From Meiothermus sp. (GTDB lineage Bacteria > Deinococcota > Deinococci > Deinococcales > Thermaceae): a stretch of 64,000 nt of DNA. Of the stretch, positions 1 through 64,000 are shown one piece after another; position 1 is the stretch's first letter; each line of letters opens with the position of its first letter. The stretch covers positions 1-64,000 of the forward strand of contig BPIL01000006.1 of the NCBI GenBank assembly GCA_026004095.1. Direction: 5' to 3'. A model generated the notes under the pieces. The model saw only the letters and a list, made by a program, of their open reading frames with translations. It was not told the DNA's origin and made no database searches. A program made the position numbers and the translations under genes.

Positions 1-4
1 TTTT

Positions 5-886
5 ATGAGTGAGCGAATACTAGCTCTGATCGTCACCCACAATCGTCAACATATGCTGCGGGACTGTCTCGAATTGCTGGCAGCCCAAACCCGCAAACCA
101 AATCACACACTGGTCATAGACAATGCCTCCACCGACGATACCCCCGCGCTTCTAGCCCAGCACCAGGTCGAACATATACGCCTGGAAAAGAACACGGGCG
201 CGGCAGGAGGTTTCCACTTTGGGCTGGCCGAGGCCTGCCGAAGGGACTTCGACTGGGTCTGGCTCCTCGACGACGATGCCCACCCAAGGCCCGACAGCCT
301 CCAGAAGCTATTGGAGGGCCTGGAGCGGGCTCGAGGTATCGGACCCGAGCCCAACCTGCTGCTAAGCCGCCTGCTCTGGGTGGATGGGCGCGTCCATCCC
401 ATGGGTGTACCCTGGCCGGATCTGCGCAAACCGGGGCTCATGCTCAAAGCACGCTCCCACGGCCTGATGCCCGTTCGCTTTGGCACCTATGCCTCCATGC
501 TGGTCAATCTGCGGGCCGCCCAAAGCCATCCCCTTCCGACGGCGGCTTACTTTCTGTACAACGACGACCTCGAGTACAGCGGGCGCCTGCTGCGCCGGGG
601 GGTGGGCTACCTCGTGCGAGACAGCCTGGTGGTGCACAAAACCCGCAACCCCTATAGCTCGGCAATCAACGCTTCGGACGAGGTGTTTTACCTCGAGGCC
701 CGCAACCGGGCCTGGTTGGTGCGCTCGGACGCCTTTGGGCCTCTCGGCAAAACCTACTGGCTACTGAATAGCCTGGGGGTGTTCACGGTTCGTCTCCTAA
801 AAAAGGGCCCACAAGGTATCAAACCCATCTGGAAAGGCTGGCTCGAGGGTTTTCAAACCCTGCCCGATTCCAACAACCAAGCCTGA
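5..886 (+). CDS. Family 2 glycosyltransferase (rhamnosyl/galactofuranosyl-like)
   Basis: Predicted GT-A fold glycosyltransferase that moves a nucleotide-activated sugar onto a surface glycan or lipid carrier. Near the N-terminus are the family 2 motifs VTHNR (about residue 10) and VIDNAST (about 37), a DDD triad in LLDDDAHP (about 90) for metal and nucleotide-sugar binding, and YNDDLEYSGR (about 185), resembling the catalytic acidic cluster of GlfT2/rhamnosyltransferase-like enzymes. The 293-residue length fits a single catalytic domain with no membrane segment. The start sits 4 bases from the window edge, so upstream context and a longer operon cannot be judged. The acceptor is unknown. Confidence 0.8.
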   Translation: MSERILALIVTHNRQHMLRDCLELLAAQTRKPNHTLVIDNASTDDTPALLAQHQVEHIRLEKNTGAAGGFHFGLAEACRRDFDWVWLLDDDAHPRPDSLQKLLEGLERARGIGPEPNLLLSRLLWVDGRVHPMGVPWPDLRKPGLMLKARSHGLMPVRFGTYASMLVNLRAAQSHPLPTAAYFLYNDDLEYSGRLLRRGVGYLVRDSLVVHKTRNPYSSAINASDEVFYLEARNRAWLVRSDAFGPLGKTYWLLNSLGVFTVRLLKKGPQGIKPIWKGWLEGFQTLPDSNNQA

Positions 887-937
887 TTCCGCACGCTCAA
901 TCGACTAGCTTAATGTCGTTGACCAGGATGGGACTGC

Positions 938-943
938 TAGAAT
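938..943 (+). promoter_or_regulatory. Possible -10 box TAGAAT before small ORF / MFS gene
   Basis: TAGAAT lies 6 nt before an ATG at 950, the spacing used by other leaderless genes in this window. A TTGACC lies upstream at 919-924, but the 13-nt spacer is short. A second TATATT at 1020-1025 could instead serve the MFS gene. Confidence 0.3.
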
Positions 944-949
944 CGCGGC

Positions 950-1081
950 ATGCACCCTCGTCGCGAAATGCCCCCAGCGCCCAATGGGTTGGATAATACA
1001 AAAGTGTCCACGCATCTTTTATATTGCCCTTGGCTCGGGGCCAGTCGGATGACGCCCAGCCCCGCAAGGAGGGCCCTATGA
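950..1081 (+). CDS. Possible small upstream ORF (43 aa) coupled to the MFS gene
   Basis: This ORF runs from ATG 950, 6 nt after a TAGAAT box, to a TGA that overlaps the MFS start codon (ATGA at 1078-1081). The MFS ribosome binding site lies inside it. That geometry would fit a leader ORF whose translation feeds the downstream gene. The peptide (rich in Pro and Arg) resembles no family I know and may be chance. Evidence is positional only. Confidence 0.25.
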   Translation: MHPRREMPPAPNGLDNTKVSTHLLYCPWLGASRMTPSPARRAL

Positions 1082-2265
1082 ACGCCCTGGACAAGCTCCC
1101 ATGGCAGCGGCAGGATTTGCCCAAATTCATCGTGATGCTCTCCACGCTGGGCCTTTTAGAGTTCACCCGCTCAGCTTTTTTCTGGGTGTACATGCCCTTT
1201 TCATCCAAAGAACTGGGTCTTAGCCTGAGCCTGGTCGGGCTGGCCTGGGTTGTGCACTCCCTGACCGAAGCACTGAGCCGGGGTATTGGGGGGTTTTTAG
1301 TTCAACGCATAGGCTTTGGCGCGGTGGGCGTTCTATCGGGCTTGGTGGGACTGCTGGCTTTGTCCGGCACCATCCTTAATCCCAACGGGTGGTTCTTGCT
1401 GGTAAGTATGCTGCTTTGGGGCGTGAGCATCTCCGGGTTGCAGCCAGGTTACCTATCTTTTTCCAGTCGAATCGCCGTTCCTGGTAGAGAAGGCCGGGCC
1501 ATCGCCTATGCGCAGTTCCTGGTGATACCCTGGATTGGTCTGGGCTGGGTCTTAGGAACCTTTTTTATAAGGAATCTGCCTGAAAGCACCTCGTTGCTGC
1601 TCTTTGCTGCCCTGGGCCTGGTCACCCTGCTCGGCCTCGCCAGCCTGGGCGTGCGGGAGCCCTTGCCAAAGCAAAGCCTTAACATTCGGCAGCTCATGCA
1701 GGTGCTCATCATCGTTCCAACCGCCTTTGCCCAGCTTTTTTTGCAAAACCTGTTCAATCTGGTAATCCTCAAATTCACCCTCACACACCTCAAGCTGACC
1801 GAGTGGCAGCTTTATCTAGCCATGGGTCTAGCCGCCGCAGTGGTCTTCCTGGGGGCTGGTATCCTGGGCCGCCTGCCCGACCGCAAAGGGGTCTGGCTAC
1901 CCCTGATCTCCAGCCTGGGCGCTCTGGCCGCCATCTTCCTGCTAATCGCCCAGCAGCCCTCCTACCCCTACTTCTTGCTTTTGTGCTTGCTGGGGGGCAT
2001 AGCTTTTGCAACCTTTGTGCCAAGCTGGAACGCCCTATTGGTGCGCCTGCTGCCCACGGAAAACCGAGCAGCCATCTGGGGCTCGTTGATGGTGGTTGAA
2101 GGCCTGGGAGCCGCCACCGGCCCAGCGGTGGGCGGGTTTTTATGGGACTGGCTGGGCCCCCGCGGTCCCTTCTGGGGCGGGGCCGCGGTATGTGGGCTGC
2201 TAATCGCCTTCTACGGTTTCGTTTACTGGAGACTACGCCGCGGCCTCTCGGTCGAGGCCTCTTAA
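1078..2265 (+). CDS. Major facilitator superfamily transporter
   Basis: A 395-residue integral membrane protein with about 12 hydrophobic segments, consistent with a secondary transporter (drug or metabolite efflux type). The start is set at ATG 1078, preceded by AAGGAGG; an in-frame earlier start at 1024 lacks a ribosome binding site. A loop between helices 2 and 3 (GGFLVQRIGFGAVG) and a charged loop after helix 8 (GRLPDRKGVWLP) match the GxxxDRxGR-type MFS signature. The last loop VRLLPTENRAAIWGS is also MFS-like. Substrate cannot be assigned. Confidence 0.8.
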   Translation: MNALDKLPWQRQDLPKFIVMLSTLGLLEFTRSAFFWVYMPFSSKELGLSLSLVGLAWVVHSLTEALSRGIGGFLVQRIGFGAVGVLSGLVGLLALSGTILNPNGWFLLVSMLLWGVSISGLQPGYLSFSSRIAVPGREGRAIAYAQFLVIPWIGLGWVLGTFFIRNLPESTSLLLFAALGLVTLLGLASLGVREPLPKQSLNIRQLMQVLIIVPTAFAQLFLQNLFNLVILKFTLTHLKLTEWQLYLAMGLAAAVVFLGAGILGRLPDRKGVWLPLISSLGALAAIFLLIAQQPSYPYFLLLCLLGGIAFATFVPSWNALLVRLLPTENRAAIWGSLMVVEGLGAATGPAVGGFLWDWLGPRGPFWGGAAVCGLLIAFYGFVYWRLRRGLSVEAS

Positions 2266-2318
2266 ATCAACCCTCGAGCGCCCCAACCATACTTACACCT
2301 CAAACTGCCAAACCCCAA

Positions 2319-2324
2319 TAGAAT
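2319..2324 (+). promoter_or_regulatory. -10 box TAGAAT, fumC promoter
   Basis: TAGAAT ends 9 nt before the fumC ATG with no Shine-Dalgarno between them, so the transcript is likely leaderless or nearly so. No clear -35 is seen. Confidence 0.45.
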
Positions 2325-2333
2325 ATAGCCGCT

Positions 2334-3725
2334 ATGGGATACCGAATCGAAACCGACACCATGGGCGAAGTGCAGGTCGAAGAGAGCCGCTACTGGGGGG
2401 CGCAAACCCAGCGTTCGCTGCAGAACTTCCCGATTGGGCAGGAGCGTTTCAAGATGCCCCGCTCCATCATCCGGGCCATGGGCATCCTAAAAAAAGGCGC
2501 GGCCCTAGCCAATGCCGACCTGGGCGAGCTACCTCGAGAGAAGGCCGATCTGATCGTACGGGCCGCCGATGAGGTGATTGCGGGTAAGCTGGACGACCAC
2601 TTCCCGCTGGTGGTCTTCCAGACCGGCTCGGGCACCCAGACCAACATGAACGCCAACGAGGTCATTGCCAACCGGGCCATCGAGCTGGCCGGGGGCGTGC
2701 TGGGCTCCAAAAAGCCCATTCACCCCAACGACGACGTCAACCGGGGGCAGTCCTCCAACGACACCTTCCCCACCGCCATGCACATTGCCGTGGTGGAGGA
2801 ACTGCACCGGCAGCTTTACCCCAACGTACAAAAGCTGCGTGACACCCTGGCGGCCAAGGCCGAGGCTTTCAAGGACGTGGTGAAGGTCGGGCGCACCCAC
2901 CTGCAGGACGCCACCCCCATCACCCTGGGGCAGGAAATAGGAAGCTGGGTGGCCCAGATCGACTACTGCCTGGGTGAGGTTCGCCACGCCGAACAGGGCC
3001 TCTACGAGCTGGCCATCGGGGGAACGGCGGTGGGCACCGGCCTCAACGCCCACCCCAAGTTTGGCGATCTGGCCGCCTCGTATTTTGCCAAGGAAACTGG
3101 CTTCCCCTTTGTTTCGGCCAAAAACAAATTTGCCGCACTCGCAGCCCACGATGCTCTGGTCACCACCAGTGCCGCCCTGCGCACCCTGGCCGGGGCCCTA
3201 ATGAAGATGGCCAACGATGTGCGCTGGCTGGCCTCCGGCCCACGCAACGGGATTGGCGAGATTACCATCCCGGAAAACGAACCCGGCAGCTCCATCATGC
3301 CCGGCAAGGTTAACCCCACCCAGAGCGAGGCCATGACCATGGTGTGTGTCCAGGTCTTCGGCAATGACGCGGCAGTGGCCTTCGCCGGTAGTCAGGGTAA
3401 CTTCCAGCTCAACGTGTTCAAGCCGGTGATGGTGTACAACGTTCTGACCAGCATCCAACTACTAGGCGACGCCTGCGCCGCTTTCAACGATAACTGCGCG
3501 GTGGGCATTGAACCCAACCTGCCGCGCATCCGAGAGAACCTCGAGAAAAACCTTATGCTGGTCACCGCCCTCAACCGCCACATCGGCTACGACAAGGCGG
3601 CTGCCATCGCCAAAAAAGCCCACAAGGAAGGCATCAGCCTCAAAGAAGCCGCCCTGGCGCTGGGCTACTTGACCGAGGAAGAGTTCGACAAGTGGGTGGT
3701 GCCCTTGGAGATGACCCACAACTAG
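2334..3725 (+). CDS. fumC: Class II fumarate hydratase
   Basis: Catalyses reversible hydration of fumarate to L-malate in the TCA cycle; cytoplasmic and expected to be a homotetramer. The 463-residue length is normal for the iron-independent class II enzyme. The fumarase/aspartase signature [15 protein letters not shown] is present around residues 318-332. Other landmarks are GSGTQTNMN (about 100), the [11 protein letters not shown] region (about 139) and the [16 protein letters not shown] region (about 186) with the catalytic His. ATG 2334 gives the canonical N-terminus ([11 protein letters not shown]). It stands alone between the MFS and sodA genes. Confidence 0.95.
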
Positions 3726-3796
3726 CGGCCTTTTGAGACCTCAGTCACAGCCTGAACCGGACTTGCGGTAATAGAGTACACCTGGGAGGTTCAACC

Positions 3797-4402
3797 ATGA
3801 GTTACCCGTTCAAACTACCCGAGCTCGCTTACCCTAAGGATGCACTGGAACCCCACATTGACGCGCAAACCATGGAGATTCACCATGGCAAGCACCATGC
3901 GGCCTATGTGAACAACCTGAATGCGGCTCTGGAGAAGCACCCCGAGCTGCATAGCTGGAGCCTCGAGGATTTGCTAACCAAAATTAACCAGGTGCCCGAA
4001 GACATCCGCACCGCGGTGCGCAACAACGGCGGCGGCCACCACAACCACACCCTGTTCTGGGACATCCTCACCCCCGGCGGCTCCAAAGAGCCTACCGGCA
4101 AGCTGGCCGAGGCCATCAATACCACATTCGGCTCTTTCGAGGAACTGAAAGCCAAGCTAACCCAGGCCGGCGCGACCCGCTTTGGCTCCGGCTGGGCCTG
4201 GCTGGTCAAGGACAAAGACGGCAAGCTGCACGTCTACAGCACCGCCAACCAGGACTCCCCCCTGATGGAAGGCCACACCCCGCTGCTGGGCATTGACGTG
4301 TGGGAGCACGCCTACTACCTCAAGTACCAGAACCGCCGCCCCGACTACCTGGCGGCGATCTGGAACGTGATTAACTGGAACAAAGTGGCCGAGCGGTTCT
4401 AG
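3797..4402 (+). CDS. sodA: Superoxide dismutase (Mn type)
   Basis: Dismutates superoxide to oxygen and peroxide. The 201-residue sequence has the Fe/Mn-SOD metal ligands: His in [13 protein letters not shown] (about 28), His in the [10 protein letters not shown] block (about 83), and Asp and His in the signature DVWEHAYY (about 167 and 171). The GGHHNH segment and the overall match to the Thermus enzyme favour manganese. The start has a good GGGAGG site 8 nt upstream. No signal peptide, so cytoplasmic. It ends just before a strong terminator. Confidence 0.95.
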
Positions 4403-4418
4403 CCAGACTCTAGGCAAG

Positions 4419-4450
4419 CAGGCCGGGTGAATCACCCGGCCTGTATTTTT
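4419..4450 (+). terminator. Rho-independent terminator after sodA
   Basis: A stem CAGGCCGGGTGA / TCACCCGGCCTG (4419-4430 with 4432-4443) is followed by TATTTTT on the plus strand. No T run follows on the minus strand, so it acts for sodA and not clearly for the convergent regulator gene. Confidence 0.9.
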
Positions 4451-4480
4451 AGATCATCAACGTAAAATTGCGTTATTACG

Positions 4481-7400
4481 CTATTCTCCTGACACTTTGC
4501 TCAAAGCCCAGGCCACATACCGGTTTTGCAAAAGCCGTTCGGCAAGGTGAGGGGGCAGTTGCTGCGCCAAGTTGTGGAGCAAGCTTTGGGTTTCGGCCAG
4601 CAAGTCCGCCCCCTGCTTGTCTCCCAGGGCCCGCGCCCTGGCATAGAGCACCAGCGGAAGGTCGTAGATGCCCAGTGCCCACGGTGCGCACAGCTCGTAG
4701 GCCTCAGCGGAGATTTGCCGGGCTTGCTTGCGGTTACCGGCCTGTAAATGGTTCAGGGCCAGAGCTGCCAGTGAGCGGGCGGTATGGCGGTATTCCTTTC
4801 TGTCTCGCCAGACCTGCACCGATTCCTCGAGGGTCTGCCGGCTTTGTTCGAGATGTCCCTGCTCGAGCAGGGTAAAGCCTAGGTTGAAAAGCACATGGCC
4901 CAGCCGGGCCCGCTCACCCATCTCGCGCAGGTCGCGTAGAGCGGCCTCGAGCTCACACCGCGCCTCCTCCAGGCGGCCCGCAACCATCAAGGCGTTGCCG
5001 TAGTCGGAGCGGAGCAGGGCCAGGTCGCGCCAGGCCCCAACTTCGGCAGCCTCAACCATGGCCTGCTGTACGGTGGCCTCGAGTTCGGGTTCCAGGCCCA
5101 GCACCGCCGCATTGAGCAGAAGGCCCTGCAAAGCATCCCACACCGCCCACCAGTCGCCGCGTTCGCGGGCTTCCTGGTACAGCAGGTCGGCCATCTGCGC
5201 GCTGGCGGCATAGTCGCCTTTGACCCAGTCCACCACCAGCTTATCGGCCCTCAACCGGCGCAGCAGGAGGTCGTCTTTGAGCTGGGCCGCCAGCGCATAA
5301 GCCCGGGCATACACCTGCCGGTGCTGCTCCAGCTCACCCAGCCGAAACCAGTAGCCCGAGAGGTTGCGCAAAGCCAGGGCTTGCATGGCCTGATCGCCAA
5401 TATCGTGGAAAGCCTGTATGGAGGCTAGCAGGGGCTCGAGCTGCCTATCAGGGTCACCCCCGCGGTACTCTAGCCAGGCCAGTTTGAACAGGGCGTGCCC
5501 CCGCTGCCAGGGGGTTCGGGCCAGGGGCATGGCCACCCGTATCGCTTCGATCCCCTCGGCCACCCGGCCCGAGGCCAGGGCCACATCCGCAGCCAGCAAA
5601 TGTGTACGGAAACGCTCGGGATCGCCCAGATTTTCAACCAAACGGGCCATCTCCTGGCGCTCGGGAATCTGCAATTGCCCCAGCGAAACGCGGGTCTCGG
5701 CGGCCTCAATTAGCATACGAAAGCGCTCCGAATCTGGCTCCATGGGCGGGCACAGAACCTGGGCGCGGGAATAGTGCTCCAGGGCTTGCCGGGCCAGGGG
5801 TCCGCGGCGCAGGCCACGACCGGCCATCAGATGGGCCACATAGGCTTCAGCGCGCAGACCGGCAGCCTCCAGGTGCGCAGCCAGTTGGGGCAACGGCCCC
5901 CCCACTTCGCGCAAGGCGTTGGCTATACGACCGTGCAACCAGCGGCGGCGGGACTCGCTCATCCCCTCCATCACCGCTTGCCGTACCAGCTCGTGCTGCA
6001 GGGTATAGCCCATCGGATCCAGCCGCAAGAAGCCGCTCTGGGTCAGGCGCTCCAGGGACTCGATGGGGGCCTCGAGGTGGCGCAACAGCCCAGCGGCCAG
6101 TTCGGGCGGCAGGGGAAAATCGGCCAGCGCCAGGGCCTGCACGATGGGAACAGCCCCCTCACCGAGCCGCTTAAGCCGTTCCAGCAGGGCATCACGCACG
6201 CTGGGTGGGAGGGGCAGTTCGCGGTAATCGCTGGTAAAGCCGTCGAAGGGCGTATGCCAGGCCCCTGCTTCGGCCCTGAGCAGGCCCTGGTCGAACAGGT
6301 AACGCAGCGTCTCCAAAACGCAAAAGGCATTCCCTCCAGTGGCCTTAAACAAGCGTTCGGCGAAGCGTTCGCCACCCTCTTGCTGGCCCGAAAGCCGGCG
6401 CAGTAAATCGAGCAGGGCCGACTGGCCGATGGGTTCCAGGGTTCTTTGCTGCATACGCCCTTCCTGGGCCAGCTCTTGCAACACCCGCCGCACCGGCTCA
6501 TTGTTTTGCAGTACTTCAGGTCGGGATGTGCCCAGTACAGCCAAGCCCAGCCTCCCCGCCCGGCGCACCAGGTAGGGCAGAAACTCCAGACTGGCCCAGT
6601 CCAGCCAGTGCAGATCATCCCATAGCACCACCCCACCCGGCCGCACGATGGTTAGCAAACCCCTGCACAGCGCCTCAAATAAGCGCGTCTTGTGCAAGTT
6701 GCCAGGTGGGCTTCCCAGCTCGGGCAGAAGCTGGGCCAGCTCCTCTCGCCACGGTGATGCCAGGTGGTGAAGCCTGCGATCCTCGTAGGCCTGGCGCAAT
6801 ACCTCCAACACCGCACTGAAACCAATTCCCTGGCCGCTTTCGCGCTGGCGGATCCGCAACACCTCGGCAGAGCCAGCCCTCGTCCGCCGCCTGGCGTACT
6901 CCAGGGCCAGCCGGGTTTTACCCACCCCAGCTTCACCCAGTAGCAGCAGCAGCCCCTGACCCCAGTGGGTCTCGAGCCAAAAGATATCCAGCTCACGGCC
7001 TACCAGAGGCGGCTCGGCCCAGGCGTTGGTGTTGTGGTTTGGAGGAGCAGCGAGCCTTCCAGCCTGCATTTGCGCTCCAAAGGCCTTCATCTCCTGGCTC
7101 AGCTCGAGGCCTAGCTGCTCCTTGAACAACACCTGAAACTGTTCAAACTGCCGCAGCGCTGCCGCGCGATCCCCCATCTGCAGGTACAGGCGCATTGCCG
7201 CCATCTGATCGGACTCCTGTAAGGGATCATCCCCTAGAAGCCGGAGGTACACCTTTAGGGCCTCATGGTAATTGGCACCGGCCTCGTAGCTGCGGGCCAG
7301 ACCGAGCAGGGCCTCACGATACAGGCCAGCCCAGCGTTCACGCTCGGGAATCAGCCAGTCCTGGAAATTTTCCGAGGTCTTCGCTTCCAGATCGGCCAGA

Positions 7401-7750
7401 AAACCACCCCGCCAGAGCGCCGCCGCTTCAGCCCAAGCCCCCTGAGCCATGTGGTGTAGGAACACCTCGAGGTCGGTCTCAACCACCCCCAGGCCGATCG
7501 AGGCTGTGGTTTGTGCGAACACCTGCTCCCACGGGGTGCGCTTAAGGCGGAATAACTCCTGGCGAAGGTTTCTGCGTGTGGCTGCCTCGCCGCCCTCCCA
7601 CAGCAGATCGGCCAGACGACCCCGCTCCACCGGGTGGCCCACCACCGCCAGGTAGGCCGCCATCGCCACCGCTTTCCGGGGTAAAAACGGCACCAAGCTG
7701 CCATCCACCCAGAGCTGGGGTGGGCCAAGCAAGCTCAGGTAGAGGGCCAC
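4481..7750 (-). CDS. AfsR/SARP-type regulator: winged helix, BTAD, NOD-ATPase, TPR
   Basis: A 1089-residue cytoplasmic signal-transduction ATPase and likely transcription activator. The N-terminal 90 residues look like an OmpR/SARP winged helix (RNLRQELFRLKR recognition-helix region). Residues about 95-235 are an all-helical bacterial transcriptional activation (BTAD) domain. An AAA_16/STAND ATPase follows, with Walker A GEAGVGKT near 270 and Walker B VVLWDDLHWLD near 377. The C-terminal 500 residues are helical TPR-like repeats. The start is GTG 7750, preceded by GAGGA. It lies 46 bp after trpC on the same strand and may be co-transcribed. Effector and target are unknown; the architecture resembles AfsR rather than LuxR-type LAL proteins, since no C-terminal LuxR HTH is seen. 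Confidence 0.8.
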   Translation of the reverse strand: MALYLSLLGPPQLWVDGSLVPFLPRKAVAMAAYLAVVGHPVERGRLADLLWEGGEAATRRNLRQELFRLKRTPWEQVFAQTTASIGLGVVETDLEVFLHHMAQGAWAEAAALWRGGFLADLEAKTSENFQDWLIPERERWAGLYREALLGLARSYEAGANYHEALKVYLRLLGDDPLQESDQMAAMRLYLQMGDRAAALRQFEQFQVLFKEQLGLELSQEMKAFGAQMQAGRLAAPPNHNTNAWAEPPLVGRELDIFWLETHWGQGLLLLLGEAGVGKTRLALEYARRRTRAGSAEVLRIRQRESGQGIGFSAVLEVLRQAYEDRRLHHLASPWREELAQLLPELGSPPGNLHKTRLFEALCRGLLTIVRPGGVVLWDDLHWLDWASLEFLPYLVRRAGRLGLAVLGTSRPEVLQNNEPVRRVLQELAQEGRMQQRTLEPIGQSALLDLLRRLSGQQEGGERFAERLFKATGGNAFCVLETLRYLFDQGLLRAEAGAWHTPFDGFTSDYRELPLPPSVRDALLERLKRLGEGAVPIVQALALADFPLPPELAAGLLRHLEAPIESLERLTQSGFLRLDPMGYTLQHELVRQAVMEGMSESRRRWLHGRIANALREVGGPLPQLAAHLEAAGLRAEAYVAHLMAGRGLRRGPLARQALEHYSRAQVLCPPMEPDSERFRMLIEAAETRVSLGQLQIPERQEMARLVENLGDPERFRTHLLAADVALASGRVAEGIEAIRVAMPLARTPWQRGHALFKLAWLEYRGGDPDRQLEPLLASIQAFHDIGDQAMQALALRNLSGYWFRLGELEQHRQVYARAYALAAQLKDDLLLRRLRADKLVVDWVKGDYAASAQMADLLYQEARERGDWWAVWDALQGLLLNAAVLGLEPELEATVQQAMVEAAEVGAWRDLALLRSDYGNALMVAGRLEEARCELEAALRDLREMGERARLGHVLFNLGFTLLEQGHLEQSRQTLEESVQVWRDRKEYRHTARSLAALALNHLQAGNRKQARQISAEAYELCAPWALGIYDLPLVLYARARALGDKQGADLLAETQSLLHNLAQQLPPHLAERLLQNRYVAWALSKVSGE

Positions 7751-7796
7751 ACAATCCTCGCACCGGCCGGGCTACCTCAACCGCACAAAAGCCCCT

Positions 7797-8585
7797 TCAC
7801 CTTCGCTGAACCCCGGTCATTTGCGAGACCGCGGTCTGCCAGTCGTGGCTGCGGGCCAGGCTGGTGCCTATCAAAACCCCATCAAACAGTCCCTCCAGCT
7901 CCTGCAGTTGGGCCCTCTCGTTGTAGCCCGACTCGGCCACCAGCAAACCTCTAAACCCCGCCGAACGTGCTATGTGCCCCAGGCGTGGGGCTGTTCGGCG
8001 GTCGATGCTCAAATCAACCAGGTTGCGGTTATTCACCCCGATGATGCTGGCCCCTGCCGCCAGGGCCAGCTCGAGTTCGGCTTCGTCGTGCACCTCCACC
8101 AAGGCCTCGAGCCCCGCCTGCTCGGCAAGTTGCAGGTAAGAGGCCGTGAGCCGGCCCAGCACCGCCACAATCAGCAGCACCGCCGAGGCCCCCAGGGCCC
8201 TGGCCTCGGCTACCTGCACCGGATGCACCGTGAAATCTTTTCGCAGCACCGGCACATCCACCGCAGCCCGCACCTCCCGCAGATCCTGGTCTGAACCGGC
8301 AAAGTAGTGCGGCTCGGTCAGTACGCTAATGGCTCGAGCGCCCCCGGCCACATACGCACGGGCCACTTCGGCGGCCTCGAGGGCCACCGCTATCTCGCCT
8401 TGCGAGGGACTCTTGCGTTTGACTTCAGCAATTAGCGATAGACCCGGCAAACGCAAAGCCTGGCTCAACAGGGGTGGGCTGGGCGGCGCCGGTACGGCCG
8501 GGGCTTGCAAGCCTTCCACTTCGCGCAAGCGTCGGCGTGCAATCTCACCCAGCACGCCCGGTACACGGGATAGCTCTGGAATCAT
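7797..8585 (-). CDS. trpC: Indole-3-glycerol phosphate synthase
   Basis: Closes the indole ring from CdRP in tryptophan synthesis; TIM-barrel enzyme of 262 residues. Seen are the IGPS motif [16 protein letters not shown] (about 52-67) with the catalytic Lys, [21 protein letters not shown] (about 113-133) with the second catalytic Lys, GVNNRNL (about 180) and LVAESGY (about 213). It is monofunctional and not clustered with other trp genes here. The start ATG lies 7 nt after a TAGCAT box without a Shine-Dalgarno. The large regulator gene follows closely on the same strand. Confidence 0.95.
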
Positions 8586-8592
8586 GTGTTTT

Positions 8593-8598
8593 ATGCTA
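8593..8598 (-). promoter_or_regulatory. -10 box TAGCAT, trpC promoter (leaderless)
   Basis: TAGCAT (minus strand) ends 7 nt before the trpC ATG. It is back to back with the patatin promoter in a 118-bp divergent intergenic region. Confidence 0.5.
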
Positions 8599-8690
8599 CA
8601 CCAGCACGACTCGACACCATCGCCCGCACAGCTAAAACCGCCCTGGTCAAAGCTTAATCAAAGTTACTGCACCTGGTTCAATTATTTTGC

Positions 8691-8696
8691 TATCAT
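8691..8696 (+). promoter_or_regulatory. Extended -10 TGC-TATCAT, patatin gene promoter
   Basis: TATCAT preceded by TGC gives an extended -10. It ends 7 nt before ATG 8704, with no ribosome binding site. Confidence 0.5.
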
Positions 8697-8703
8697 GACA
8701 ATT

Positions 8704-9621
8704 ATGAACGGTATTGTGCTGGCTTTGGGGGGCGGTGGCGTGCGGGGCAGCGCACACATGGCCCTACTGGATGTGTTAAGCGAAGCCAACATTCCAATTG
8801 CAGGGCTGGCCGGTAGCTCCGCCGGCGCGCTGGCGGCGGCTTTATACGCTTTTGGCATCCGTGTACACCACAGCGAGCTTGGCGAGTGGCTCAAAGACCC
8901 CGAGCTCGAGCGTTTACAAAAAAACGGCACCATACATCAGGTAAGCCGCCTGATCGATTTCGTGCGGCGGCCTTACCTGGCCGAGGGGATCAAGATTCGC
9001 CAGGGCTACCGCGCACTGTTTGGTGAGCGGCGCATCGAAGAAAGCCCGATTCCCCTGATCATTCAGGCCTGCGACCTGACCACCGGGGAGCCGGTTATGC
9101 TGCGGGCCGGGCCGGTGGCCGAAGCCTTGGCCGCCAGCAGCGCCGTACCCAGTGTTTTCCCCCCGGTGGCCTGGCATGGCCGGCTGCTGATTGATGGCGA
9201 CGTGGCCGAAAAGGTACCGGTTACGGCCGCCAAAACCTTGCAGGCCGGCCCAATTGTTGCAGTCGACGTGTCCAATCGGGTGATACCCAGCGAGCCCAAA
9301 AGTGCGCTGGAAGCCGCCCTGCAGGCTGGGGAGGCCTCGCGCCGCCGGTTGTTGAGCATGGCCCTGGCCCAGGCCGATCTGGTAATTGCCCTGGAGGCCG
9401 ACCCTCCCATTGAAACCTTCGATTACACCAAGGCCCAGCGGGCCTACGAGCTGGGCCGCCAGAAGGCCGAGGCCGCCTTACCCAAAATCAGAGAGCTGCT
9501 GCTCAAACCCACCCATACCCGCAAACCCTGGTGGTTACGTTTTGCCCAGTTCAAGCCACAGGCGCCAAAAAGCAGCCCCGTAGCCCATGCAACCCAGGGT
9601 CAAAAACAGCGCCACACCTAA
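8704..9621 (+). CDS. Patatin-like phospholipase (RssA/YchK-type)
   Basis: Predicted serine acyl hydrolase with a Ser-Asp dyad. Visible motifs are the oxyanion loop GGGGVRG (about residues 8-14), the nucleophile elbow GSSAG (about 37-41), and DGD with the catalytic Asp (LLIDGDVAE, about 160). The 305-residue length fits single-domain bacterial patatins. ATG 8704 is chosen because the motif begins directly after it and a TATCAT box lies 7 nt upstream; the frame is open much further upstream but only as the antisense of trpC. The last 87 nt overlap the convergent membrane-protein gene. Lipid substrate unknown. Confidence 0.85.
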   Translation: MNGIVLALGGGGVRGSAHMALLDVLSEANIPIAGLAGSSAGALAAALYAFGIRVHHSELGEWLKDPELERLQKNGTIHQVSRLIDFVRRPYLAEGIKIRQGYRALFGERRIEESPIPLIIQACDLTTGEPVMLRAGPVAEALAASSAVPSVFPPVAWHGRLLIDGDVAEKVPVTAAKTLQAGPIVAVDVSNRVIPSEPKSALEAALQAGEASRRRLLSMALAQADLVIALEADPPIETFDYTKAQRAYELGRQKAEAALPKIRELLLKPTHTRKPWWLRFAQFKPQAPKSSPVAHATQGQKQRHT

Positions 9622-9951
9622 GCCAAACCCCATCCGCAGAGCAAAAATCGCCGCCAGGCAGGCCACCCCAAGCCACAGCGCGTTCAGAAAAACTTTGCGC
9701 ACGGGCTCGAGGGGCTGCCTGGTAGATGGGCGGAATTGCTGCACCCCAACAGCCACCCATAGCAGAGCAAAAAAACCGTTGGTGGCCCAGACCATCCAGA
9801 CGGGCAGGCCGGTAAGCGCAGGCAGGGCCAGCCAGGCCAGGCTGAGATGAAAAAGCTGAACCAGCAGAGCCAGCGCACTTAGCTGCAACAAACCCCGCCG
9901 CCTCGAGGCCGGAGGCGCGTCGTGTCTCAGCAGATCCGCCCAAGACTTCAT
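9535..9951 (-). CDS. Small four-helix membrane protein coupled to the TRAP transporter
   Basis: A 138-residue protein with four predicted hydrophobic segments (about 22-42, 48-68, 88-107 and 109-130) and a charged N-terminus. Its ATG overlaps the stop of the DctQM-like gene (ATGA at 9948-9951), which argues for translational coupling and a role with the transporter. I do not recognise the family; it is not the DUF1850 protein often found beside TAXI-TRAP genes. Its 3' end overlaps the convergent patatin gene by 87 nt. It could be an accessory subunit, but the function is unassigned. Confidence 0.65.
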   Translation of the reverse strand: MKSWADLLRHDAPPASRRRGLLQLSALALLVQLFHLSLAWLALPALTGLPVWMVWATNGFFALLWVAVGVQQFRPSTRQPLEPVRKVFLNALWLGVACLAAIFALRMGFGLGVALFLTLGCMGYGAAFWRLWLELGKT

Positions 9952-11996
9952 CGATCCAGCGCACGACGGGCCCACCACTGCCAGCCCAGGGCCAAGGCCA
10001 TCACCCCCAGGCCCACAATTTCTGTGCTGGGGTTGTTGGGCATCAGCATGAGCGCGGCTGCCAGGTACAGAAGCCGCTGAAGCCCGTTGGCCTGCCCCAG
10101 CAGGTAGCCCAGGGTGGCTGCTGAGAAGGCTGTAAGCCCCAGCAGGGCGGTTGCAATGATGCGCCCACCCTCGAGCACGCTCTCCACCCCAATCATCAGC
10201 AAGCCCGGATTGAAGAAGACCATATAGGCCAGCAGGGCCGTTCGCAGCTCGTAGACGAAGCCCTGCACACCGGTTCTAAAGGGATCGCCTCTGGCAATGG
10301 CTGAGGCCGCATAGGCCGCCAGGGCCACTGGCGGGGTCGAGTCGGCCATAATGCCAAAATAAAAGGCAAACATGTGGGCCACAATTTTCAGGATAGGCAC
10401 CTCTATGCCCGAGAAGGTCAGGGAGCCATAGTCAATGCCATTCTGCTCGGCAATTCTGGTAATTACCGGAACCACCAGGCTCGCCATCACCACGTAGTTG
10501 GCGGTGGTGGGAAGCCCCATGCCCAGCACCAAACTGATGAGCTGGGCCAGAAACAACGCCACCAGCAGATTGCCCCCTGAAAGGGTTTGTAGCAGGTCGG
10601 TCAGACCAAACCCAATGTTGGTGATGAGCACCACCGCGATGATGATGCCGGCCAGACCGGTGGCAATGGCAATGCCCACCATGTTGCGGGCCCCGTTGGC
10701 GAAGCCCTCGATCACGATCCGCGCAAATGAACGCAAGCCGCTGGCAATGCCCTGCCCGCTGCGCTGGGCGCGGTAAAGTTCCTGTAGCAGCGCCACCCCA
10801 ATCATCAAGAAGATGGTGTTGAGCGCGGCCCGTTCAGGCGACACCTCGAGAATCAGCAGGGCGTAAAGCAAGTAGGCCAGGGGAAACACGTAGTGCAGCC
10901 CCGCCCGAAAGGTCGGCCAGAACCTGGGCAGCTCGGACTTGGGCAGTCCTTTGAGGCCCAGTTTGACCGCCTCCAAATCCACCAGAATAAACAAGGTGGT
11001 GTAAGCCAGCAAGGCCGGCACAACAGCCATCAGCACCAGCGCCGAGTACGGTACGCCCAGGAAGTCGGCCATGATAAAAGCCGCCGCCCCCATCACGGGG
11101 GGCATGAGCTGCCCGTTGGAGCTGGCCGCCACCTCGACCGCCCCGGCTTTCTCGGCCGAGTAGCCCGCCCGCCGCATGGCCGGGATGGTAAAGGTGCCGC
11201 TGGTGACCACATTGGAGATGGAAGATCCCGAGACCACCCCGGTGAGCGCAGAAGATACAATCGAGGCCTTGGCGGGCCCACCCCGCACCCCCCCCAGGAC
11301 GCTAAACGCCAGATCGGTGAACCATTTGCCAGCCCCAGCCCGCTCGAGGATGGCCCCAAACAGCACAAACACGAACACGGTTCGGGCCGCCACCCCAATG
11401 GGCGTGCCCCAGATGCTATCCGAGGCGTTCATAAAGAGCTGGCTCACCAACGAGCGCCACTGCACACCTGCGTGGAGCTGGCCCAGCGCACCGGGCAACT
11501 GCCCCTGGAAGAGCCCCTGGGGCCCGGTAAGGGCAAACAGCATAAACACAATGGTGATAACGGGCATGGCCGGCCCCAGCGAACGCCAGCCCGCCAGCAG
11601 CAGCATCAGGATGGTAATGCTCCCTACCACCAGGTCGGTCTGGTTGGCCAGCCCGCCCCGGATCTCGATCATCTCCTTGTACTGCCACATTACATAGCCT
11701 GCCGAAAGGGTCGCGGTAATGCCCAGCACCCAATCGAACAGGGGAATCCGGTCACGACGGCTACGGCGGTTGAAGGGGTATACCAGAAACACCAGGGCGA
11801 AAGCAAAGGCCAGGTGGGCTGCCCGGAAGAAAAGCTGATCCAGTGAGCCAACCCAGGTCGCCCAGACCTGGAACACGCTCCAACCCACCGCCAGCCCCAG
11901 GATGACCCAGCGGGTCCAATCGGTGGGTTTTCGCCCCCCCAGCTCGGTCTCCTCAACCAAGCGGGTTGCTTCAACCTCCGGCTTATTGTTATGCAT
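9948..11996 (-). CDS. TRAP transporter permease, 4TM/12TM (DctQM) fusion
   Basis: A 682-residue membrane protein that fuses the small and large TRAP membrane subunits, as in the TAXI subfamily. It drives ion-coupled uptake of an organic acid delivered by the binding protein encoded upstream. TRAP large-subunit landmarks include the GVVSGSSISNVVTSGTFTIP region (about 255) and the VLGMGLPTTANYVV region (about 490), plus many hydrophobic helices. The start ATG lies 9 bp after an AGGTTATGG-type stretch. It is downstream of the TAXI binding protein, with a terminator-like hairpin between them, and is coupled to a small 4-TM gene. Substrate unknown (C4-dicarboxylates, glutamate or 2-oxoglutarate are possible). 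Confidence 0.9.
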   Translation of the reverse strand: MHNNKPEVEATRLVEETELGGRKPTDWTRWVILGLAVGWSVFQVWATWVGSLDQLFFRAAHLAFAFALVFLVYPFNRRSRRDRIPLFDWVLGITATLSAGYVMWQYKEMIEIRGGLANQTDLVVGSITILMLLLAGWRSLGPAMPVITIVFMLFALTGPQGLFQGQLPGALGQLHAGVQWRSLVSQLFMNASDSIWGTPIGVAARTVFVFVLFGAILERAGAGKWFTDLAFSVLGGVRGGPAKASIVSSALTGVVSGSSISNVVTSGTFTIPAMRRAGYSAEKAGAVEVAASSNGQLMPPVMGAAAFIMADFLGVPYSALVLMAVVPALLAYTTLFILVDLEAVKLGLKGLPKSELPRFWPTFRAGLHYVFPLAYLLYALLILEVSPERAALNTIFLMIGVALLQELYRAQRSGQGIASGLRSFARIVIEGFANGARNMVGIAIATGLAGIIIAVVLITNIGFGLTDLLQTLSGGNLLVALFLAQLISLVLGMGLPTTANYVVMASLVVPVITRIAEQNGIDYGSLTFSGIEVPILKIVAHMFAFYFGIMADSTPPVALAAYAASAIARGDPFRTGVQGFVYELRTALLAYMVFFNPGLLMIGVESVLEGGRIIATALLGLTAFSAATLGYLLGQANGLQRLLYLAAALMLMPNNPSTEIVGLGVMALALGWQWWARRALDR

Positions 11997-12113
11997 CCAT
12001 AACCTCCATGCTCACGTCCCCTACGCTGTTGAACTCGAGCAGGGCACACCTCCCTGGCTCATAGGCTGGCATAGTTTTACACCCAAAAGCCCACAACGTC
12101 CATTTTGACCCAC

Positions 12114-12142
12114 AAAAAGTAAGGCCGACTCGACGGTCGGCC
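12114..12142 (-). terminator. Terminator/attenuator between TAXI binding protein and TRAP permease
   Basis: On the minus strand GGCCGAC / GTCGGCC (12123-12129 with 12136-12142, 6-nt loop) is followed by TTACTTTTT. It lies 18 bp after the binding-protein stop and about 120 bp before the permease start, so partial termination here would yield more binding protein than permease. Confidence 0.7.
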
Positions 12143-12159
12143 CGGACGGGTTCAAGAAT

Positions 12160-13107
12160 CTAGCGGATGATGCGCTTTTCGCGGTAGTAGCGCTCGGCGC
12201 CGGGGTGCAGGGGAATTGGCAGGTTGCGAGCGGCCAGGTTCACGTTGAAAAAGCGCTGCAGGTTGGGGTGAATCGATTTGAACTCGGGGTTATCGAAGGT
12301 GGCCTTGAGCATGTTGTACACCACGTCGGCGCTCAGGCTCTCGGCAGCAATCCACATCGATAGCACCGCCACCGAAGGGGTGGTCACATCCACACCACGG
12401 TAGGTTTCACCCGGGATGTTGAAAGCGCGGTAGAAGGGGTACTTTTTAGCCAGTTCCTGCACGCGGCTGGCTTCAACCTCCACCAACTGGATGCGCAAGG
12501 TTTGGGCGGCCTGGCTGATCACCGAGGCCCCCAGGCCCCCTGTAAAGAAGAAGGCATCGGCGCGGCCGTCCTGCATCAGGGCCAGGGCGTTGTTGGGGTT
12601 GACCCGGATGGCTTCACGCAGGTCGCTCAGGCTGAGCCCGTAGGCCTCGAGCACCTGGCGGGCGTTCTGCTCAGTTCCAGAGCCCACATCGCCGATCACC
12701 ACCCGCTTGCCCTTGAGGTCGGCAATGGTGTTGATACCGGCCCCAGCGCGGGCCACCACGTGCACCACCTCAGGGTAGAGAATGCCCACTGCACGGATGT
12801 TTTTCACCGGTTTGCCTTCAAAAGCCGCGATGCCCGTTCCGTTGTAGGCATAGTAAGCAATATCGTTCTGAGCCAGGCCCATCTGAAGCTCGCCCGAAGC
12901 GATGGCGTTGATGTTGAACACCGAGCCGCCGGTAGAGCGCGCATTGGCCCGCACCCCAATGTTGGCGTCGTTGACCAGCTTGGCGATGCCGGTAGCCACC
13001 GGGAAATAAACCCCGGTGGTACCACCTGAACCGATGGTGACGAAGGTTTGCGCGAGAGCGGAGCCCATCAGCGCAAGTGAGGCGAATAGCAGAAACTTCT
13101 TTTTCAT
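12160..13107 (-). CDS. TAXI-family TRAP solute-binding protein
   Basis: Secreted ligand-binding protein of 315 residues. It has a Sec signal peptide (MKKKFLLFASLALMGSALAQ, cut after Ala-Gln or Ala) and the TAXI hallmark IGSGGTTGVYFPVATGIAKL at about residues 26-45. GKRVVIGDVGSGTEQNA (about 130) is another family feature. The start has an AGGGA-type site upstream. First gene of the TRAP operon; substrate not determinable from sequence. Confidence 0.9.
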   Translation of the reverse strand: MKKKFLLFASLALMGSALAQTFVTIGSGGTTGVYFPVATGIAKLVNDANIGVRANARSTGGSVFNINAIASGELQMGLAQNDIAYYAYNGTGIAAFEGKPVKNIRAVGILYPEVVHVVARAGAGINTIADLKGKRVVIGDVGSGTEQNARQVLEAYGLSLSDLREAIRVNPNNALALMQDGRADAFFFTGGLGASVISQAAQTLRIQLVEVEASRVQELAKKYPFYRAFNIPGETYRGVDVTTPSVAVLSMWIAAESLSADVVYNMLKATFDNPEFKSIHPNLQRFFNVNLAARNLPIPLHPGAERYYREKRIIR

Positions 13108-13184
13108 TTCGGTTCCCTCCTTGTGCTAACCGGGTTGATTATTTCCCAGTGTCGGGGCTGCGTCAACCTCTGTCCTCGATTAGG

Positions 13185-13190
13185 TAGAGT
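13185..13190 (+). promoter_or_regulatory. -10 box TAGAGT, methyltransferase gene promoter (leaderless)
   Basis: TAGAGT ends 5 nt before the GTG start at 13196, with no ribosome binding site between. Confidence 0.45.
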
Positions 13191-13195
13191 GAAGT

Positions 13196-14434
13196 GTGGT
13201 CAGATTACACATTGAGAAGCTGGTTGCAGGCGGCCTGGGACTGGCCCGCACCCCCTCGGGAACCGCCCTGGTGCGGGGTGGTTTACCAGGTGAGACAGTA
13301 GAAGCAGAGCTTTGGGAGCGCAAAAACCACCTCGAGGGTCGGGTAATCCGTGTTCTGGAAGCACATCCAGCACGGTACCTCGAGGCATTGCCCCCTTCAG
13401 CCGACCTGCCGCTGGAATACCCCTACCAGTTGCCCATAAAGCAGCTTTTGGTACAGGAGTCGCTCGAGCGCATTGGCAAGCTCCAATTCGAGCTGGCCCC
13501 AGTTCAGCCCTCCCCCAGCTACACCGCCCAGCCCGGCCTTTACTACCGCACCGCCGCCCAGTACGCCCTGCACCCCCTGGGGGGGCTGGCCTACCGGCGG
13601 CCCCGCTCCAACGAGCTGGTGCCCATACCCCACGACCCCCTCATCGCCGAACCCCTCCAACCCGCCTTCGAGCTGTTGAGCGGTTGGCCGCTCGCCAACC
13701 TCGAGGAGGTGGTCTTACGGGGCTCGATCTACGAGCAAAAGGTGCAGATCGGGTTTATTGGTGGACACGCGCGGCATTTCCAAAAAACCGCGCAGGCCCT
13801 GGTGCAGGAAGGCATCGCCGGCGTGGTCTGGGGGGCCTCGAGCCCCAAGGGCCGTTTCCGCGGGCCGCTCCAGCACCTGGCTGGAACCCCGCACCTCCTC
13901 GAGGACTTTGGCGGGGTGCTTTCCAGCGTAAACGTGCAGAGTTTCGCCCAGGTCAATCCCAAGGCAGCCGGGCTGCTGTTCCAGGAGGCCGCCCAGGTGG
14001 TTGAACCCGGCCGCAAGGCTGTAGAGCTTTATGCCGGCAGCGGTGTTCTGAGCCTGCACCTGGCCCCTCGCTTTAGCGAGATGGTGGCCATTGAGATTAA
14101 CCCAAGCGCAGTTAAGCGGGGGGAGGCCGACCGCGACCGGCTGGGGGTGCAGAACCTGGTGTTTGTTCGCGACGACGCCAGGGTGCTGGGCCGGCACCTC
14201 CCCGCCGACCTGGTTGTGGTCGATCCCCCTCGAGCCGGCCTGTCTCCCGAGGTGCTGGCCGGCCTGCTAGAGCACAGGCCCCGGCAGATCCTCTACATCG
14301 CCTGCGACCCGGCCACCTGGGCCCGCGACGTCGGCCGACTCGCGCAGGGCGGTTATAGCCTGCGCTTTGCCCGCCCCTACGACTTCTACCCGTTCACCCA
14401 CCACGTGGAGGTGCTGAGCCTGTTATCGCTCTGA
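13196..14434 (+). CDS. TRAM-domain RNA (uracil-5-)-methyltransferase, RlmD/TrmA family
   Basis: SAM-dependent enzyme predicted to make 5-methyluridine in rRNA or tRNA. An N-terminal TRAM domain (residues 1-55) is followed by a Rossmann methyltransferase with [11 protein letters not shown] (about 280), VDPPRAGL (about 343) and the catalytic-Cys motif [12 protein letters not shown] (about 366). A terminal HHVEVLSLL carries the general-base Glu. GTG start. The [4Fe-4S] cysteines (CxxxxxCxxC) of classical RumA are missing; the only Cys is the catalytic one. The site of modification therefore cannot be assigned. The hisF gene follows with 11-47 bp spacing. Confidence 0.85.
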
Positions 14435-14481
14435 GGAGGCACCCCTTGCGCTTTGGAGCCGCTTCTCCGAGAATCGTCGTT

Positions 14482-15273
14482 GTGTTGGTCAAACGCATCA
14501 TCCCGTGCCTCGATGTCCACAACGGACGGGTGGTCAAGGGCATCAACTTCGTGAACCTGCGGGATGCGGGGGATCCGGTCGAGGCGGCCAAGGCCTACAA
14601 CCTGGCCGGGGCCGACGAGCTGGTTTTCCTGGACATTACCGCCACCCACGAGGAGCGCGGCCTGATGCTCGATATAGCCACCCAGGTGGCCGAGCAGGTG
14701 TTCATTCCCTTTACGGTGGGCGGGGGGGTGCGCAGCCTCGAGGATGCCCGGGCCCTGCTGCTGGCTGGAGCCGACAAAGTCTCAATTAACTCGGCGGCTG
14801 TTCGGCGGCCCGAGCTGATCCGGGAGCTGGCCGAGCACTTTGGTAATCAGGCCGTGGTGCTGGCCATCGATGCGCGCAGAAGCGGCAACTCCTGGGAGGT
14901 GTACGTGGCCGGGGGCCGCACCCCCACTGGACTGGACGCGCTGGCCTGGGCTGAACGGGGGGCCAGCCTGGGTGCGGGGGAAATCCTGCTGACCAGCATG
15001 GACGCCGATGGCACCAGGGCCGGTTTCGATGTGGCCCTGTGCCAGGCCGTGTCGCGGGTGGTGGATGTTCCGGTCATCGCCTCTGGCGGTGCGGGTAGCC
15101 CGCAGCATTTTGCCGAGGTGCTGCAAGATGGTGTTGCCGACGCAGCCCTGGCCGCCAGCGTGTTTCATTTTGGCGAGATTCCCATCCCACAGCTCAAAGC
15201 GTACCTGGCCCAACAGGGTATTCCCGTTCGGCTCGAGGCTCCCTCCGACGGTGGGTTGCAATCCCCCGCGTGA
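14482..15273 (+). CDS. hisF: Imidazole glycerol phosphate synthase, cyclase subunit
   Basis: Together with HisH makes IGP and AICAR from PRFAR in histidine synthesis. A (beta/alpha)8 barrel with [17 protein letters not shown] at the N-terminus (catalytic Asp in CLD), [10 protein letters not shown] (phosphate site, about 80), LTSMDADGT with the second catalytic Asp (about 130 in E. coli-type numbering) and [11 protein letters not shown] 14482 is chosen because it gives the usual M-x-x-KRI start. A TTG at 14446 in the same frame has a much better ribosome binding site (GAGGAGG at 14433-14439) and would add 12 residues. Followed by hisIE. Confidence 0.95.
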
Positions 15274-15300
15274 CCGCCAAGAATGGGCAACGAGGAGCCT

Positions 15301-15936
15301 ATGAATCTCGCTGCAGTTCGATTCGATGCCAACGGCCTGGTTCCGGTCATCGTGCAAGATGCACAGACCGGTCAGGTGCTCACACTGGCCTACGCCAACC
15401 TCGAGGCCCTCGAGCAGACCCTACAAACCCGACAAAGCACCTTCTGGAGCCGCAGCCGGGGCACGCTCTGGGTCAAGGGCCAGACCTCCGGGCATACCCA
15501 GCGGGTGGTGGAAGTTGTGCTCGACTGCGACCAGGACGCGGTGGTGTACAAAGTGATCCCGGAGGGCCCGGCCTGCCACACCGGGGCCGAAAGCTGTTTT
15601 CACCATCCCCTGACCCCCACCGCCGACCCACCCCTGGGTGAGGTTTTGGAGCGGGTATACCGAACCATCCAGCAACGCCTGGAGACCCTACCCGAGGGCT
15701 CATACGTCGCCAAACTGCACCAGGCAGGTCTCGACCGCCTGCTCAAAAAAATCGGCGAGGAGGCCGGCGAGGTGATTATCGCCGCTAAAAACCAGCACCC
15801 CGAGGAGCTGGTATGGGAAGCCTCGGATCTGCTGTTCCACCTGCTGTTCGTGCTCGCAGAGCAAGGCCTCACCCCCGCGGATCTCGCCCGCACGCTCTGG
15901 AGCCGACACAAACCGAAGGATCAGGGCCAGGCCTAG
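15301..15936 (+). CDS. hisIE: Bifunctional phosphoribosyl-AMP cyclohydrolase / phosphoribosyl-ATP pyrophosphatase
   Basis: Second and third steps of histidine synthesis in one 211-residue protein. The HisI half carries TFWSRSRGTLWVKGQTSGH (about residues 43-61), DCDQDA (about 76) and CHTGAESCF (about 93), which include the Zn and Mg ligands. The HisE half (about 115-211) has the helical pyrophosphatase motif EEAGEVIIAAKN. ATG 15301 follows GAGGAG; an earlier in-frame ATG at 15283 is less well supported. It is 27 bp downstream of hisF, so a his operon fragment. Confidence 0.93.
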   Translation: MNLAAVRFDANGLVPVIVQDAQTGQVLTLAYANLEALEQTLQTRQSTFWSRSRGTLWVKGQTSGHTQRVVEVVLDCDQDAVVYKVIPEGPACHTGAESCFHHPLTPTADPPLGEVLERVYRTIQQRLETLPEGSYVAKLHQAGLDRLLKKIGEEAGEVIIAAKNQHPEELVWEASDLLFHLLFVLAEQGLTPADLARTLWSRHKPKDQGQA

Positions 15937-15983
15937 GGATTCCCTGGAAGGGTTACCAGGGCCTGCGTTTTCGCAAAGCTTGG

Positions 15984-15989
15984 TAATCT
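15984..15989 (+). promoter_or_regulatory. -10 box TAATCT, glpX promoter (leaderless)
   Basis: TAATCT ends 6 nt before the glpX ATG, with no Shine-Dalgarno. Confidence 0.5.
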
Positions 15990-15995
15990 TGAGAT

Positions 15996-16988
15996 ATGGA
16001 AGTGGAATTCGATACCGATATGGACATTGAGCGGCTCCTGGTGCTCGAGATCGCCCGGGTCACCGAGCAGGCCGCGCTGGCCGCCAGCCGGCTGGCCGGA
16101 ATGGGCAAAAAAGATGCCGTGGACGCGGCCGGCACCGAGGCCATGCGCACCGTGCTCTCCGAGCTCCCCATCAATGGCCGGGTGGTGATTGGCGAAGGCG
16201 AGATGGACGAAGCCCCCATGCTCTACATCGGCGAGCGCCTCGGACGGGGCGGGCCGGAGGTGGACATTGCGGTGGATCCGGTAGAGGGCACCACCATCAC
16301 CGCCAAAGGTCTGCCCAACGCCATCACGGTCATTGCCATCAGCGAAAAAGGCGGCCTGGTGGGGGCCCCCGACATGTATATGCAAAAGCTGGTGGTGGGC
16401 CCACCGGCAGCCGGCAAGGTGAGCCTGGATTTTCCGGTAGAGGCCAACCTGCGCATCGTCGCCGACTCCCTGCAACGCAAGGTAGAAGACCTGGTGGTGG
16501 TCATTTTGGATCGGCCCCGGCACGAACAGCTCATCCGCGAGGTGCGGGAAGCCGGGGCCAGGGTCAAGCTGATCACCGATGGCGACGTGGTGGCGGCGGT
16601 CTCGGTGGCCGTTCGTGGAACCGGCGTTCACGTCATGATGGGCAGTGGGGGTGCCCCCGAAGGAGTGCTGGCGGCGGCTGCTTTGAAGTGTATGGGTGGG
16701 GAGATTCAAGGGCGCTTCCTGCCCAGCAACCCCGCCGAGCTCGAGCGGCTCCATGCCATGGGGGTGGACGAGAAGAAAATCTACCGCACCAACGACCTCG
16801 CCCCAGGCCGGCAAATTGTCTTCTCGGCAACCGGCATCACCCACGGAGAACTGCTCGAGGGGGTGCGCTACTTTGGCGGCGGTGCCCGCACCCACTCGAT
16901 CGTGATGGGCTATCAGACCAAGGTGGTGCGCTTTATCGACTCCATTCACCTTTTCGAAAGCGGCGCCAGGGTCAACATACGGGTGTAG
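15996..16988 (+). CDS. glpX: Class II fructose-1,6-bisphosphatase
   Basis: Gluconeogenic phosphatase converting fructose-1,6-bisphosphate to fructose-6-phosphate; 330 residues, cytoplasmic. GlpX features are the [12 protein letters not shown] segment (about 36-47), [14 protein letters not shown] (about 64-77) with acidic metal ligands, VDPVEGT (about 92-98) and [15 protein letters not shown] (about 213). Starts at ATG 15996 without a ribosome binding site. Separated from hisIE by 59 bp with its own promoter. Confidence 0.95.
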
Positions 16989-17003
16989 CCGCGGTTACCA
17001 GAA

Positions 17004-17028
17004 CAAAAACCAGGGGCATTGCCCCTGG
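17004..17028 (-). terminator. Terminator after the small secreted protein gene (shared with glpX)
   Basis: CCAGGGGC / GCCCCTGG (17010-17017 with 17021-17028, loop ATT). The minus strand continues with GTTTTTGTTC, giving a good U-tract for the minus gene. In the plus direction the T-rich tail is weak, so glpX use is less certain. Confidence 0.8.
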
Positions 17029-17045
17029 CGATGGATTGGTCTGTT

Positions 17046-17495
17046 TTAGAAACCGATGTTTACGCCCACAGCACCGCCCAAACCAAAGGCGCTCGAGCTG
17101 CCAAAAAACAGCATGGGGTGCACTTCCACAAAAACACCCACCAGCGGCAGGCCCACGTTTAAATAGGTTCCGATTACCCCTCGAGCCCCCAAACCACCGC
17201 TGCTGGAGCCCTGTGATAGCAGGGATACGGTTGTCCCGGAGGCATAAAACAAGCCAGCCCCCGCGTACAGGTCGGTCAGGGGCACCGAGAACAGCACGTC
17301 GGCACCACCACCCAGGGAAGCCGGCCCCCCGGTAAAGAAGTTGGCGCCGCCATACACCCGCCCATCCACCAGCAAGGGCACCAAAGAAAAGCGCACACCC
17401 GCATTAACCCCAAAAGGGCTCCCTGCCGTCACCTGCACACTCTGGGCCAGAGCCGAACCGAGCAGCAAAACCCACAGGATCAGCCATTTACGCAT
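17046..17495 (-). CDS. Small secreted, probable outer-membrane beta-barrel protein
   Basis: A 149-residue protein with a clear signal peptide (MRKWLILWVLLLGSALAQ) and alternating hydrophobic/Gly-rich strands. It ends in VNIGF, where a terminal Phe resembles outer-membrane barrel signals. The length would allow about 8 short strands. No enzyme motif is seen. ATG 17495 has GGAGG upstream and a TATACT box further back. Single-gene unit between convergent glpX and upstream asd. Function not recognised. Confidence 0.6.
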   Translation of the reverse strand: MRKWLILWVLLLGSALAQSVQVTAGSPFGVNAGVRFSLVPLLVDGRVYGGANFFTGGPASLGGGADVLFSVPLTDLYAGAGLFYASGTTVSLLSQGSSSGGLGARGVIGTYLNVGLPLVGVFVEVHPMLFFGSSSAFGLGGAVGVNIGF

Positions 17496-17530
17496 ACAAA
17501 CCTCCGCGCCAAGTATAAATGGGCGCTGTC

Positions 17531-18529
17531 CTAGATGGCTACTGGCTTTTGCAGCAGTTCCGCAATCTGCACGGCATTTAAAGCCGCTCCCTTGAGCAAC
17601 TGGTCTCCCGCCACGAAGAAATCCAGCCCATTATCAAAAACCAGGCTCTTACGGATGCGCCCCACCTCCACATTAAACTTGCCGGTCGCGCTCAGGGGCA
17701 TGGGGTAGCGTTTGGCAGCGGGGTCGTCGACCAAATCCACCCCCGGGGCTGCGCTTAGCACCGCTCGAGCTGCCTCCGGACTGACGGGTTTTTCAAACTC
17801 CACCGTAACCGCCTCGGAGTGCACCCGCAAGGTTGGAACCCGCACAGCCGTGCAGGAAACCCGGATCTGCGAGTCCTCCATGATCTTCTGGGTTTCCCAC
17901 AGCACCTTCATCTCCTCTTTGGTGTAGCCGTTTTCCTGGAAGGCATCAATCTGCGGAATCACGTTGAAGGGCAGGGGGTGGGCGAAGGTTTTGTGTTCAA
18001 CCGCACGCCCGGCCAGAAACTCTTTGGTGCCCTGCAACAGCTCCTCCATCCCGCTCGCGCCCGCCCCCGAAGCACTCTGGTAGGTGCTCACAATCACCCT
18101 TCGCGCCTTGAAGGCTTTGTGCAGGGGATGAAGGGCCATCAGCAAAATAGCTGTGGTGCAGTTGGGGTTGGCAATGATGTTCTTGTGACCCCGGATGGCG
18201 TGCGGGTTGATCTCCGGTACAATCAGGGGTACGTCCGGCTCATAGCGAAAGGCCGAGGAGTTGTCGATCACCACCGACTGGGTGGCCCATATGGGCGCGT
18301 ATTGCTTAGAGATACTGCTGCCCGCACTCGCCAGCACCACATCCACCGGCAAAGGGGCCTCCGGCAGGGCCTCCACAGCGATTTCCTTTCCTCTAAAAAC
18401 CATGCTTCGGCCTGCGGAGCGCGCCGAGGCGTACAGCCGCAGCTCCGACACCGGAAAGTCTCGCCGCTCGAGCACACTCAGCAACTCTCTACCAACCGCC
18501 CCAGTCGCCCCTACAATCGCGATTTTCAT
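17531..18529 (-). CDS. asd: Aspartate-semialdehyde dehydrogenase
   Basis: Reduces aspartyl phosphate to the semialdehyde, the branch point for threonine, methionine, isoleucine and lysine/diaminopimelate. The 332-residue protein has the NADP-binding [13 protein letters not shown] (residues 3-15), the active-site Cys in NPNCTTA (about 128) and [12 protein letters not shown] with substrate-binding Arg and His downstream (about 220-235). The start is ATG 18529 with GAGGTG 6 nt upstream; the GTG three codons earlier lies inside that site. The 5' region (18546-18664) carries its own promoter, a threonine-rich mini-ORF and a terminator, suggesting attenuation. Confidence 0.95.
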
Positions 18530-18545
18530 AGCCTTCACCTCTCTT

Positions 18546-18573
18546 CAACAAAAAACCTGCCAGAACTGGCAGG
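18546..18573 (-). terminator. Attenuator terminator in asd leader
   Basis: On the minus strand CCTGCCAG-TT-CTGGCAGG (18556-18573) is followed by TTTTTTGTTG, a canonical intrinsic terminator, 16 nt before the asd start codon. Its position between promoter and gene means read-through must be regulated for asd to be expressed. Confidence 0.85.
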
Positions 18574-18574
18574 C

Positions 18575-18600
18575 AGCGGCAGCTCGAGCGAGCCGCCGCT
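18575..18600 (-). promoter_or_regulatory. Leader hairpin at the stop codon of the Thr-rich peptide
   Basis: Minus-strand AGCGGC...GCCGCT (18595-18600 with 18575-18580), with inner pairs closing on a 4-nt loop, begins at the last base of the leader-peptide UAA. It is separated by one base from the terminator hairpin. It is the candidate pause/anti-antiterminator element. The exact competing antiterminator fold is not obvious by eye. Confidence 0.6.
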
Positions 18601-18626
18601 TAGGTGGTGGTGGTATACCAAACCAT
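18600..18626 (-). CDS. Threonine-rich leader peptide of asd (MVWYTTTT)
   Basis: ATG GTT TGG TAT followed by four consecutive ACC codons and TAA. It starts 9 nt after the -10 box, so it would be translated from the very 5' end of the mRNA without a ribosome binding site. Four tandem Thr codons directly before a hairpin and U-tailed terminator upstream of a threonine-pathway gene match the logic of amino-acid attenuators such as thrL. No homologous leader is known to me in this lineage. It is too short to be supported by coding statistics; the case rests on arrangement. Confidence 0.65.
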   Translation of the reverse strand: MVWYTTTT

Positions 18627-18635
18627 CTGCGAACA

Positions 18636-18664
18636 ACAATATAAGCTACTCAAACAAAAGTCAA
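18636..18664 (-). promoter_or_regulatory. asd promoter (TTGACT-17-TATTGT)
   Basis: Minus strand -35 TTGACT (18659-18664), 17-bp spacer, -10 TATTGT (18636-18641; an overlapping TATATT at 18638-18643 would have a 15-bp spacer). It lies 30 bp after the PBP stop codon and gives a start point within a few nt of the leader-peptide ATG. Confidence 0.7.
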
Positions 18665-18693
18665 ACCCAGCCCTGCTCAGCCAACACAGCGCC

Positions 18694-20940
18694 TCAGTTG
18701 CAACGATACTCACCAACCCGCGCCTCGGGCACCTGCAGCCATGCCACCTGGGCGGTTGGGGTCTCCGGGGAAGCCAGACAGCCGGTCACACGGTTGACCG
18801 CGATGGTGAGGTAAGCCCGGCTGGAGGCCACCACCGGGCCAGGACGGGCGATGTAGGTAGGCTGGGGCGGGGCCTCCAGCACAGCAGATGGGGCACCAAC
18901 CGCCTGGGTGCGCTGTACCTGGCGCGCCGGAAACACGGCCGCAACCCCACTGGAACTGATATTCCCGGTCAGCAGGTCGAAGGTGACCGTAGCCAGCCCC
19001 GGGGGTTGTGGAAAATCGCCGGCGGGGCGGCCGCGCAGGGCCTGTTCCACAAAGTCACGCCAGATGGGCGGGTTCACCACCGAGCTGCTGGGCTCCACGC
19101 CGCCCATGCGCTGGGGTTTGTGGTCATCCCGCCCGACCCAGAGCGTAGCCACCAGACCACGGGTGGCCCCAGCAAACCATAAGTCGATGGCCTCGTCGCT
19201 GGTTCCAGTTTTGCCGCCCACAATACGCCCAGGGATGCGCGCCGCCGAGGCCAGGCTCGAGCTAAAGCCAGGTGGCACGTCGTAGACGTAGCCTTTGAGC
19301 ATGTCCCAGATCTGATAGGCCACCTGGGGCGTCCAGAGCAGCACTTTCTTGGTCTCGGGCTGGTAGATTATGCGGCCATTGCTATCCTCAACCCGAAGCA
19401 CCAGCCGGGGCTCCACCCAGTAGCCCCCATTGACAAAGCTGGCGTAAGCGGCGGCCAGGCCCATGGGCGTGATCTCGGCGCCGCCCCCAATGGCGTTGGC
19501 CAGCACGGCCGTATTGCCGGTCAGGCGGAAGCCGGCGGTGCGTAGCTTATCGCCCAGGCGCTGCACCCCGATGGCCTCGGCGGTGCGAATGGCCGGCAGG
19601 TTCAACGAGCGATCCAGGGCATAGCGGATGCTAACCGGGCGGTCGAGGTAGCGGCCATCGAAATTTTTGGGCCGCCACACCCCCTGGGGCGTGCGGTACT
19701 CGATGGGTGAGTCGCGCACGGTGGTGGCCTGGTTCCAGCCAGCTTCCAGGGCGACCCCGTAAGTAAAGGGTTTGATGGCCGAGCCGGGGCTGCGCCAGGC
19801 CTGGGTGGCCCGGTTGAACTCACCCTCGGTGCCTGGCCGGGCCCCCACCATAGCCAGCACCTCACCCGAGTTGGGCTCGAGGCCCACCAGCGCGAGCTGG
19901 GCCTGATCGGGTAGGCGGCGGCCCGTCACCGCCTTTTCGGCAGCGGTCTGCATCCGGAGATCCAGGGTTGTAATGATGCGCAGGCCACCCTGTTCGCGCA
20001 GCTTTGCTGCACCTATCTTTTCTTTCAGGTAGCGCTGCACCTCGTACACAAAATAAGGCGCCAGGCGCACATTCCGCTCAGGTACGATCCGCACACTGGG
20101 GTCGACCAGCCTGGCCCTTTTGAGGTTGCCATCTTCGTCATATTCTGCTTCCCAGCCCTTGGGCACCAGCTTATAACGCCACGCCGCATCGGCCTCGGCC
20201 TGGCTGATCCACCCCTCCGAGACCATGTTATTCAGCAACACCCGCATGCGCCGTCGGGTTGAGCTGAGATCCAGGTAACGGGTGTTCGGCGCGGGAATCA
20301 GCACGGCCAGGTAAGCCCCTTCGGCCAGGTTGAGCTCGGACGGCTCCTTACCAAAATAGGCCTGGGCCGCGGCCCAGATGCCCTGTGCGTTGCCGCCCCA
20401 GGGCACCACGTTCAGGTACATCTCCAAAATTTCCTCTTTGGAGTAGCGCCGCTCAACCTGAATAGCCAGCGGAAATTCCTTCAGTTTGCGCTCGAGGCCG
20501 CTGATACCCCGCCGCTCGAGGGCCAGATCCCTCAGCAGCGTGTTCTTGACCACCTGGGTGGTGATGGTGGAGCCCCCTTGCAGATCACCGCGCAAGGTGT
20601 AGTAAACCCCGCCCAGCAAACGAATGAAATCTATGCCGTAGTGCCTGAAAAAGCGCTGATCCTCCGAAACCACCACCGCCACGGCCGCTGCGGGGGATAC
20701 CTCGGAAAGCCGCACCAACTGCCGGGCAATAGCCCGCCCATCCTCCACCGAGGCCAGATCGGCAATGGGGATACCGTCGCGGGTGTAGAAGGTAGAGGTG
20801 GCCGTGAAGCGCAAATCTTCAAGGGTCTCGAGGCTAGGCAGGTCGCGCAGGAGCAGCCAGGTTACGTACCCTGCGGCTCCCAGTGCGCCCAGAAACCCTG
20901 CAAGTAGCACCAGCCGCAAAACCTGAAGCAATCTTCGCAC
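18694..20940 (-). CDS. Class A penicillin-binding protein (PBP1A-like)
   Basis: Bifunctional peptidoglycan glycosyltransferase/transpeptidase, 748 residues, anchored by one N-terminal membrane helix (about 10-33). The GT51 domain shows EDQRFFRHYGID (about 93-104), the GGSTITTQVVKN segment (about 120-131) and RKLKEFPLAIQVE. The transpeptidase domain has the catalytic Ser in RSPGSAIKPF (SxxK), an SxN-like site and KTGTSD. GTG start 7 nt after a TAAACT box. The C-terminal tail of about 80 residues is low in complexity. Upstream neighbour of asd on the same strand, but asd has its own promoter. Confidence 0.93.
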   Translation of the reverse strand: MRRLLQVLRLVLLAGFLGALGAAGYVTWLLLRDLPSLETLEDLRFTATSTFYTRDGIPIADLASVEDGRAIARQLVRLSEVSPAAAVAVVVSEDQRFFRHYGIDFIRLLGGVYYTLRGDLQGGSTITTQVVKNTLLRDLALERRGISGLERKLKEFPLAIQVERRYSKEEILEMYLNVVPWGGNAQGIWAAAQAYFGKEPSELNLAEGAYLAVLIPAPNTRYLDLSSTRRRMRVLLNNMVSEGWISQAEADAAWRYKLVPKGWEAEYDEDGNLKRARLVDPSVRIVPERNVRLAPYFVYEVQRYLKEKIGAAKLREQGGLRIITTLDLRMQTAAEKAVTGRRLPDQAQLALVGLEPNSGEVLAMVGARPGTEGEFNRATQAWRSPGSAIKPFTYGVALEAGWNQATTVRDSPIEYRTPQGVWRPKNFDGRYLDRPVSIRYALDRSLNLPAIRTAEAIGVQRLGDKLRTAGFRLTGNTAVLANAIGGGAEITPMGLAAAYASFVNGGYWVEPRLVLRVEDSNGRIIYQPETKKVLLWTPQVAYQIWDMLKGYVYDVPPGFSSSLASAARIPGRIVGGKTGTSDEAIDLWFAGATRGLVATLWVGRDDHKPQRMGGVEPSSSVVNPPIWRDFVEQALRGRPAGDFPQPPGLATVTFDLLTGNISSSGVAAVFPARQVQRTQAVGAPSAVLEAPPQPTYIARPGPVVASSRAYLTIAVNRVTGCLASPETPTAQVAWLQVPEARVGEYRCN

Positions 20941-20947
20941 GTGCCCC

Positions 20948-20953
20948 AGTTTA
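20948..20953 (-). promoter_or_regulatory. -10 box TAAACT, PBP gene promoter (leaderless)
   Basis: TAAACT (minus strand) ends 7 nt before the GTG start at 20940, with no Shine-Dalgarno. Confidence 0.5.
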
Positions 20954-21001
20954 GCAGCATTGCATTAGAGGGTTTGTAAGGCTTATTTTGAGCCCAAAGA
21001 C

Positions 21002-21394
21002 CTAAGGACTGGGCTGCGGCCTTGCCAGGTTGCGGAGAATATTGGAAAAGGCCTTGCGGTCTACCGGCTTGGAAAGCACGTGATCAACCCTGGCAAACTC
21101 GGCGGTTAGCTTGGTTCGCTCGTCGCCATCGGTAATGAACAGCACCACCGGTACTTCTCGCAGGCGACGGCTCATTTTGAGGCGGGAAGCAATTGAAAAG
21201 GGGTCTATTTCTATCGCATCGTCCAGCACGATGGCACGGGGGGTATGGGATTTCAGGTAATCCAGGCCTTCTTTAGCACTCTCGAAAAATTGCGCCTCAA
21301 TACCTTGCTCCTCGATAGCCAGTTCGAGCAAAGCCCGCAAGGTCTGGCTCGAGGTTACTATCAACACCTTATTGCTTGGCACTGCTTCCGACAT
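21002..21394 (-). CDS. Response-regulator receiver-like protein
   Basis: A stand-alone 130-residue CheY-like domain. VLIVTSS (about 10-16) replaces the usual VLIVDD acidic pair, so one of the Mg-binding acids is missing. A putative phospho-Asp lies in AIVLDDAI (about 56), and VLFITDGDE and LSKPVD supply the Thr-like and Lys positions. The degraded acidic pocket suggests an atypical or phosphorylation-independent receiver. No output domain and no kinase nearby. A TACCAT box lies 9 nt before the ATG. Function unknown. Confidence 0.7.
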   Translation of the reverse strand: MSEAVPSNKVLIVTSSQTLRALLELAIEEQGIEAQFFESAKEGLDYLKSHTPRAIVLDDAIEIDPFSIASRLKMSRRLREVPVVLFITDGDERTKLTAEFARVDHVLSKPVDRKAFSNILRNLARPQPSP

Positions 21395-21403
21395 ACTAGC
21401 TAG

Positions 21404-21409
21404 ATGGTA
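21404..21409 (-). promoter_or_regulatory. Possible -10 box TACCAT, receiver gene
   Basis: TACCAT (minus strand) ends 9 nt before the start at 21394; no ribosome binding site is visible. Confidence 0.3.
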
Positions 21410-21498
21410 GCAAACCCAGGGTGAAGGACAGGCCCAAATATCACAGTCATGCTACAAGCACGTACAGCGGTACCTTTCTATTGCTGCAAAATAACCAA

Positions 21499-21521
21499 CC
21501 CGAGGGATGCTCACCCTCGGG
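21499..21521 (-). terminator. Terminator downstream of tRNA-Gln
   Basis: CCCGAGGG / CCCTCGGG (21499-21506 with 21514-21521, 7-nt loop). The plus strand continues with TTTTTG; the minus strand continues TTGGTTATTTT. It lies 18 bp after the tRNA, so it most likely ends that transcript, and it could work in both directions. Confidence 0.75.
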
Positions 21522-21538
21522 TTTTTGCGTCCTGTTGC

Positions 21539-21612
21539 TGGCTGGGGCACGTGGACTCGAACCACGACCGACGGTTCCAAAGACCGTTGTCCTGCCATTA
21601 GACGATGCCCCA
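21539..21612 (-). tRNA. tRNA-Gln (anticodon UUG)
   Basis: A 74-nt cloverleaf on the minus strand. The acceptor TGGGGCA pairs with TGCCCCA, discriminator G and encoded CCA (21541-21539). The D-arm contains GTCTAATGGCAGGAC, the anticodon arm is ACGGT-CTTTGGA-ACCGT with TTG at the anticodon, and the T-arm GTGGTTCGAGTCCAC has the canonical TTCGA loop. It has its own consensus promoter and terminator. Confidence 0.97.
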
Positions 21613-21661
21613 GCGGAAGGCGCCATTGGGTTGCCAGAAACCCCGCAGGACAGCAATCGGT

Positions 21662-21690
21662 ATTTTAGGGGTCTTCACACCGTGTGTCAA
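21662..21690 (-). promoter_or_regulatory. tRNA-Gln promoter (TTGACA-17-TAAAAT)
   Basis: Minus strand -35 TTGACA (21685-21690) and -10 TAAAAT (21662-21667) with a 17-bp spacer, about 45 nt before the mature tRNA 5' end. This is the closest match to the housekeeping consensus in the window. Confidence 0.85.
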
Positions 21691-21704
21691 ACCCACCGGC
21701 CAGC

Positions 21705-22055
21705 CTAGGCTGCATAGCCTAGCATCCGCTGCAAGAGACGGGGGTTTTGCGTATGCGCTTGCAGATCAACCGCCAGAAGCTTCAAGTATTCGGCAAAGAC
21801 GGGCTCGAGCTGGGGCATCCAGGCACGCAACACAGCCTCGGAAAGGCCCAGGTGCTCGGCCCATAGCTCAACCAGCTCGGTCGCCTTGATGGGCAGGTGG
21901 GCCTGCCAGCGGTAATGCAAGGTGGGCACCAGGTGCGCCACCACAAAATGCTGGTCAATCAGCCAGTCCAGTTGAGTACCTTGCTTTTGGACAAATAGGG
22001 CCAGGGCAGTAAGGGCGCTTTGTTCTAAGGTTTTGACGTTGAGAGGACGTTTCAT
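21705..22055 (-). CDS. Hypothetical helical protein (116 aa)
   Basis: A 116-residue, mostly alpha-helical, soluble protein with no signal peptide, no cysteines and no motif I recognise. The start ATG has GGGAGAA 8 nt upstream. It is divergent from the Lrp/AsnC regulator gene across 127 bp, so the two may share regulation. Codon use is like its neighbours, which supports a real gene. Confidence 0.65.
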   Translation of the reverse strand: MKRPLNVKTLEQSALTALALFVQKQGTQLDWLIDQHFVVAHLVPTLHYRWQAHLPIKATELVELWAEHLGLSEAVLRAWMPQLEPVFAEYLKLLAVDLQAHTQNPRLLQRMLGYAA

Positions 22056-22170
22056 GCTTGTTCTCCCTGATCGGCCAGGCTCGAGCCGATGTCTTTATGG
22101 TAGTAGGTAGACTCACAACTGAGAATGGCATATCGAAATAAATAGATGGATTTTTCAAACGAAAACAAAG

Positions 22171-22176
22171 TAAAAT
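22171..22176 (+). promoter_or_regulatory. -10 box TAAAAT, Lrp/AsnC gene promoter (leaderless)
   Basis: TAAAAT ends 6 nt before ATG 22183 in an AT-rich stretch that contrasts with the surrounding DNA. Confidence 0.6.
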
Positions 22177-22182
22177 TTGTCT

Positions 22183-22653
22183 ATGACTATTGAATCTAAA
22201 CATCTGGACGAGGTCTCGTGGAAGATCCTGGAGCTGCTTCAGCAAAACGCCCGCCTGCCCTACAGCGAACTGGGCCGGCAGGTGGGGTTGTCGGCGCCCG
22301 CCGTGGCCGAACGGGTGCGCCGTATGGAGGAAGCCGGGATTATCCGGGGTTACCGGGCCGATGTGGATCCCAGCCAACTGGGGTACACCCTCGAGGTCTT
22401 TATCCGCGCCGAGGTCACACACAGCCACCACGAGGCTGCCATCCGCTATATATCCCAGCTACCCAACGTGCTCGAGTTCTGGAACCTGACCGGGCGCGAC
22501 GGCTACCTGATTCGGGCGGTGTTTCGCTCTGTGCAGGAGCTCGAGCAGGTGCTAAACCAGAAGCTGGGCGTCTACGGCACAACCACCACAGCCCTGGTGC
22601 TTTCCAAACCCGTGGCCTTTCGGGTTCTCAGCAAACCGCAAGCGATCCTATAG
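22183..22653 (+). CDS. Lrp/AsnC family transcriptional regulator
   Basis: DNA-binding regulator of 156 residues. The N-terminal winged helix-turn-helix spans about residues 8-55 (WKILELLQQNARLPYSELGR, then VGLSAPAVAERVRRMEEAGII). It is followed by a RAM/ACT-like ligand-binding domain (about 65-150), expected to bind an amino acid and to form dimers and octamers. ATG 22183 is preferred to the TTG two codons upstream because of the -10 box at 22171. Divergent hypothetical gene next door. Ligand not predictable. Confidence 0.9.
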   Translation: MTIESKHLDEVSWKILELLQQNARLPYSELGRQVGLSAPAVAERVRRMEEAGIIRGYRADVDPSQLGYTLEVFIRAEVTHSHHEAAIRYISQLPNVLEFWNLTGRDGYLIRAVFRSVQELEQVLNQKLGVYGTTTTALVLSKPVAFRVLSKPQAIL

Positions 22654-22655
22654 CG

Positions 22656-23621
22656 TTACAGGTCGTACCAGGGTGGCCGGCCCCGGAATAGCTCGATGGG
22701 CGCCCCCAAGACCTCTTCCCTTGCAGCTTCCGTCAGCGAGATGACCTGCGGCGGGCAGCTCTCCAGGCAAGCCCCACACCCCGTACAGGCCGATACATTC
22801 AACTTGAGCACGTACTCCTCGCCGCCAGGCGCGCGTTCTCGCTCGACGGCCTTGGTGGGGCAGACATTGCTACAAACCGGGCATAAGGTACACCCTTCAG
22901 CCACCGCGATGCGGGGCCAGTGGACGGCCTGGGCCCGATAAGCGGCCAGCCTGCGCAAGCGAAGCTCGGCGGGCAGCTCACCCCTTTTGTCCTCATAGGG
23001 TTCCGAAGGCGGTAGGGGCAGGTTGGGTACCAGTTCCGCAGCCGAGCGCTTAGCCCCTCCTAGCAGGGCCCCAAAAAACTCCCGGCGGCCTACCTCGGCC
23101 CCGCGCAGGGGCTGGTTTTGTATGTGCACCTCGAGCCCAGGAAAATACCGCCTGGCCTCCTGCACCGCCCATTGCACACGCTCTGGAATGGTGGGGCCAC
23201 CAATCCGACAGCTTTCGCAGTCGCCCCGGGCCAGGACGAGTGCACCGAAACGAGAGGCGGCCTCAGCCAGAGCGCCAGGGGTTAGCTGGCCCAGGCAGTG
23301 GATCTCGTCGCCCGCCCCCGGCGCTTTAGAACAGCGGATCTGGCCGCGCCCGCGGTGCAGTTTCTCCTGTATGGGCCCCAGTGGAAACTCGAGGGCCAGG
23401 CCGGGGCAGACGGCTGTGCAAAGCCCGCAGCTTGTACACTTTATCTCGTCGATCTCGGCAGTAAAGCTCTCCAGGCTAATCGCCCCGTGCGGGCAAACCT
23501 GCTGGCATTTATCGCATCCCCCAACGCTGTTGCGCTCGAGCAGGCAACGCGGCCCGGTGTATTCCGGGGTGGGGTCGGTGAGTTTTAGAAAGGCCCCAAC
23601 AAGGTTGTCAAGCAGTCCCAC
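22656..23621 (-). CDS. Poly-ferredoxin-like iron-sulfur protein
   Basis: A 321-residue cytoplasmic electron-transfer protein. N-terminal cysteine clusters are CDKCQQVCPHG (about 36) and CTSCGLCTAVCPG (about 62). The middle section has further Cys (CSK, CLG, CESCR), and the C-terminal half has CTLCPVCSNVCPT (about 243) and CTGCGACLESCPP (about 280), so at least four 4Fe-4S sites are likely. An RREFFGALLGG segment near residue 182 looks like a Tat motif but is internal. The GTG start lies 6 nt after a TAGGCT box. It ends 2 bp from the Lrp gene. Redox partners unknown. Confidence 0.75.
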   Translation of the reverse strand: MGLLDNLVGAFLKLTDPTPEYTGPRCLLERNSVGGCDKCQQVCPHGAISLESFTAEIDEIKCTSCGLCTAVCPGLALEFPLGPIQEKLHRGRGQIRCSKAPGAGDEIHCLGQLTPGALAEAASRFGALVLARGDCESCRIGGPTIPERVQWAVQEARRYFPGLEVHIQNQPLRGAEVGRREFFGALLGGAKRSAAELVPNLPLPPSEPYEDKRGELPAELRLRRLAAYRAQAVHWPRIAVAEGCTLCPVCSNVCPTKAVERERAPGGEEYVLKLNVSACTGCGACLESCPPQVISLTEAAREEVLGAPIELFRGRPPWYDL

Positions 23622-23627
23622 AGCAAC

Positions 23628-23633
23628 AGCCTA
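23628..23633 (-). promoter_or_regulatory. -10 box TAGGCT, ferredoxin gene promoter (leaderless)
   Basis: TAGGCT (minus strand) ends 6 nt before the GTG at 23621. Confidence 0.4.
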
Positions 23634-23699
23634 CCGGATTGGTTGAGGCAAAGAGAGGAAAAACCAACAGTTTAGGCTAAAAGGCTGTGGGCGCATCTA

Positions 23700-24779
23700 C
23701 TACACCCTCGAGGCCGGCTTCGGCATAAGGTCTTGGATGGCCTGCAAAAACTGCTCAAACTGGACAAAGTCGAGCTGCTGTTCGTTGTCGGAGAGGGCCA
23801 CTTTAGGGTTGGGGTGCACCTCGACATGCACCCCATCCAGGCCGGCTGCCAGAGCGGCTCGAGCCAGGGGGGCCAGCAGATCCCGCCGCCCCGCCGCGTG
23901 GGTCACATCCACAATCACCGGCAGGTGGGTGAGCTGTTTGGCCAGGATGGCCGCCGATAGATCGAGGGTGTTTCGGGTCCACTTTTCATAAGTGCGGATG
24001 CCGCGCTCACACAAGATCACCTCGGAATTACCCTGCGAAAGTATGTATTCAGCGCTGTAAAACCACTCCTCGATGGTCTGGGCAAAACCCCGCTTGAGCA
24101 GCACCGGCTTGTTGGCTTTGCCCACCTCACGCAGCAGGGCAAAGTTCTGCGCATTGCGGGTGCCTACCTGCAGGATGTCGGCATACTGGGCCACCCGTTC
24201 CACATCGCGGGTATCCATCACCTCGGTAACAAAAACCATCCCGTTGGCATCGGCAGCCGCACGGCCTATCTTGAGGGCTGGCTCCCCCATACCCTGAAAG
24301 CCATACGGGGAGGTGCGGGGTTTGTAGGCCCCACCGCGTAAAACCTTCACCCCATGCCCGGCCAGAAACTTAGCGGTGAGCAGCATCTGTTCTTCCGATT
24401 CAATGGAGCAGGGCCCAGCTACCAGCACCTTATCCCGGCCAAAGACCACATCTCCAACCCGAACTGTGGTGTCCTCGGGCTTGACCTGGCGTGAGTAGAG
24501 GAATTTTTGTTTATCTTGCTGCTCTTCTAAGTCCAGCGAGGCCTTGAAAATTTCCTTGAATAGCCGCTTGATGGTCTCAGCCGGGTAGGGCCCCGGGTTC
24601 TCCCGGGTCAGGTAGGCCAGCATCTCCTCTTCCCTTTTGGGGTCGTAGTGGGGCAGGCCCAGCTCGGTTTGCACCCGGCCGATCTCGCTCACCAGCTTGC
24701 CGCGTTCAGAGAGGAGACGGAGCAGTTCGCGGTTGATCCGGTCAACCTCTTTGCGCAGGTCTAAGATTCGCTGATCCAT
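23700..24779 (-). CDS. aroF: Chorismate mutase / 3-deoxy-7-phosphoheptulonate synthase (type Ib fusion)
   Basis: First step of the shikimate pathway (PEP + erythrose-4-phosphate to DAHP) fused to an AroQ chorismate mutase; 359 residues. Residues 1-85 form the mutase helices (LRKEVDRINRELLRLLSERGKLV), which in relatives also act as the prephenate/chorismate feedback domain. Residues about 100-355 form the DAHP synthase barrel with AGPCSIESEEQ, the LRGGAYKPRTSPYGFQG region, LKRGFAQTIEEW, ILCERGIRTYEK and a metal-binding HAAGRRDL. Promoter directly upstream, separate from tatC. Confidence 0.93.
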   Translation of the reverse strand: MDQRILDLRKEVDRINRELLRLLSERGKLVSEIGRVQTELGLPHYDPKREEEMLAYLTRENPGPYPAETIKRLFKEIFKASLDLEEQQDKQKFLYSRQVKPEDTTVRVGDVVFGRDKVLVAGPCSIESEEQMLLTAKFLAGHGVKVLRGGAYKPRTSPYGFQGMGEPALKIGRAAADANGMVFVTEVMDTRDVERVAQYADILQVGTRNAQNFALLREVGKANKPVLLKRGFAQTIEEWFYSAEYILSQGNSEVILCERGIRTYEKWTRNTLDLSAAILAKQLTHLPVIVDVTHAAGRRDLLAPLARAALAAGLDGVHVEVHPNPKVALSDNEQQLDFVQFEQFLQAIQDLMPKPASRV

Positions 24780-24786
24780 GAACCCA

Positions 24787-24817
24787 ATGGTATACCAAAG
24801 TTGTCTTTTACAGGCAA
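24787..24817 (-). promoter_or_regulatory. aroF promoter (TTGCCT-17-TATACC)
   Basis: Minus strand -35 TTGCCT (24812-24817) and -10 TATACC (24789-24794), 9 nt before the ATG. An overlapping TACCAT (24787-24792) ends 7 nt before it. No ribosome binding site, so leaderless expression is likely. Confidence 0.55.
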
Positions 24818-24827
24818 GCCCAGTCCC

Positions 24828-25592
24828 CTAAACCGGGCTGGTTTCCACTTCCTTGGGGCGGCCCCGTTCAGCCCACTTGACCAACAAAATGGAAACGCCA
24901 TAAAGCACCATTAGAGGAAGGGACACCAGGCTCAGGTTGACCACATCCACCGTGGGGGTAATCAGGGCGGCCAGGGTGACCAGCAAGACCACCGCGATGC
25001 GCCAGTTATCCACCAGGAAGCGGCTCGAGAGCAGACCCAGCTTGGCTAGCAGGAAGCTCACCACCGGCATTTCGAACAGGATGCCCATCAGGGCCAGGAA
25101 GGTCACCACCTGTCCCATGTACATTCCGATAGAAATTTGCGGGGTGACCACATCCCCCAGAAAGCCCAGCAAGAATGGAACCGCAAAGGGCAGCAGCACA
25201 AAATAGGCGAACACCGCTCCTAGCGCGAAGCTGAAACCCGCCCCCAGGATAAACGGAACCGCCAGTCGGCGCTCGTGCGGGTACAGTCCGGGGGCGATAA
25301 AAGCCCATATCTGGTAGACGATAAAGGGCAGCGCCAGGGCCAGCCCCCCAAACGCGGCCACCTTGAAAGCAGTAAGGAAGGGTTCGGTAATGTTTAGGAC
25401 GATAAGCTCGGCTTTGAGCGAAGCATTGGCGTTGTAGGCATCCAGGGGGCGCCGTAGGGCCTCGAGGATCTGCACGCGAAAGGTAAAGGCGACTGCGGTC
25501 ATTACCGCCCAGGAGATGATGGCCCAGATCAGGCGGCTGCGCAATTCCTCCAGGTGTTCCATCAAAGGGGCTTCACGCATGGATACCCCCAT
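24828..25592 (-). CDS. tatC: Twin-arginine translocase subunit TatC
   Basis: Core receptor of the Tat export system in the cytoplasmic membrane; 254 residues with six predicted helices. The N-terminal cytoplasmic signature MEHLEELRSRL (residues about 11-21) recognises the twin-Arg signal. The conserved periplasmic FIAPGLYPHERR loop and a Glu-containing helix follow. The ATG at 25592 directly follows the tatA stop; an ATG four codons in (25580) has GGGGG upstream and is an alternative. Likely Tat clients here include the binding protein at 38186-39940. Confidence 0.95.
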   Translation of the reverse strand: MGVSMREAPLMEHLEELRSRLIWAIISWAVMTAVAFTFRVQILEALRRPLDAYNANASLKAELIVLNITEPFLTAFKVAAFGGLALALPFIVYQIWAFIAPGLYPHERRLAVPFILGAGFSFALGAVFAYFVLLPFAVPFLLGFLGDVVTPQISIGMYMGQVVTFLALMGILFEMPVVSFLLAKLGLLSSRFLVDNWRIAVVLLVTLAALITPTVDVVNLSLVSLPLMVLYGVSILLVKWAERGRPKEVETSPV

Positions 25593-25847
25593 TCAGGACT
25601 TGGACTCTTCCTTGACCTCGAGGGGCTGCTTAAGCTCTTCCAGCGGCTTAGCCACCTCTTCTTTTATCTCCTTGAACTCGCGAACATCGGCGGCCTTCTC
25701 AAACTCCTCGCGGATGCTTTTAGCCCCACGCTGAAACTCGCGTATGCTCTGGCCCAGGCTGCGCCCAAGCTCAGGAAGTTTGCGGGGCCCAAACAATAGC
25801 AACGCAATCAGCAAGATAATCAGGATTTCCGTCATTCCTAGGTTCAT
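25593..25847 (-). CDS. tatA: Twin-arginine translocase subunit TatA
   Basis: An 84-residue pore-forming subunit: an N-terminal membrane helix (about 6-22), the hinge FGPRKLPELGRSLG (about 19-32), an amphipathic helix and a charged Glu/Lys-rich tail. AGGAG lies 8 nt before ATG 25847. Immediately followed by tatC, forming a two-gene operon. Confidence 0.93.
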   Translation of the reverse strand: MNLGMTEILIILLIALLLFGPRKLPELGRSLGQSIREFQRGAKSIREEFEKAADVREFKEIKEEVAKPLEELKQPLEVKEESKS

Positions 25848-25911
25848 GGCAGTCTCCTATGCATAGTTTACTCCGATGGCTGAAGTCCATCTGAAATCCA
25901 AGGCACTGCAA

Positions 25912-25970
25912 GGGGCTTCCCGCTTGCATCACACAGGTTCTCACGCGCGCAAACCACAACGGGAAGCCCC
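25912..25970. repeat. Perfect 11-bp inverted repeat in the tatA-permease gap
   Basis: GGGGCTTCCCG at 25912-25922 and its exact complement at 25960-25970, separated by 37 nt that contain a smaller TTGC/GCAA pairing. There is no U-tract on either side, so it is not a standard terminator. It lies within the 163-bp stretch between the permease operon end and tatA. It may be an RNA processing or stability element. Confidence 0.5.
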
Positions 25971-26010
25971 ATCGCCAAGCACAGCCCACCGAAGCGCTCC
26001 AACCCCTACC

Positions 26011-26922
26011 CTACTTATCGTAGGGCTTGCCAACAGCAGCAGGGGGGCGGCTCCGTCCGATAAAGCCCGCAAGTACCAGCATGGTCAGAATGAAAGGCAG
26101 GGCCTGCACGATGGTCGCAGGCAGGATATCCCCACCTTGAAGCTGAATCGCCAGCGCCTGGGCAAAGCCAAACAACAGGGTAGCCCCCAGCACGCCAAAT
26201 GGATGCCACTTCCCGAAGATAAGCGCAGCCAGGGCAATAAAACCAGCCCCGGCGCTCATAGCCCGGATGAACTGATTCAGGAAACCTATCGAAAGGTAGG
26301 CGCCCGCGATACCAGCCAGCATACCGGACAAAATTACCGCGGTGTAACGCATCCGTATGACATTAACGCCCATGGTCTCAGCAGCCTCTGGGTGTTCCCC
26401 CACGGCCCGCAAGCGCAGCCCCCAGGGGGTTTTGAAGAGCACCCACCAGACCACCGGCACCAGCAGAAAGGCAATCAGAACCAGAACCGAAACTTCCCCT
26501 ATTCCCAGGTTGACCAGCGGCAGGCGATTGTTGACCTCCTGAGAGGTGGAGGTGTTGTTGTAAAGCACCTGCAGCACAATCGAAGGCGCACCCAGCGCGG
26601 CAATGTTGATGGCTGTTCCCGAGACAATCTGGTCGGCGCGGTATTTGATGGATGCAATGGCGTGAATCAGACCTACCAGACCGCCCACAATGGCCCCCAC
26701 CAGGAGGCCCACCCAGGGAATCCAGAAGGCCTCGAGGCCGCCCGTGGCTACCTCAATGCGGTTGACAGTGATGGCCGCAGCAGCCGCGCCGAACAGAATC
26801 ATGCCCTCGAGGGCGATATTAACCACCCCGCTACGCTCCGAAAACAAGCCGCCCAGCGCGGTGAGCAGCAACGGCGTTGCCTGTCGCAAGGTTGAGAAAA
26901 ATAGTGCGATGACAATCTCCAT
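26011..26922 (-). CDS. ABC transporter permease (nucleoside/BMP type, YufQ-like)
   Basis: A 303-residue BPD_transp_2 family membrane subunit with about 8-9 helices. The N-terminal GGLFSERSGVVNIALEGMIL segment (about 25-44) is the hallmark of YufQ/NupQ-type permeases, and the EAA-like loop region GEHPEAAETMGVNVIRMRY (about 194-212) contacts the ATPase. It pairs with the neighbouring YufP-like permease (3 bp apart). The matching ATPase and BMP binding protein are at 47-50 kb. Likely substrates are purine nucleosides, by family analogy. Confidence 0.88.
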   Translation of the reverse strand: MEIVIALFFSTLRQATPLLLTALGGLFSERSGVVNIALEGMILFGAAAAAITVNRIEVATGGLEAFWIPWVGLLVGAIVGGLVGLIHAIASIKYRADQIVSGTAINIAALGAPSIVLQVLYNNTSTSQEVNNRLPLVNLGIGEVSVLVLIAFLLVPVVWWVLFKTPWGLRLRAVGEHPEAAETMGVNVIRMRYTAVILSGMLAGIAGAYLSIGFLNQFIRAMSAGAGFIALAALIFGKWHPFGVLGATLLFGFAQALAIQLQGGDILPATIVQALPFILTMLVLAGFIGRSRPPAAVGKPYDK

Positions 26923-26925
26923 AGT

Positions 26926-28800
26926 TTAATCTCCTGCAACCGGCGATGACTTGGCCTGACGGGCCTCCTGCTCGGCCCTGGCCTCGGTCTCGACCTGGGC
27001 GGCCCGCAGCGGATCGGTAAAGTAACGTGGCAGGAAGCCGCCCACCGCTATAAACAAAATAATCAGGGCCTGCAAAACCTGAATTATTTGGTTGCTGATA
27101 CCCAGTTGGGCATTAAGCGAAACCCCCCCCGCCAGCAAAACGCCGAACAGGGTTGCCGAGAGGAAAATACCCAGCGGCGTATTCTGCCCCATCAGGGCCA
27201 CGGCGATGCCGTCGAAACCGACGCTCGATGGAATAGCCGTCTTGAGCCGGTAGGTACCGTCCATACCAGCCCCCAAAACATAGTGGGTCGCAGCCAGCCC
27301 GGCCAAAGCCCCCGAGATGAACATGGCCAGTATCATTTTTCGCCTCAGATTAACCCCAGCATATTCTGCCGCTTTGGGGGCCAGACCCGTGGCCCGCAGT
27401 TCGTAGCCACCGGAAGTGCGAAAAAGGTAAAAGTTGTAGAACAGCAAGGCCAGAACAGCAATTAAGAACGAACCATTGAGGAGCTGCGAGGAAAGGGCCG
27501 AGCTGATGGTCACCGGGATGCCCGGCAGAACCCCCCCCAGTGCGTAACCCACCAGCAGAGCTGCCAACGTAGCCAGCAAGCGCTTGCCCAGCTCGAGCCG
27601 CCGCAGGGCGTAATAAACCCCTATGGCCGCCGCCACCCCCAGCGGCAGGGCCCACGAAAATGTGCTGTTGGGGGCCAGAATGTCGATCATAGAGGGGATG
27701 CGGGCCGCTTCCTGAATCTCTTCGCTGCGGCCTTCAAAACCTTCAGCCTTGAAGGGCAGGGTCACCTTGTTACCGAAAAAGCTGTACTCGTTGGCAGCCA
27801 ACATGAACAGGAGCACCGAAGCAGCGATGTAATTCATCATGATGGTGTTGATCACCTCATTGGCCCCAAAACGGGCCTTGAGCCAGCCCACCAATCCGCC
27901 CCACAAGGCCCCACCCAGGGCTGCGGCCAGTATGGCTGTGGGTAGCAGCAACCAGCCCGGCAGGGGCAGGTAAACCCCAGCCAGCATGGCAAAAAGCGCC
28001 CCGATGGTGAGCTGTCCGGGGGCCCCAATGTTAAACAGCCCCGCCCGAAAGCCAAAAGCCACAGCCAGCCCGGTAAAGATCAGGGGGGTGGCAAAACTAA
28101 GACTGTTGAAGATACCCGGTAGATTGAGGATGGGGCTGAACAGTATCTGGAAGGTATAGGTAACCAGGTCGAGCTTACCGGCAATTAGCTCGCGCATACC
28201 CAAACCCTCCACCCCCTGGGTGCCAAGCCCGGGGCGCAGGATGGCTACCACCCCGGCCCCAACCACCACCGCCAGCAGCAGCGATACCACCGGAACCACC
28301 ACCCCGCGCAGGCGCACCAAAAAGGCCCGCCCGCCTGGTAGCTGCATCCGGGCTACCAGCAAAAGCCCCAGGGAGTAGAACAGCCCCAAATAGGCTCCCA
28401 GCGAAAGGGCGTAGCGCCGTAAAGGAGGTCGCCGGGCCCCAGCAGCCAGGGCCGCTTCATTAGCGGAAGCGATGGCCTGATAGAACAGGTAGGCCTCGAG
28501 CGCAAACAAAGCCAGGCCCAGCCCCCCTAGCACATAGAGCAGCCTGGCCCGGGTTGCGGCGTTTGGCAAAAACACAACAACGCTGGCCGCCAGAAGCAGC
28601 CCCACCCAGAGCCCAAACACCACCCCTAACCAGCCAAAACTCAGCCCCTCCGGCAAAGTCAGGCCTTTGGGGTTCATGGCCCCTAGGGGGTTGAGTAAGT
28701 AACCGGTGCCATCAAACTCCCGCATGGGTACCGCCCAGGGGGACAAGATCATCAGCACCAGCACAATCAGTCCCGCAAGCAAGAAAAGATACCTACCCAT
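26926..28800 (-). CDS. ABC transporter permease (YufP-like) with long N-terminal membrane extension
   Basis: A 624-residue membrane protein. The C-terminal 450 residues are a BPD_transp_2 permease (RAGLFNIGAPGQLTIGALFA at about 270, AREANEVINTIMMNYIA-type region, LGLAPKAAEYAGVN loop). The first about 165 residues add four to five extra helices not present in typical about 350-residue YufP/NupP proteins. ATG 28800 has GAGGAA upstream; the frame is open for 25 codons further but without a ribosome binding site. Forms a two-gene unit with the YufQ-like permease. The extension's role is unknown. Confidence 0.85.
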   Translation of the reverse strand: MGRYLFLLAGLIVLVLMILSPWAVPMREFDGTGYLLNPLGAMNPKGLTLPEGLSFGWLGVVFGLWVGLLLAASVVVFLPNAATRARLLYVLGGLGLALFALEAYLFYQAIASANEAALAAGARRPPLRRYALSLGAYLGLFYSLGLLLVARMQLPGGRAFLVRLRGVVVPVVSLLLAVVVGAGVVAILRPGLGTQGVEGLGMRELIAGKLDLVTYTFQILFSPILNLPGIFNSLSFATPLIFTGLAVAFGFRAGLFNIGAPGQLTIGALFAMLAGVYLPLPGWLLLPTAILAAALGGALWGGLVGWLKARFGANEVINTIMMNYIAASVLLFMLAANEYSFFGNKVTLPFKAEGFEGRSEEIQEAARIPSMIDILAPNSTFSWALPLGVAAAIGVYYALRRLELGKRLLATLAALLVGYALGGVLPGIPVTISSALSSQLLNGSFLIAVLALLFYNFYLFRTSGGYELRATGLAPKAAEYAGVNLRRKMILAMFISGALAGLAATHYVLGAGMDGTYRLKTAIPSSVGFDGIAVALMGQNTPLGIFLSATLFGVLLAGGVSLNAQLGISNQIIQVLQALIILFIAVGGFLPRYFTDPLRAAQVETEARAEQEARQAKSSPVAGD

Positions 28801-28925
28801 AAGTTCCTCAGAGCGGATTCTACACTGCGCGGCTCCATTGCATAGCGCGGCCACACCCCCGGCAAACCTTCTCAAGGCCCCGGCCGATCCTGGAAACTGC
28901 CTCTATTTTATGCGGCCCGGGGTGA

Positions 28926-28931
28926 TAGACT
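28926..28931 (+). promoter_or_regulatory. -10 box TAGACT, menG promoter (leaderless)
   Basis: TAGACT ends 6 nt before the GTG start at 28938. Confidence 0.5.
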
Positions 28932-28937
28932 TGTCGG

Positions 28938-29702
28938 GTGCAAGATTCGACTGAAACCAGGGCCAGAGCCATTCAGCAAATGTTTTCAGAAATAGCCCCG
29001 CGCTACGATCTGCTCAATCGGGTGCTATCGCTTGGGGTGGATCGCCTCTGGCGCGTGGCCGCTGTTCGGGCGGCTTTGGAGAAAAATCCCTCGCGCGTCC
29101 TCGACCTAGCCACCGGCACCGGTGATATTGCACTGCTTCTTAAAAAGGTGGCGCCGGAAGCCGAGGTGATCGGCGGCGACTTTGCACCCCCCATGCTCGA
29201 GCTGGCCCGTCAAAAAGCGCTCAAGGCAGGGCTCGAGATCCCTTTTGTGGAGGCCAACGCCCTGCGGCTGCCTTTCCCCGACCAGCACTTCGACGCGGTG
29301 GTCATCGCCTTCGGCTTCCGCAACTTTGCCGATTATCACAGGGCGCTGACCGAGCTTTACAGGGTTATTGCACCGGGGGGGCGGCTGTGCATTCTGGAGT
29401 TTCCCCCTCCACCCCGCAACGGCCTGGGCCTGCTCTATCGCTTCTACTTCACGCGCATTTTGCCCGTCATCGGGGGGCTGGTCTCCGGCAACGCCGCGGC
29501 CTACCGGTACCTGCCCGACTCAGTCGAGCGCTTCCCCGATCCCAACGCTTTGGCTAATATGATGAATCTGGCTGGCTTTGTTACGCAGTATCAACTATTC
29601 ACCGGCGGTATCACCGCGCTGCACATTGGCGATAAGCCCAGCCCGGCCCCAGCCAGCCGGGTTGTTCGAACCGGAGAGTCTGACCCTGATGAACCAACCT
29701 GA
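28938..29702 (+). CDS. menG: Demethylmenaquinone methyltransferase
   Basis: SAM-dependent C-methylation, the last step of menaquinone synthesis, serving the respiratory chain. The 254-residue UbiE/MenG family protein has FSEIAPRYDLLNRVLSLGVD (about 16-35), SAM motif I VLDLATGTGDIAL (about 55-67), the AFGFRNFADYHRAL region (about 124-137) and the family motif FYFTRILPVIGGLVSGNAAAY. GTG start, no ribosome binding site. The last bases overlap the next ORF by 14 nt. Confidence 0.93.
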   Translation: MQDSTETRARAIQQMFSEIAPRYDLLNRVLSLGVDRLWRVAAVRAALEKNPSRVLDLATGTGDIALLLKKVAPEAEVIGGDFAPPMLELARQKALKAGLEIPFVEANALRLPFPDQHFDAVVIAFGFRNFADYHRALTELYRVIAPGGRLCILEFPPPPRNGLGLLYRFYFTRILPVIGGLVSGNAAAYRYLPDSVERFPDPNALANMMNLAGFVTQYQLFTGGITALHIGDKPSPAPASRVVRTGESDPDEPT

Positions 29703-30234
29703 TCCTGCCATCGAAGTAGATCCCCAGCGCTTGCTGCTGGAAAGCATGGAAACAGGGGCCTTGCCCGACTTAGAGCCGCTCGAGCTGGCCCGCCAGTACG
29801 CCCAGGAGCTGGCCCAGGGCAGCAGCGGCGAGAATGAAATTGTGCGCTGGTGGCACAGCCCGAGCGGGTTCTATTACGAGTTTAAGCAATTTCCCGCTGC
29901 ATTCTATGGCCGTTCGGGCCCTGTGCAGGGCCAGTACCTGTCACCCCAGGAAGCCCAGGAGCTGGTCTGGGAAGCCCTCACTCGAGCCGACAAAGAACAG
30001 GCCGACCTCACCATGTTCTACACACCCCATTTGATGCAAAGCGACCTGGACTTTTATATGGTCTACACCCTCGAGCAAACCCGCATCGAGCGGGGTGAGG
30101 CCCGTTATGCCCTGCCGCTATTCATGCGCCTCAAGCTGCCTACGCACCTGCTGCTGCTGTTTCGCACCAGAGACGAGTATCTGATGTTCAAGCTCCCTCA
30201 AGGCCAGCCGGTGCTTTACCGAGTGGTGGCATAG
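29689..30234 (+). CDS. Hypothetical protein coupled to menG
   Basis: A 181-residue soluble protein without signal peptide or helices through the membrane. It has aromatic-rich segments (WWHSPSGFYYEFKQFPAAFYG near 48-68) and an acidic N-terminus. ATG 29689 overlaps the menG stop by 14 nt and has GGAG 12 nt before it, so translational coupling is likely. I do not recognise the family. It is followed by a strong terminator, so menG and this gene form one transcript. Confidence 0.65.
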   Translation: MNQPDPAIEVDPQRLLLESMETGALPDLEPLELARQYAQELAQGSSGENEIVRWWHSPSGFYYEFKQFPAAFYGRSGPVQGQYLSPQEAQELVWEALTRADKEQADLTMFYTPHLMQSDLDFYMVYTLEQTRIERGEARYALPLFMRLKLPTHLLLLFRTRDEYLMFKLPQGQPVLYRVVA

Positions 30235-30281
30235 CACCCCCAACAAACACTTTTATGGCCTCGAGCGGGGTTGGCTCAACA

Positions 30282-30330
30282 GCCAAAGCAGGGGTGCGTC
30301 CCCTGCTTTGGCAACTTAAATGCTTTTCTA
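30282..30330 (+). terminator. Terminator after menG operon
   Basis: A 13-bp stem GCCAAAGCAGGGG / CCCCTGCTTTGGC (30282-30294 with 30300-30312, loop TGCGT) is followed by AACTTAAATGCTTTTC on the plus strand. The stem is strong; the U-tract is interrupted. Confidence 0.7.
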
Positions 30331-30396
30331 CTCTCTTCGGTCGGCCAGAATCTTTCACCTTTGACTGCGCAGGGCGGTGTTTAAGCAGAAACGCTA

Positions 30397-30867
30397 TTAG
30401 TGGCTGTGCTGGTGCGCGCTGTGGACGTGACCGTGCTCGAGTTCTTCCGGGGTGGCAGGCCGGATGGCCGTGAGGGTGACATCGAAGTTGAGCGTCTCGC
30501 CTGCCAGGGCATGGTTGAAATCGATGGTCACGTCCTGATCGTCCACATTCAGCACAGTGAAGGGCATGGGGTTCCCCTGGGCATCCTCCGCGTAGAACAT
30601 GGCGCCTTCTACCAGCTCGGCGTCCCTTGGAAAGGCCGCTCGATCGACCACCTGCACCCCCTCGGGATCATAGAGACCGTAGCCTTTTTCCGGGGGCACA
30701 GCAACCACCACACGGTCACCGGCCACCTTACCCTCGAGGGCCTCCTCCAGACCCGTCACAATATTGCGGTATCCATGCAGGTAGTCCAGTTCCCCCTGGT
30801 CGATCAGCTCGTTGTCTACATGCAGGGTGTATCGAATGGTTACCACATTGCCTTTGCTCGCCGTCAT
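30397..30867 (-). CDS. slyD: FKBP-type peptidyl-prolyl isomerase, SlyD-like
   Basis: Folding helper with isomerase and chaperone (insert-in-flap) domains; 156 residues. Features are YTLHVDNELIDQG, the GLEEALEGKVAGD segment (about 39-51), the IF domain around VPPEKGYGLYDPEGVQ and VDFNHALAG-like TIDFNHALAGETL (about 120). A His-rich tail (HGHVHSAHQHSH) probably binds Ni or Zn, as in SlyD. ATG 30867 is preceded by GGAGAGGAG. A TATACT box lies at 30920-30925. Divergent from the cysteine synthase gene. Confidence 0.92.
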   Translation of the reverse strand: MTASKGNVVTIRYTLHVDNELIDQGELDYLHGYRNIVTGLEEALEGKVAGDRVVVAVPPEKGYGLYDPEGVQVVDRAAFPRDAELVEGAMFYAEDAQGNPMPFTVLNVDDQDVTIDFNHALAGETLNFDVTLTAIRPATPEELEHGHVHSAHQHSH

Positions 30868-30919
30868 AACAACTCCTCTCCATTCACAGAAACCCACCTT
30901 CGTTTCCGCGAGACAATCA

Positions 30920-30925
30920 AGTATA
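30920..30925 (-). promoter_or_regulatory. -10 box TATACT, slyD promoter
   Basis: TATACT (minus strand) lies 52 nt before the start codon, so unlike most genes here slyD has a true 5' UTR with a ribosome binding site. The -35 is unclear. Confidence 0.45.
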
Positions 30926-30983
30926 AGCCATCTGGATTAAGCAATCGTAAACCAAAGCGAACCTCGCCCACCAGGCCATGGCC

Positions 30984-30989
30984 TATGCT
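30984..30989 (+). promoter_or_regulatory. -10 box TATGCT, cysteine synthase promoter (leaderless)
   Basis: TATGCT ends 7 nt before ATG 30997, without a Shine-Dalgarno. Confidence 0.5.
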
Positions 30990-30996
30990 TATACCC

Positions 30997-31932
30997 ATGA
31001 ACGTAGAAGACGTAATCGGGAAGACCCCGGTGGTTCGCCTGAAGCGCCTGGTAACGCCAGAGATGGCGGAGGTTTGGGTCAAGCTCGAGGGCAACAACCC
31101 CGGCGGCTCCATCAAAGACCGCACCGCCTGGTATCTGATCAAGGACGCCGAAGAGCGCGGTATTCTGAAGCCAGGATCGGGCCAGCTCATCGTGGAGCCT
31201 ACCAGCGGCAACACCGGCATTGGGCTGGCTATGGTAGCTGCCAGCCGGGGCTACAGGCTCATCCTGACCATGCCAGCCCAGATGTCCGAAGAACGCAAAC
31301 GCATCCTCAAGGCCTACGGGGCCGAACTGATACTCACCGATCCCAGCCGCCGGATGCTGGCCGCCATCGAGGAGGCCCAGCGGATTGTGGCCGAGCAGGG
31401 GGCTTTTATGCCCAACCAGTTCGACAACCCCGCCAACCCCAGGGCCCATTACGAGACCACCGGCCCCGAAATTTTTGAGCAGATGGGGGGTCGGCTGGAT
31501 GCTTTTGTATATGGCTCCGGCACCGGCGGTACCATCATGGGTGTGGGGCGTTACCTGCGTGAGCGCCTGCCCAATGTCCAGATAATTGCCTGTGAGCCCC
31601 GTCGGAGCAACGTGCTCTCGGGCGGCCAGATGGGCTCGCACCAGTTCCAGGGCATGGGGCCTGGGTTCATTCCGCCCAACCTCGACGTGAGGATGCTGGA
31701 TCGGGTGATTCAGGTGTTGGAAGAAGACGCCTTCCCCCTAGCCAAGCCGCTGGCCCGCGAAGAAGGGCTTTTTGTGGGAATGAGCGCCTGCGGAATGATC
31801 TGGGCCGCCCTGCAAGTAGCCCGCGAACTCGGGCCTGGCAAAAGGGTTCTAACCATCGCCTGCGACTCGGGTATGAAGTACCTCTCGACCCAGCTTTTCG
31901 CGGATGCCCAGGCTGAAACCAGCGCGTCTTGA
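30997..31932 (+). CDS. Cysteine synthase (CysK/CysM-like PLP enzyme)
   Basis: Beta-replacement enzyme forming cysteine from an activated serine and sulfide; 311 residues, cytoplasmic. The PLP Lys is in GGSIKDR (about 38-44), the substrate loop in PTSGNTGIG (about 68-76) and the PLP-phosphate loop in GSGTGGT (about 173-179). The C-terminal Ser near SACGMIW holds the pyridine nitrogen contact. CysK, CysM and O-phosphoserine-dependent forms cannot be separated by eye. Own leaderless promoter. Confidence 0.9.
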   Translation: MNVEDVIGKTPVVRLKRLVTPEMAEVWVKLEGNNPGGSIKDRTAWYLIKDAEERGILKPGSGQLIVEPTSGNTGIGLAMVAASRGYRLILTMPAQMSEERKRILKAYGAELILTDPSRRMLAAIEEAQRIVAEQGAFMPNQFDNPANPRAHYETTGPEIFEQMGGRLDAFVYGSGTGGTIMGVGRYLRERLPNVQIIACEPRRSNVLSGGQMGSHQFQGMGPGFIPPNLDVRMLDRVIQVLEEDAFPLAKPLAREEGLFVGMSACGMIWAALQVARELGPGKRVLTIACDSGMKYLSTQLFADAQAETSAS

Positions 31933-31970
31933 AGGTGCGTCAACACCTGTAGTTTGCGCGATTTGTAGGC

Positions 31971-31976
31971 TAAACT
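31971..31976 (+). promoter_or_regulatory. -10 box TAAACT, radA promoter (leaderless)
   Basis: TAAACT ends 9 nt before the radA ATG; no ribosome binding site. Confidence 0.45.
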
Positions 31977-31985
31977 TGCTCTCAG

Positions 31986-33302
31986 ATGGCTAGGGCGTCT
32001 ATCCAGCTTCGCTGTACCGAGTGCGGGTATAAGTCGGTCAAGGCACTCGGGCGCTGCCCCAACTGTGGAGCCTGGGACAGCTTTGCAGAAGAAGCGCCCC
32101 CGCTCAAATCTGTGGGCGCTGGTAAGGCCGGGATGGCGCGGCCCCGCCCCTCACCCAATCCAGCGGCGTTGACCCGCCTCGAGGATGTACCGGAGGAGGG
32201 CGAGGCGCGGTTTTCCAGCCGGATCGGCGAGCTGGATCGGGTGCTGGGTGGGGGGTTCGTACCCGGTGAGGTGCTGCTGCTGGGCGGGGAACCGGGGGTA
32301 GGCAAGAGCACCCTGCTGTTGCAGGTGGCCCAGCAGATGCTGGAGGCGGGCCAGCGGGTGATCTACCTGGCTGGGGAGGAGTCGCCCGGGCAGATACGTT
32401 TGCGAGCCCGTCGGCTGGGTGTTGCGGGGAGCCTCGAGCTGCTACGGGAGACCGAGCTGGAGGCAATGCTGGCTACCCTCGAGGCCGCCCCTCCGGACTT
32501 TCTGGTGGTGGACTCCATCCAGACCATCGAAACCACGGCCTCGCCAGGCTCACTGGTCGCGGTGCGCGACGCCACGGCGGCCCTAACCCGCTTCGCCAAG
32601 CGTCATCAGGTGACCACCGTGCTGGTTGGGCACGTCACCAAAGAGGGTGTGGTCGCCGGGCCCAAGGTTATCGAGCACGTGGTGGACGCCACCCTATACC
32701 TGGAAAGCGCCGGAAACTTCCGCATACTGCGCTCCAGCAAAAACCGCTTCGGGCCGGTGGGCGAGCTGGGGGTCTTCAGCATGGTGAACGAAGGCTTGGC
32801 TGAGGTTCCCAACCCCTCGGCGGCCTTTCTGGCCGAACGGCCGCTGGGCGCGCCGGGGTCGGTGGTGGCGCTGAGCCTCTCGGGCGAACGGGCCCTGGCC
32901 CTGGAAGTGCAGGCCCTGGCCGCCCGCACCCCCTTCCCCGCCCCACGCCGGGTGTCGCAAGGGCTGGACAGCCGCCGGGTGGACGTGGTGCTGGCGGTGC
33001 TGGAGCGCAGGCTCAATCTACCCCTGGGCAACCTGGATATCTATGTAAACCTGGCCGGCGGACTTCGAATTTTCGATCCAGGGCTGGATCTGGCCGTAGG
33101 GCTGGCGGTGTATTCTGCGGTGGTGGGCCGCCCAATCCCCCAGGATGTGGCGGTGGTGGGTGAGGTGGGGCTGGCCGGAGAGTTGCGCAGCGTGGAGGGC
33201 CTCGAGCGCCGCCTGCGGGAAGGCCAGCGGGCAGGTTTCGAACGCCTGGTACACCCACCCCAGTTCAGGAATCTGGAAGCCGTTGTGAATATGTTCTTAT
33301 GA
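31986..33302 (+). CDS. radA: DNA repair protein RadA (Sms)
   Basis: Hexameric DnaB-like helicase that extends recombination intermediates; 438 residues. The N-terminal C4 zinc finger is [19 protein letters not shown] (about 10-28). The RecA-like core shows Walker [10 protein letters not shown] (about 98-106), Walker B-like FLVVDSIQT (about 176) and the RadA motif KNRFG (about 252). The C-terminal Lon-protease-like domain ([17 protein letters not shown]) lacks the protease serine. The last four bases overlap the PIN/TRAM gene (ATGA). Confidence 0.96.
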
Positions 33303-34366
33303 GTATGGTGCGATGGATTCTATACGGGCTTTTCGCCTACATGGGCTACCGGGTCGGGGTATGGCTCGAGGCCAACAACCTCATTGGAAGCAGCCCCCTG
33401 GGCAGCCTGACCAGCCTGAACCAGCTATACCTGGGTGTGGTGGGCCTGCTGATGGGTTTTTTACTGGTGCCCCGCCTCACCGACTGGTTGGAACGGCGCT
33501 GGGTGCGCACCCAGGACTGGCTTAAGCAGCTTCCACCCGAGATTCCCGTCGCCATCACGGCCGCTTCCGGGCTGGGGCTTCTGCTGGCTGTGTTGCTAAC
33601 CAACCTGCTGAACCAGATTCCTGGCTTTTCCGCGATTCACTCCCTGATCATTGCAACGGTGCTGGTCGTCTCGCTCTCGGCTTTTGCCGTCGCCAACCGA
33701 GAATATTTCCGCCTGGCCCGCCCCGCCCCACCCCCCAGCAAACCCCGGGGGGGCAAGCTGCTCGATACCTCGGTACTGATAGACGGGCGCATTGCAGATA
33801 TCGCTGAGGTGGGGTTTTTGGAGGGCCCGCTCTTCGTGCCCCGACAGGTGCTGCGGGAGTTGCAGCAGTTTGCCGATTCCTCCGAGGCCCAGAAGCGCGC
33901 CAAAGGGCGCCGGGGTCTGGACACCCTCGAGCGCCTTAAGTTGAGCGTGGGGCTCGAGGTGCTGGATAACTCCGAAAGCGACGAGCCGGTGGACGACCAG
34001 ATACTGGCCGAGGCCAAAAGGCTGGGCTCGGCCTTGGTAACCAACGACCACGCGCTGGCCCAGCTTTCCCGCATTTACGGGGTCAAAACCCTCTCGGTGC
34101 AGGCCCTGGCCTCGGCGCTGCGGGCCCCTTTGCAGCAGGGCGACACCCTGAACATCACCATCGTCAAAGAGGGCAAAGAACCCGGCCAGGGCGTGGGCTA
34201 CCTGGAAGACGGCACCATGGTCGTGGTGGACGACGCCATTCCCTTCAAGGGTAAGGAGGTGGGGGTGGTCATCACCCAGTCCATTCAGACCCAGGTGGGC
34301 CGTTTGTTGTTTGGAAAGCTCCAGAACGAACCAGCCGAGCGTTCAGCCCACAAGACGGAGCGATAG
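33299..34366 (+). CDS. PIN/TRAM domain membrane protein (YacL-like)
   Basis: A 355-residue protein: four N-terminal membrane helices (about 1-140), a PIN nuclease domain (about 155-280) and a C-terminal TRAM domain (about 285-340). PIN acidic residues appear in [28 protein letters not shown] and VTNDHAL. This set is typical of the YacL family found widely in bacteria. It is translationally coupled to radA (ATGA overlap). A role in RNA cleavage at the membrane is plausible from domains only. Confidence 0.88.
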
Positions 34367-34403
34367 CACACCCAGCCATACCGATGCCGGCGGGTTTCGA
34401 CGG

Positions 34404-34409
34404 TAAACT
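34404..34409 (+). promoter_or_regulatory. -10 box TAAACT, NOD/TPR regulator promoter (leaderless)
   Basis: TAAACT ends 7 nt before ATG 34417. Confidence 0.45.
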
Positions 34410-34416
34410 GTGGTAA

Positions 34417-37029
34417 ATGCCCTACCGTGTGCCTAAAAGTCGGCTGCTGCCGCCCCGCACCGCTCGAGAGGTGGAGCGGCTGCGGCTTCTGGAGCGGCTG
34501 CGGCAGGGTTTCGCCAAAAGCCCGGTGCTGGTACTGGCCGCGGGGGCCGGGTATGGCAAGTCCACCCTGCTCTCGAGCCTGCCGGCCCTGTGGCTGACCC
34601 TGGGTGAGGATTGTGCCGACCCGGTGGTGCTGGGCTGGCATCTGGTCGAGGTCTACCGGCCCCGGTTGGGGGGTGGGCTGGATGGTGTGGTGGGTGCGCT
34701 CGAGCGGGGCGCCTGGGCCGTAGCCAGCGAACTCCTGCTCGAGCGATTGGCCGATCAGCCGGGCCATACCCTGGTGCTCGACGAAGCCCAGCGGGTCACA
34801 AGCCGGGAGGCCGTTGCCTTTCTGCGCACCCTCACCCAGGTACCGGGGCTGCACCTGGCCCTGCTCACCCGCCGGGCCGCCCCCTGGGAGGTGCTGGGAC
34901 AGGTACTGGATGAAAGCGAGCTGGCCTTCGACCCCGCCGAGGCCCTGCAGCTCGGCCAGGCTATTGCCCCCGAACTCAACGCCTTTGAGGTTGAGCAGGC
35001 CCACAGCCTGGTGCGGGGCTGGCCTTTGGGGCTGCGGCTTTTGCTGCGGGCCATGCAGCGAGGGGCCAAGCCGGAAGAAGCCTTCTACGCACACCCCGAC
35101 CCCACCAGCCTGTTGACCTACCTGATGCCCGCCCTGCCCGAGAAGATACTTCACTTAGCAGCCCGGGCCAGCGTGCTGGGTGAGGTTGGGCCCGAGGAGG
35201 CGGCCTGGGTGGGAAAGCTGGAAACCCTGCAACCATACGCCCCCGACCTGCTGCTGGAGCATGTGGGCGGACGCATCCGTTTCCACCCCCTGGTGCGGGC
35301 CGCCCTGATGAGCCTGCTCGAGCCCAGCGAGGTGCGGGGACTGCTGACCAAAGCCGCCGACCGGGCATTGGAACGGGGGGAGGAAATTCAAGCAGCGGTT
35401 TATCTGCTGGAGGCTGGACGGCTGGGACACGCCGCCGACCTGCTGCAGCGCCAGGGCCAAGCCTGGCTGGCTCGAGGTCTTACCTACACCGTGCTGGCCC
35501 TGCTCGAACGCCTTCCTGAGGCCATGCGGGCCACCCGGCCCGACCTGCGCTATCTGCACGGGGAAGCCCTGCGCCAGGCCGGGCGCTACCCCGAGGCCGA
35601 GGCGGCGTATCAGCAGGCCTTGCGGGCCGGCGTGGATCAGGCCCTGCTGGGCCTATCGAGGCTGTATCTCGACACGGTGGAGCCAGCCAAGGCCCAGGGC
35701 TATCTGCTGGCCGCCCGTGTGCGCTTTCCCAACGAGGTTGAAGGGCTTTGGGCCGAGAACCTGCTCAACGCGGGGCGGGTTGAGGAAGCCATGGCGCTTG
35801 GCCTGGAGGGCCCCCGGGTCTGGCTGCGCAGCGGCCAGCCCGAGCGGGCGCTGGCCGAACTGCGCCGGTTGGAAGGGGATGCCACCGCACGGGCCCCACG
35901 AAACCACCGCGAGGGAACCCTGCTGCTGGCCCTGCTGGAGGCCATCGCAGGCGACGCGGCGGTGGCCGAGCAGGCCGCCCACCGGGGCCGCCGCGAGGGC
36001 GAGACACTGGGCAGCCCCTTCGTGGTGGCGCTGGCCGAAGCCCGGCTTGGGCATGCCCTGCTGGCCCAGAACCGCTGGGCCGAGGCCGGGGAAGCCTACC
36101 GAAGAGCGCTTTCCCTCTCGCAGGGTGGGCCGGCTCGCCTGCGGGTGGAGCCCCTGGGGGGTCTGGCCGCGCTCGGCGAAGCACGCGCCTTCGAAGAGAT
36201 GGTGCGCCAGGCCCGCGAGGCCGGGGATGCCTGGGTCGAGGCCTTCATGACCCTGGTGGCCGCCCAGGCCCACCTGCGGCGGGGCTCGCCCTTCAACCTG
36301 CCCGCACTGCCAGGGCTGCAAGACCCCTTTTTGCGCGCTCTGGCCGCCAGCTACCCCTGGGCCGCCGACCCGGAGGGTATGCTGATGCGCTATCCCTTCC
36401 TCAACCAGCCCACCCTCTTTGCCCCCCCTTTACATCGCAGCCGCCGGCTTTTATGGGAGGCTGGAAAGCTGGATGTGGCCTATCATCCCGGCGTGAGCGT
36501 TGAAATTCGCGCTCGAGGCCCGTTTCAGGTCTGGGTGAACCACCAGGAAGTCCGCTTTAAGCGCGAGAAAACCCGCACCCTGCTGGCCCTGCTGCTCATC
36601 AAGGACTGGAATAAAGAGGCCCTGATGGAGGCCCTCGAGGTCTCCAACGGCGAGTTCAGGGTGCTGTGGTCGGAGCTGCTGGGCACCCTCGAACCCGGAC
36701 GCCCGCCCCGCGCGCCGGGGTACTTCCTCAGGCCCTATGCCCTGTGCAGGGTTCCCGAGCTTCGGGTGGATTTATGGGAGGACAGCCGCAGTAAAGACGG
36801 CCCCTTCGAAGGGCTGGATCACCCGGTGCTCGAGCGCTACCGCGCGGCCTGGCTGCAGGATGTTCTGCGGGCCTGCCGCCAGAGCGATGCCCCGGAGGAG
36901 TGGCTCTTTGGGCTCCGCCTGGACCCGTTGGACGAAGAGTTGCTGGCCCGCCTCGAGCACACCGAGCTGGCCGCCCTGGCCCGGCGCATTCACCAGGAAG
37001 CCCTGGAGGAGCTCGAGCTAGACAGCTAA
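34417..37029 (+). CDS. MalT/LAL-like NOD-TPR regulator with C-terminal SARP-like winged helix
   Basis: An 870-residue STAND ATPase and probable transcription regulator. The N-terminus PYRVPKSRLLPP resembles MalT-type proteins. Walker A is GAGYGKST (about 43-50) and Walker B is TLVLDEAQ (about 119-126). A long helical TPR-like region follows (about 330-690). The last 170 residues begin VEIRARGPFQVWVNHQEV, similar to the start of a SARP/OmpR winged helix, with KTRTLLALLLIK and a degenerate recognition region. No LuxR HTH. The domain order is thus the reverse of the regulator at 4481-7750. The 3' end overlaps namZ by 12 nt (convergent). Inducer and targets unknown. Confidence 0.7.
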   Translation: MPYRVPKSRLLPPRTAREVERLRLLERLRQGFAKSPVLVLAAGAGYGKSTLLSSLPALWLTLGEDCADPVVLGWHLVEVYRPRLGGGLDGVVGALERGAWAVASELLLERLADQPGHTLVLDEAQRVTSREAVAFLRTLTQVPGLHLALLTRRAAPWEVLGQVLDESELAFDPAEALQLGQAIAPELNAFEVEQAHSLVRGWPLGLRLLLRAMQRGAKPEEAFYAHPDPTSLLTYLMPALPEKILHLAARASVLGEVGPEEAAWVGKLETLQPYAPDLLLEHVGGRIRFHPLVRAALMSLLEPSEVRGLLTKAADRALERGEEIQAAVYLLEAGRLGHAADLLQRQGQAWLARGLTYTVLALLERLPEAMRATRPDLRYLHGEALRQAGRYPEAEAAYQQALRAGVDQALLGLSRLYLDTVEPAKAQGYLLAARVRFPNEVEGLWAENLLNAGRVEEAMALGLEGPRVWLRSGQPERALAELRRLEGDATARAPRNHREGTLLLALLEAIAGDAAVAEQAAHRGRREGETLGSPFVVALAEARLGHALLAQNRWAEAGEAYRRALSLSQGGPARLRVEPLGGLAALGEARAFEEMVRQAREAGDAWVEAFMTLVAAQAHLRRGSPFNLPALPGLQDPFLRALAASYPWAADPEGMLMRYPFLNQPTLFAPPLHRSRRLLWEAGKLDVAYHPGVSVEIRARGPFQVWVNHQEVRFKREKTRTLLALLLIKDWNKEALMEALEVSNGEFRVLWSELLGTLEPGRPPRAPGYFLRPYALCRVPELRVDLWEDSRSKDGPFEGLDHPVLERYRAAWLQDVLRACRQSDAPEEWLFGLRLDPLDEELLARLEHTELAALARRIHQEALEELELDS

Positions 37030-38157
37030 ATTGGGGCGTGGATACAGCCAGCAGGTTTGCAGTTGGGCCTGGGCATAGGCCCGCGCCTCGGCAGCCCAGC
37101 GGTGGGTATGGGCCCGGGCCTGTTTGGGCTCGAGCAAATCCGGGGTGAAGGGGATGCCGAGCAGCTTCTGGAGCCAGTCCGGGTTAATCGCCACCCCCTG
37201 CTCGGCCAGCGCCCCCAGGAGCGCCAGGCCCACGGCCAGCAGGTCGGTGGGCGGGCCCACCCGGTGCACCTGCACCCCCGCGCAACGTTGCCCCTGGTGC
37301 TTGGAGAAGTAAGGGGTGAAAAAGGTAGGCCTGAAGCGCACCCCCGGCAGCCCCAGTTCGTTCAGCCGCCGGGCCAGCCGGGCTGCGTCCAACCCCGGTG
37401 CCCCCACCAGCCCAAACGGCAGCGCCGTACCCCGCCCTTCCGAGGCCGCCGAGGCTTCCACCAGGGCCACGCCGGTATAGAGCCAGACGCTCTCGAGGTT
37501 AGGCAGGTTGGGCGAGGGCGGAACCCAGGGCAGGGCCTCGGGGCCAAAGGCAGCCTGGGGGTCGCAGGGGATGACCTCAACGCCTGGGTCTACAAAGCGG
37601 GCGCACTCCCCCAGGGTGAGGCCATGGCGCAGGGGTAGCTCGAGCATCCCCACAAACGAGCGGTAGGCCGGTTGCAGGATGGGCCCCGAAACCGTGAACC
37701 CAAGGGGGTTGGGCCGGTCGAGCACCACCACCCGCACCCCCCTCTGCCGGGCCGCCCCCAGCACCTGCACCAGGGTGGAGACAAAGGTGTAGTAGCGCAG
37801 CCCCACGTCCTGCAAGTCCACCAGCAGGGTATCCACCTGGGCGATGAGGGCCGCCAGCTCGTCCTGTGTTTTTTCGTAGAGACTGTGCGCCGGCAGGCCG
37901 GTAAGGGGGTCGGCAGCAATCTCGGGGGCCTCCCCGGCCTGCCCCGAGCCATCCACCCCGTGCTCGGGCCCAAAGAGGCGCTCGAGCTGGATTCCTTTCT
38001 GCAACAGGGCCACCGCAGCGGGAACCAGGTCACGGGTCACCCCTGCCGGATGGCTCAGCAGTCCAAGGCGCCCTGTTTTTCCTAGAAGGCTGGGTTCGGC
38101 GAGAAGCCGCTCGAGGCCGGTAGGCGCAAGCCCTGGGTTAGCTGACGGTAAGCTCAT
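37018..38157 (-). CDS. namZ: Exo-beta-N-acetylmuramidase NamZ (DUF1343 family)
   Basis: A 379-residue DUF1343 protein. The family's characterised Bacillus member, NamZ, removes MurNAc from the non-reducing end of peptidoglycan fragments. Motifs visible are LGLLSHPAGV (about 34), FGPEHGVDG (about 67), DLQDVGLRYYTF (about 113-124) and LDRPNPLG (about 150). No signal peptide, so it is predicted cytoplasmic, acting on imported muropeptides. ATG 38157 is chosen as the family-like start; the open frame extends 45 codons upstream without support. Last gene of the peptide ABC transporter cluster. Confidence 0.85.
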   Translation of the reverse strand: MSLPSANPGLAPTGLERLLAEPSLLGKTGRLGLLSHPAGVTRDLVPAAVALLQKGIQLERLFGPEHGVDGSGQAGEAPEIAADPLTGLPAHSLYEKTQDELAALIAQVDTLLVDLQDVGLRYYTFVSTLVQVLGAARQRGVRVVVLDRPNPLGFTVSGPILQPAYRSFVGMLELPLRHGLTLGECARFVDPGVEVIPCDPQAAFGPEALPWVPPSPNLPNLESVWLYTGVALVEASAASEGRGTALPFGLVGAPGLDAARLARRLNELGLPGVRFRPTFFTPYFSKHQGQRCAGVQVHRVGPPTDLLAVGLALLGALAEQGVAINPDWLQKLLGIPFTPDLLEPKQARAHTHRWAAEARAYAQAQLQTCWLYPRPNLAV

Positions 38158-38185
38158 AGTCTTGCGCTCGAGAAGGCTTGTCACA

Positions 38186-39940
38186 TCAGGCTTTCTCAAA
38201 CATGCTGAAGTTGGTGAAGATAATGCGGTTATCGCGGGCGAAGAAATTGCCCAGGCGGGCGTGTCCGGCGGCCACGGCGGTGGGTTTGGCAATCATAATC
38301 ACGGGCAGGTTCTGCGCAAAGAGAAGCTGCCAGCGATCGTAGAGGCGTTTGCGCTCGTTCTGGTCACCGAGCTGCTCGGCCTGGCGGAAGATCTCCCAGA
38401 TGTTCTTCTCCCAGGGGAACATCTGGTCGAACTTGGGCTCGCTGCTGCCCCGGTCGGGCCAGACCGAGCGGTGCCAGTAGTTGAGCTGGCCGCCAGGCTG
38501 CCAGATGTCCTTGCGCAACTGCGGGTCGGGCTGGTCGCCGTAGGCCATCAGGATGCTTTCGAAGTTGCCGCCGGTGGCAGTTGCCAGCAAGGTGCCCTGC
38601 TGGATGCCTTGCAGGTTGAGCTTGACCCCAATCTGGCGCAGGTCGTTTTGCAGGATGGCTGCAATGGCCGCAAAGGGGGCCGAGTCGGAGGCGTAGGTAA
38701 AGGCAAACTCGAGAACCCTTCCGCTGGGCAGCCGTCGTTGCCCGTCGCTGCCGCGCCGCAGCCCCAGCGAGTCCAGCAGGCCCGCCGCGCGCTCGAGGCT
38801 AAACTCCCCCAGGTAGCTGCGGGTGTCGTAGTACCAGAAGGTGCCCGGCGCCACCCCATGCCCCGGCAAGACCGCCAGGCCGTTGTACACATCCTCGATG
38901 ATGCGCTTGCGGTTGACCGCAAACTGCATGGCCTTGCGGAAGGTCAGGTTGCGGAAAAGCTCGCGCAGCTCGGGGTTGGGCACGTCGAAGTTGAAGCCCC
39001 AGTGGGGGGGTGAGGTGTAGATGGTGCTACCGCTCAGTACGCGGATTCTGGCCCCCCCGACCTCGAGCCGCTTGAGCTCGGGGAACTGGGCCCCGGTGAT
39101 GGGCACCTGGTCGAGGTTGCCGGCCCGGAACTGGGCGATCTGCACGTTGGGGTCGCGGATAATCAGGTACTCGAGGCGGTCGAAGTAGGGCAGTGGGTTG
39201 CCCTGGGGGTCGCGCCGCCAGGAGTTGGGGTTGCGCACCAGGGTGACCTTCTGGTCGGGCACGTAGCTTTGCAGGATAAAAGGCCCGGTGCCCACAATCT
39301 CCTTGGGGTCGGTGTTGGTGGCCCAGACCCGGCTAAAACCGCCGGGGTCTTCCTTGGGCTTGAACTGGGCCAGCTTGTGCCGCGGCAGGATGGGCGAGAA
39401 GGTCAGGGCTTGCAGCACCGCCCCGTAGGGCCGGCTCGAGATCACCCGGAAGGTGAGATCGTCGACCTTCTCGAAGCGCAAGGGCACCCCGGCCACCGTG
39501 AGGGTGGCGGCCTGGTTGGCCCGCAGGTTGGTGTTGGAGGCCACCTCGGTAAAGGTGAAAAGCACGTCGTCGGCGGTGAAAGGGGTGCCGTCCGACCACT
39601 TGATGCCGCTGCGCAGCTTGACGGTGGTGGTGCGGGCGTCCTTGGAGATGCTCCAGGACTCGGCCAGCACGCCCACCAGCTCAAAGCTGATCTGGTCGAG
39701 CTGCATCAGGCGATCAAATACGTTGTTGAGCACGGTGTAGGCGAAGTTATCGATCACCGCAAAGTAGTTCCAGCTCTGGGGGGTCGAACCCAGCGGCAGG
39801 GTCAGGGTGCCCCCACGCCGGCCAATCTCCTGGAACAGATTGGCTGGAACGTTGGCGGCACCGCCCTGGGCCAACCCACGGGCCAGCACGCCTGCACCCA
39901 ACCCCAGCGCGGCTTGCCGTAAAAACCTTCTTCTATTCAT
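38186..39940 (-). CDS. Peptide ABC transporter substrate-binding protein (intact copy)
   Basis: A family 5 extracellular binding protein, 584 residues. The N-terminus is a twin-arginine signal (MNRRRFLRQAALGLGAGVLA), so export is probably through Tat. SBP_bac_5 landmarks include VLAESWSISKD (about 86), KWSDGTPFTADDVLFTF (about 110-126), the GTGPF loop (about 218) and FRKAMQFAVNRKRIIEDVYNG. It is a paralogue of the broken copy at 42049-43788 and sits on the other side of the permease genes. Probably binds oligopeptides or muropeptides. Confidence 0.9.
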   Translation of the reverse strand: MNRRRFLRQAALGLGAGVLARGLAQGGAANVPANLFQEIGRRGGTLTLPLGSTPQSWNYFAVIDNFAYTVLNNVFDRLMQLDQISFELVGVLAESWSISKDARTTTVKLRSGIKWSDGTPFTADDVLFTFTEVASNTNLRANQAATLTVAGVPLRFEKVDDLTFRVISSRPYGAVLQALTFSPILPRHKLAQFKPKEDPGGFSRVWATNTDPKEIVGTGPFILQSYVPDQKVTLVRNPNSWRRDPQGNPLPYFDRLEYLIIRDPNVQIAQFRAGNLDQVPITGAQFPELKRLEVGGARIRVLSGSTIYTSPPHWGFNFDVPNPELRELFRNLTFRKAMQFAVNRKRIIEDVYNGLAVLPGHGVAPGTFWYYDTRSYLGEFSLERAAGLLDSLGLRRGSDGQRRLPSGRVLEFAFTYASDSAPFAAIAAILQNDLRQIGVKLNLQGIQQGTLLATATGGNFESILMAYGDQPDPQLRKDIWQPGGQLNYWHRSVWPDRGSSEPKFDQMFPWEKNIWEIFRQAEQLGDQNERKRLYDRWQLLFAQNLPVIMIAKPTAVAAGHARLGNFFARDNRIIFTNFSMFEKA

Positions 39941-39954
39941 AACCTAACCTCCTC

Positions 39955-41049
39955 TCAATCCCTCGAGCGCACATCCGCGGCGTCCCGCAGCGCGTCGCCA
40001 AAAAAGTTGTAGGCCAGCACCGAGATAAATATCAGGATGCCAGGGGTTAGCAGCCAGGGATACAGGCTCAGCGACTGGAAGTTTTGCGCGTCTTTCAAGA
40101 GCAGGCCCCAGCTAGCCATGGGTTCCTTAATGCCCAGCCCCAAAAACGACAGCGCCGATTCGCCGATGATGTAGCCGGGCAGGGCCAGGGTCGCGGTCAC
40201 GATCAGGTAGCTGCTCAGGTTGGGCACGATGTGCCGCAGGATGATGCGCAGGTTGGAGGCCCCCTGGGCCACCGCGGCGGTCACGTAGTCCACCTCGCGC
40301 AGGGCCAGCACCTGCCCCCGCACCACCCTTGCCAGCCCCGCCCAGCCGATAAACGAGAGCACCGCAATAATGCCCAGATACACGTAGGTGCTGGGCCAAC
40401 TGGCCGGAATCACCGTGGAGAGGGCCATCAAGATGGGCAGCCGGGGAATCGAGAGCAGCACCTCGGTGATGCGCTGGATGAGGGTATCCACCCAGCCGCC
40501 AAAGTAGCCCGAGATGCCCCCCAACAAAATCCCGATAGCAAAGGAGATCAGCACCCCGACCACCCCCACTGTGAGCGAGACCTGCGACCCCACCAGGATG
40601 CGCGAGAAGAGGCAGCGGCCAAACTGGTCAGTGCCCAGAGGGAAAAAGTACCCCTCGCGCTCGGCCACCCCAAACAGGTGCCAGTTGGTTTTGAACCCCA
40701 AAAAGCGGTAGGGCTCGCCCTGGGCAATCAGAAAGCGGATGGGGGTGGGCCGGGTGCGGTCTTCCCGGTAGGTGCTGATGAAGGTAACTGGGTCGCGCTC
40801 GCGCTTGAGCTGGTACACGTAGGGCCGCACGGGCCGGCCATCGCGGAAGAAGTAGACCCGCTGGGGGGGTTGGTAGACAGCGTCTGGGTGCTGCACAGTC
40901 AGGTTGTTGGGGGCCAGGAAGCCGGCCAAGAAGGCCACCAGGTACAGCACCAGCAGAACTACGCCGCTAATGACCCCCGGCTTGGAGCGCAAAAAGCGCC
41001 GCCAGGCCAGGTAGAGGGGGTTATTACGCTTGTCCATGGGCCTACTCAT
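39955..41049 (-). CDS. Oligopeptide ABC transporter permease, OppC/DppC-like
   Basis: A 364-residue BPD_transp_1 permease with six main helices. A large periplasmic insertion of about 90 residues lies between helix 1 and the core (VYQPPQRVYFFRDGRPV to FFPLGTDQFGRCLFSR). The GTDQFGRCLFSRILVG segment is the OppC hallmark, and the EAA loop is ALREVDYVTAAVAQGASNLRIILRHIVPN. Start ATG 41049 overlaps the OppB stop; ATG 41037 is an alternative. Needs an OppB partner, whose gene here is frameshifted, and an ATPase not found in the window. Confidence 0.9.
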   Translation of the reverse strand: MSRPMDKRNNPLYLAWRRFLRSKPGVISGVVLLVLYLVAFLAGFLAPNNLTVQHPDAVYQPPQRVYFFRDGRPVRPYVYQLKRERDPVTFISTYREDRTRPTPIRFLIAQGEPYRFLGFKTNWHLFGVAEREGYFFPLGTDQFGRCLFSRILVGSQVSLTVGVVGVLISFAIGILLGGISGYFGGWVDTLIQRITEVLLSIPRLPILMALSTVIPASWPSTYVYLGIIAVLSFIGWAGLARVVRGQVLALREVDYVTAAVAQGASNLRIILRHIVPNLSSYLIVTATLALPGYIIGESALSFLGLGIKEPMASWGLLLKDAQNFQSLSLYPWLLTPGILIFISVLAYNFFGDALRDAADVRSRD

Positions 41050-42011
41050 AACGGATACGGGGGTCTACCCAGGCCAGCAACACGTCGGCCAGCAGGTTGC
41101 CCACCATCAGCAGAACTGCCGAAAGCATCAAGAGGGCCATCACCACGTACTGGTCTTTGTTCAGGAGGGAGTCGTACAGGAAGGGCCCAATGGTGGGCAG
41201 GCTCAGCACGATGGAGGCGATGATGGTGCTCGAGATCAGGGTGGGGAGCTGTAATCCGGCCAGGCTGATGAGCGGGTTGATGGCGTTGCGCACCGCGTGC
41301 TTCCAGAGCACCACCCGCTCGGCCAGCCCCTTGGCGCGGGCGGTGCGGATATAGTCCTGCGAGAGCACGTCCAGCAGGTTGGCCCGCATCTGCCGCATGA
41401 TGGTCGCGGTGCCGTCCAGGCCAATCACAATCAGGGGAATCCAGAGGTGGGCCAGCATGTCCTGGAACTTGGCCCAGCTCCAGGGGGCATCAATGTACTG
41501 CGGGCTGAAAAGGCCCCCCACGGCAGTTCCACCGCTTTGCAACACCAGGAAGATGAGCAGCAAGGGCCACCAGAAAGTCCGGCGTGGCCAGCCCAAAGTA
41601 GCCCACAAAGTTGAGTACCGTGGACGACGGGCCGTAGCGGTTGAGGGCGGTGTAGATGCCCAGGGGAATGGCGATCACCCAGGTGACCAGGATGGTCAGA
41701 AAGGCCAGAAAGACCGTCCAGCCCATGCGCTCCCAGATTAGCTCCGAGACGGGGCGGCTATTCAGGAACGAATAGCCAAAATCCCCCCGCACAATCCCGC
41801 CCAGCCAGTGCAGGTACTGCACCCAGACCGGCTGATCCAGGAGGTACTGTCGGCGAATGTTCTCGATGGTCTCCCGGCTTACCCTGGGATCTTCCAGCAG
41901 GTTTTCCAGGAAGCCGCCCGGCTGGAGCTGGATGACCGCAAACACCAACACCGAGATCAACCACAGGGTAGGAATCGCCACCAAGACGCGCCGCAAAAGG
42001 TAAATGCCCAT
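41042..42011 (-). pseudogene. OppB-like permease gene interrupted by a +1 frameshift
   Basis: Two overlapping frames together encode one OppB/DppB permease. The first (from ATG 42011, GGAAGGG upstream) reads MGIYLLRRVLVAIPTLWLIS up to GYFGLATPDFLVAL. The second continues LLLIFLVLQSGG to the EAA loop and PRIRYE end. Removing one G from the plus-strand GGG at 41564-41566 restores one frame of about 322 residues. This is either a real mutation or a sequencing error. Lies between the broken binding protein and the intact OppC gene. Confidence 0.8.
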
Positions 42012-42048
42012 AACCCTTCCCTGCAAGCCCCAGCCCTGGCTATAAGCT

Positions 42049-43788
42049 TTACCGCTGGAACATCAGCGGCACGGGGTTGAAGCCGGGGATCACGCCCAGG
42101 CTGTAGATGTAGTTGCCGTAGCGGTTGGAAACCGCCCCTACCGCATACTCTTTGGCAATCATGATGACCTGGGCCTCACGGGCCGCGATGGCCTGCCAGC
42201 GGTCGTAGAGGGCTTTGCGCTGGGTGAAGTTGGTGGTGCTGGCCGCCCGCTCCCACAGGTCGTAGATTTCGCGTTCCCAGGGCAGGAAGTTGTTGAACTG
42301 GGGCTGGCCGGTGGGGGTGGTGGGCTGGGTGGCCTGGTGCCAGTAGTACAGGGCCCCGCCCGGCTTCCAGATGGGGGTGCGCAGCTCGGGGTCGGGCTGG
42401 TCGCCCAGGGCCAGCAGGATGGCCTCCCAGTCCTGGCCCCGCCCGGTTGAGAGCAGGTTGGCGGCCAGGATGCCCTGCAGGTTGACCTTGACCCCTACCC
42501 GCTGGAAGTCGCTTTGCAGGATGGTGGCGATGGCGGTAAAGACCGCGGAGTTGGAGCCGTAGGTGAGGGTGAACTCGAGCGGCCTTCCACTGGGCAGGCG
42601 CCGGATGCCGTCCGGGCCCCGCCGCAGCCCCAGCCGATCCAGAGCGGCGTTGGCCGCGTTCAGGTCGAACCGGCCTTGCAGACGGGCCACTTCCGGGTAG
42701 TACCACTCGGAAAGCGGGGCCACCCCATAGCTGGCCCGCTCGGCCAGACCGTTGTATACGTCCTCGATGATGCGCTCGCGGTTGACGGCGAACTGTAGCG
42801 CACGGCGGAAGTCGCTGTTTTTGAATAGGTTCGCCAGCTCGGCGTTCTTGGCGTTGTAGTTGAAGCCGAGGTTGCGGGGGCGAGCCGAACAGCGCGCGGA
42901 ACTGCACCACCCGGAACGGGAGCCCCCTGGGTTTCGCGGCGTTTGAGGTCGGGGAACTCGGCCCCGGTGATGTTGATCTGGCCGATATTACCCGCCAAAA
43001 ACTGCGCCACCCGGGCCTGGGAGTCGGTGATGATCAGGTACTGCAGCTGATCGAGGTAAGGCAGGGGGTTGCCAGCGGCATCGCGCTTCCAGTAGTTGGG
43101 GTTCTTGACCAGGGTAACCTGCTGCCCGGCGGTGTAGCTGCGCAGGCGGAAGGGGCCGGTGCCCACCACTTCCTCGGGGTTGACGTTGGTGGGCCAGGCG
43201 TTGTTGATTTCGGCGCGGGGCTTGCCCCCTTCCTGGCTGAAGGGTAGCAGCTTGTGCTTGGGCATGATGGGCAGGCGCATGTAATGGATAAAGGCCGGCG
43301 CGGGTTTGGGCAGGGTAAAGCGCACCCGGAAATCCCCCAGCTTTTCAATTTTCACGCCCTCAAAGTTGGCCGCGTCGCCGCCACGGGCCTCGGGGTTGGC
43401 GACAATCTGGGTGTAGGTAAAAACCACATCGTCGGCGGTGAAGGGGCGGCCATCGTGCCAGCGCACATCCCGGCGCAGGTCGAAGGTGTAAATCCGGCTA
43501 TCGGTGATGCTCCAGCGCGTGGCCAGGGCCGGTTCGATCTGGTAGTTGGCCAGGTTGTACTCGATCAGGCCGTCGAACATCTGGTTGGCGAGGTTCTGGA
43601 TGGCCGAGTCAATCGCGCCGTAGTAAAAGAAAGTCTGCGGCGCACTGGCCAGCGACAGGGTGAGGCTCCCTCCAGCTTTGCCGGCTGTCACGCCCAGGTT
43701 GGTATAGGCCGGCAGCACCTTGGGCTGCGCATAGCCCAGACCTGAAATCCAGCAAAACCATAGCTATAGGCCAAAAACATCTTTTCAT
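42049..43788 (-). pseudogene. Peptide ABC transporter binding protein with three frameshifts
   Basis: ATG 43788 (GGAGGAG upstream) opens MKRCFWPIAMVLL; skipping one base near 43749-43750 gives a signal peptide ending GLGYAQ and the mature frame VLPAYTNLGVTAGK. A second break lies near 42911-42920 and a third at the plus-strand G5 run 42876-42880, after which NLGFNYNAKNAELANLF leads to the normal end LMFQR. Skipping one base at each of the three sites restores a full SBP_bac_5 protein similar to the intact copy at 38186-39940. Breaks within about 870 bp of each other suggest decay or a poor-quality stretch. Confidence 0.8.
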
Positions 43789-43865
43789 CTTCACTCCTCC
43801 ATCTGGTGCCTCAGCCCCGGGGCCCCACATGCATTGGTTCGGTTGAAGTATACGTCAGGCGTTAT

Positions 43866-43885
43866 TGGTATTCAAGTGGTATAAT
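43866..43885 (+). promoter_or_regulatory. GntR gene promoter (TGG-TATAAT) with possible operator repeats
   Basis: A perfect TATAAT at 43880-43885 preceded by TGG (extended -10), 12 nt before ATG 43898. TGGTAT occurs twice 11 bp apart (43866 and 43877), about one helical turn, overlapping the promoter. This is a candidate autoregulatory GntR/HutC site. The region also separates the divergent binding-protein gene. Confidence 0.5.
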
Positions 43886-43897
43886 ATCTGGCAATCT

Positions 43898-44620
43898 ATG
43901 GAATCCAAGCTGGATCCTCACTCCGCCACCCCGCTTTACCTGCAGCTCGAGGCCCTTCTGCGTGAAGCCCTGGCCTCCAACACCTGGAAAGCCGGCGAGG
44001 CCATGCCCCCCGAGCGCGCGCTGGCCGAACAGTTCGGGGTCTCGCGGCTCACGCTCCGCAAAGCCCTCGAGCGCCTCGAGGCCCAGGGCCTGGTACAGCG
44101 CCGCCAGGGGTCGGGCACCTATGTGGCCCCCCGCCTCGAGCAGCCCCTCTCGGCGCTGACCAGCTTCAGCGAGGACATGCGGGCCCGTGGCCTCGAGCCC
44201 AGCACGCGCTGGCTCAAGCGGGGGTTGTTCACCGCCTCCCCCGAGGAGGTGCTGGCCCTATCCCTCTCACCAGGCGAGAAAGTGGCCCGGCTCGAGCGCG
44301 TGCGTAGCGCCCAGGGTGAACCCATGGCCGTCGAACGGGCGGCTTTGCCGGCTCACCTTCTCCCCTACCCCGAGCAGGTCAAAGAGTCCCTATACGCCTA
44401 CCTGGAAAGCAAGGGTCTGCGTCCGGTTCGGGCCCTGCAACGCCTGCGCTCGGTTGCTGCCAGCCGCCAGGAGGCCGAGCTTTTGGGTCTTCGGGCAGGC
44501 GAGCCGGTGCTGTACATCGAGCGCCTGAGCTACCTGGCCGACGGCAGCGTGCTGGAGTTTACCCGCAGCCACTACCGCGGCGACCGCTACGATTTCGTGG
44601 CTGAGCTACGCAGGGCCTGA
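43898..44620 (+). CDS. GntR family regulator, HutC subfamily
   Basis: A 240-residue transcription regulator. The N-terminal wHTH (about 8-72) contains PLYLQLEALLREAL, PPERALAEQFGVSRLTLRKALERLEAQGLV and RRQGSGTYV, classic GntR. The C-terminal UTRA ligand-binding domain (about 90-240) has LSPGEKVARLERVR and FTRSHYRGDRYDF. HutC-type members often sense amino-sugar phosphates or histidine intermediates. It is divergent from the peptide ABC transporter/namZ cluster, so it probably controls it. ATG 43898 fits the family start; ATG 43865 upstream precedes the promoter. Confidence 0.9.
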   Translation: MESKLDPHSATPLYLQLEALLREALASNTWKAGEAMPPERALAEQFGVSRLTLRKALERLEAQGLVQRRQGSGTYVAPRLEQPLSALTSFSEDMRARGLEPSTRWLKRGLFTASPEEVLALSLSPGEKVARLERVRSAQGEPMAVERAALPAHLLPYPEQVKESLYAYLESKGLRPVRALQRLRSVAASRQEAELLGLRAGEPVLYIERLSYLADGSVLEFTRSHYRGDRYDFVAELRRA

Positions 44621-44681
44621 GAGGCCCCGGCTCGATCAAGCACTTTAGGCTGAGTTTCACGCTTCTAAGCCGCCCAGCTTC

Positions 44682-44687
44682 TAACCT
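44682..44687 (+). promoter_or_regulatory. -10 box TAACCT, LptC-like gene promoter (leaderless)
   Basis: TAACCT ends 6 nt before GTG 44694. Confidence 0.4.
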
Positions 44688-44693
44688 CTAGCC

Positions 44694-45263
44694 GTGGTTC
44701 GAGCTGCCATTGTCGCCCTGGTGACCATTATTTTACTTTCGGTTTTCCTGGTCACCCGCCCCATTCCAAGCCCAGCCACGCCCAACCGGGGGGTTCGCCT
44801 CGAGCGCGTCCAGCTCACCCTATATCCAGAGCAAGACCCTAAAGCCCGCTGGGAGTTTTCCGCAGCACAGGTCGATCAGGATCCCAGCACCCGCGAGGCT
44901 AAGGTAACCGGTCTGCAGTCCGGGGAGCGGTATGTGGAAGGCCGGCTCGATATGCGGCTGTTCGCGCCCGAGGTCGTCATCGACCGCGTCGACAACCTTC
45001 GGCTGCCCTACGCTCGGGTGGAAATTCTCAAGGGCTGCTACACGGTCAACCTTGGCAAGCCTGGCGAGATGCCGGTTACCATCGATCAGCGCGAAGGTTT
45101 TCGCGCCCCCAGCGTCTACATCACCGCACCCAGCCTGGAGGTACAGGGCAAGGACTTCAAGAGTGATTTTGGCATCGAGAATCCCAGTTGGCGCGACCCC
45201 GTTGAGAAGTTTATTTCCGGTGGGGAACAGCCGCCCTGTCCCATCAAAGGGGGTAGCTCATGA
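44694..45263 (+). CDS. LptC-like single-pass membrane protein
   Basis: A 189-residue protein with one N-terminal helix (about 3-22) and a predicted beta-rich periplasmic domain (RLERVQLTLYPEQDPKARWEF start, then FAPEVVIDRVDNLRLPYARV). The layout and the two LptA-like genes behind it suggest an LptC-like bridge component moving a lipid to the outer membrane. Similarity is at the level of architecture and pattern only. GTG start. The stop overlaps the next gene's ATG by four bases. Confidence 0.6.
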   Translation: MVRAAIVALVTIILLSVFLVTRPIPSPATPNRGVRLERVQLTLYPEQDPKARWEFSAAQVDQDPSTREAKVTGLQSGERYVEGRLDMRLFAPEVVIDRVDNLRLPYARVEILKGCYTVNLGKPGEMPVTIDQREGFRAPSVYITAPSLEVQGKDFKSDFGIENPSWRDPVEKFISGGEQPPCPIKGGSS

Positions 45264-46174
45264 AACGTATAGCCTGGCTTCTTTTTCTACTAGCGTTGGC
45301 GGTACTGGCCCAGAGCAAAGAGCAGCGCATCATCACCATCGAGGCCCCAGGCGGACAGCGTTCAGGTAACCTGCGCAACGGCCCCTGGGTTTATGAGGCC
45401 GGCAAACCGGGCGGGGTCATTGGCCGGGTCAAAGACCTGGAAATCCAGGCTACCCGCGCCACGCTGGAAGCCCCCCAGGGCAAAACCATGCAAGAGGCCG
45501 AGGGGGAGCGGGTGGCCTCTTTTGAGGGCAGCGTCACGGTGAAGCGCGACCGCATGACCGCCACCGGGCCAAAGCTGGTCTACCGCGAAAGCAACGGGCG
45601 CGGCACCCTCGAGGGCAACGCCCGCATGCGCCAGGAGCCCAGGGATCAAAATGGTGATCCGGTTGAGGTGCTGGCGCCTCGCATGACCTTTGAGGTGGAT
45701 ACCAATATTTCCACCAGCGAAGGCGGCGTAACCCTAAAGAATGGGCGTCAAGAAGGACGCTCCGATGCAGTCTATTACGAAGAGGATAGGGGGTTGGCGG
45801 TTTTCAGCGACGCCAAAGAGGTCGTGCTGCTGCGCAAACGGGAGGGCAAGGGCGATCTGGTGATTCGTGCCAAAGAGGTGCGTAGCCTCACCGACGAAAA
45901 GCGCTTGCTCGCCACCGGCGGTGTCACCCTGGTCGATGGCGATATCACCACCACCGGGGCCAGTCTGCTCTACAACGACAACACCGGTGAAGCCACGGTG
46001 GTAGCCGGCCGGGTGGGCAATCAGAACGTGCCGGCCCGGAGTGTGAACGCCAAGGAACGGGCCACCCTGTCGGGCAACTCCTTGCTGCACAATGTCAACC
46101 GTTCGCAGGTGCGGGTGCTGGCCCAGGCGCCCCGGCTACCTATTGCCGAGTTTCGCAAGTTGAGCGAGCGATAA
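45260..46174 (+). CDS. LptA/OstA-like secreted protein 1
   Basis: A 304-residue secreted protein (signal MKRIAWLLFLLALAVLAQ). Repeating beta segments match the OstA/LptA pattern: EGERVASFEGSVTVKRDRMTATGPKLVYRE, GTLEGNARMRQE, KEVRSLTDEKRLLATGGVTLVDGDITTTGASLLYND (each shown in short blocks along residues 75-265). Such jelly-roll units bind acyl chains and form a periplasmic bridge. ATGA overlap with the LptC-like gene and 1 bp from the third gene indicate one operon. Confidence 0.7.
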   Translation: MKRIAWLLFLLALAVLAQSKEQRIITIEAPGGQRSGNLRNGPWVYEAGKPGGVIGRVKDLEIQATRATLEAPQGKTMQEAEGERVASFEGSVTVKRDRMTATGPKLVYRESNGRGTLEGNARMRQEPRDQNGDPVEVLAPRMTFEVDTNISTSEGGVTLKNGRQEGRSDAVYYEEDRGLAVFSDAKEVVLLRKREGKGDLVIRAKEVRSLTDEKRLLATGGVTLVDGDITTTGASLLYNDNTGEATVVAGRVGNQNVPARSVNAKERATLSGNSLLHNVNRSQVRVLAQAPRLPIAEFRKLSER

Positions 46175-46175
46175 T

Positions 46176-47165
46176 ATGCGCTGGGCCTGGCTGCTCCTGG
46201 GGTTGTTGCTGGTAGCAATCGCACAGCAGGAGCCTGAGCCCTCGTTTCAAACCACCGCCGAGATTGAGCGACGCGGTAAAAAAATTGTGGTCGTTAAGAG
46301 TGGGCCGGACAACCCCCCCGCCATCATCGAGTTGCGCGACCTGTACGGAGGGGTCATTACCGCGCTGGACGCCGAGAAGAAATCCCTTCACCTAGGTGAA
46401 AGGGTTTTTACCACCGATAAGCTAACCCGCTTCTGGCTCGAGGGTAAGCCAGTGCAGTTTACCGACCTGAAGATAGGCCAGCAGGTGCGCCTCGAGGCCG
46501 CCGAGCAGAACGACGGCAGCCTCAAGGCTTTTGATGTGCAGATTGGCGGAAAACCCGAAGGCCCCTCCCTGAGCCGTTCGCTGTTTGCCGATCCGCCCCC
46601 CTACCGCGTTCAGATCACCTTTGGTGAAGATGCCAAGGCCTTTGGGGCCATCGCCCGCGTGGAGCAGATCCGCGAAGTGAACGACTTCGTTTTTTTGACC
46701 GGAGGTACGGCCCGCTACATTGAGGAGGAAGATCGCCTCGAGCTCGACCTCAAACCCGGCCCCCGGGCCGTAGAGGTTCAGCAGGGCCAGAGCAAGGCCT
46801 GGGGCAGCCGCCTCGACTACGACAACCAGAGCGGCGAGGCCCGGGTGGCGGGGCCTATCGAGCTCGAGCGCTCCGGCAGCAAGCCCCTGCAAGGCAGCGC
46901 CCAGCGCATGGTCTACAACGTGGACGACGAAATCCTGCGCTTGTTTGGAGATATCAGGCTGGTACAGGATGGCCGTACCTCCACGGCAGAAAGCGCCGTT
47001 GTGCGCGAAAAAGACCGCATCGCCTATCTGTACGGCAGCAAGGACAGGCCGGTGCGAAGCCAGAACAAGGATGGTTTCGTGCAGGGCACCCGTGTGCTGT
47101 ACCACCTCGATACCGGCGATGTGGTGGTGCTGGAAGGGGTGCAGGGGGAGTTTCAGGAGCCCTGA
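46176..47165 (+). CDS. LptA/OstA-like secreted protein 2
   Basis: A 329-residue secreted protein (signal [17 protein letters not shown]). An N-terminal section (about 20-125) carries a DUF5666-like pattern ([20 protein letters not shown]). It is followed by OstA-like repeats ([59 protein letters not shown]). It lies directly after the first LptA-like gene. The three together probably form an outer-membrane lipid bridge. It ends 13 bp inside the convergent ABC ATPase gene. Confidence 0.65.
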
Positions 47166-48712
47166 GCCCCCGCGGTAATGCCAGCCATCAACAACCCGAG
47201 CCGCTCCTCGCTGGCCTCGCTGGCTTTAAGCTCCCCCATAATGCGGCCTTCAAACATCACCAAAATGCGATCGGATAGCGAGCGCACCTCGTTGAGATCG
47301 GCCGATACCAGCAACACCGCCATCCCCGCATCGCGGGCCTTGACGATGTTCTCGTGGATAAACTCGATGGCCCCAATATCCACCCCACGGGTCGGCTGGG
47401 CTGCAACCAGCACCTTGGGCTTGCGGCTCAACTCCCGGCCCACGATGATTTTCTGCGCGTTGCCCCCCGAGTAGCGGCGGGCCGCCAGTTCGGTGCTCCG
47501 GGGCCGCACATCGTAGGTCTCGACCACCTCCCGGGCGTGGGCTTCCATCTGCGTGGCGTCTAAAAAGCCCAAAAACCCTGCATAAGGCGGCCGGTAGTGA
47601 TCCCCCAGGATCAGGTTCTCGCGGGTGGTAAAGTCGAGCACCAACCCGCGCACGTTGCGGTCTTCGGGAATGTGCGAAACACCCCACTCGCGCACCAGCC
47701 GGGCGTTGGGTTTGAGGGTCTGCCCCTGGTAGCGGATGGTGCCCTGGTAAGGCCGCAGGCCGGTGATGGCCTCCACCAGCTCGGTCTGGCCGTTGCCCTC
47801 CACCCCCGCGATGCCCACAATCTCACCGGCCCGCACCTGGAACGACACCCCATTGAGCCGGCTTTTTTTGTCCTTTTCGGGCATGCGCAGGTCGATTACC
47901 TCGAGCACGGCCTCGGCGGGTCTGGCCTCCGACTTGTTCACCGAAAGGATCACCTCCCGCCCCACCATCATGCGCGCCAGCTCGTTGACGCTGGTTTCGG
48001 GGGTGTTAACCGTGCCCACCACCCTGCCGTCACGAATGACCGTCACGCGGTGGGAGAGCTTGATGACCTCGGCGAGCTTGTGGCTGATGAAAATTACCGC
48101 GTTGCCTTGCTCCACATAGCGCCGCAGGAAATCGAACAACTCGTCGGCCTCCTGCGGGGTCAGTACTGCGGTGGGCTCGTCCAGGATGAGAATTTTGGCC
48201 TTGCGGTAAAGCGCCTTGAGGATCTCCACCCGCTGCTGCAAACCCACCGGCAGCTCCTCCACCGGTGTATCCAGCGGCAGATCGAACTCGAGATCCCTCA
48301 TCAAGGCCTCGACCTCGGCCCGGGCCCGGGCCAGATTGAGCTGGCCCCCCTGGGTGGGTTCTGAACCCAGAATTACGTTCTCCAGCACCGTAAAGGGGTC
48401 TACCAGCATAAAGTGCTGGTGCACCATGCCAATCCCCAGGCCAATGGCGTCACCCGGCTCGGTAATCTGCACCTTCTGACCATCAACCCAGATCTCACCC
48501 TGATCGGGTTTGACCAGACCGTACACGATCTTCATCAGGGTGGACTTACCCGCACCGTTCTCACCCACCACAGCCAGCACCTCACCCCAGCGCACGTCCA
48601 GTGAGATGCGGTCGTTGGCCAGCACCAGGGGGTAGCGTTTGGTGATGTTGCGGAGCTCGAGCGCGACCGAACCCTTAGCGCGCGTGCTCGAGGCGGCAGC
48701 AGAATCGTTCAT
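47153..48712 (-). CDS. ABC transporter ATP-binding protein, double NBD (nucleoside type, YufO-like)
   Basis: A 519-residue tandem ATPase energising a BMP-family nucleoside importer. NBD1 has Walker [10 protein letters not shown] (about 45), a Q-loop, [12 protein letters not shown] in place of a strict LSGGQ, and [16 protein letters not shown]2 has a degenerate P-loop [11 protein letters not shown] (about 288), the [15 protein letters not shown] signature and [15 protein letters not shown] 48712 lies 7 nt after a TATGAT box; a further in-frame ATG at 48724 lies within that box. The permeases it serves are probably those at 26011-28800. Confidence 0.9.
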
Positions 48713-48719
48713 GTCCCCA

Positions 48720-48725
48720 ATCATA
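48720..48725 (-). promoter_or_regulatory. -10 box TATGAT, ABC ATPase promoter (leaderless)
   Basis: TATGAT (minus strand) ends 7 nt before ATG 48712, giving the ATPase its own promoter after the binding-protein terminator. Confidence 0.5.
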
Positions 48726-48777
48726 CAGGCAAGCAGCCACCCGGTGGTTTGCTCGAGGCCCAGAAAACACCCACAGC

Positions 48778-48807
48778 AAAAAGCGCCCGGGGCTCGGCCC
48801 CAGGCGC
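48778..48807 (-). terminator. Terminator after the BMP binding-protein gene
   Basis: On the minus strand an 11-bp stem (48797-48807 with 48783-48793, one G-T pair, loop CGA) is followed by TTTTTGC. It lies 17 bp beyond the binding-protein stop and upstream of the ATPase promoter. Confidence 0.85.
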
Positions 48808-48823
48808 CAGCAACAACAGCCGT

Positions 48824-49957
48824 CTAGCGCTTGTCGGGCACCTTGATGGCCCCCGAGACGATCTGGCTGCGCAGAACCGCCAGGCGGTTGATGACGGCCT
48901 GCGGGATCAGGGCCTTGTTGTAGTTGTCCAGGGCATAGCCCACACCGTTGTTGTTCAGGCCAAACTCGCGCACCCCGCCTTTGAAGGTGCCGTCCTTAAC
49001 CGACTTGATGACCTCGTAGGTGGCCACATCCACCCGCTTGAGCATGGAGGTCAGCACGTGGTTGAGGGTGTTGGGGTTGTTGTCGGTGTCGCCCAGGTAG
49101 TTCTGGTTAGCATCTACCCCAACCATGAACATGGGGCGGGAGGTGGCCGCCGGGCAGGACTGGTTGTAAGCGGCGTAACGCGGCACATTGGAGCCATTGT
49201 TAGAGATAAAGCGCACACCCGAGGGCAGCTCGTTTTGCTTCAAGCACTTCTGCTGCTTAACATAGTCCAACACACCCAGGCCCGAAGCCCCGGCCGCCGC
49301 GTAGATGATGTCCGCCCCCTGCTTGGCCTGCGCGGTGGCGATTTCTTTGGCCTTGCCCGGGTCGTTCCAGGCCGCCGGGGTGTTGCCCACGTAGTTGATG
49401 AGCACGCGGGGGTTGGAGATGCCCCGCTCGCGCATACCGGCGATGGCCCCGGCCCGGTAGCCCTGCTCAAACTTGTGGATCAGGGGGATATCCATGCCGC
49501 CCACGAAGCCCACCACACCGGTGTTGGTCATGCGGCCCGCGATGTAGCCCACCAGGTAGCTGCCTTCGTGCTCACGGAAGACCAACCCCACCGCGTTGGC
49601 GCACTTGCCCTCGCAGGGCACCGAGTCGATTACGGCGAACCTGATGTCCTTAAACTCCTGGGCGTTTTTGGTGATCGAGGGTTCGTTGGCGAAGCCCACC
49701 CCCACGATCAGGTCGAAGCCCTCTTCGGCAAAGCGGCGGATGCCCTGACCCACCTGACCGGGGTCGCCGGGTTCAAAGTCGAAGATCCGAACCCCCAGCT
49801 CTTTAGCGGCTCGCTGGGCGCCTTCAAAGGTGGACTGGTTGAAGCTGCGGTCGTTTTTACCACCCGCATCGAAGGCCATGCCCACGCGAATCTCCTGGGC
49901 CAGACCCAGGCCTAGCGCAGTTGCTAAGGCAGCACCGAGCACAACGAGTTTCTTCAT
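48824..49957 (-). CDS. BMP family nucleoside-binding protein
   Basis: A 377-residue extracytoplasmic binding protein of the PnrA/BMP family. The signal peptide MKKLVVLGAALATALGLGLAQ lacks a lipobox Cys, so it is probably a soluble or differently anchored form. Family marks are FDAGGKNDRSFNQSTFEGA (about 29-47), VGVGFANEPSI (about 90), VGFVGGMDIPLIHKFEQGY (about 150) and YAAAGASGLGVL (about 220). ATG 49957 follows GGAGG. Transcribed with a 5' UTR from the promoter at 50020. By family, the ligand is probably a purine nucleoside. Confidence 0.9.
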   Translation of the reverse strand: MKKLVVLGAALATALGLGLAQEIRVGMAFDAGGKNDRSFNQSTFEGAQRAAKELGVRIFDFEPGDPGQVGQGIRRFAEEGFDLIVGVGFANEPSITKNAQEFKDIRFAVIDSVPCEGKCANAVGLVFREHEGSYLVGYIAGRMTNTGVVGFVGGMDIPLIHKFEQGYRAGAIAGMRERGISNPRVLINYVGNTPAAWNDPGKAKEIATAQAKQGADIIYAAAGASGLGVLDYVKQQKCLKQNELPSGVRFISNNGSNVPRYAAYNQSCPAATSRPMFMVGVDANQNYLGDTDNNPNTLNHVLTSMLKRVDVATYEVIKSVKDGTFKGGVREFGLNNNGVGYALDNYNKALIPQAVINRLAVLRSQIVSGAIKVPDKR

Positions 49958-50019
49958 GTGATTCGCCTCCATTTCACTTGTGTAGCTCACAAGCGCTGAA
50001 CTGGCTGTTAGCCTCCGGC

Positions 50020-50048
50020 ATTATAGAGCACAAAGCAGGGGGGTTGAA
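50020..50048 (-). promoter_or_regulatory. BMP binding-protein promoter (TTCAAC-17-TATAAT)
   Basis: Minus strand -10 TATAAT (50020-50025) and -35 TTCAAC (50043-50048), 17-bp spacer. It gives a leader of about 55 nt that includes CTTGTG-5 nt-CACAAG (about 49977-49993). Confidence 0.65.
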
Positions 50049-50109
50049 AGGGCTTGACAAATGAGTAAAACCCTTCTTTGGCCGCCCTTCAGGCTATTCT
50101 AAGGCCTGT

Positions 50110-52144
<2,035 letters not shown>

Positions 52145-52211
52145 GCACCAGTGTAACAAGGTTGTAACAGCCCCTGGGTACACTCACCTCAATCGGGTTT
52201 AGAGGTTCAAG

Positions 52212-53222
52212 ATGGCGTACCTTCGGGGCCTAGGGGTCTACCTTCCTACACCGCGCATGCACAGCAGCGAAATTGCCGCGGCCAGCGGGCTGCCGGAATG
52301 GGTGGTGCGGGAGAAGCTGGGCATTCACCAAAAGCCCATCCCCGGCCCGGAAGACCACCCCGGCCGCATGGCAGGCTGGGCTGCTCGGGCCGCGCTCGAG
52401 GAGGCGGGCCTCGAGGGGGCCGCGCTGGATGTGGTAATCAGCATCACCGATGAGTACAAAGACTACCCGGTCTGGTGCAGCGCCCCCCTGATCGCCCAGA
52501 TGGTGGGGGCCAGGCGGGCCTGGGCCTTCGACCTGAACCAGAAGTGTGCCAGCTTTATCAGCGCGCTGGCCGTGGCCGAGGGCCTTCTGGCCAGCCAGCC
52601 CGATCTGCAACACCTGCTGATTGCCGGCGGCTACCGCAACGGCGATCTGATCGATTACACCGATCCGGCGGTGCGCTTCATGTACGACCTGGCCGCCGGC
52701 GGCGGGGCCGCGGTAATGGCGCGGCAGGGGCCGGGGTTCAGGCTACTGGCCACCCGGCTCAAGACCGATCCCAGCCTGGCCACCAGCGTGCGGGTGCCGG
52801 TGGGTGGCACGGTCGAGCCGCTCAGCCCGATGAACGTAGATCGGTACAAGCTGCGGGTGGCCGAGCCCGAGGTCATGAAGGCGCGCCTCGAGCAGGTCTC
52901 GCTAACGAGCTTTCTGGAGGTTATTCAAGAAGCGCTGGGACAGGCCGGTTACACCGCCGCCGATCTCGACTACCTGGCCCTGCTGCACATGAAACCCTCA
53001 GCCCACCAGGCGGTGCTGGCCGGGCTGGGGTTATCTGAAGAACGGGCCATTTACCTTTCCGATTACGGCCACCTGGGCCAGCTCGACCCCATCCTCTCGC
53101 TCAAGCTGGCGATGGACGCCGGGAAGCTGGGCGCGGGAAGCCTGGTGGCCCTGGCCGCGGCCGGGGTGGGCTACCACTGGGGGGCTGCGGTCTTGCGTTT
53201 GGAGGAGGTGGCATGGAGCTAA
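52212..53222 (+). CDS. 3-oxoacyl-ACP synthase III (FabH)-like enzyme
   Basis: A 336-residue KASIII/thiolase-fold protein. The catalytic Cys is Cys112 in DLNQKCASF, the same position as in E. coli FabH. A His follows in LLHMKPSAHQ (about 258). The usual active-site Asn is replaced by His in SDYGHLGQLDP (about 286), which resembles non-fatty-acid KASIII or thiolase-like members. AGAGG precedes ATG 52212. First gene of a run with acyl-CoA synthetase, hydrolase, MaoC and ABC genes, so it probably acts on CoA esters in a dedicated route. Confidence 0.82.
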   Translation: MAYLRGLGVYLPTPRMHSSEIAAASGLPEWVVREKLGIHQKPIPGPEDHPGRMAGWAARAALEEAGLEGAALDVVISITDEYKDYPVWCSAPLIAQMVGARRAWAFDLNQKCASFISALAVAEGLLASQPDLQHLLIAGGYRNGDLIDYTDPAVRFMYDLAAGGGAAVMARQGPGFRLLATRLKTDPSLATSVRVPVGGTVEPLSPMNVDRYKLRVAEPEVMKARLEQVSLTSFLEVIQEALGQAGYTAADLDYLALLHMKPSAHQAVLAGLGLSEERAIYLSDYGHLGQLDPILSLKLAMDAGKLGAGSLVALAAAGVGYHWGAAVLRLEEVAWS

Positions 53223-54688
53223 ACGCCAACTGGCTCGCGCGGCTGGCCGCCTACCACCCCGAGCGGCCGGCGGTCTACTGGCGTGGGGATTGGCTTAGCT
53301 ACGCAGGCTTGTACCAGCGGGCCCGGCGAGCCGCAGCCTCGCTGGCCGGCCTCGGGATCGCCAGGGGGGATCGGGTCGCAGTGCTGGGGCCCAACCACCT
53401 GGGCTACCTCGAGCTCTACTTTGCCGCGCCTTTGCTGGGCTTTATTCCCACCCTGCTCAACCACCGCCTGAGCGAGGCCGAGCTGAAGGGGCTGCTCGAG
53501 TACACCCGGCCCAAAGCCCTTTTCTATACCGAAGACTTCGCGGTGCCGGCCCAGCGACTGCACCCCCAGGCACATCCTCTGGAGGCCCTACAAACCCTGC
53601 CCGAAAAAGAGATACCAGGTTTTACCCCCGGCTTAGAAGACCCGGCCCTGCTGCTCTTTACTGGCGGCACCACCGGGCTGCCCAAAGGGGCCCTCATCCC
53701 CTACCGCCAGCTCCTGGTCAATGCCATTCAGACCTGCATGAGCTGGGGACTTTCTCCCGAAGACCGCTACATCGTAGCCACCCCCATGTTCCATGCGGCC
53801 CTGAATGCCCTGGCCACACCGCTGCTCTACCTGGGCGGCCAGGTGCTTGTGCAGGAAAGGTTCGACCCCGCTTTGTACCTGGCCTGGGTTCGGGAACATA
53901 GGGTAACCCTGCTGTTCCTGGTGCCCACCATGTACCAGATGCTGGCCCAGCACCCCGACTTCGCCCAGGCCGACCTGCACACGGTGCGCTGGGCCATCTC
54001 CGGCGGGGCCCCCTGCCCGCACCCGGTGCGGGCCGCTTTCAAGGCCAAGGGCGTGCGCTTTAAGCAGGGCTATGGCCTGACCGAGTGCGGCGTCAACTGC
54101 TTTACCCAGAGCCTCGAGGAGGCCGAGGCGCACCCCGAGTCGGTGGGCCGCCCCATGCCCCACCTCTGGGCCCGGCTGGTCGGGGCCGGGGGTCAGGAGG
54201 CCCTCGAGGAGGGTGAGCTGTGGCTCTCGGGGCCGGTGGTGATGTCGGGCTACTTTGAGCGACCCGCCGAGACCGCTCAGGCCCTGGTCGTGCACAATGG
54301 CCGCACCTGGCTGCGCACCGGCGACCTGGCCCGGCGCGATGCCGAGGGGCGCTACTACATCGTGGGGCGGGCCAAGGAGATGTTCATCTCGGGGGGGGAG
54401 AACGTCTACCCCATCGAGGTGGAACGGGCCCTCTACGATCATCCGGCGGTGCTCGAGTGCGCGGTGCTGGGGGTTCCCGACGCCCGCTGGGGTGAGGTGG
54501 GCCTGGCTGCGGTGGTACTCAAATCGCCGATCGACGAGGAAGAGTTGAAGCGTTTTCTGAAGGCCCGCCTGGCCGGCTACAAGGTGCCCAAGCATTTCCT
54601 GTTCCTATCCGAGCTACCCAAAAGCGGCCCCGGCAAGATTTTGAAAAGTGCGCTGTACCAGCGGTTCATGGAGGAATTCCATGCCTGA
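53213..54688 (+). CDS. AMP-dependent acyl-CoA synthetase
   Basis: Activates a carboxylic acid to its CoA thioester through an acyl-AMP; 491 residues, ANL superfamily. Seen are the P-loop LLFTGGTTGLPKGAL (about 143-157), YGLTECG (about 285), TGDLARRDAEGRYY (about 369-382), GRAKEMFISGGENVYPIEVE (about 385-404) and the catalytic Lys near GPGKILKSAL (about 475). It overlaps the KASIII-like gene by 10 nt and the hydrolase by 8 nt. The moderate length suggests medium/long-chain or aromatic acids; substrate not certain. Confidence 0.92.
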   Translation: MELNANWLARLAAYHPERPAVYWRGDWLSYAGLYQRARRAAASLAGLGIARGDRVAVLGPNHLGYLELYFAAPLLGFIPTLLNHRLSEAELKGLLEYTRPKALFYTEDFAVPAQRLHPQAHPLEALQTLPEKEIPGFTPGLEDPALLLFTGGTTGLPKGALIPYRQLLVNAIQTCMSWGLSPEDRYIVATPMFHAALNALATPLLYLGGQVLVQERFDPALYLAWVREHRVTLLFLVPTMYQMLAQHPDFAQADLHTVRWAISGGAPCPHPVRAAFKAKGVRFKQGYGLTECGVNCFTQSLEEAEAHPESVGRPMPHLWARLVGAGGQEALEEGELWLSGPVVMSGYFERPAETAQALVVHNGRTWLRTGDLARRDAEGRYYIVGRAKEMFISGGENVYPIEVERALYDHPAVLECAVLGVPDARWGEVGLAAVVLKSPIDEEELKRFLKARLAGYKVPKHFLFLSELPKSGPGKILKSALYQRFMEEFHA

Positions 54689-55484
54689 GCAAGCCGTCAG
54701 TGGAACCCGCCTTTTCTACCGGCTGGATGGCCCCGAAGAAGCGCCGTGCCTGGTGCTGCTCAATGGCATCTTTCAGCGCACCGAGGCCTGGGAGCCCCTC
54801 ATGCCCTACCTGAAGAATTTCCGGGTGCTGCGCTACGACATGCGCGGCCAGGGGCAAAGCGCCGTACCCCCAGGGCCCTACCCCCCCGCACAGCACGCCA
54901 GCGACCTGGCCGCCCTCCTGGAGGCTCTAAAGATCCCGCGCTACCACCTGCTGGGCCTCTCCAACGGCGGGGTGGTGGCCCAGGTGTACGCCGCACAACA
55001 ACCCGCCGGCCTGGAAAAGCTCATCCTGCTGTGCACCACCCCCCGCCTCGACCCAGTTTTGCGGGCCAAGGTAGCAAGCTGGCGGCAGGCCCTGGCCTGG
55101 GGCGGCACCCGTGGACGCTTGCAGGTTGCCCTGCCCTGGATCTGGGGCCGGGCCTATCTGGAAGCCCACCCGGAGATCGCCGACGAGGCTTCTCTGGCAC
55201 AGATGGAGCAGGCCGCCCCAACCCCAGAGGCCCAGCAAAACTTACTGGACGGCTTTCTGGCTATGGAAGACCTGCGCCCCCACCTGAAGCGGGTTAAGGC
55301 CCCTACGCTGGTGCTCTCGGGTGAGGACGATCTGCTCTTCCCGCCCTGCTACGGCCAGGAGATTGCAGCCGCCATCCCCCAGGCCGTCCATCGGGTGCTA
55401 CCCCAGGTGGGCCACGTGGCCCCAGTTGAAGACACCGCCGGGCTGGCCGGGGCCATCCTGAGGTTTTTGGAGGTACCGGCATGA
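54681..55484 (+). CDS. Alpha/beta hydrolase
   Basis: A 267-residue alpha/beta-fold hydrolase. The nucleophile elbow is GLSNGG (about 95-100), the acid is in SGEDDLLF (about 215-222) and the His is in VGHVAPVE (about 244). LLNGIFQRTEAWEPL holds the oxyanion region, similar to 3-oxoadipate enol-lactonase-like and esterase proteins. ATG 54681 follows GGAGGAA and overlaps the synthetase stop. Its operon suggests cleavage of an ester, lactone or thioester in the same pathway. Cytoplasmic. Confidence 0.85.
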   Translation: MPEQAVSGTRLFYRLDGPEEAPCLVLLNGIFQRTEAWEPLMPYLKNFRVLRYDMRGQGQSAVPPGPYPPAQHASDLAALLEALKIPRYHLLGLSNGGVVAQVYAAQQPAGLEKLILLCTTPRLDPVLRAKVASWRQALAWGGTRGRLQVALPWIWGRAYLEAHPEIADEASLAQMEQAAPTPEAQQNLLDGFLAMEDLRPHLKRVKAPTLVLSGEDDLLFPPCYGQEIAAAIPQAVHRVLPQVGHVAPVEDTAGLAGAILRFLEVPA

Positions 55485-55885
55485 AGTTTAAGGTAGGGGA
55501 CACCGCTTCTTACACCCAGACCATCAGCGAGGCGCATGTGGCCCTGTTCATCGGGGCGGTGGGTGATACCAATCCACTACATGTGGACGCCGAGTACGCA
55601 AAGAAAAGCCGTTTTGGGGCCCGCATCGCCCAGGGCATTCTGGTGGCCGGACTCATATCCACCGCCATCGGCACCAGGCTGCCGGGGCCGGGGGCCATCT
55701 ACCTGGGTCAGAGCCTGCGCTTTCTGAAGCCCACCTACCTGGGCGACACCATCACGGCCACCGTAACGGTGCGGGCCATCCGCCCGGATAAACCCATCCT
55801 GAGCCTCGAGACCGTCTGCACCAACCAAAAAGGCGAGCGGGTCATCGAGGGCGAAGCAACGGTGCTCTACGAGGAGGTTTTGTGA
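55481..55885 (+). CDS. MaoC-like (R)-specific enoyl-CoA hydratase
   Basis: A 134-residue hot-dog fold hydratase. The hydratase-2 motif GDTNPLHVDAEYAKKSRFG (about 28-46) contains the catalytic Asp and His, and IAQGILVAGLIS follows. Length and motif match PhaJ-type (R)-hydratases that interconvert enoyl-CoA and (R)-3-hydroxyacyl-CoA. ATGA overlap with the hydrolase gene. With the hydroxybutyrate dehydrogenase downstream it suggests (R)-3-hydroxyacid metabolism. Confidence 0.88.
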   Translation: MKFKVGDTASYTQTISEAHVALFIGAVGDTNPLHVDAEYAKKSRFGARIAQGILVAGLISTAIGTRLPGPGAIYLGQSLRFLKPTYLGDTITATVTVRAIRPDKPILSLETVCTNQKGERVIEGEATVLYEEVL

Positions 55886-55904
55886 AACCCAATAGGAGGC
55901 AGGC

Positions 55905-57068
55905 ATGAGAAAAGTATGGATGGTTCTTCTGGCAGTTTTGGGTCTGGCCGGGTTGGCCCTGGCCCAGACCACGGTGCGGGTGGGCGTGCTCCTGCCCATC
56001 TCGACTGTCGCGGGTAAAGCGGCCCTGAACGGGGTGCAGCTCGGCGTGGATCAGGTCAACGCCGGCGGCAAGGTAAAGATTGAGCTGGTGGTAGTGGACG
56101 ACGGCAACGCCCCCGCCACCGCGGTGCCGGCCCTCACCAAACTGATGACCGTGGATCGGGTGGACATTGTGATCGGCGGGCTGGCCTCGGGGGTTACCTT
56201 TGCCCTCTCAGGGCCCGTCAAGCAGTACCAGCCGCTCTTCCTCTGCATCGGAGCGGCCAGCAGCGTGGTAGAGCAGGCTTTTAGCGATTACAACCGCTTC
56301 TTCCACTACCACCCCTGGGACTATCACAACGTGGCGGCGGCCCTCGAGTTCTTCAAGTACCTCTACGACAGCGGGGCCCGGCGCGTGGCCATCCTCTACG
56401 AAGATGGGCCCTTCGGCTCGGCGGGCATCCAGACCTACCGCCAGCAGCTCGAGCGCCAGGGTTACACCGTACAGGCCGAGCCTTTCAAGTCGGGTTCGGG
56501 TAGCTTCACCGCCATTCTGACCCGCCTCAAGGGCTTCCGGCCCGATATTCTGTACTGGATCGGCTACGACGTGGACGCCCTGCCCATCGCGGCGCAAACC
56601 CGGCAGGTGGGGCTCGAGCCCAAACTCATCTACGGGGCCCCCCCAGCCTGGCCGACCGGCTTCGAGAAAAACAACCTTTCCAACGACATAGCTGGCATGA
56701 CCGCCTGGCTGCCCTCGGTAGCCAACAACGAAAGCCGCCGCTTCGTGAACCTTTACCGGCGCAAGTTCGGCGAGGTCACCGACGAGTACATGGCCCCCAT
56801 GGGCTATGTGATTGCCCTGAGCCTGGGCAGGGCGCTCGAGGCCGCCGGTTCTACCGATAAAGATCGGATTGCCGCCGAGCTGGCCAAGGTTCAGATGGAT
56901 ACCCCCTTCGGCCCCCTATCCTTCAAGCCCTCCGATACCGGGCGTACCCGCTTCCAGGGCTTCAACCAGAGCATCTGGCTACAGTTCCAGTACCTGGAGG
57001 GCTCGAGGCGCCCGGTCTTCCCGCCCAACCGCGCAGCCCGGCCCCTGCGCTTCCCAGGCAACTACTAA
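55905..57068 (+). CDS. Liv-type ABC transporter substrate-binding protein
   Basis: A 387-residue periplasmic binding protein of the branched-chain amino acid/amide/carboxylate family (Peripla_BP_6). Signal peptide MRKVWMVLLAVLGLAGLALAQ, then RVGVLLPISTVAGKAALNGV (about 26-45), LVVVDDGN (about 64), VDIVIGGLASG and ILYEDGPFGSAG (about 165). AGGAGG precedes ATG 55905. Genes around it suggest a fatty, hydroxy or aromatic acid rather than an amino acid as ligand. A stem-loop follows before the permeases. Confidence 0.87.
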   Translation: MRKVWMVLLAVLGLAGLALAQTTVRVGVLLPISTVAGKAALNGVQLGVDQVNAGGKVKIELVVVDDGNAPATAVPALTKLMTVDRVDIVIGGLASGVTFALSGPVKQYQPLFLCIGAASSVVEQAFSDYNRFFHYHPWDYHNVAAALEFFKYLYDSGARRVAILYEDGPFGSAGIQTYRQQLERQGYTVQAEPFKSGSGSFTAILTRLKGFRPDILYWIGYDVDALPIAAQTRQVGLEPKLIYGAPPAWPTGFEKNNLSNDIAGMTAWLPSVANNESRRFVNLYRRKFGEVTDEYMAPMGYVIALSLGRALEAAGSTDKDRIAAELAKVQMDTPFGPLSFKPSDTGRTRFQGFNQSIWLQFQYLEGSRRPVFPPNRAARPLRFPGNY

Positions 57069-57095
57069 ACCCGGGCCGAAGCTTCATCAAAGGTG

Positions 57096-57120
57096 AACCC
57101 CAACGAGCCCCGTTGGGGTT
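57096..57120 (+). terminator. Intercistronic stem-loop after the Liv binding-protein gene
   Basis: AACCCCAACG / CGTTGGGGTT (57096-57105 with 57111-57120, loop AGCCC), a perfect 10-bp stem without a U-tract. More likely an mRNA-stabilising or processing element, or a weak terminator, than a full stop, since the permease genes follow in the same direction. Confidence 0.5.
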
Positions 57121-57195
57121 CCATCCCGCACCAGGTTTGGGATGCTCGACGGAAGGTTGGCCTACTGGCGCTTGGGAAGCCCGTCCCCACAAACT

Positions 57196-58053
57196 ATGGA
57201 ATTGCTGCTACAAACCCTCATCAACGGCATCCTGGCCGCCGGCATATACGCCCTGGTAGCCAGCGGACTGGCGCTCGCGGTGGGCGTGGTGGGCATCGTC
57301 AACTTTGCCCACGGCGAGTTCACCATGATTGGGGCTTTCATTGCCTATCTGCTCTTTGTGGGCACCGGCCTAGACCCCTTTCTTTCTCTGGGATTGGCGG
57401 CCTTGGTGCTCTTTGGGGTAGGAGCCATCACCTACCTGGGGCTGATCCGTCCCGTGCTGGCCGCCCCTGAGCTCAACCAGATGCTGCTTACCTTTGGTCT
57501 TTCGGTGGCCTTGCAAAACATCGCCTTGCTGCTCTTTGGCGCCGATACCCGTGTGGTCTCCACCAGCTACCAGGGGGCCACCCTCAGCCTGGGCGGTCTT
57601 TCGTTTGGCGTACCGCCGCTGCTGGCTTTTGGTCTTTCGGTTGTCATTCTGGGTGCGCTGTATGGCTTTCTGGATCGCACCCGATTGGGCCTGGCGGTAC
57701 GGGCGGTGGCGCAAAATCGACTGGCACCGGGGCTTCTGGGCATCGAGACCCAGCGGGTGTACCTGCTGGCCTTTGGGCTTTCGGCGGCCCTGGCCGGGGT
57801 GGCCGGGGTGATGCTCTCGGTGATGCTCTACGCCTCCCCCACGGTGGGCTTTGCCTACACCCTCAAAGCCTTTGCCATCATCGTGATGGCGGGGCTGGGC
57901 AACCTGCGGGGGGTGGTGCCAGCCGCCATCATCCTGGCCCTGGCCGAGGCCCTGGTCAGCACCTATCTGCCGGGCGGAGGGGGCTGGGTAGAGGCTGTGT
58001 TCTTTCTGGTCATCTTCGTGGCCCTCACCTGGCGTAGCTGGAGGGCCGCATGA
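57196..58053 (+). CDS. Liv-type ABC transporter permease (LivH-like)
   Basis: A 285-residue BPD_transp_2 permease with about eight helices. The start ELLLQTLINGILAAGIYAL and the next helix GVVGIVNFAHGEFTMIGAF (about 31-49) are the LivH signature. GIETQRVYLLAFGLSAALAG (about 182) is the ATPase contact region. ATG 57196 matches the family start; no ribosome binding site is visible, and a 127-bp gap with a stem-loop separates it from the binding-protein gene. Confidence 0.9.
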   Translation: MELLLQTLINGILAAGIYALVASGLALAVGVVGIVNFAHGEFTMIGAFIAYLLFVGTGLDPFLSLGLAALVLFGVGAITYLGLIRPVLAAPELNQMLLTFGLSVALQNIALLLFGADTRVVSTSYQGATLSLGGLSFGVPPLLAFGLSVVILGALYGFLDRTRLGLAVRAVAQNRLAPGLLGIETQRVYLLAFGLSAALAGVAGVMLSVMLYASPTVGFAYTLKAFAIIVMAGLGNLRGVVPAAIILALAEALVSTYLPGGGGWVEAVFFLVIFVALTWRSWRAA

Positions 58054-58958
58054 TACTGGTGGGACTGCTTTTGCTGGTAGCCCTGGTACTGCCAGGGCTG
58101 CCGTTGGGTGAGTGGCGGGCCTTTTTGCTGGATACCGCCCAGTTTGCCTTCTTGATCAGTGCACTGGCCCTGGCCTGGGATCTGCTGGCCCGCACCGGGC
58201 AGCTCTCGCTGGCCCACGGGGCCTTCTTCGGCCTGGGGGCCTACGCCGCCGCGCTCGCAGCCCCGGCCCTGGGCACGCTGCCCGCTTTGCTGGTGGGGGG
58301 GGTGGTGGCCGGGGCCTCGAGCCTCTTCCTGGGCCTGGCCACCCTGCGCCTGCACGGCATGTACTTTGCCATCGCCACCCTGGCCTTCAGCGAGGTAATG
58401 CGCACCCTGGTGCTCAAAGCCCCCTTCACCGGAGGGGCTATCGGCCTGCCGGTACAGCCCGCGTTCGGAGGAGCCTTCCCCCTCGGCGGCTACTACCTGG
58501 CCGTGGGTGTGCTGGCCCTGGCCGCCGGGATTAGCCTTCTTCTGAGCAGAAGCCGCCTGCACTACGCCATGGCCGCTACCCGGCAGGGCGAGGCCGTGGC
58601 CCGGGTGCTGGGGGTTCCGGTGATACGGGTTAAGCTCCTGGCGTTTATGATTTCCGCTTTTCTGGCCGGGCTGGCCGGTGGGGTTTACGCCATGAAGACC
58701 CTATTCCTCTCCCCTTACGATGCCTTTGGCCTGGGGCGGGCTGTGGAGGCTCTGGTGATCCCCATTTTTGGCGGACTGTATACCACCACCGGGCCCCTGC
58801 TGGGGGGGTTGATTATCGTGAGCCTCGAGACCTGGCTGCGGCTGCGCATCGGCGAGGGGTATCTGGTGGTCTATGGGGTAATTCTGGTGCTGACCATCCT
58901 GTTTTTGCCCAGGGGGCTGGTCAGCCTCTTTCACCGTAAGGGGGCGGGCCATGCTTAG
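58050..58958 (+). CDS. Liv-type ABC transporter permease (LivM-like)
   Basis: A 302-residue LivM-type permease. The DLLARTGQLSLAHGAFFGLGAYAAA segment (short blocks, about 46-70) is diagnostic, and GVPVIRVKLLAFMISAFLAG (about 188) is the coupling loop. ATGA overlap with LivH and an 8-nt overlap with LivG show one operon. Confidence 0.92.
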   Translation: MILVGLLLLVALVLPGLPLGEWRAFLLDTAQFAFLISALALAWDLLARTGQLSLAHGAFFGLGAYAAALAAPALGTLPALLVGGVVAGASSLFLGLATLRLHGMYFAIATLAFSEVMRTLVLKAPFTGGAIGLPVQPAFGGAFPLGGYYLAVGVLALAAGISLLLSRSRLHYAMAATRQGEAVARVLGVPVIRVKLLAFMISAFLAGLAGGVYAMKTLFLSPYDAFGLGRAVEALVIPIFGGLYTTTGPLLGGLIIVSLETWLRLRIGEGYLVVYGVILVLTILFLPRGLVSLFHRKGAGHA

Positions 58959-59667
58959 CGTTCAGGGCCTTTGCAAACGCTTTGGTGGGGTGACAGCGGC
59001 CAATGAGGTTAGCCTTCAGGTAGCACCCGGTGAAATTCTGGCGGTGATCGGCCCCAACGGCGCCGGTAAGAGCACCCTGCTGAACCTGCTTTCGGGCCTG
59101 CTCCGCCCCGACGAGGGTCGGATCGAGTTTTTAGGCCAGGAGATCACCCATGCTCCACCGGAAGTGCGCACCTGGAAGGGCCTGGGACGGGCCTTTCAGA
59201 TTGTGCAGCCCTTCCCGGAGATGAGCGTGTGGGAAAACCTTCTGGTCGGGGCTCTGTACGGTAAACCCAGCACCCCGCGCAAAGTGGCTGAACGGGTGGT
59301 GGCGGAGGTCATCGAGCTCACCGGCCTGGCTCCTAAAGCCCAGACCCCCGCCGGGGAGCTCACGCTTCTGGAGGACAAGCGCCTCGAGCTCGCCCGGGCC
59401 CTTTGCACCCAGCCCAGGCTGTTGCTCCTGGACGAGGTGATGGCCGGGCTGCGCCCTTCGGAGGCCCTGGAGGCGGTGGCACTGGTGCGGCGAATCCGGG
59501 ACAGCGGCGTAACGGTGCTGTTCATCGAGCACCTGATGCCGGTGGTGCGGGCCCTGGCCGACCGGGTGGTGGTAATGGACTATGGCCGGGTGATCGCCGA
59601 GGGGCCCTACGATGCGGTGGCCGCCAACCCCAAGGTGCGCGAGGCTTATCTGGGGAGGGCCCAATGA
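58951..59667 (+). CDS. Liv-type ABC transporter ATPase (LivG-like)
   Basis: A 238-residue ATPase. Walker [10 protein letters not shown] (about 35), Q-loop in [22 protein letters not shown] (about 78), signature region [15 protein letters not shown] (with the LSGGQ serine-glycine motif replaced by LTLLEDKR, a common LivG trait), Walker [12 protein letters not shown] and the H-loop VLFIEHLM. Overlaps LivM by 8 nt and LivF by ATGA. Confidence 0.92.
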
Positions 59668-60368
59668 GGCTACGCGTCAAGCAGCTAACGGTTGGCTACG
59701 GCAAGGCCCAGGTGTTGTTTGGGCTTTCGCTCGAGGTGGCCCAGGGTGAGTTGGTGGCCCTCCTGGGGGCCAACGGGGCCGGAAAAACCACGGCCTTGCG
59801 CACCATCTCCGGCCTGCTACGACCCTGGGGCGGCGGGGTGTGGCTCGATGAAACCAGCCTGCAGGGCCTCTCGGCAGCCCAGCGGGCCCGCCGGGGTCTG
59901 GGGCACGTGCCCGAGGGGCGGCAACTTTTTCCCCTCATGAGCGTGGAGGAAAACCTACGCCTGGGGGCGGCCTTCCTGGCCTGGCCATACCGCCAGGAGG
60001 GTTTGGAGCGCATCTACACCCTCTTCCCCCGCCTGGCTGAACGGCGCAAGCAGATGGCCGGTACCCTCTCGGGGGGGGAGCAGCAGATGCTGGCCATCGG
60101 ACGGGCCCTGATGGGCCGACCCAGAATCCTGATGGTGGATGAGCCCAGCCTGGGGCTTTCCCCCAAGCTGGCCGAGGAGGTGCTGACCACCTTAGCCCAG
60201 GTGAAAGCCGAGGGGGTGGGGGTGCTGCTGGTCGAACAGAACGTGGCGCTGTCGCTGGAGGTGGCCGACCGGGGCTACGTGGTCGAGCACGGGAAGGTTG
60301 TACTGAGCGGTAGTGCGCAAGAGCTCCTAAGCAACCAGGGGGTACAGAAGGCCTACCTGGCTTTATAA
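59664..60368 (+). CDS. Liv-type ABC transporter ATPase (LivF-like)
   Basis: A 234-residue ATPase. Walker A GANGAGKTT (about 36), GHVPEGRQLFPLMSVEENL (about 84, the LivF Q-loop region), the full LSGGEQQMLAIGRALM signature (about 135), Walker B ILMVDEPSLGL and VLLVEQNVA. Ends the transporter operon 25 bp before the dehydrogenase gene. Confidence 0.93.
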   Translation: MRLRVKQLTVGYGKAQVLFGLSLEVAQGELVALLGANGAGKTTALRTISGLLRPWGGGVWLDETSLQGLSAAQRARRGLGHVPEGRQLFPLMSVEENLRLGAAFLAWPYRQEGLERIYTLFPRLAERRKQMAGTLSGGEQQMLAIGRALMGRPRILMVDEPSLGLSPKLAEEVLTTLAQVKAEGVGVLLVEQNVALSLEVADRGYVVEHGKVVLSGSAQELLSNQGVQKAYLAL

Positions 60369-60381
60369 GCCCGCCACAGGG

Positions 60382-60387
60382 TAGCAT
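60382..60387 (+). promoter_or_regulatory. -10 box TAGCAT, 3-hydroxybutyrate dehydrogenase promoter (leaderless)
   Basis: TAGCAT ends 6 nt before ATG 60394, so this gene can be expressed separately from the ABC operon just upstream. Confidence 0.5.
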
Positions 60388-60393
60388 GAAACC

Positions 60394-61152
60394 ATGCAGC
60401 TAAAAGGAAAAACCGCCCTCGTCACCGGCGCTGGCAGCGGCATTGGCAGGGCCATCGCAGAAGTGTTCGCCCGGGAAGGGGCCAGGGTAATCCTAAATGA
60501 CCTCTCCCCCACAGCGGGCCGGGTTGCGGAAGATCTGGGTGGGGTTTTTATTCAAGCCGATTTATCCAGCCAGGAGGCCGTTAAAGACCTGGCCCAGCGG
60601 GCCCTCGAGCTGGGCCCCATCGACATCCTGGTGAACAACGCCGGCTTGCAGCGCATCCATCCGGTGGATGAGTTTCCCCTGGAAACCTGGAACCTCATGC
60701 TCCAGGTGCTGCTCACGGCCCCATTTCAGCTCATCAAGCACACCCTACCGGCCATGAAGCAAAGGCGTTGGGGCCGGATTATCAACATCGCGTCGTTACA
60801 CGGCTTGGTCGCCAGCCCCTACAAGTCGGCCTACATCGCGGCCAAGCACGGCTTACTGGGCCTGACCAAAACGGTGGCGCTCGAGGTCGGGGAGTACGGC
60901 ATCACCTGCAACGCCATCTGCCCGGCCTACGTACGCACCCCCCTGGTCACCTCACAAATTGCCGACCAGGCCCGCACGCTGGGCATCCCTGAAGCCCAGG
61001 TCATCGAACAGGTCATGCTGGCGCCCGCGGCTATCAGGCGCCTCATCGAGCCCGAAGAGGTAGCAGAGTACGCACTGTTCGTGGCTTCCGATAAGGCCGG
61101 GGCCATCACGGGTTCGGCGCAGGTGATGGATCTGGGCTGGACGGCGCGCTAG
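60394..61152 (+). CDS. 3-hydroxybutyrate dehydrogenase (SDR family)
   Basis: NAD-dependent oxidation of (R)-3-hydroxybutyrate to acetoacetate; 252-residue classical SDR. TGAGSGIG (about 11-18), NNAGLQRIHPVDEFPLETWN (about 85-104), the catalytic Ser in NIASLHGLVASP and YxxxK in SAYIAAKHG (about 150), and NAICPAYVRTPLV. The AGLQ..P..EFP..TW block and the IEQVMLAP segment near 205 match BdhA enzymes. The stop overlaps the convergent dnaG stop. Context with MaoC and acyl-CoA synthetase supports hydroxyacid use. Confidence 0.88.
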   Translation: MQLKGKTALVTGAGSGIGRAIAEVFAREGARVILNDLSPTAGRVAEDLGGVFIQADLSSQEAVKDLAQRALELGPIDILVNNAGLQRIHPVDEFPLETWNLMLQVLLTAPFQLIKHTLPAMKQRRWGRIINIASLHGLVASPYKSAYIAAKHGLLGLTKTVALEVGEYGITCNAICPAYVRTPLVTSQIADQARTLGIPEAQVIEQVMLAPAAIRRLIEPEEVAEYALFVASDKAGAITGSAQVMDLGWTAR

Positions 61153-62927
61153 CGCTTATACACCCGCCGCTCCGCCTCGATGGCCTGCAGCACCTCCTGG
61201 ATCTCTTTGGTCAGGGTACGAGTCTTGTCGAGGTCGGCGGTGCTATTGAGCTGGGCCTTGAGTTTGTCCAGGCGCAGCTCGTAGTAAACCTCGCGCACCC
61301 GGGCCAGGGCCACATTCAGGTGGGCCTCGAGGTTCTGTTGATCGAAGCTGGGGCTTTTCATGAGAACATCCATCAAACGGGCCCCTTCTCCACGCTGCTC
61401 AAAATACCTCAAGATACGGCTTTTACCCTGCTCAGAGCGGGCCGCCTGCATGAATTCGGCCAAGAGGCTGCCCTCGGGCGGCCAGGTGTGGTCTTCCACG
61501 TAAAGCGCCCACTGCAAAAACTCTTCCTCGGGCACCGAGTATAGCAGGGCGATAACGTCCAGCTCGCGCAAAAGGCGTTTCTCTGTGAGGTCGGGCCGGG
61601 CCAGCCCAATGCCCAGGGTTCGGTCGGGCGCTGCAGAGGCCGCACGCTTTGGGGTGCGGGCCCGGGCCAGGTAGTCTTCCAGGGCGCGCGGGCTCAGCTC
61701 CAGGGCGCTGATAACCTTGGCCTTGAGCTTTTCCACCACCGGGTCGAAAGGCTCGCTCGAGATCAAGCGGGGCTTGAGGGCCTCGAGGACTTTTTGCTTA
61801 TGCTCGGGGCGCTTAAGGTCTAACCCCGCCGCCGCCGCCTCAAAGCGGTACTCCACCTCGGGCAGGGCCGCCTCCAGCGCCACCTCGAAGCGCTCTTTGC
61901 CATCAGGGAGCAGCAGCAGATCGCCCGGGTCTTTGCCATCCTCCAGCAGCACCGCATAGACCACAAAGCTACGGGCAATCTCTAGGTTCAGGCTCTGCAA
62001 GGTGGCCTTGCGCCCGGCCTCGTCGGCGTCGAAGGCAAGGTAAAGCTCGGCAGCATCGGCCCGCCGCAGAAGGTGGGCCTGCTCACCGGAAAGCGACGAG
62101 CCCAGCACCGCCACCGCCTCAGTAAAGCCCATCTGGTGCAGGGCGATAACATCAAACAACCCTTCCACCACCACCGCCCGCCCCCGCTCGCGGATGGCCG
62201 ACCGGGCCTGGGGATAGCCGTACAGGAGCTGGCTTTTTTTGAACAGGGCGGTCTCCGGGGAGTTGAGGTACTTGGGGTTGTCCTCTTTTTCCAGGGCTCG
62301 AGCGGTGAAGGCCACAATGCGGCCCAGCGAGTCTTGTATTGGGAAGGTTACGCGGTGGCGAAAGCGGTCGAAGTAGCGACCTTCGCGCTCCACCAACACC
62401 CCGGCCTCCGCGGCTTCCTGGGGGTCTACACCGTGCCCCTGAAGATGTCGAATCAGACCATCCCAGCTTTTGGGCGCGTAGCCCAGGCCAAACCGCTCAA
62501 TGGAGGCAGAGCCCAGGCCGCGCTCCTGCAGGTATCGCTCGGCTGGGCCGGATAGGTTGGCACGGAAGTAGGCCTGGGTGAGCTCGAGGATCTGCAAAAC
62601 CTCCTTGCGCGGGGAGGAACGCCCCTTGGGCTGCGGCAGCTCCACCCCGGTCTCCTGGGCCAGACGTTCCAGGGCCTCCCAAAACCCAATCCCCTCGATC
62701 TTCTGCAAAAAAGCAAAGATATCCCCTCCGTTCTTACAACCAAAGCAGTAGCACAGCCCCTTGTCCTCGCTGACCTGAAAGGAGGGGGTCTTTTCCTGAT
62801 GAAACGGGCACAAACCCTTCCAGGTTCCCTTTCCACTGGGCTTGAGCGCCACATACCGGCCCACCAGCTCGCGAATGGGCATCCGCGAGCGAATCAGTTC
62901 GATGGCTTGGTTCAATTGGGCATCCAT
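61149..62927 (-). CDS. dnaG: DNA primase
   Basis: Synthesises RNA primers at the replication fork; 592 residues. The N-terminal CHC2 zinc finger is CPFHQEKTPSF...CYCFGC (about 39-63). The TOPRIM core contains VVEGLFDVIAL (about 256) and LAFDADEAGRKA (about 303). The C-terminal helical domain (about 430-592) is the DnaB-binding part, variable in sequence. ATG 62927 gives the standard start (DAQLNQAIELIRSRMPI) with GAGG upstream. Confidence 0.95.
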   Translation of the reverse strand: MDAQLNQAIELIRSRMPIRELVGRYVALKPSGKGTWKGLCPFHQEKTPSFQVSEDKGLCYCFGCKNGGDIFAFLQKIEGIGFWEALERLAQETGVELPQPKGRSSPRKEVLQILELTQAYFRANLSGPAERYLQERGLGSASIERFGLGYAPKSWDGLIRHLQGHGVDPQEAAEAGVLVEREGRYFDRFRHRVTFPIQDSLGRIVAFTARALEKEDNPKYLNSPETALFKKSQLLYGYPQARSAIRERGRAVVVEGLFDVIALHQMGFTEAVAVLGSSLSGEQAHLLRRADAAELYLAFDADEAGRKATLQSLNLEIARSFVVYAVLLEDGKDPGDLLLLPDGKERFEVALEAALPEVEYRFEAAAAGLDLKRPEHKQKVLEALKPRLISSEPFDPVVEKLKAKVISALELSPRALEDYLARARTPKRAASAAPDRTLGIGLARPDLTEKRLLRELDVIALLYSVPEEEFLQWALYVEDHTWPPEGSLLAEFMQAARSEQGKSRILRYFEQRGEGARLMDVLMKSPSFDQQNLEAHLNVALARVREVYYELRLDKLKAQLNSTADLDKTRTLTKEIQEVLQAIEAERRVYKR

Positions 62928-63044
62928 AGGTGCGCCTCTGACAGACCGGTGGGCCAGCAAATTTAGAGCCTTATTCTAACCCGCCTTGGCTGGAAAGGGC
63001 CCGAAGCTAAAGGGTTCCCATCAACTGGAGGCCATGCCACGTGC

Positions 63045-64000
63045 TTAATCGAGCTGCACAGGGCGTGGTTTCCAGGGCGCAGCGGCCTGCTGAGAAAACC
63101 AGCGAGCCAGCGCACCTAAGATCCCATACCCCCGGAAGCTATCGGTGCTTAAGCGAGGTTTGTCACCCTTCAAAGCCGTTCGCACCAGCGTAAACCACAG
63201 TTCAGCCAGGGGTGTTTTGGCTTCAAAGTCCAGCAGGTCAACGGGATCGCGGCCCATGCTCAGTAAAATCTGCGCCTGCAGTAAGCGGGCATAACCGTGT
63301 TGCGTCACAAAACCGGCTGCCATGGTTTTTCGAAGCAGGTACCGCACAATCGTCAGGGCCTTTTTGGGATTCCGGGTCTGATAGAGGAAGCCCAGGCCCA
63401 GCAGCGCATGGAAGAAGAGCCTGGGGTTGTGCGCCCGCTGCGCCAGCAAGGCTGCCTGGCGCATATGTTCAACCCCGGCCCGCTCCCAGTGCCAGGAATA
63501 GATGGCCCTGGCCAGTGCACAGGCTGCCTGCACCTCTGGGTGTTGCAGACCCTCGAGGCCCTTGAGCATCCGCTGGAGCATCTGAGCGTTGGTCTGTCCA
63601 GGGGCCAGGGCATAGGCCAGGGCCAGAATAGCCAGCAGGCTGGGCGAAGGGGCTCGAGCCACCGCTGATTCCCCAAAGAACAGCGCATCATCGAGCTGGC
63701 CCGACTCCATCAAATAGCGCAGGCGAACCCGGCTTACCCGCTCGATCGCCCAGGGGGGCGCGCCCTCCAGCAACAGCAAGCCCTCTTCCAGCAAAGCCCC
63801 CGCCTCCTCGAGCCGGCCCATATCGAGCTGTAGATCAGCCAGGTTGCTGTTGTACAGGCTGCTAAACCACGACGGCAGCACCTCGCCCGGTGGCGGGCCC
63901 AGGGCGTTCAGGGCATCGCTGAGCCTGAACTGCCGCCAGAACACCTCAGACAGAATTTGTCGCGCCTCGAAGGTTTCCGCGGGGCTATGGGCGCACTCCC
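63045..64000 (-). CDS. C-terminal part of a large TPR-type regulator (cut by window edge)
   Basis: The frame is open from the window end to the stop at 63045, so the gene begins beyond the window; at least 318 residues are visible. The sequence is all-helical with TPR-like Leu/Ala/Gly patterns (NSNLADLQLDMGRLEEAGAL; ALLGLGFLYQTRNPKKAL). It resembles the C-terminal TPR regions of the AfsR/MalT-like proteins elsewhere in the window, making a third such regulator likely. The DNA-binding and ATPase parts cannot be seen. The stop is 118 bp from the dnaG start on the same strand, downstream direction reversed. Confidence 0.6.
   Translation of the reverse strand, partial: ECAHSPAETFEARQILSEVFWRQFRLSDALNALGPPPGEVLPSWFSSLYNSNLADLQLDMGRLEEAGALLEEGLLLLEGAPPWAIERVSRVRLRYLMESGQLDDALFFGESAVARAPSPSLLAILALAYALAPGQTNAQMLQRMLKGLEGLQHPEVQAACALARAIYSWHWERAGVEHMRQAALLAQRAHNPRLFFHALLGLGFLYQTRNPKKALTIVRYLLRKTMAAGFVTQHGYARLLQAQILLSMGRDPVDLLDFEAKTPLAELWFTLVRTALKGDKPRLSTDSFRGYGILGALARWFSQQAAAPWKPRPVQLD

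Follow-up and report, generated by a model that had tools for sequence, protein, structure and literature searches.

In the 64-kb window (the whole 64,000-nt stretch of Meiothermus DNA that was analysed), the asd gene for aspartate-semialdehyde dehydrogenase occupies positions 17531..18529 on the minus strand (Pfam PF01118/PF02774, NCBIfam TIGR01296). Asd feeds the synthesis of threonine, as well as methionine and isoleucine. Between asd and its upstream neighbour on the same strand, a penicillin-binding protein gene ending at 18694 (Pfam Transgly and Transpeptidase), lies a series of closely packed elements, read on the minus strand. The –35 hexamer TTGACT (18659..18664) and the –10 hexamer TATTGT (18636..18641) are separated by a 17-nt spacer, and 9 nt downstream of the latter the ATG at 18626 opens a leader ORF (18600..18626; ATG GTT TGG TAT ACC ACC ACC ACC TAA), encoding MVWYTTTT and a stop. 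An 11-bp hairpin, hp1 (18575..18600), supported by sequence and covariation, begins at the stop codon, whose last base is its first base; it is followed by an intrinsic terminator (18550..18574), seen in the sequence and the alignment, with a CCTGCC/GGCAGG stem and U6. Codons 2–5 of the leader are overlapped by the box GGTATACCAAA on the plus strand (18612..18622; TTTGGTATACC on the leader strand), a putative GntR-FCD operator present in 20 of 22 asd leaders.

An earlier note on this DNA had described the promoter, the 9-nt gap, the mini-ORF MVWYTTTT and the hairpin at its stop, and all of these are borne out by the sequence. The six U of the terminator also stand, its 8-bp stem being 7 bp plus a closing G–U pair (stem 18574–18555, T6 at 18555–18550), and the distance to asd, given as 16 nt, is to be corrected to 20 nt from the last U to the ATG at 18529 (11 nt to an in-frame GTG). 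Scanning both strands of the window for the same anatomy, with criteria chosen post hoc, returned this single place. At the gathering threshold Rfam yielded only a tRNA in the window and no leader family or T-box; a permissive scan of 18400–18760 gave two matches far under gathering scores, neither of them a leader family.

Conservation of the asd leader in relatives

The asd leader of Meiothermus is a real, conserved and compact regulatory element, going beyond chance because it is the sole place found in the window scan, is conserved in 22 of 22 genomes and has a covarying hp1. The asd gene was located in all 50 genomes of the family and in 103 of the 111 genomes of the phylum set. The leader block is conserved in 22/22 Meiothermus, g2 and Calidithermus genomes, that is, in all non-Thermus f1 genomes. 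In these 22 loci we observe a –35 element TTGAY and a –10 element starting with TA, with a spacer of 17 nt (20 loci) or 18 nt (two loci), and the start codon is always 6 to 9 nt past the –10 hexamer, which fits a (near-)leaderless start. The stretch ATGGTTTGGTATACC occurs in exactly one copy per genome in 20 of the 50 family genomes (18 of the genus of the window and two of a sister genus), always upstream of asd. In two Calidithermus leaders the first half is replaced (GTG AGC CTG GCT CGC ACC ACC ACT ACC TAG, encoding MSLARTTTT), yet behind this different start come the same Thr run, stop hairpin and terminator. As judged by eye, the element keeps company with asd though the upstream coding sequence varies: for example, a hisF-like frame ends there at locus L012, and the penicillin-binding protein gene in the window. 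Conservation of the Thr run and the terminator in close relatives, proposed earlier as a test of the attenuator, thus holds in 22/22 leaders, as each of them keeps the mini-ORF with its Thr run, the hairpin at the stop and the terminator upstream of asd.

Pairing and covariation were counted in an alignment of the 22 leaders. In hp1, 99.2% of cells are paired, five of the 11 pairs have changed on both sides, and the stability was matched by none of 5000 between-species shuffles. The terminator, located between the leader ORF and asd in all 22 loci, is nearly invariant, with 92.2% of cells paired and changes on both sides in two of seven pairs; in 12/22 leaders the innermost pair does not form. 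In four of five measures the structure as a whole scores better than every one of 500 shuffles, the exception being the count of further pair types (127/500 shuffles).

A covariance model built from the 22 leaders and run over 111 genomes produced five hits outside the family (E ≤ 1.3e-5). All three f3 genomes with an asd match have diverged leaders before asd (MNVWYTTTTTI, MQFWNTTTTTK and MSQRFNNTTTI, each followed by a stop). The asd leader of the f2 genome G052, MKLASHICNIMITP, contains Ile, Met, Ile and Thr and no Thr run. In another f2 genome, G051 (L190:1430-1620), ilvA is preceded by an Ile-run leader, MKIQSSTPQIIIF, with a stop hairpin and a terminator, in the same layout as at asd. 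Weaker model hits (L179–L182, L192) were dropped, being tRNA-like or apparently coding sequence by eye. On the Thermus side (28 genomes: 27 g4 and one g5), inspection by eye of about 200 nt upstream of asd revealed no such element. Neither was a Thr leader found in 21 of the 48 f4/f5 genomes with an asd match whose upstream regions were covered (all nine of f4 and 12 of 39 of f5; 19 by script, two by eye), the one script hit, MLIPC in L214, being not of the asd-leader kind. The hom-thrC region of the window's genome (G000) has no such leader; this genome was read, and two more hom regions were scanned by script. As a separate observation, genome G055 (L187, downstream of 1587) carries a short duplicated asd start just before the real asd.

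The palindromic box and its gene contexts

The first 17 nt of the MVWY leaders are invariant and include TTTGGTATACC, the complement of GGTATACCAAA. In 18 genomes of the genus GGTATACCAAA has 154 matches, compared to six for the reversed control; this number is a sum of per-genome counts in which full palindromes are counted twice. In the genome of the window the box is found at seven places: at a GntR-FCD gene, ilvB, leuC, gltB, a gene for E1 alpha, asd and aroG. The last of these, at 24789 in the window, is the second copy there (24788..24799, plus strand), just upstream of a DAHP synthase/chorismate mutase gene (23703–24779, minus strand). At leuC the box is the full TTTGGTATACCAAA, and at ilvB it is GGTATACCAA, both between –35 and –10; at gltB it is inside the first codons of the gene, as in the asd leader (among the regulon loci, L337:1000-1680 and L339:991-1030). 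The earlier note had missed this box in the MVWY codons, common to amino-acid biosynthesis genes.

Gene contexts were read in 40 site stretches from seven genomes, excluding the asd and ilvB sites and with the sites of G009 partly taken. Twenty-seven of these are at gntR, leuC, gltB, E1 alpha, metH, aroG or pntA genes, two (L365, L375) precede a gene of the homocitrate/isopropylmalate-synthase family with a Lys-codon leader, and 11 lie by no nameable gene or inside coding sequence. A gntR gene with the box 24–27 nt before its own start is present in four of the seven genomes (G000, G017, G009, G005). The palindromic box is hence common to related genes and to the gene of a regulator. An early doubt about an operator, raised since the 10-bp palindrome alone has six places in the window's genome vs. 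two for the control, was reversed by the enrichment of the 11-mer GGTATACCAAA and by its gene contexts. These contexts point to an apparent GntR-FCD amino-acid regulon in Meiothermus, and we infer a GntR-FCD protein as the binder of GGTATACCAAA from one circumstance, the position of the box before the gntR gene in four of seven genomes. Literature searches found no publication on this regulator or box.

Such a site could in principle be the only real control of asd, the mini-ORF, hairpin and terminator acting as a fixed brake that sets a low constant read-through and senses no threonine. We consider this unlikely. It would account for the strong enrichment of the box, its presence at other amino-acid genes and its inclusion in the invariant start of the MVWY leaders, and for our finding no RNA switch in the asd leaders (see below). 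Yet the loci from which the box is absent (Calidithermus L017/L020 and G057) retain the Thr run, hp1 and the terminator, and a fixed brake has no need of a Thr run or of a covarying stop hairpin.

Leader folding and the Thr codon run

Sister leaders in the genus and the order match the pathway of the gene they precede, with WWW at trpE, Ile, Leu and Val codons at ilvB, and the Ile run before ilvA in G051. The trpE leaders (L289–L305, L292) are short ORFs with WW(W) just before the stop, e.g., MVSIALVKGWWWPG. The ilvB leaders (L271–L288) are (near-)leaderless Ile/Leu/Val ORFs, e.g., MLLPSSLILVVVGLIIGPAGDLV, recognized by script in 16 of 18 loci and by eye in L276; L286 ends at the contig edge. 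Two leaders with two Lys codons, MIRSAKKSSAGGLV in L365 (minus strand) and MTLSAKKPTAGELV in L375:730-1500, carry a terminator and, within the promoter, the box, and the genes that follow belong to the homocitrate/isopropylmalate synthase family, as fragments below curated cut-offs. At leuA (18 loci) we found no leader of its own, the gene being placed behind another gene.

For the leaders, we modelled a ribosome that blocks the RNA up to 13 nt past the A site, stepped it along from codon 5 as far as the stop codon, and calculated how probable the pairing of the terminator is at each position (P). At 37 °C P stays at or above 0.87 in 21 of 22 asd leaders under the blocking ribosome, the lowest value being 0.59 in L015; at 60 °C, with fewer ribosome positions, it is at least 0.84 in 20/22 (0.65 in L016 and 0.70 in L015). 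P is at least 0.89 in four asd leaders of f2/f3 and in the leader of ilvA. Folding in both states, suggested in the earlier note, thus revealed no alternative state in the asd leaders at either temperature, with dips in L015 and L016, and no mutually exclusive antiterminator set by ribosome position was detected in the 22 leaders by a test of limited sensitivity. The positive control was provided by trpE: out of 17 loci, one had no motif and in one a wrong stem was picked, and in all 15 evaluable leaders P is at most 0.36 when the A site holds a Trp codon and at least 0.94 with the ribosome at the stop. By this modelling the Meiothermus trpE leaders show a classical antiterminator/terminator switch. 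In the absence of any ribosome, P at trpE is near zero in L304 and L305 and about 0.6 in L301 and L302. The ilvB leaders were mostly negative (16 of 18 loci tested, three of the 16 below 0.5), as was the Lys-type leader of L365 (P ≥ 0.95); hence either the test can miss switches, or these leaders lack one.

We also looked for alternative helices directly. Pairings of 5–7 bp between the 3′ arm of hp1 and the 3′ arm of the terminator are possible in 20/22 loci, with a mean energy of –8.6 kcal/mol, compared to –13.9 kcal/mol for the terminator stem; pairing arms from one species has no advantage over pairing arms from different species (2535 of 5000 shuffles gave energies as low), and the same holds for the GCTGCC/GGCAG pairing put forward in the earlier note. 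The 3′ arm of hp1 with the 5′ arm of the terminator reaches a mean of only –2.2 kcal/mol. Pairing of the leader with the 3′ arm of hp1 seemed better at first glance (1/5000 shuffles as low), but was rejected as a conserved element, as the value becomes 48/5000 without Calidithermus and the predicted pairings vary by species. Control via the asd Shine–Dalgarno sequence was discarded as well: in folds extending past the asd start at 60 °C, its accessibility shows no consistent change with ribosome position.

The proposal of a classical attenuator with an alternative antiterminator is therefore unsupported, the high terminator probabilities in 21/22 asd leaders standing against switching in 15/15 at trpE. 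We regard it as distinctly improbable that the leader is of the Yanofsky type after all, with an antiterminator overlooked by equilibrium folding (due to kinetic folding, a pseudoknot or assistance by a protein). The order of Thr codons, stop, hairpin and terminator is that of the Yanofsky type, the genus has classical switches at trpE, the helix between the two 3′ arms could form in most loci, and the ilvB outcome attests to the limited sensitivity of the test; this helix, however, is matched by half of the shuffles and is much weaker than the terminator stem, and pairing with the 5′ arm is weaker still.

The Thr run itself is coding. At least three consecutive Thr codons are found in 22/22 f1 and 3/3 f3 leaders, which are 7–9 codons long in the window and its close relatives, and codons 5–7 are Thr in 20/20 MVWY leaders, the eighth codon being Thr, Ser, Ala, Pro, Gly or Arg, or missing. 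From the third Thr codon onward, ACC is used 25 times, ACT 16 times, and ACA and ACG once each; the share of ACT among Thr codons is 25/87 in the leaders vs. 5/95 in five sampled genes of the window. Start codon and hp1 are 29 nt apart in 11 loci, 26 nt in eight, 30 nt in two and 24 nt in one. A nucleotide element (a CCA repeat, or a DNA or RNA motif) in place of a coding run is highly implausible: many loci are CCA-repetitive and weak pairing with the GGUUUGG start is possible, but all four bases occur at the wobble position while the first and second codon positions are kept, G057 has ACG ACG ACG as its Thr run, 19/22 loci have a distance to hp1 of either 26 or 29 nt, values that differ by three, and an in-frame stop is at the base of hp1 in 22/22.

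Proposed control of asd and comparison with known systems

Two features make the asd leader unusual: no antiterminator could be detected in it, and its first codons coincide with a repressor-type box. With moderate confidence, we propose two controls on asd, a GntR-type site over the start of the leader and a minimal Thr-codon attenuator that would be (near-)leaderless. In the first layer, a GntR-FCD regulator, probably encoded by the box-bearing gntR, would bind the GGTATACCAAA palindrome just past the start point, making asd part of a general amino-acid regulon (leuC, ilvB, gltB, aroG, metH, asd). In the second, transcription would begin at the leader AUG or a few nt from it, and a 70S ribosome would initiate there with no Shine–Dalgarno sequence and read three to five Thr codons before the stop. 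With ample Thr-tRNA the ribosome would finish and depart, hp1 and the terminator would form, and most transcripts would stop short of asd; with scarce Thr-tRNA it would stall on the Thr codons and keep the base of hp1 open, allowing read-through by more polymerases. Judging from the sequence features, threonine control of asd is likely. Of the Thr-codon attenuator of the earlier note, the anatomy and the conservation stand, and the classical type with an antiterminator is unsupported.

Several observations count against this two-layer scheme: the antiterminator that folding did not reveal, hom-thrC and the Thermus-side asd genes that have no element, G052 that has no Thr run, the box-bearing gntR in just four of seven genomes, and the 11 of 40 sites by no nameable gene. 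The sensing geometry is also poor, since the Thr codons abut the stop, so that a stalled and a terminating ribosome cover nearly the same RNA. A bolder version, which we offer tentatively as possible, turns this geometry into the mechanism: a minimal attenuator that needs no antiterminator, with an operator in its first codons. With the control codons touching the stop, and with hp1 starting right there and bordering on the terminator where the RNA leaves the polymerase, a ribosome that had initiated leaderless would, by its position, open or close hp1 and act on termination directly. If so, one stretch of roughly 80 nt would be read by a DNA-binding protein, the ribosome and RNA polymerase, and the matching layout before ilvA (the Ile run of G051) would turn such attenuators into a class within the order. 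Being so small, the leader lends itself as a natural setting in which to ask if termination can be governed by a ribosome with no antiterminator, and may serve as a model for a protein-binding site overlapping a coding leader, as well as a pointer to the putative GntR-FCD amino-acid regulon of Meiothermus.

In the thr operon of Escherichia coli, thrL is a longer leader, led by a Shine–Dalgarno sequence and having an alternative antiterminator. The asd leader resembles it in the Thr codons of an ORF before a terminator and in the aspartate pathway, and differs in its 7–9 codons, probably near-leaderless start, antiterminator that was not found, and lack of an Rfam leader match. The trpE leaders of Meiothermus share with asd the order of a short ORF with its control codons, WW(W), just before the stop, a terminator and the gene; trpE switches in 15/15 evaluable leaders, compared to 0/22 asd leaders with P below 0.59. 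The box resembles FadR-type (GntR-FCD) operators, being a short palindrome and preceding a GntR+FCD gene by 24–27 nt as a putative operator. Attenuation of lysine genes has reportedly been studied in Thermus. Our searches of open-licence literature found no publication describing a Thermaceae leader for asd or threonine, and as far as these searches show the element is new as such.

As a putative leader peptide on a leaderless mRNA, it is less novel than the earlier note claimed. Excerpts of two reports describe such leaders in Actinobacteria: in Corynebacterium glutamicum transcription of ilvL starts one nt from the start codon (PMC11857589), and Streptomyces lividans has leaderless leuL, trpL, ilvL, metL and thrL leaders, with thrL before thrS (PMC8079986). 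A computational survey, also in excerpt, gives about 39% leaderless genes in Deinococcus-Thermus (PMC3160421), so that, given the actinobacterial cases, a leader of this kind is expected here. The actinobacterial leaders, as these excerpts present them, are like that of asd in being short ORFs with codons of the pathway, followed by hairpins, some with a terminator; their transcripts begin on the start codon itself or one nt away, which the asd leader would share if its predicted start is right. The asd leader differs from them in having no detectable antiterminator, in a start that overlaps a repressor-type box, in a Thr run before asd with the control codons directly at the stop, and in belonging to another phylum; it would thereby carry control by leaderless leader peptides beyond Actinobacteria, into Thermaceae and the aspartate pathway.
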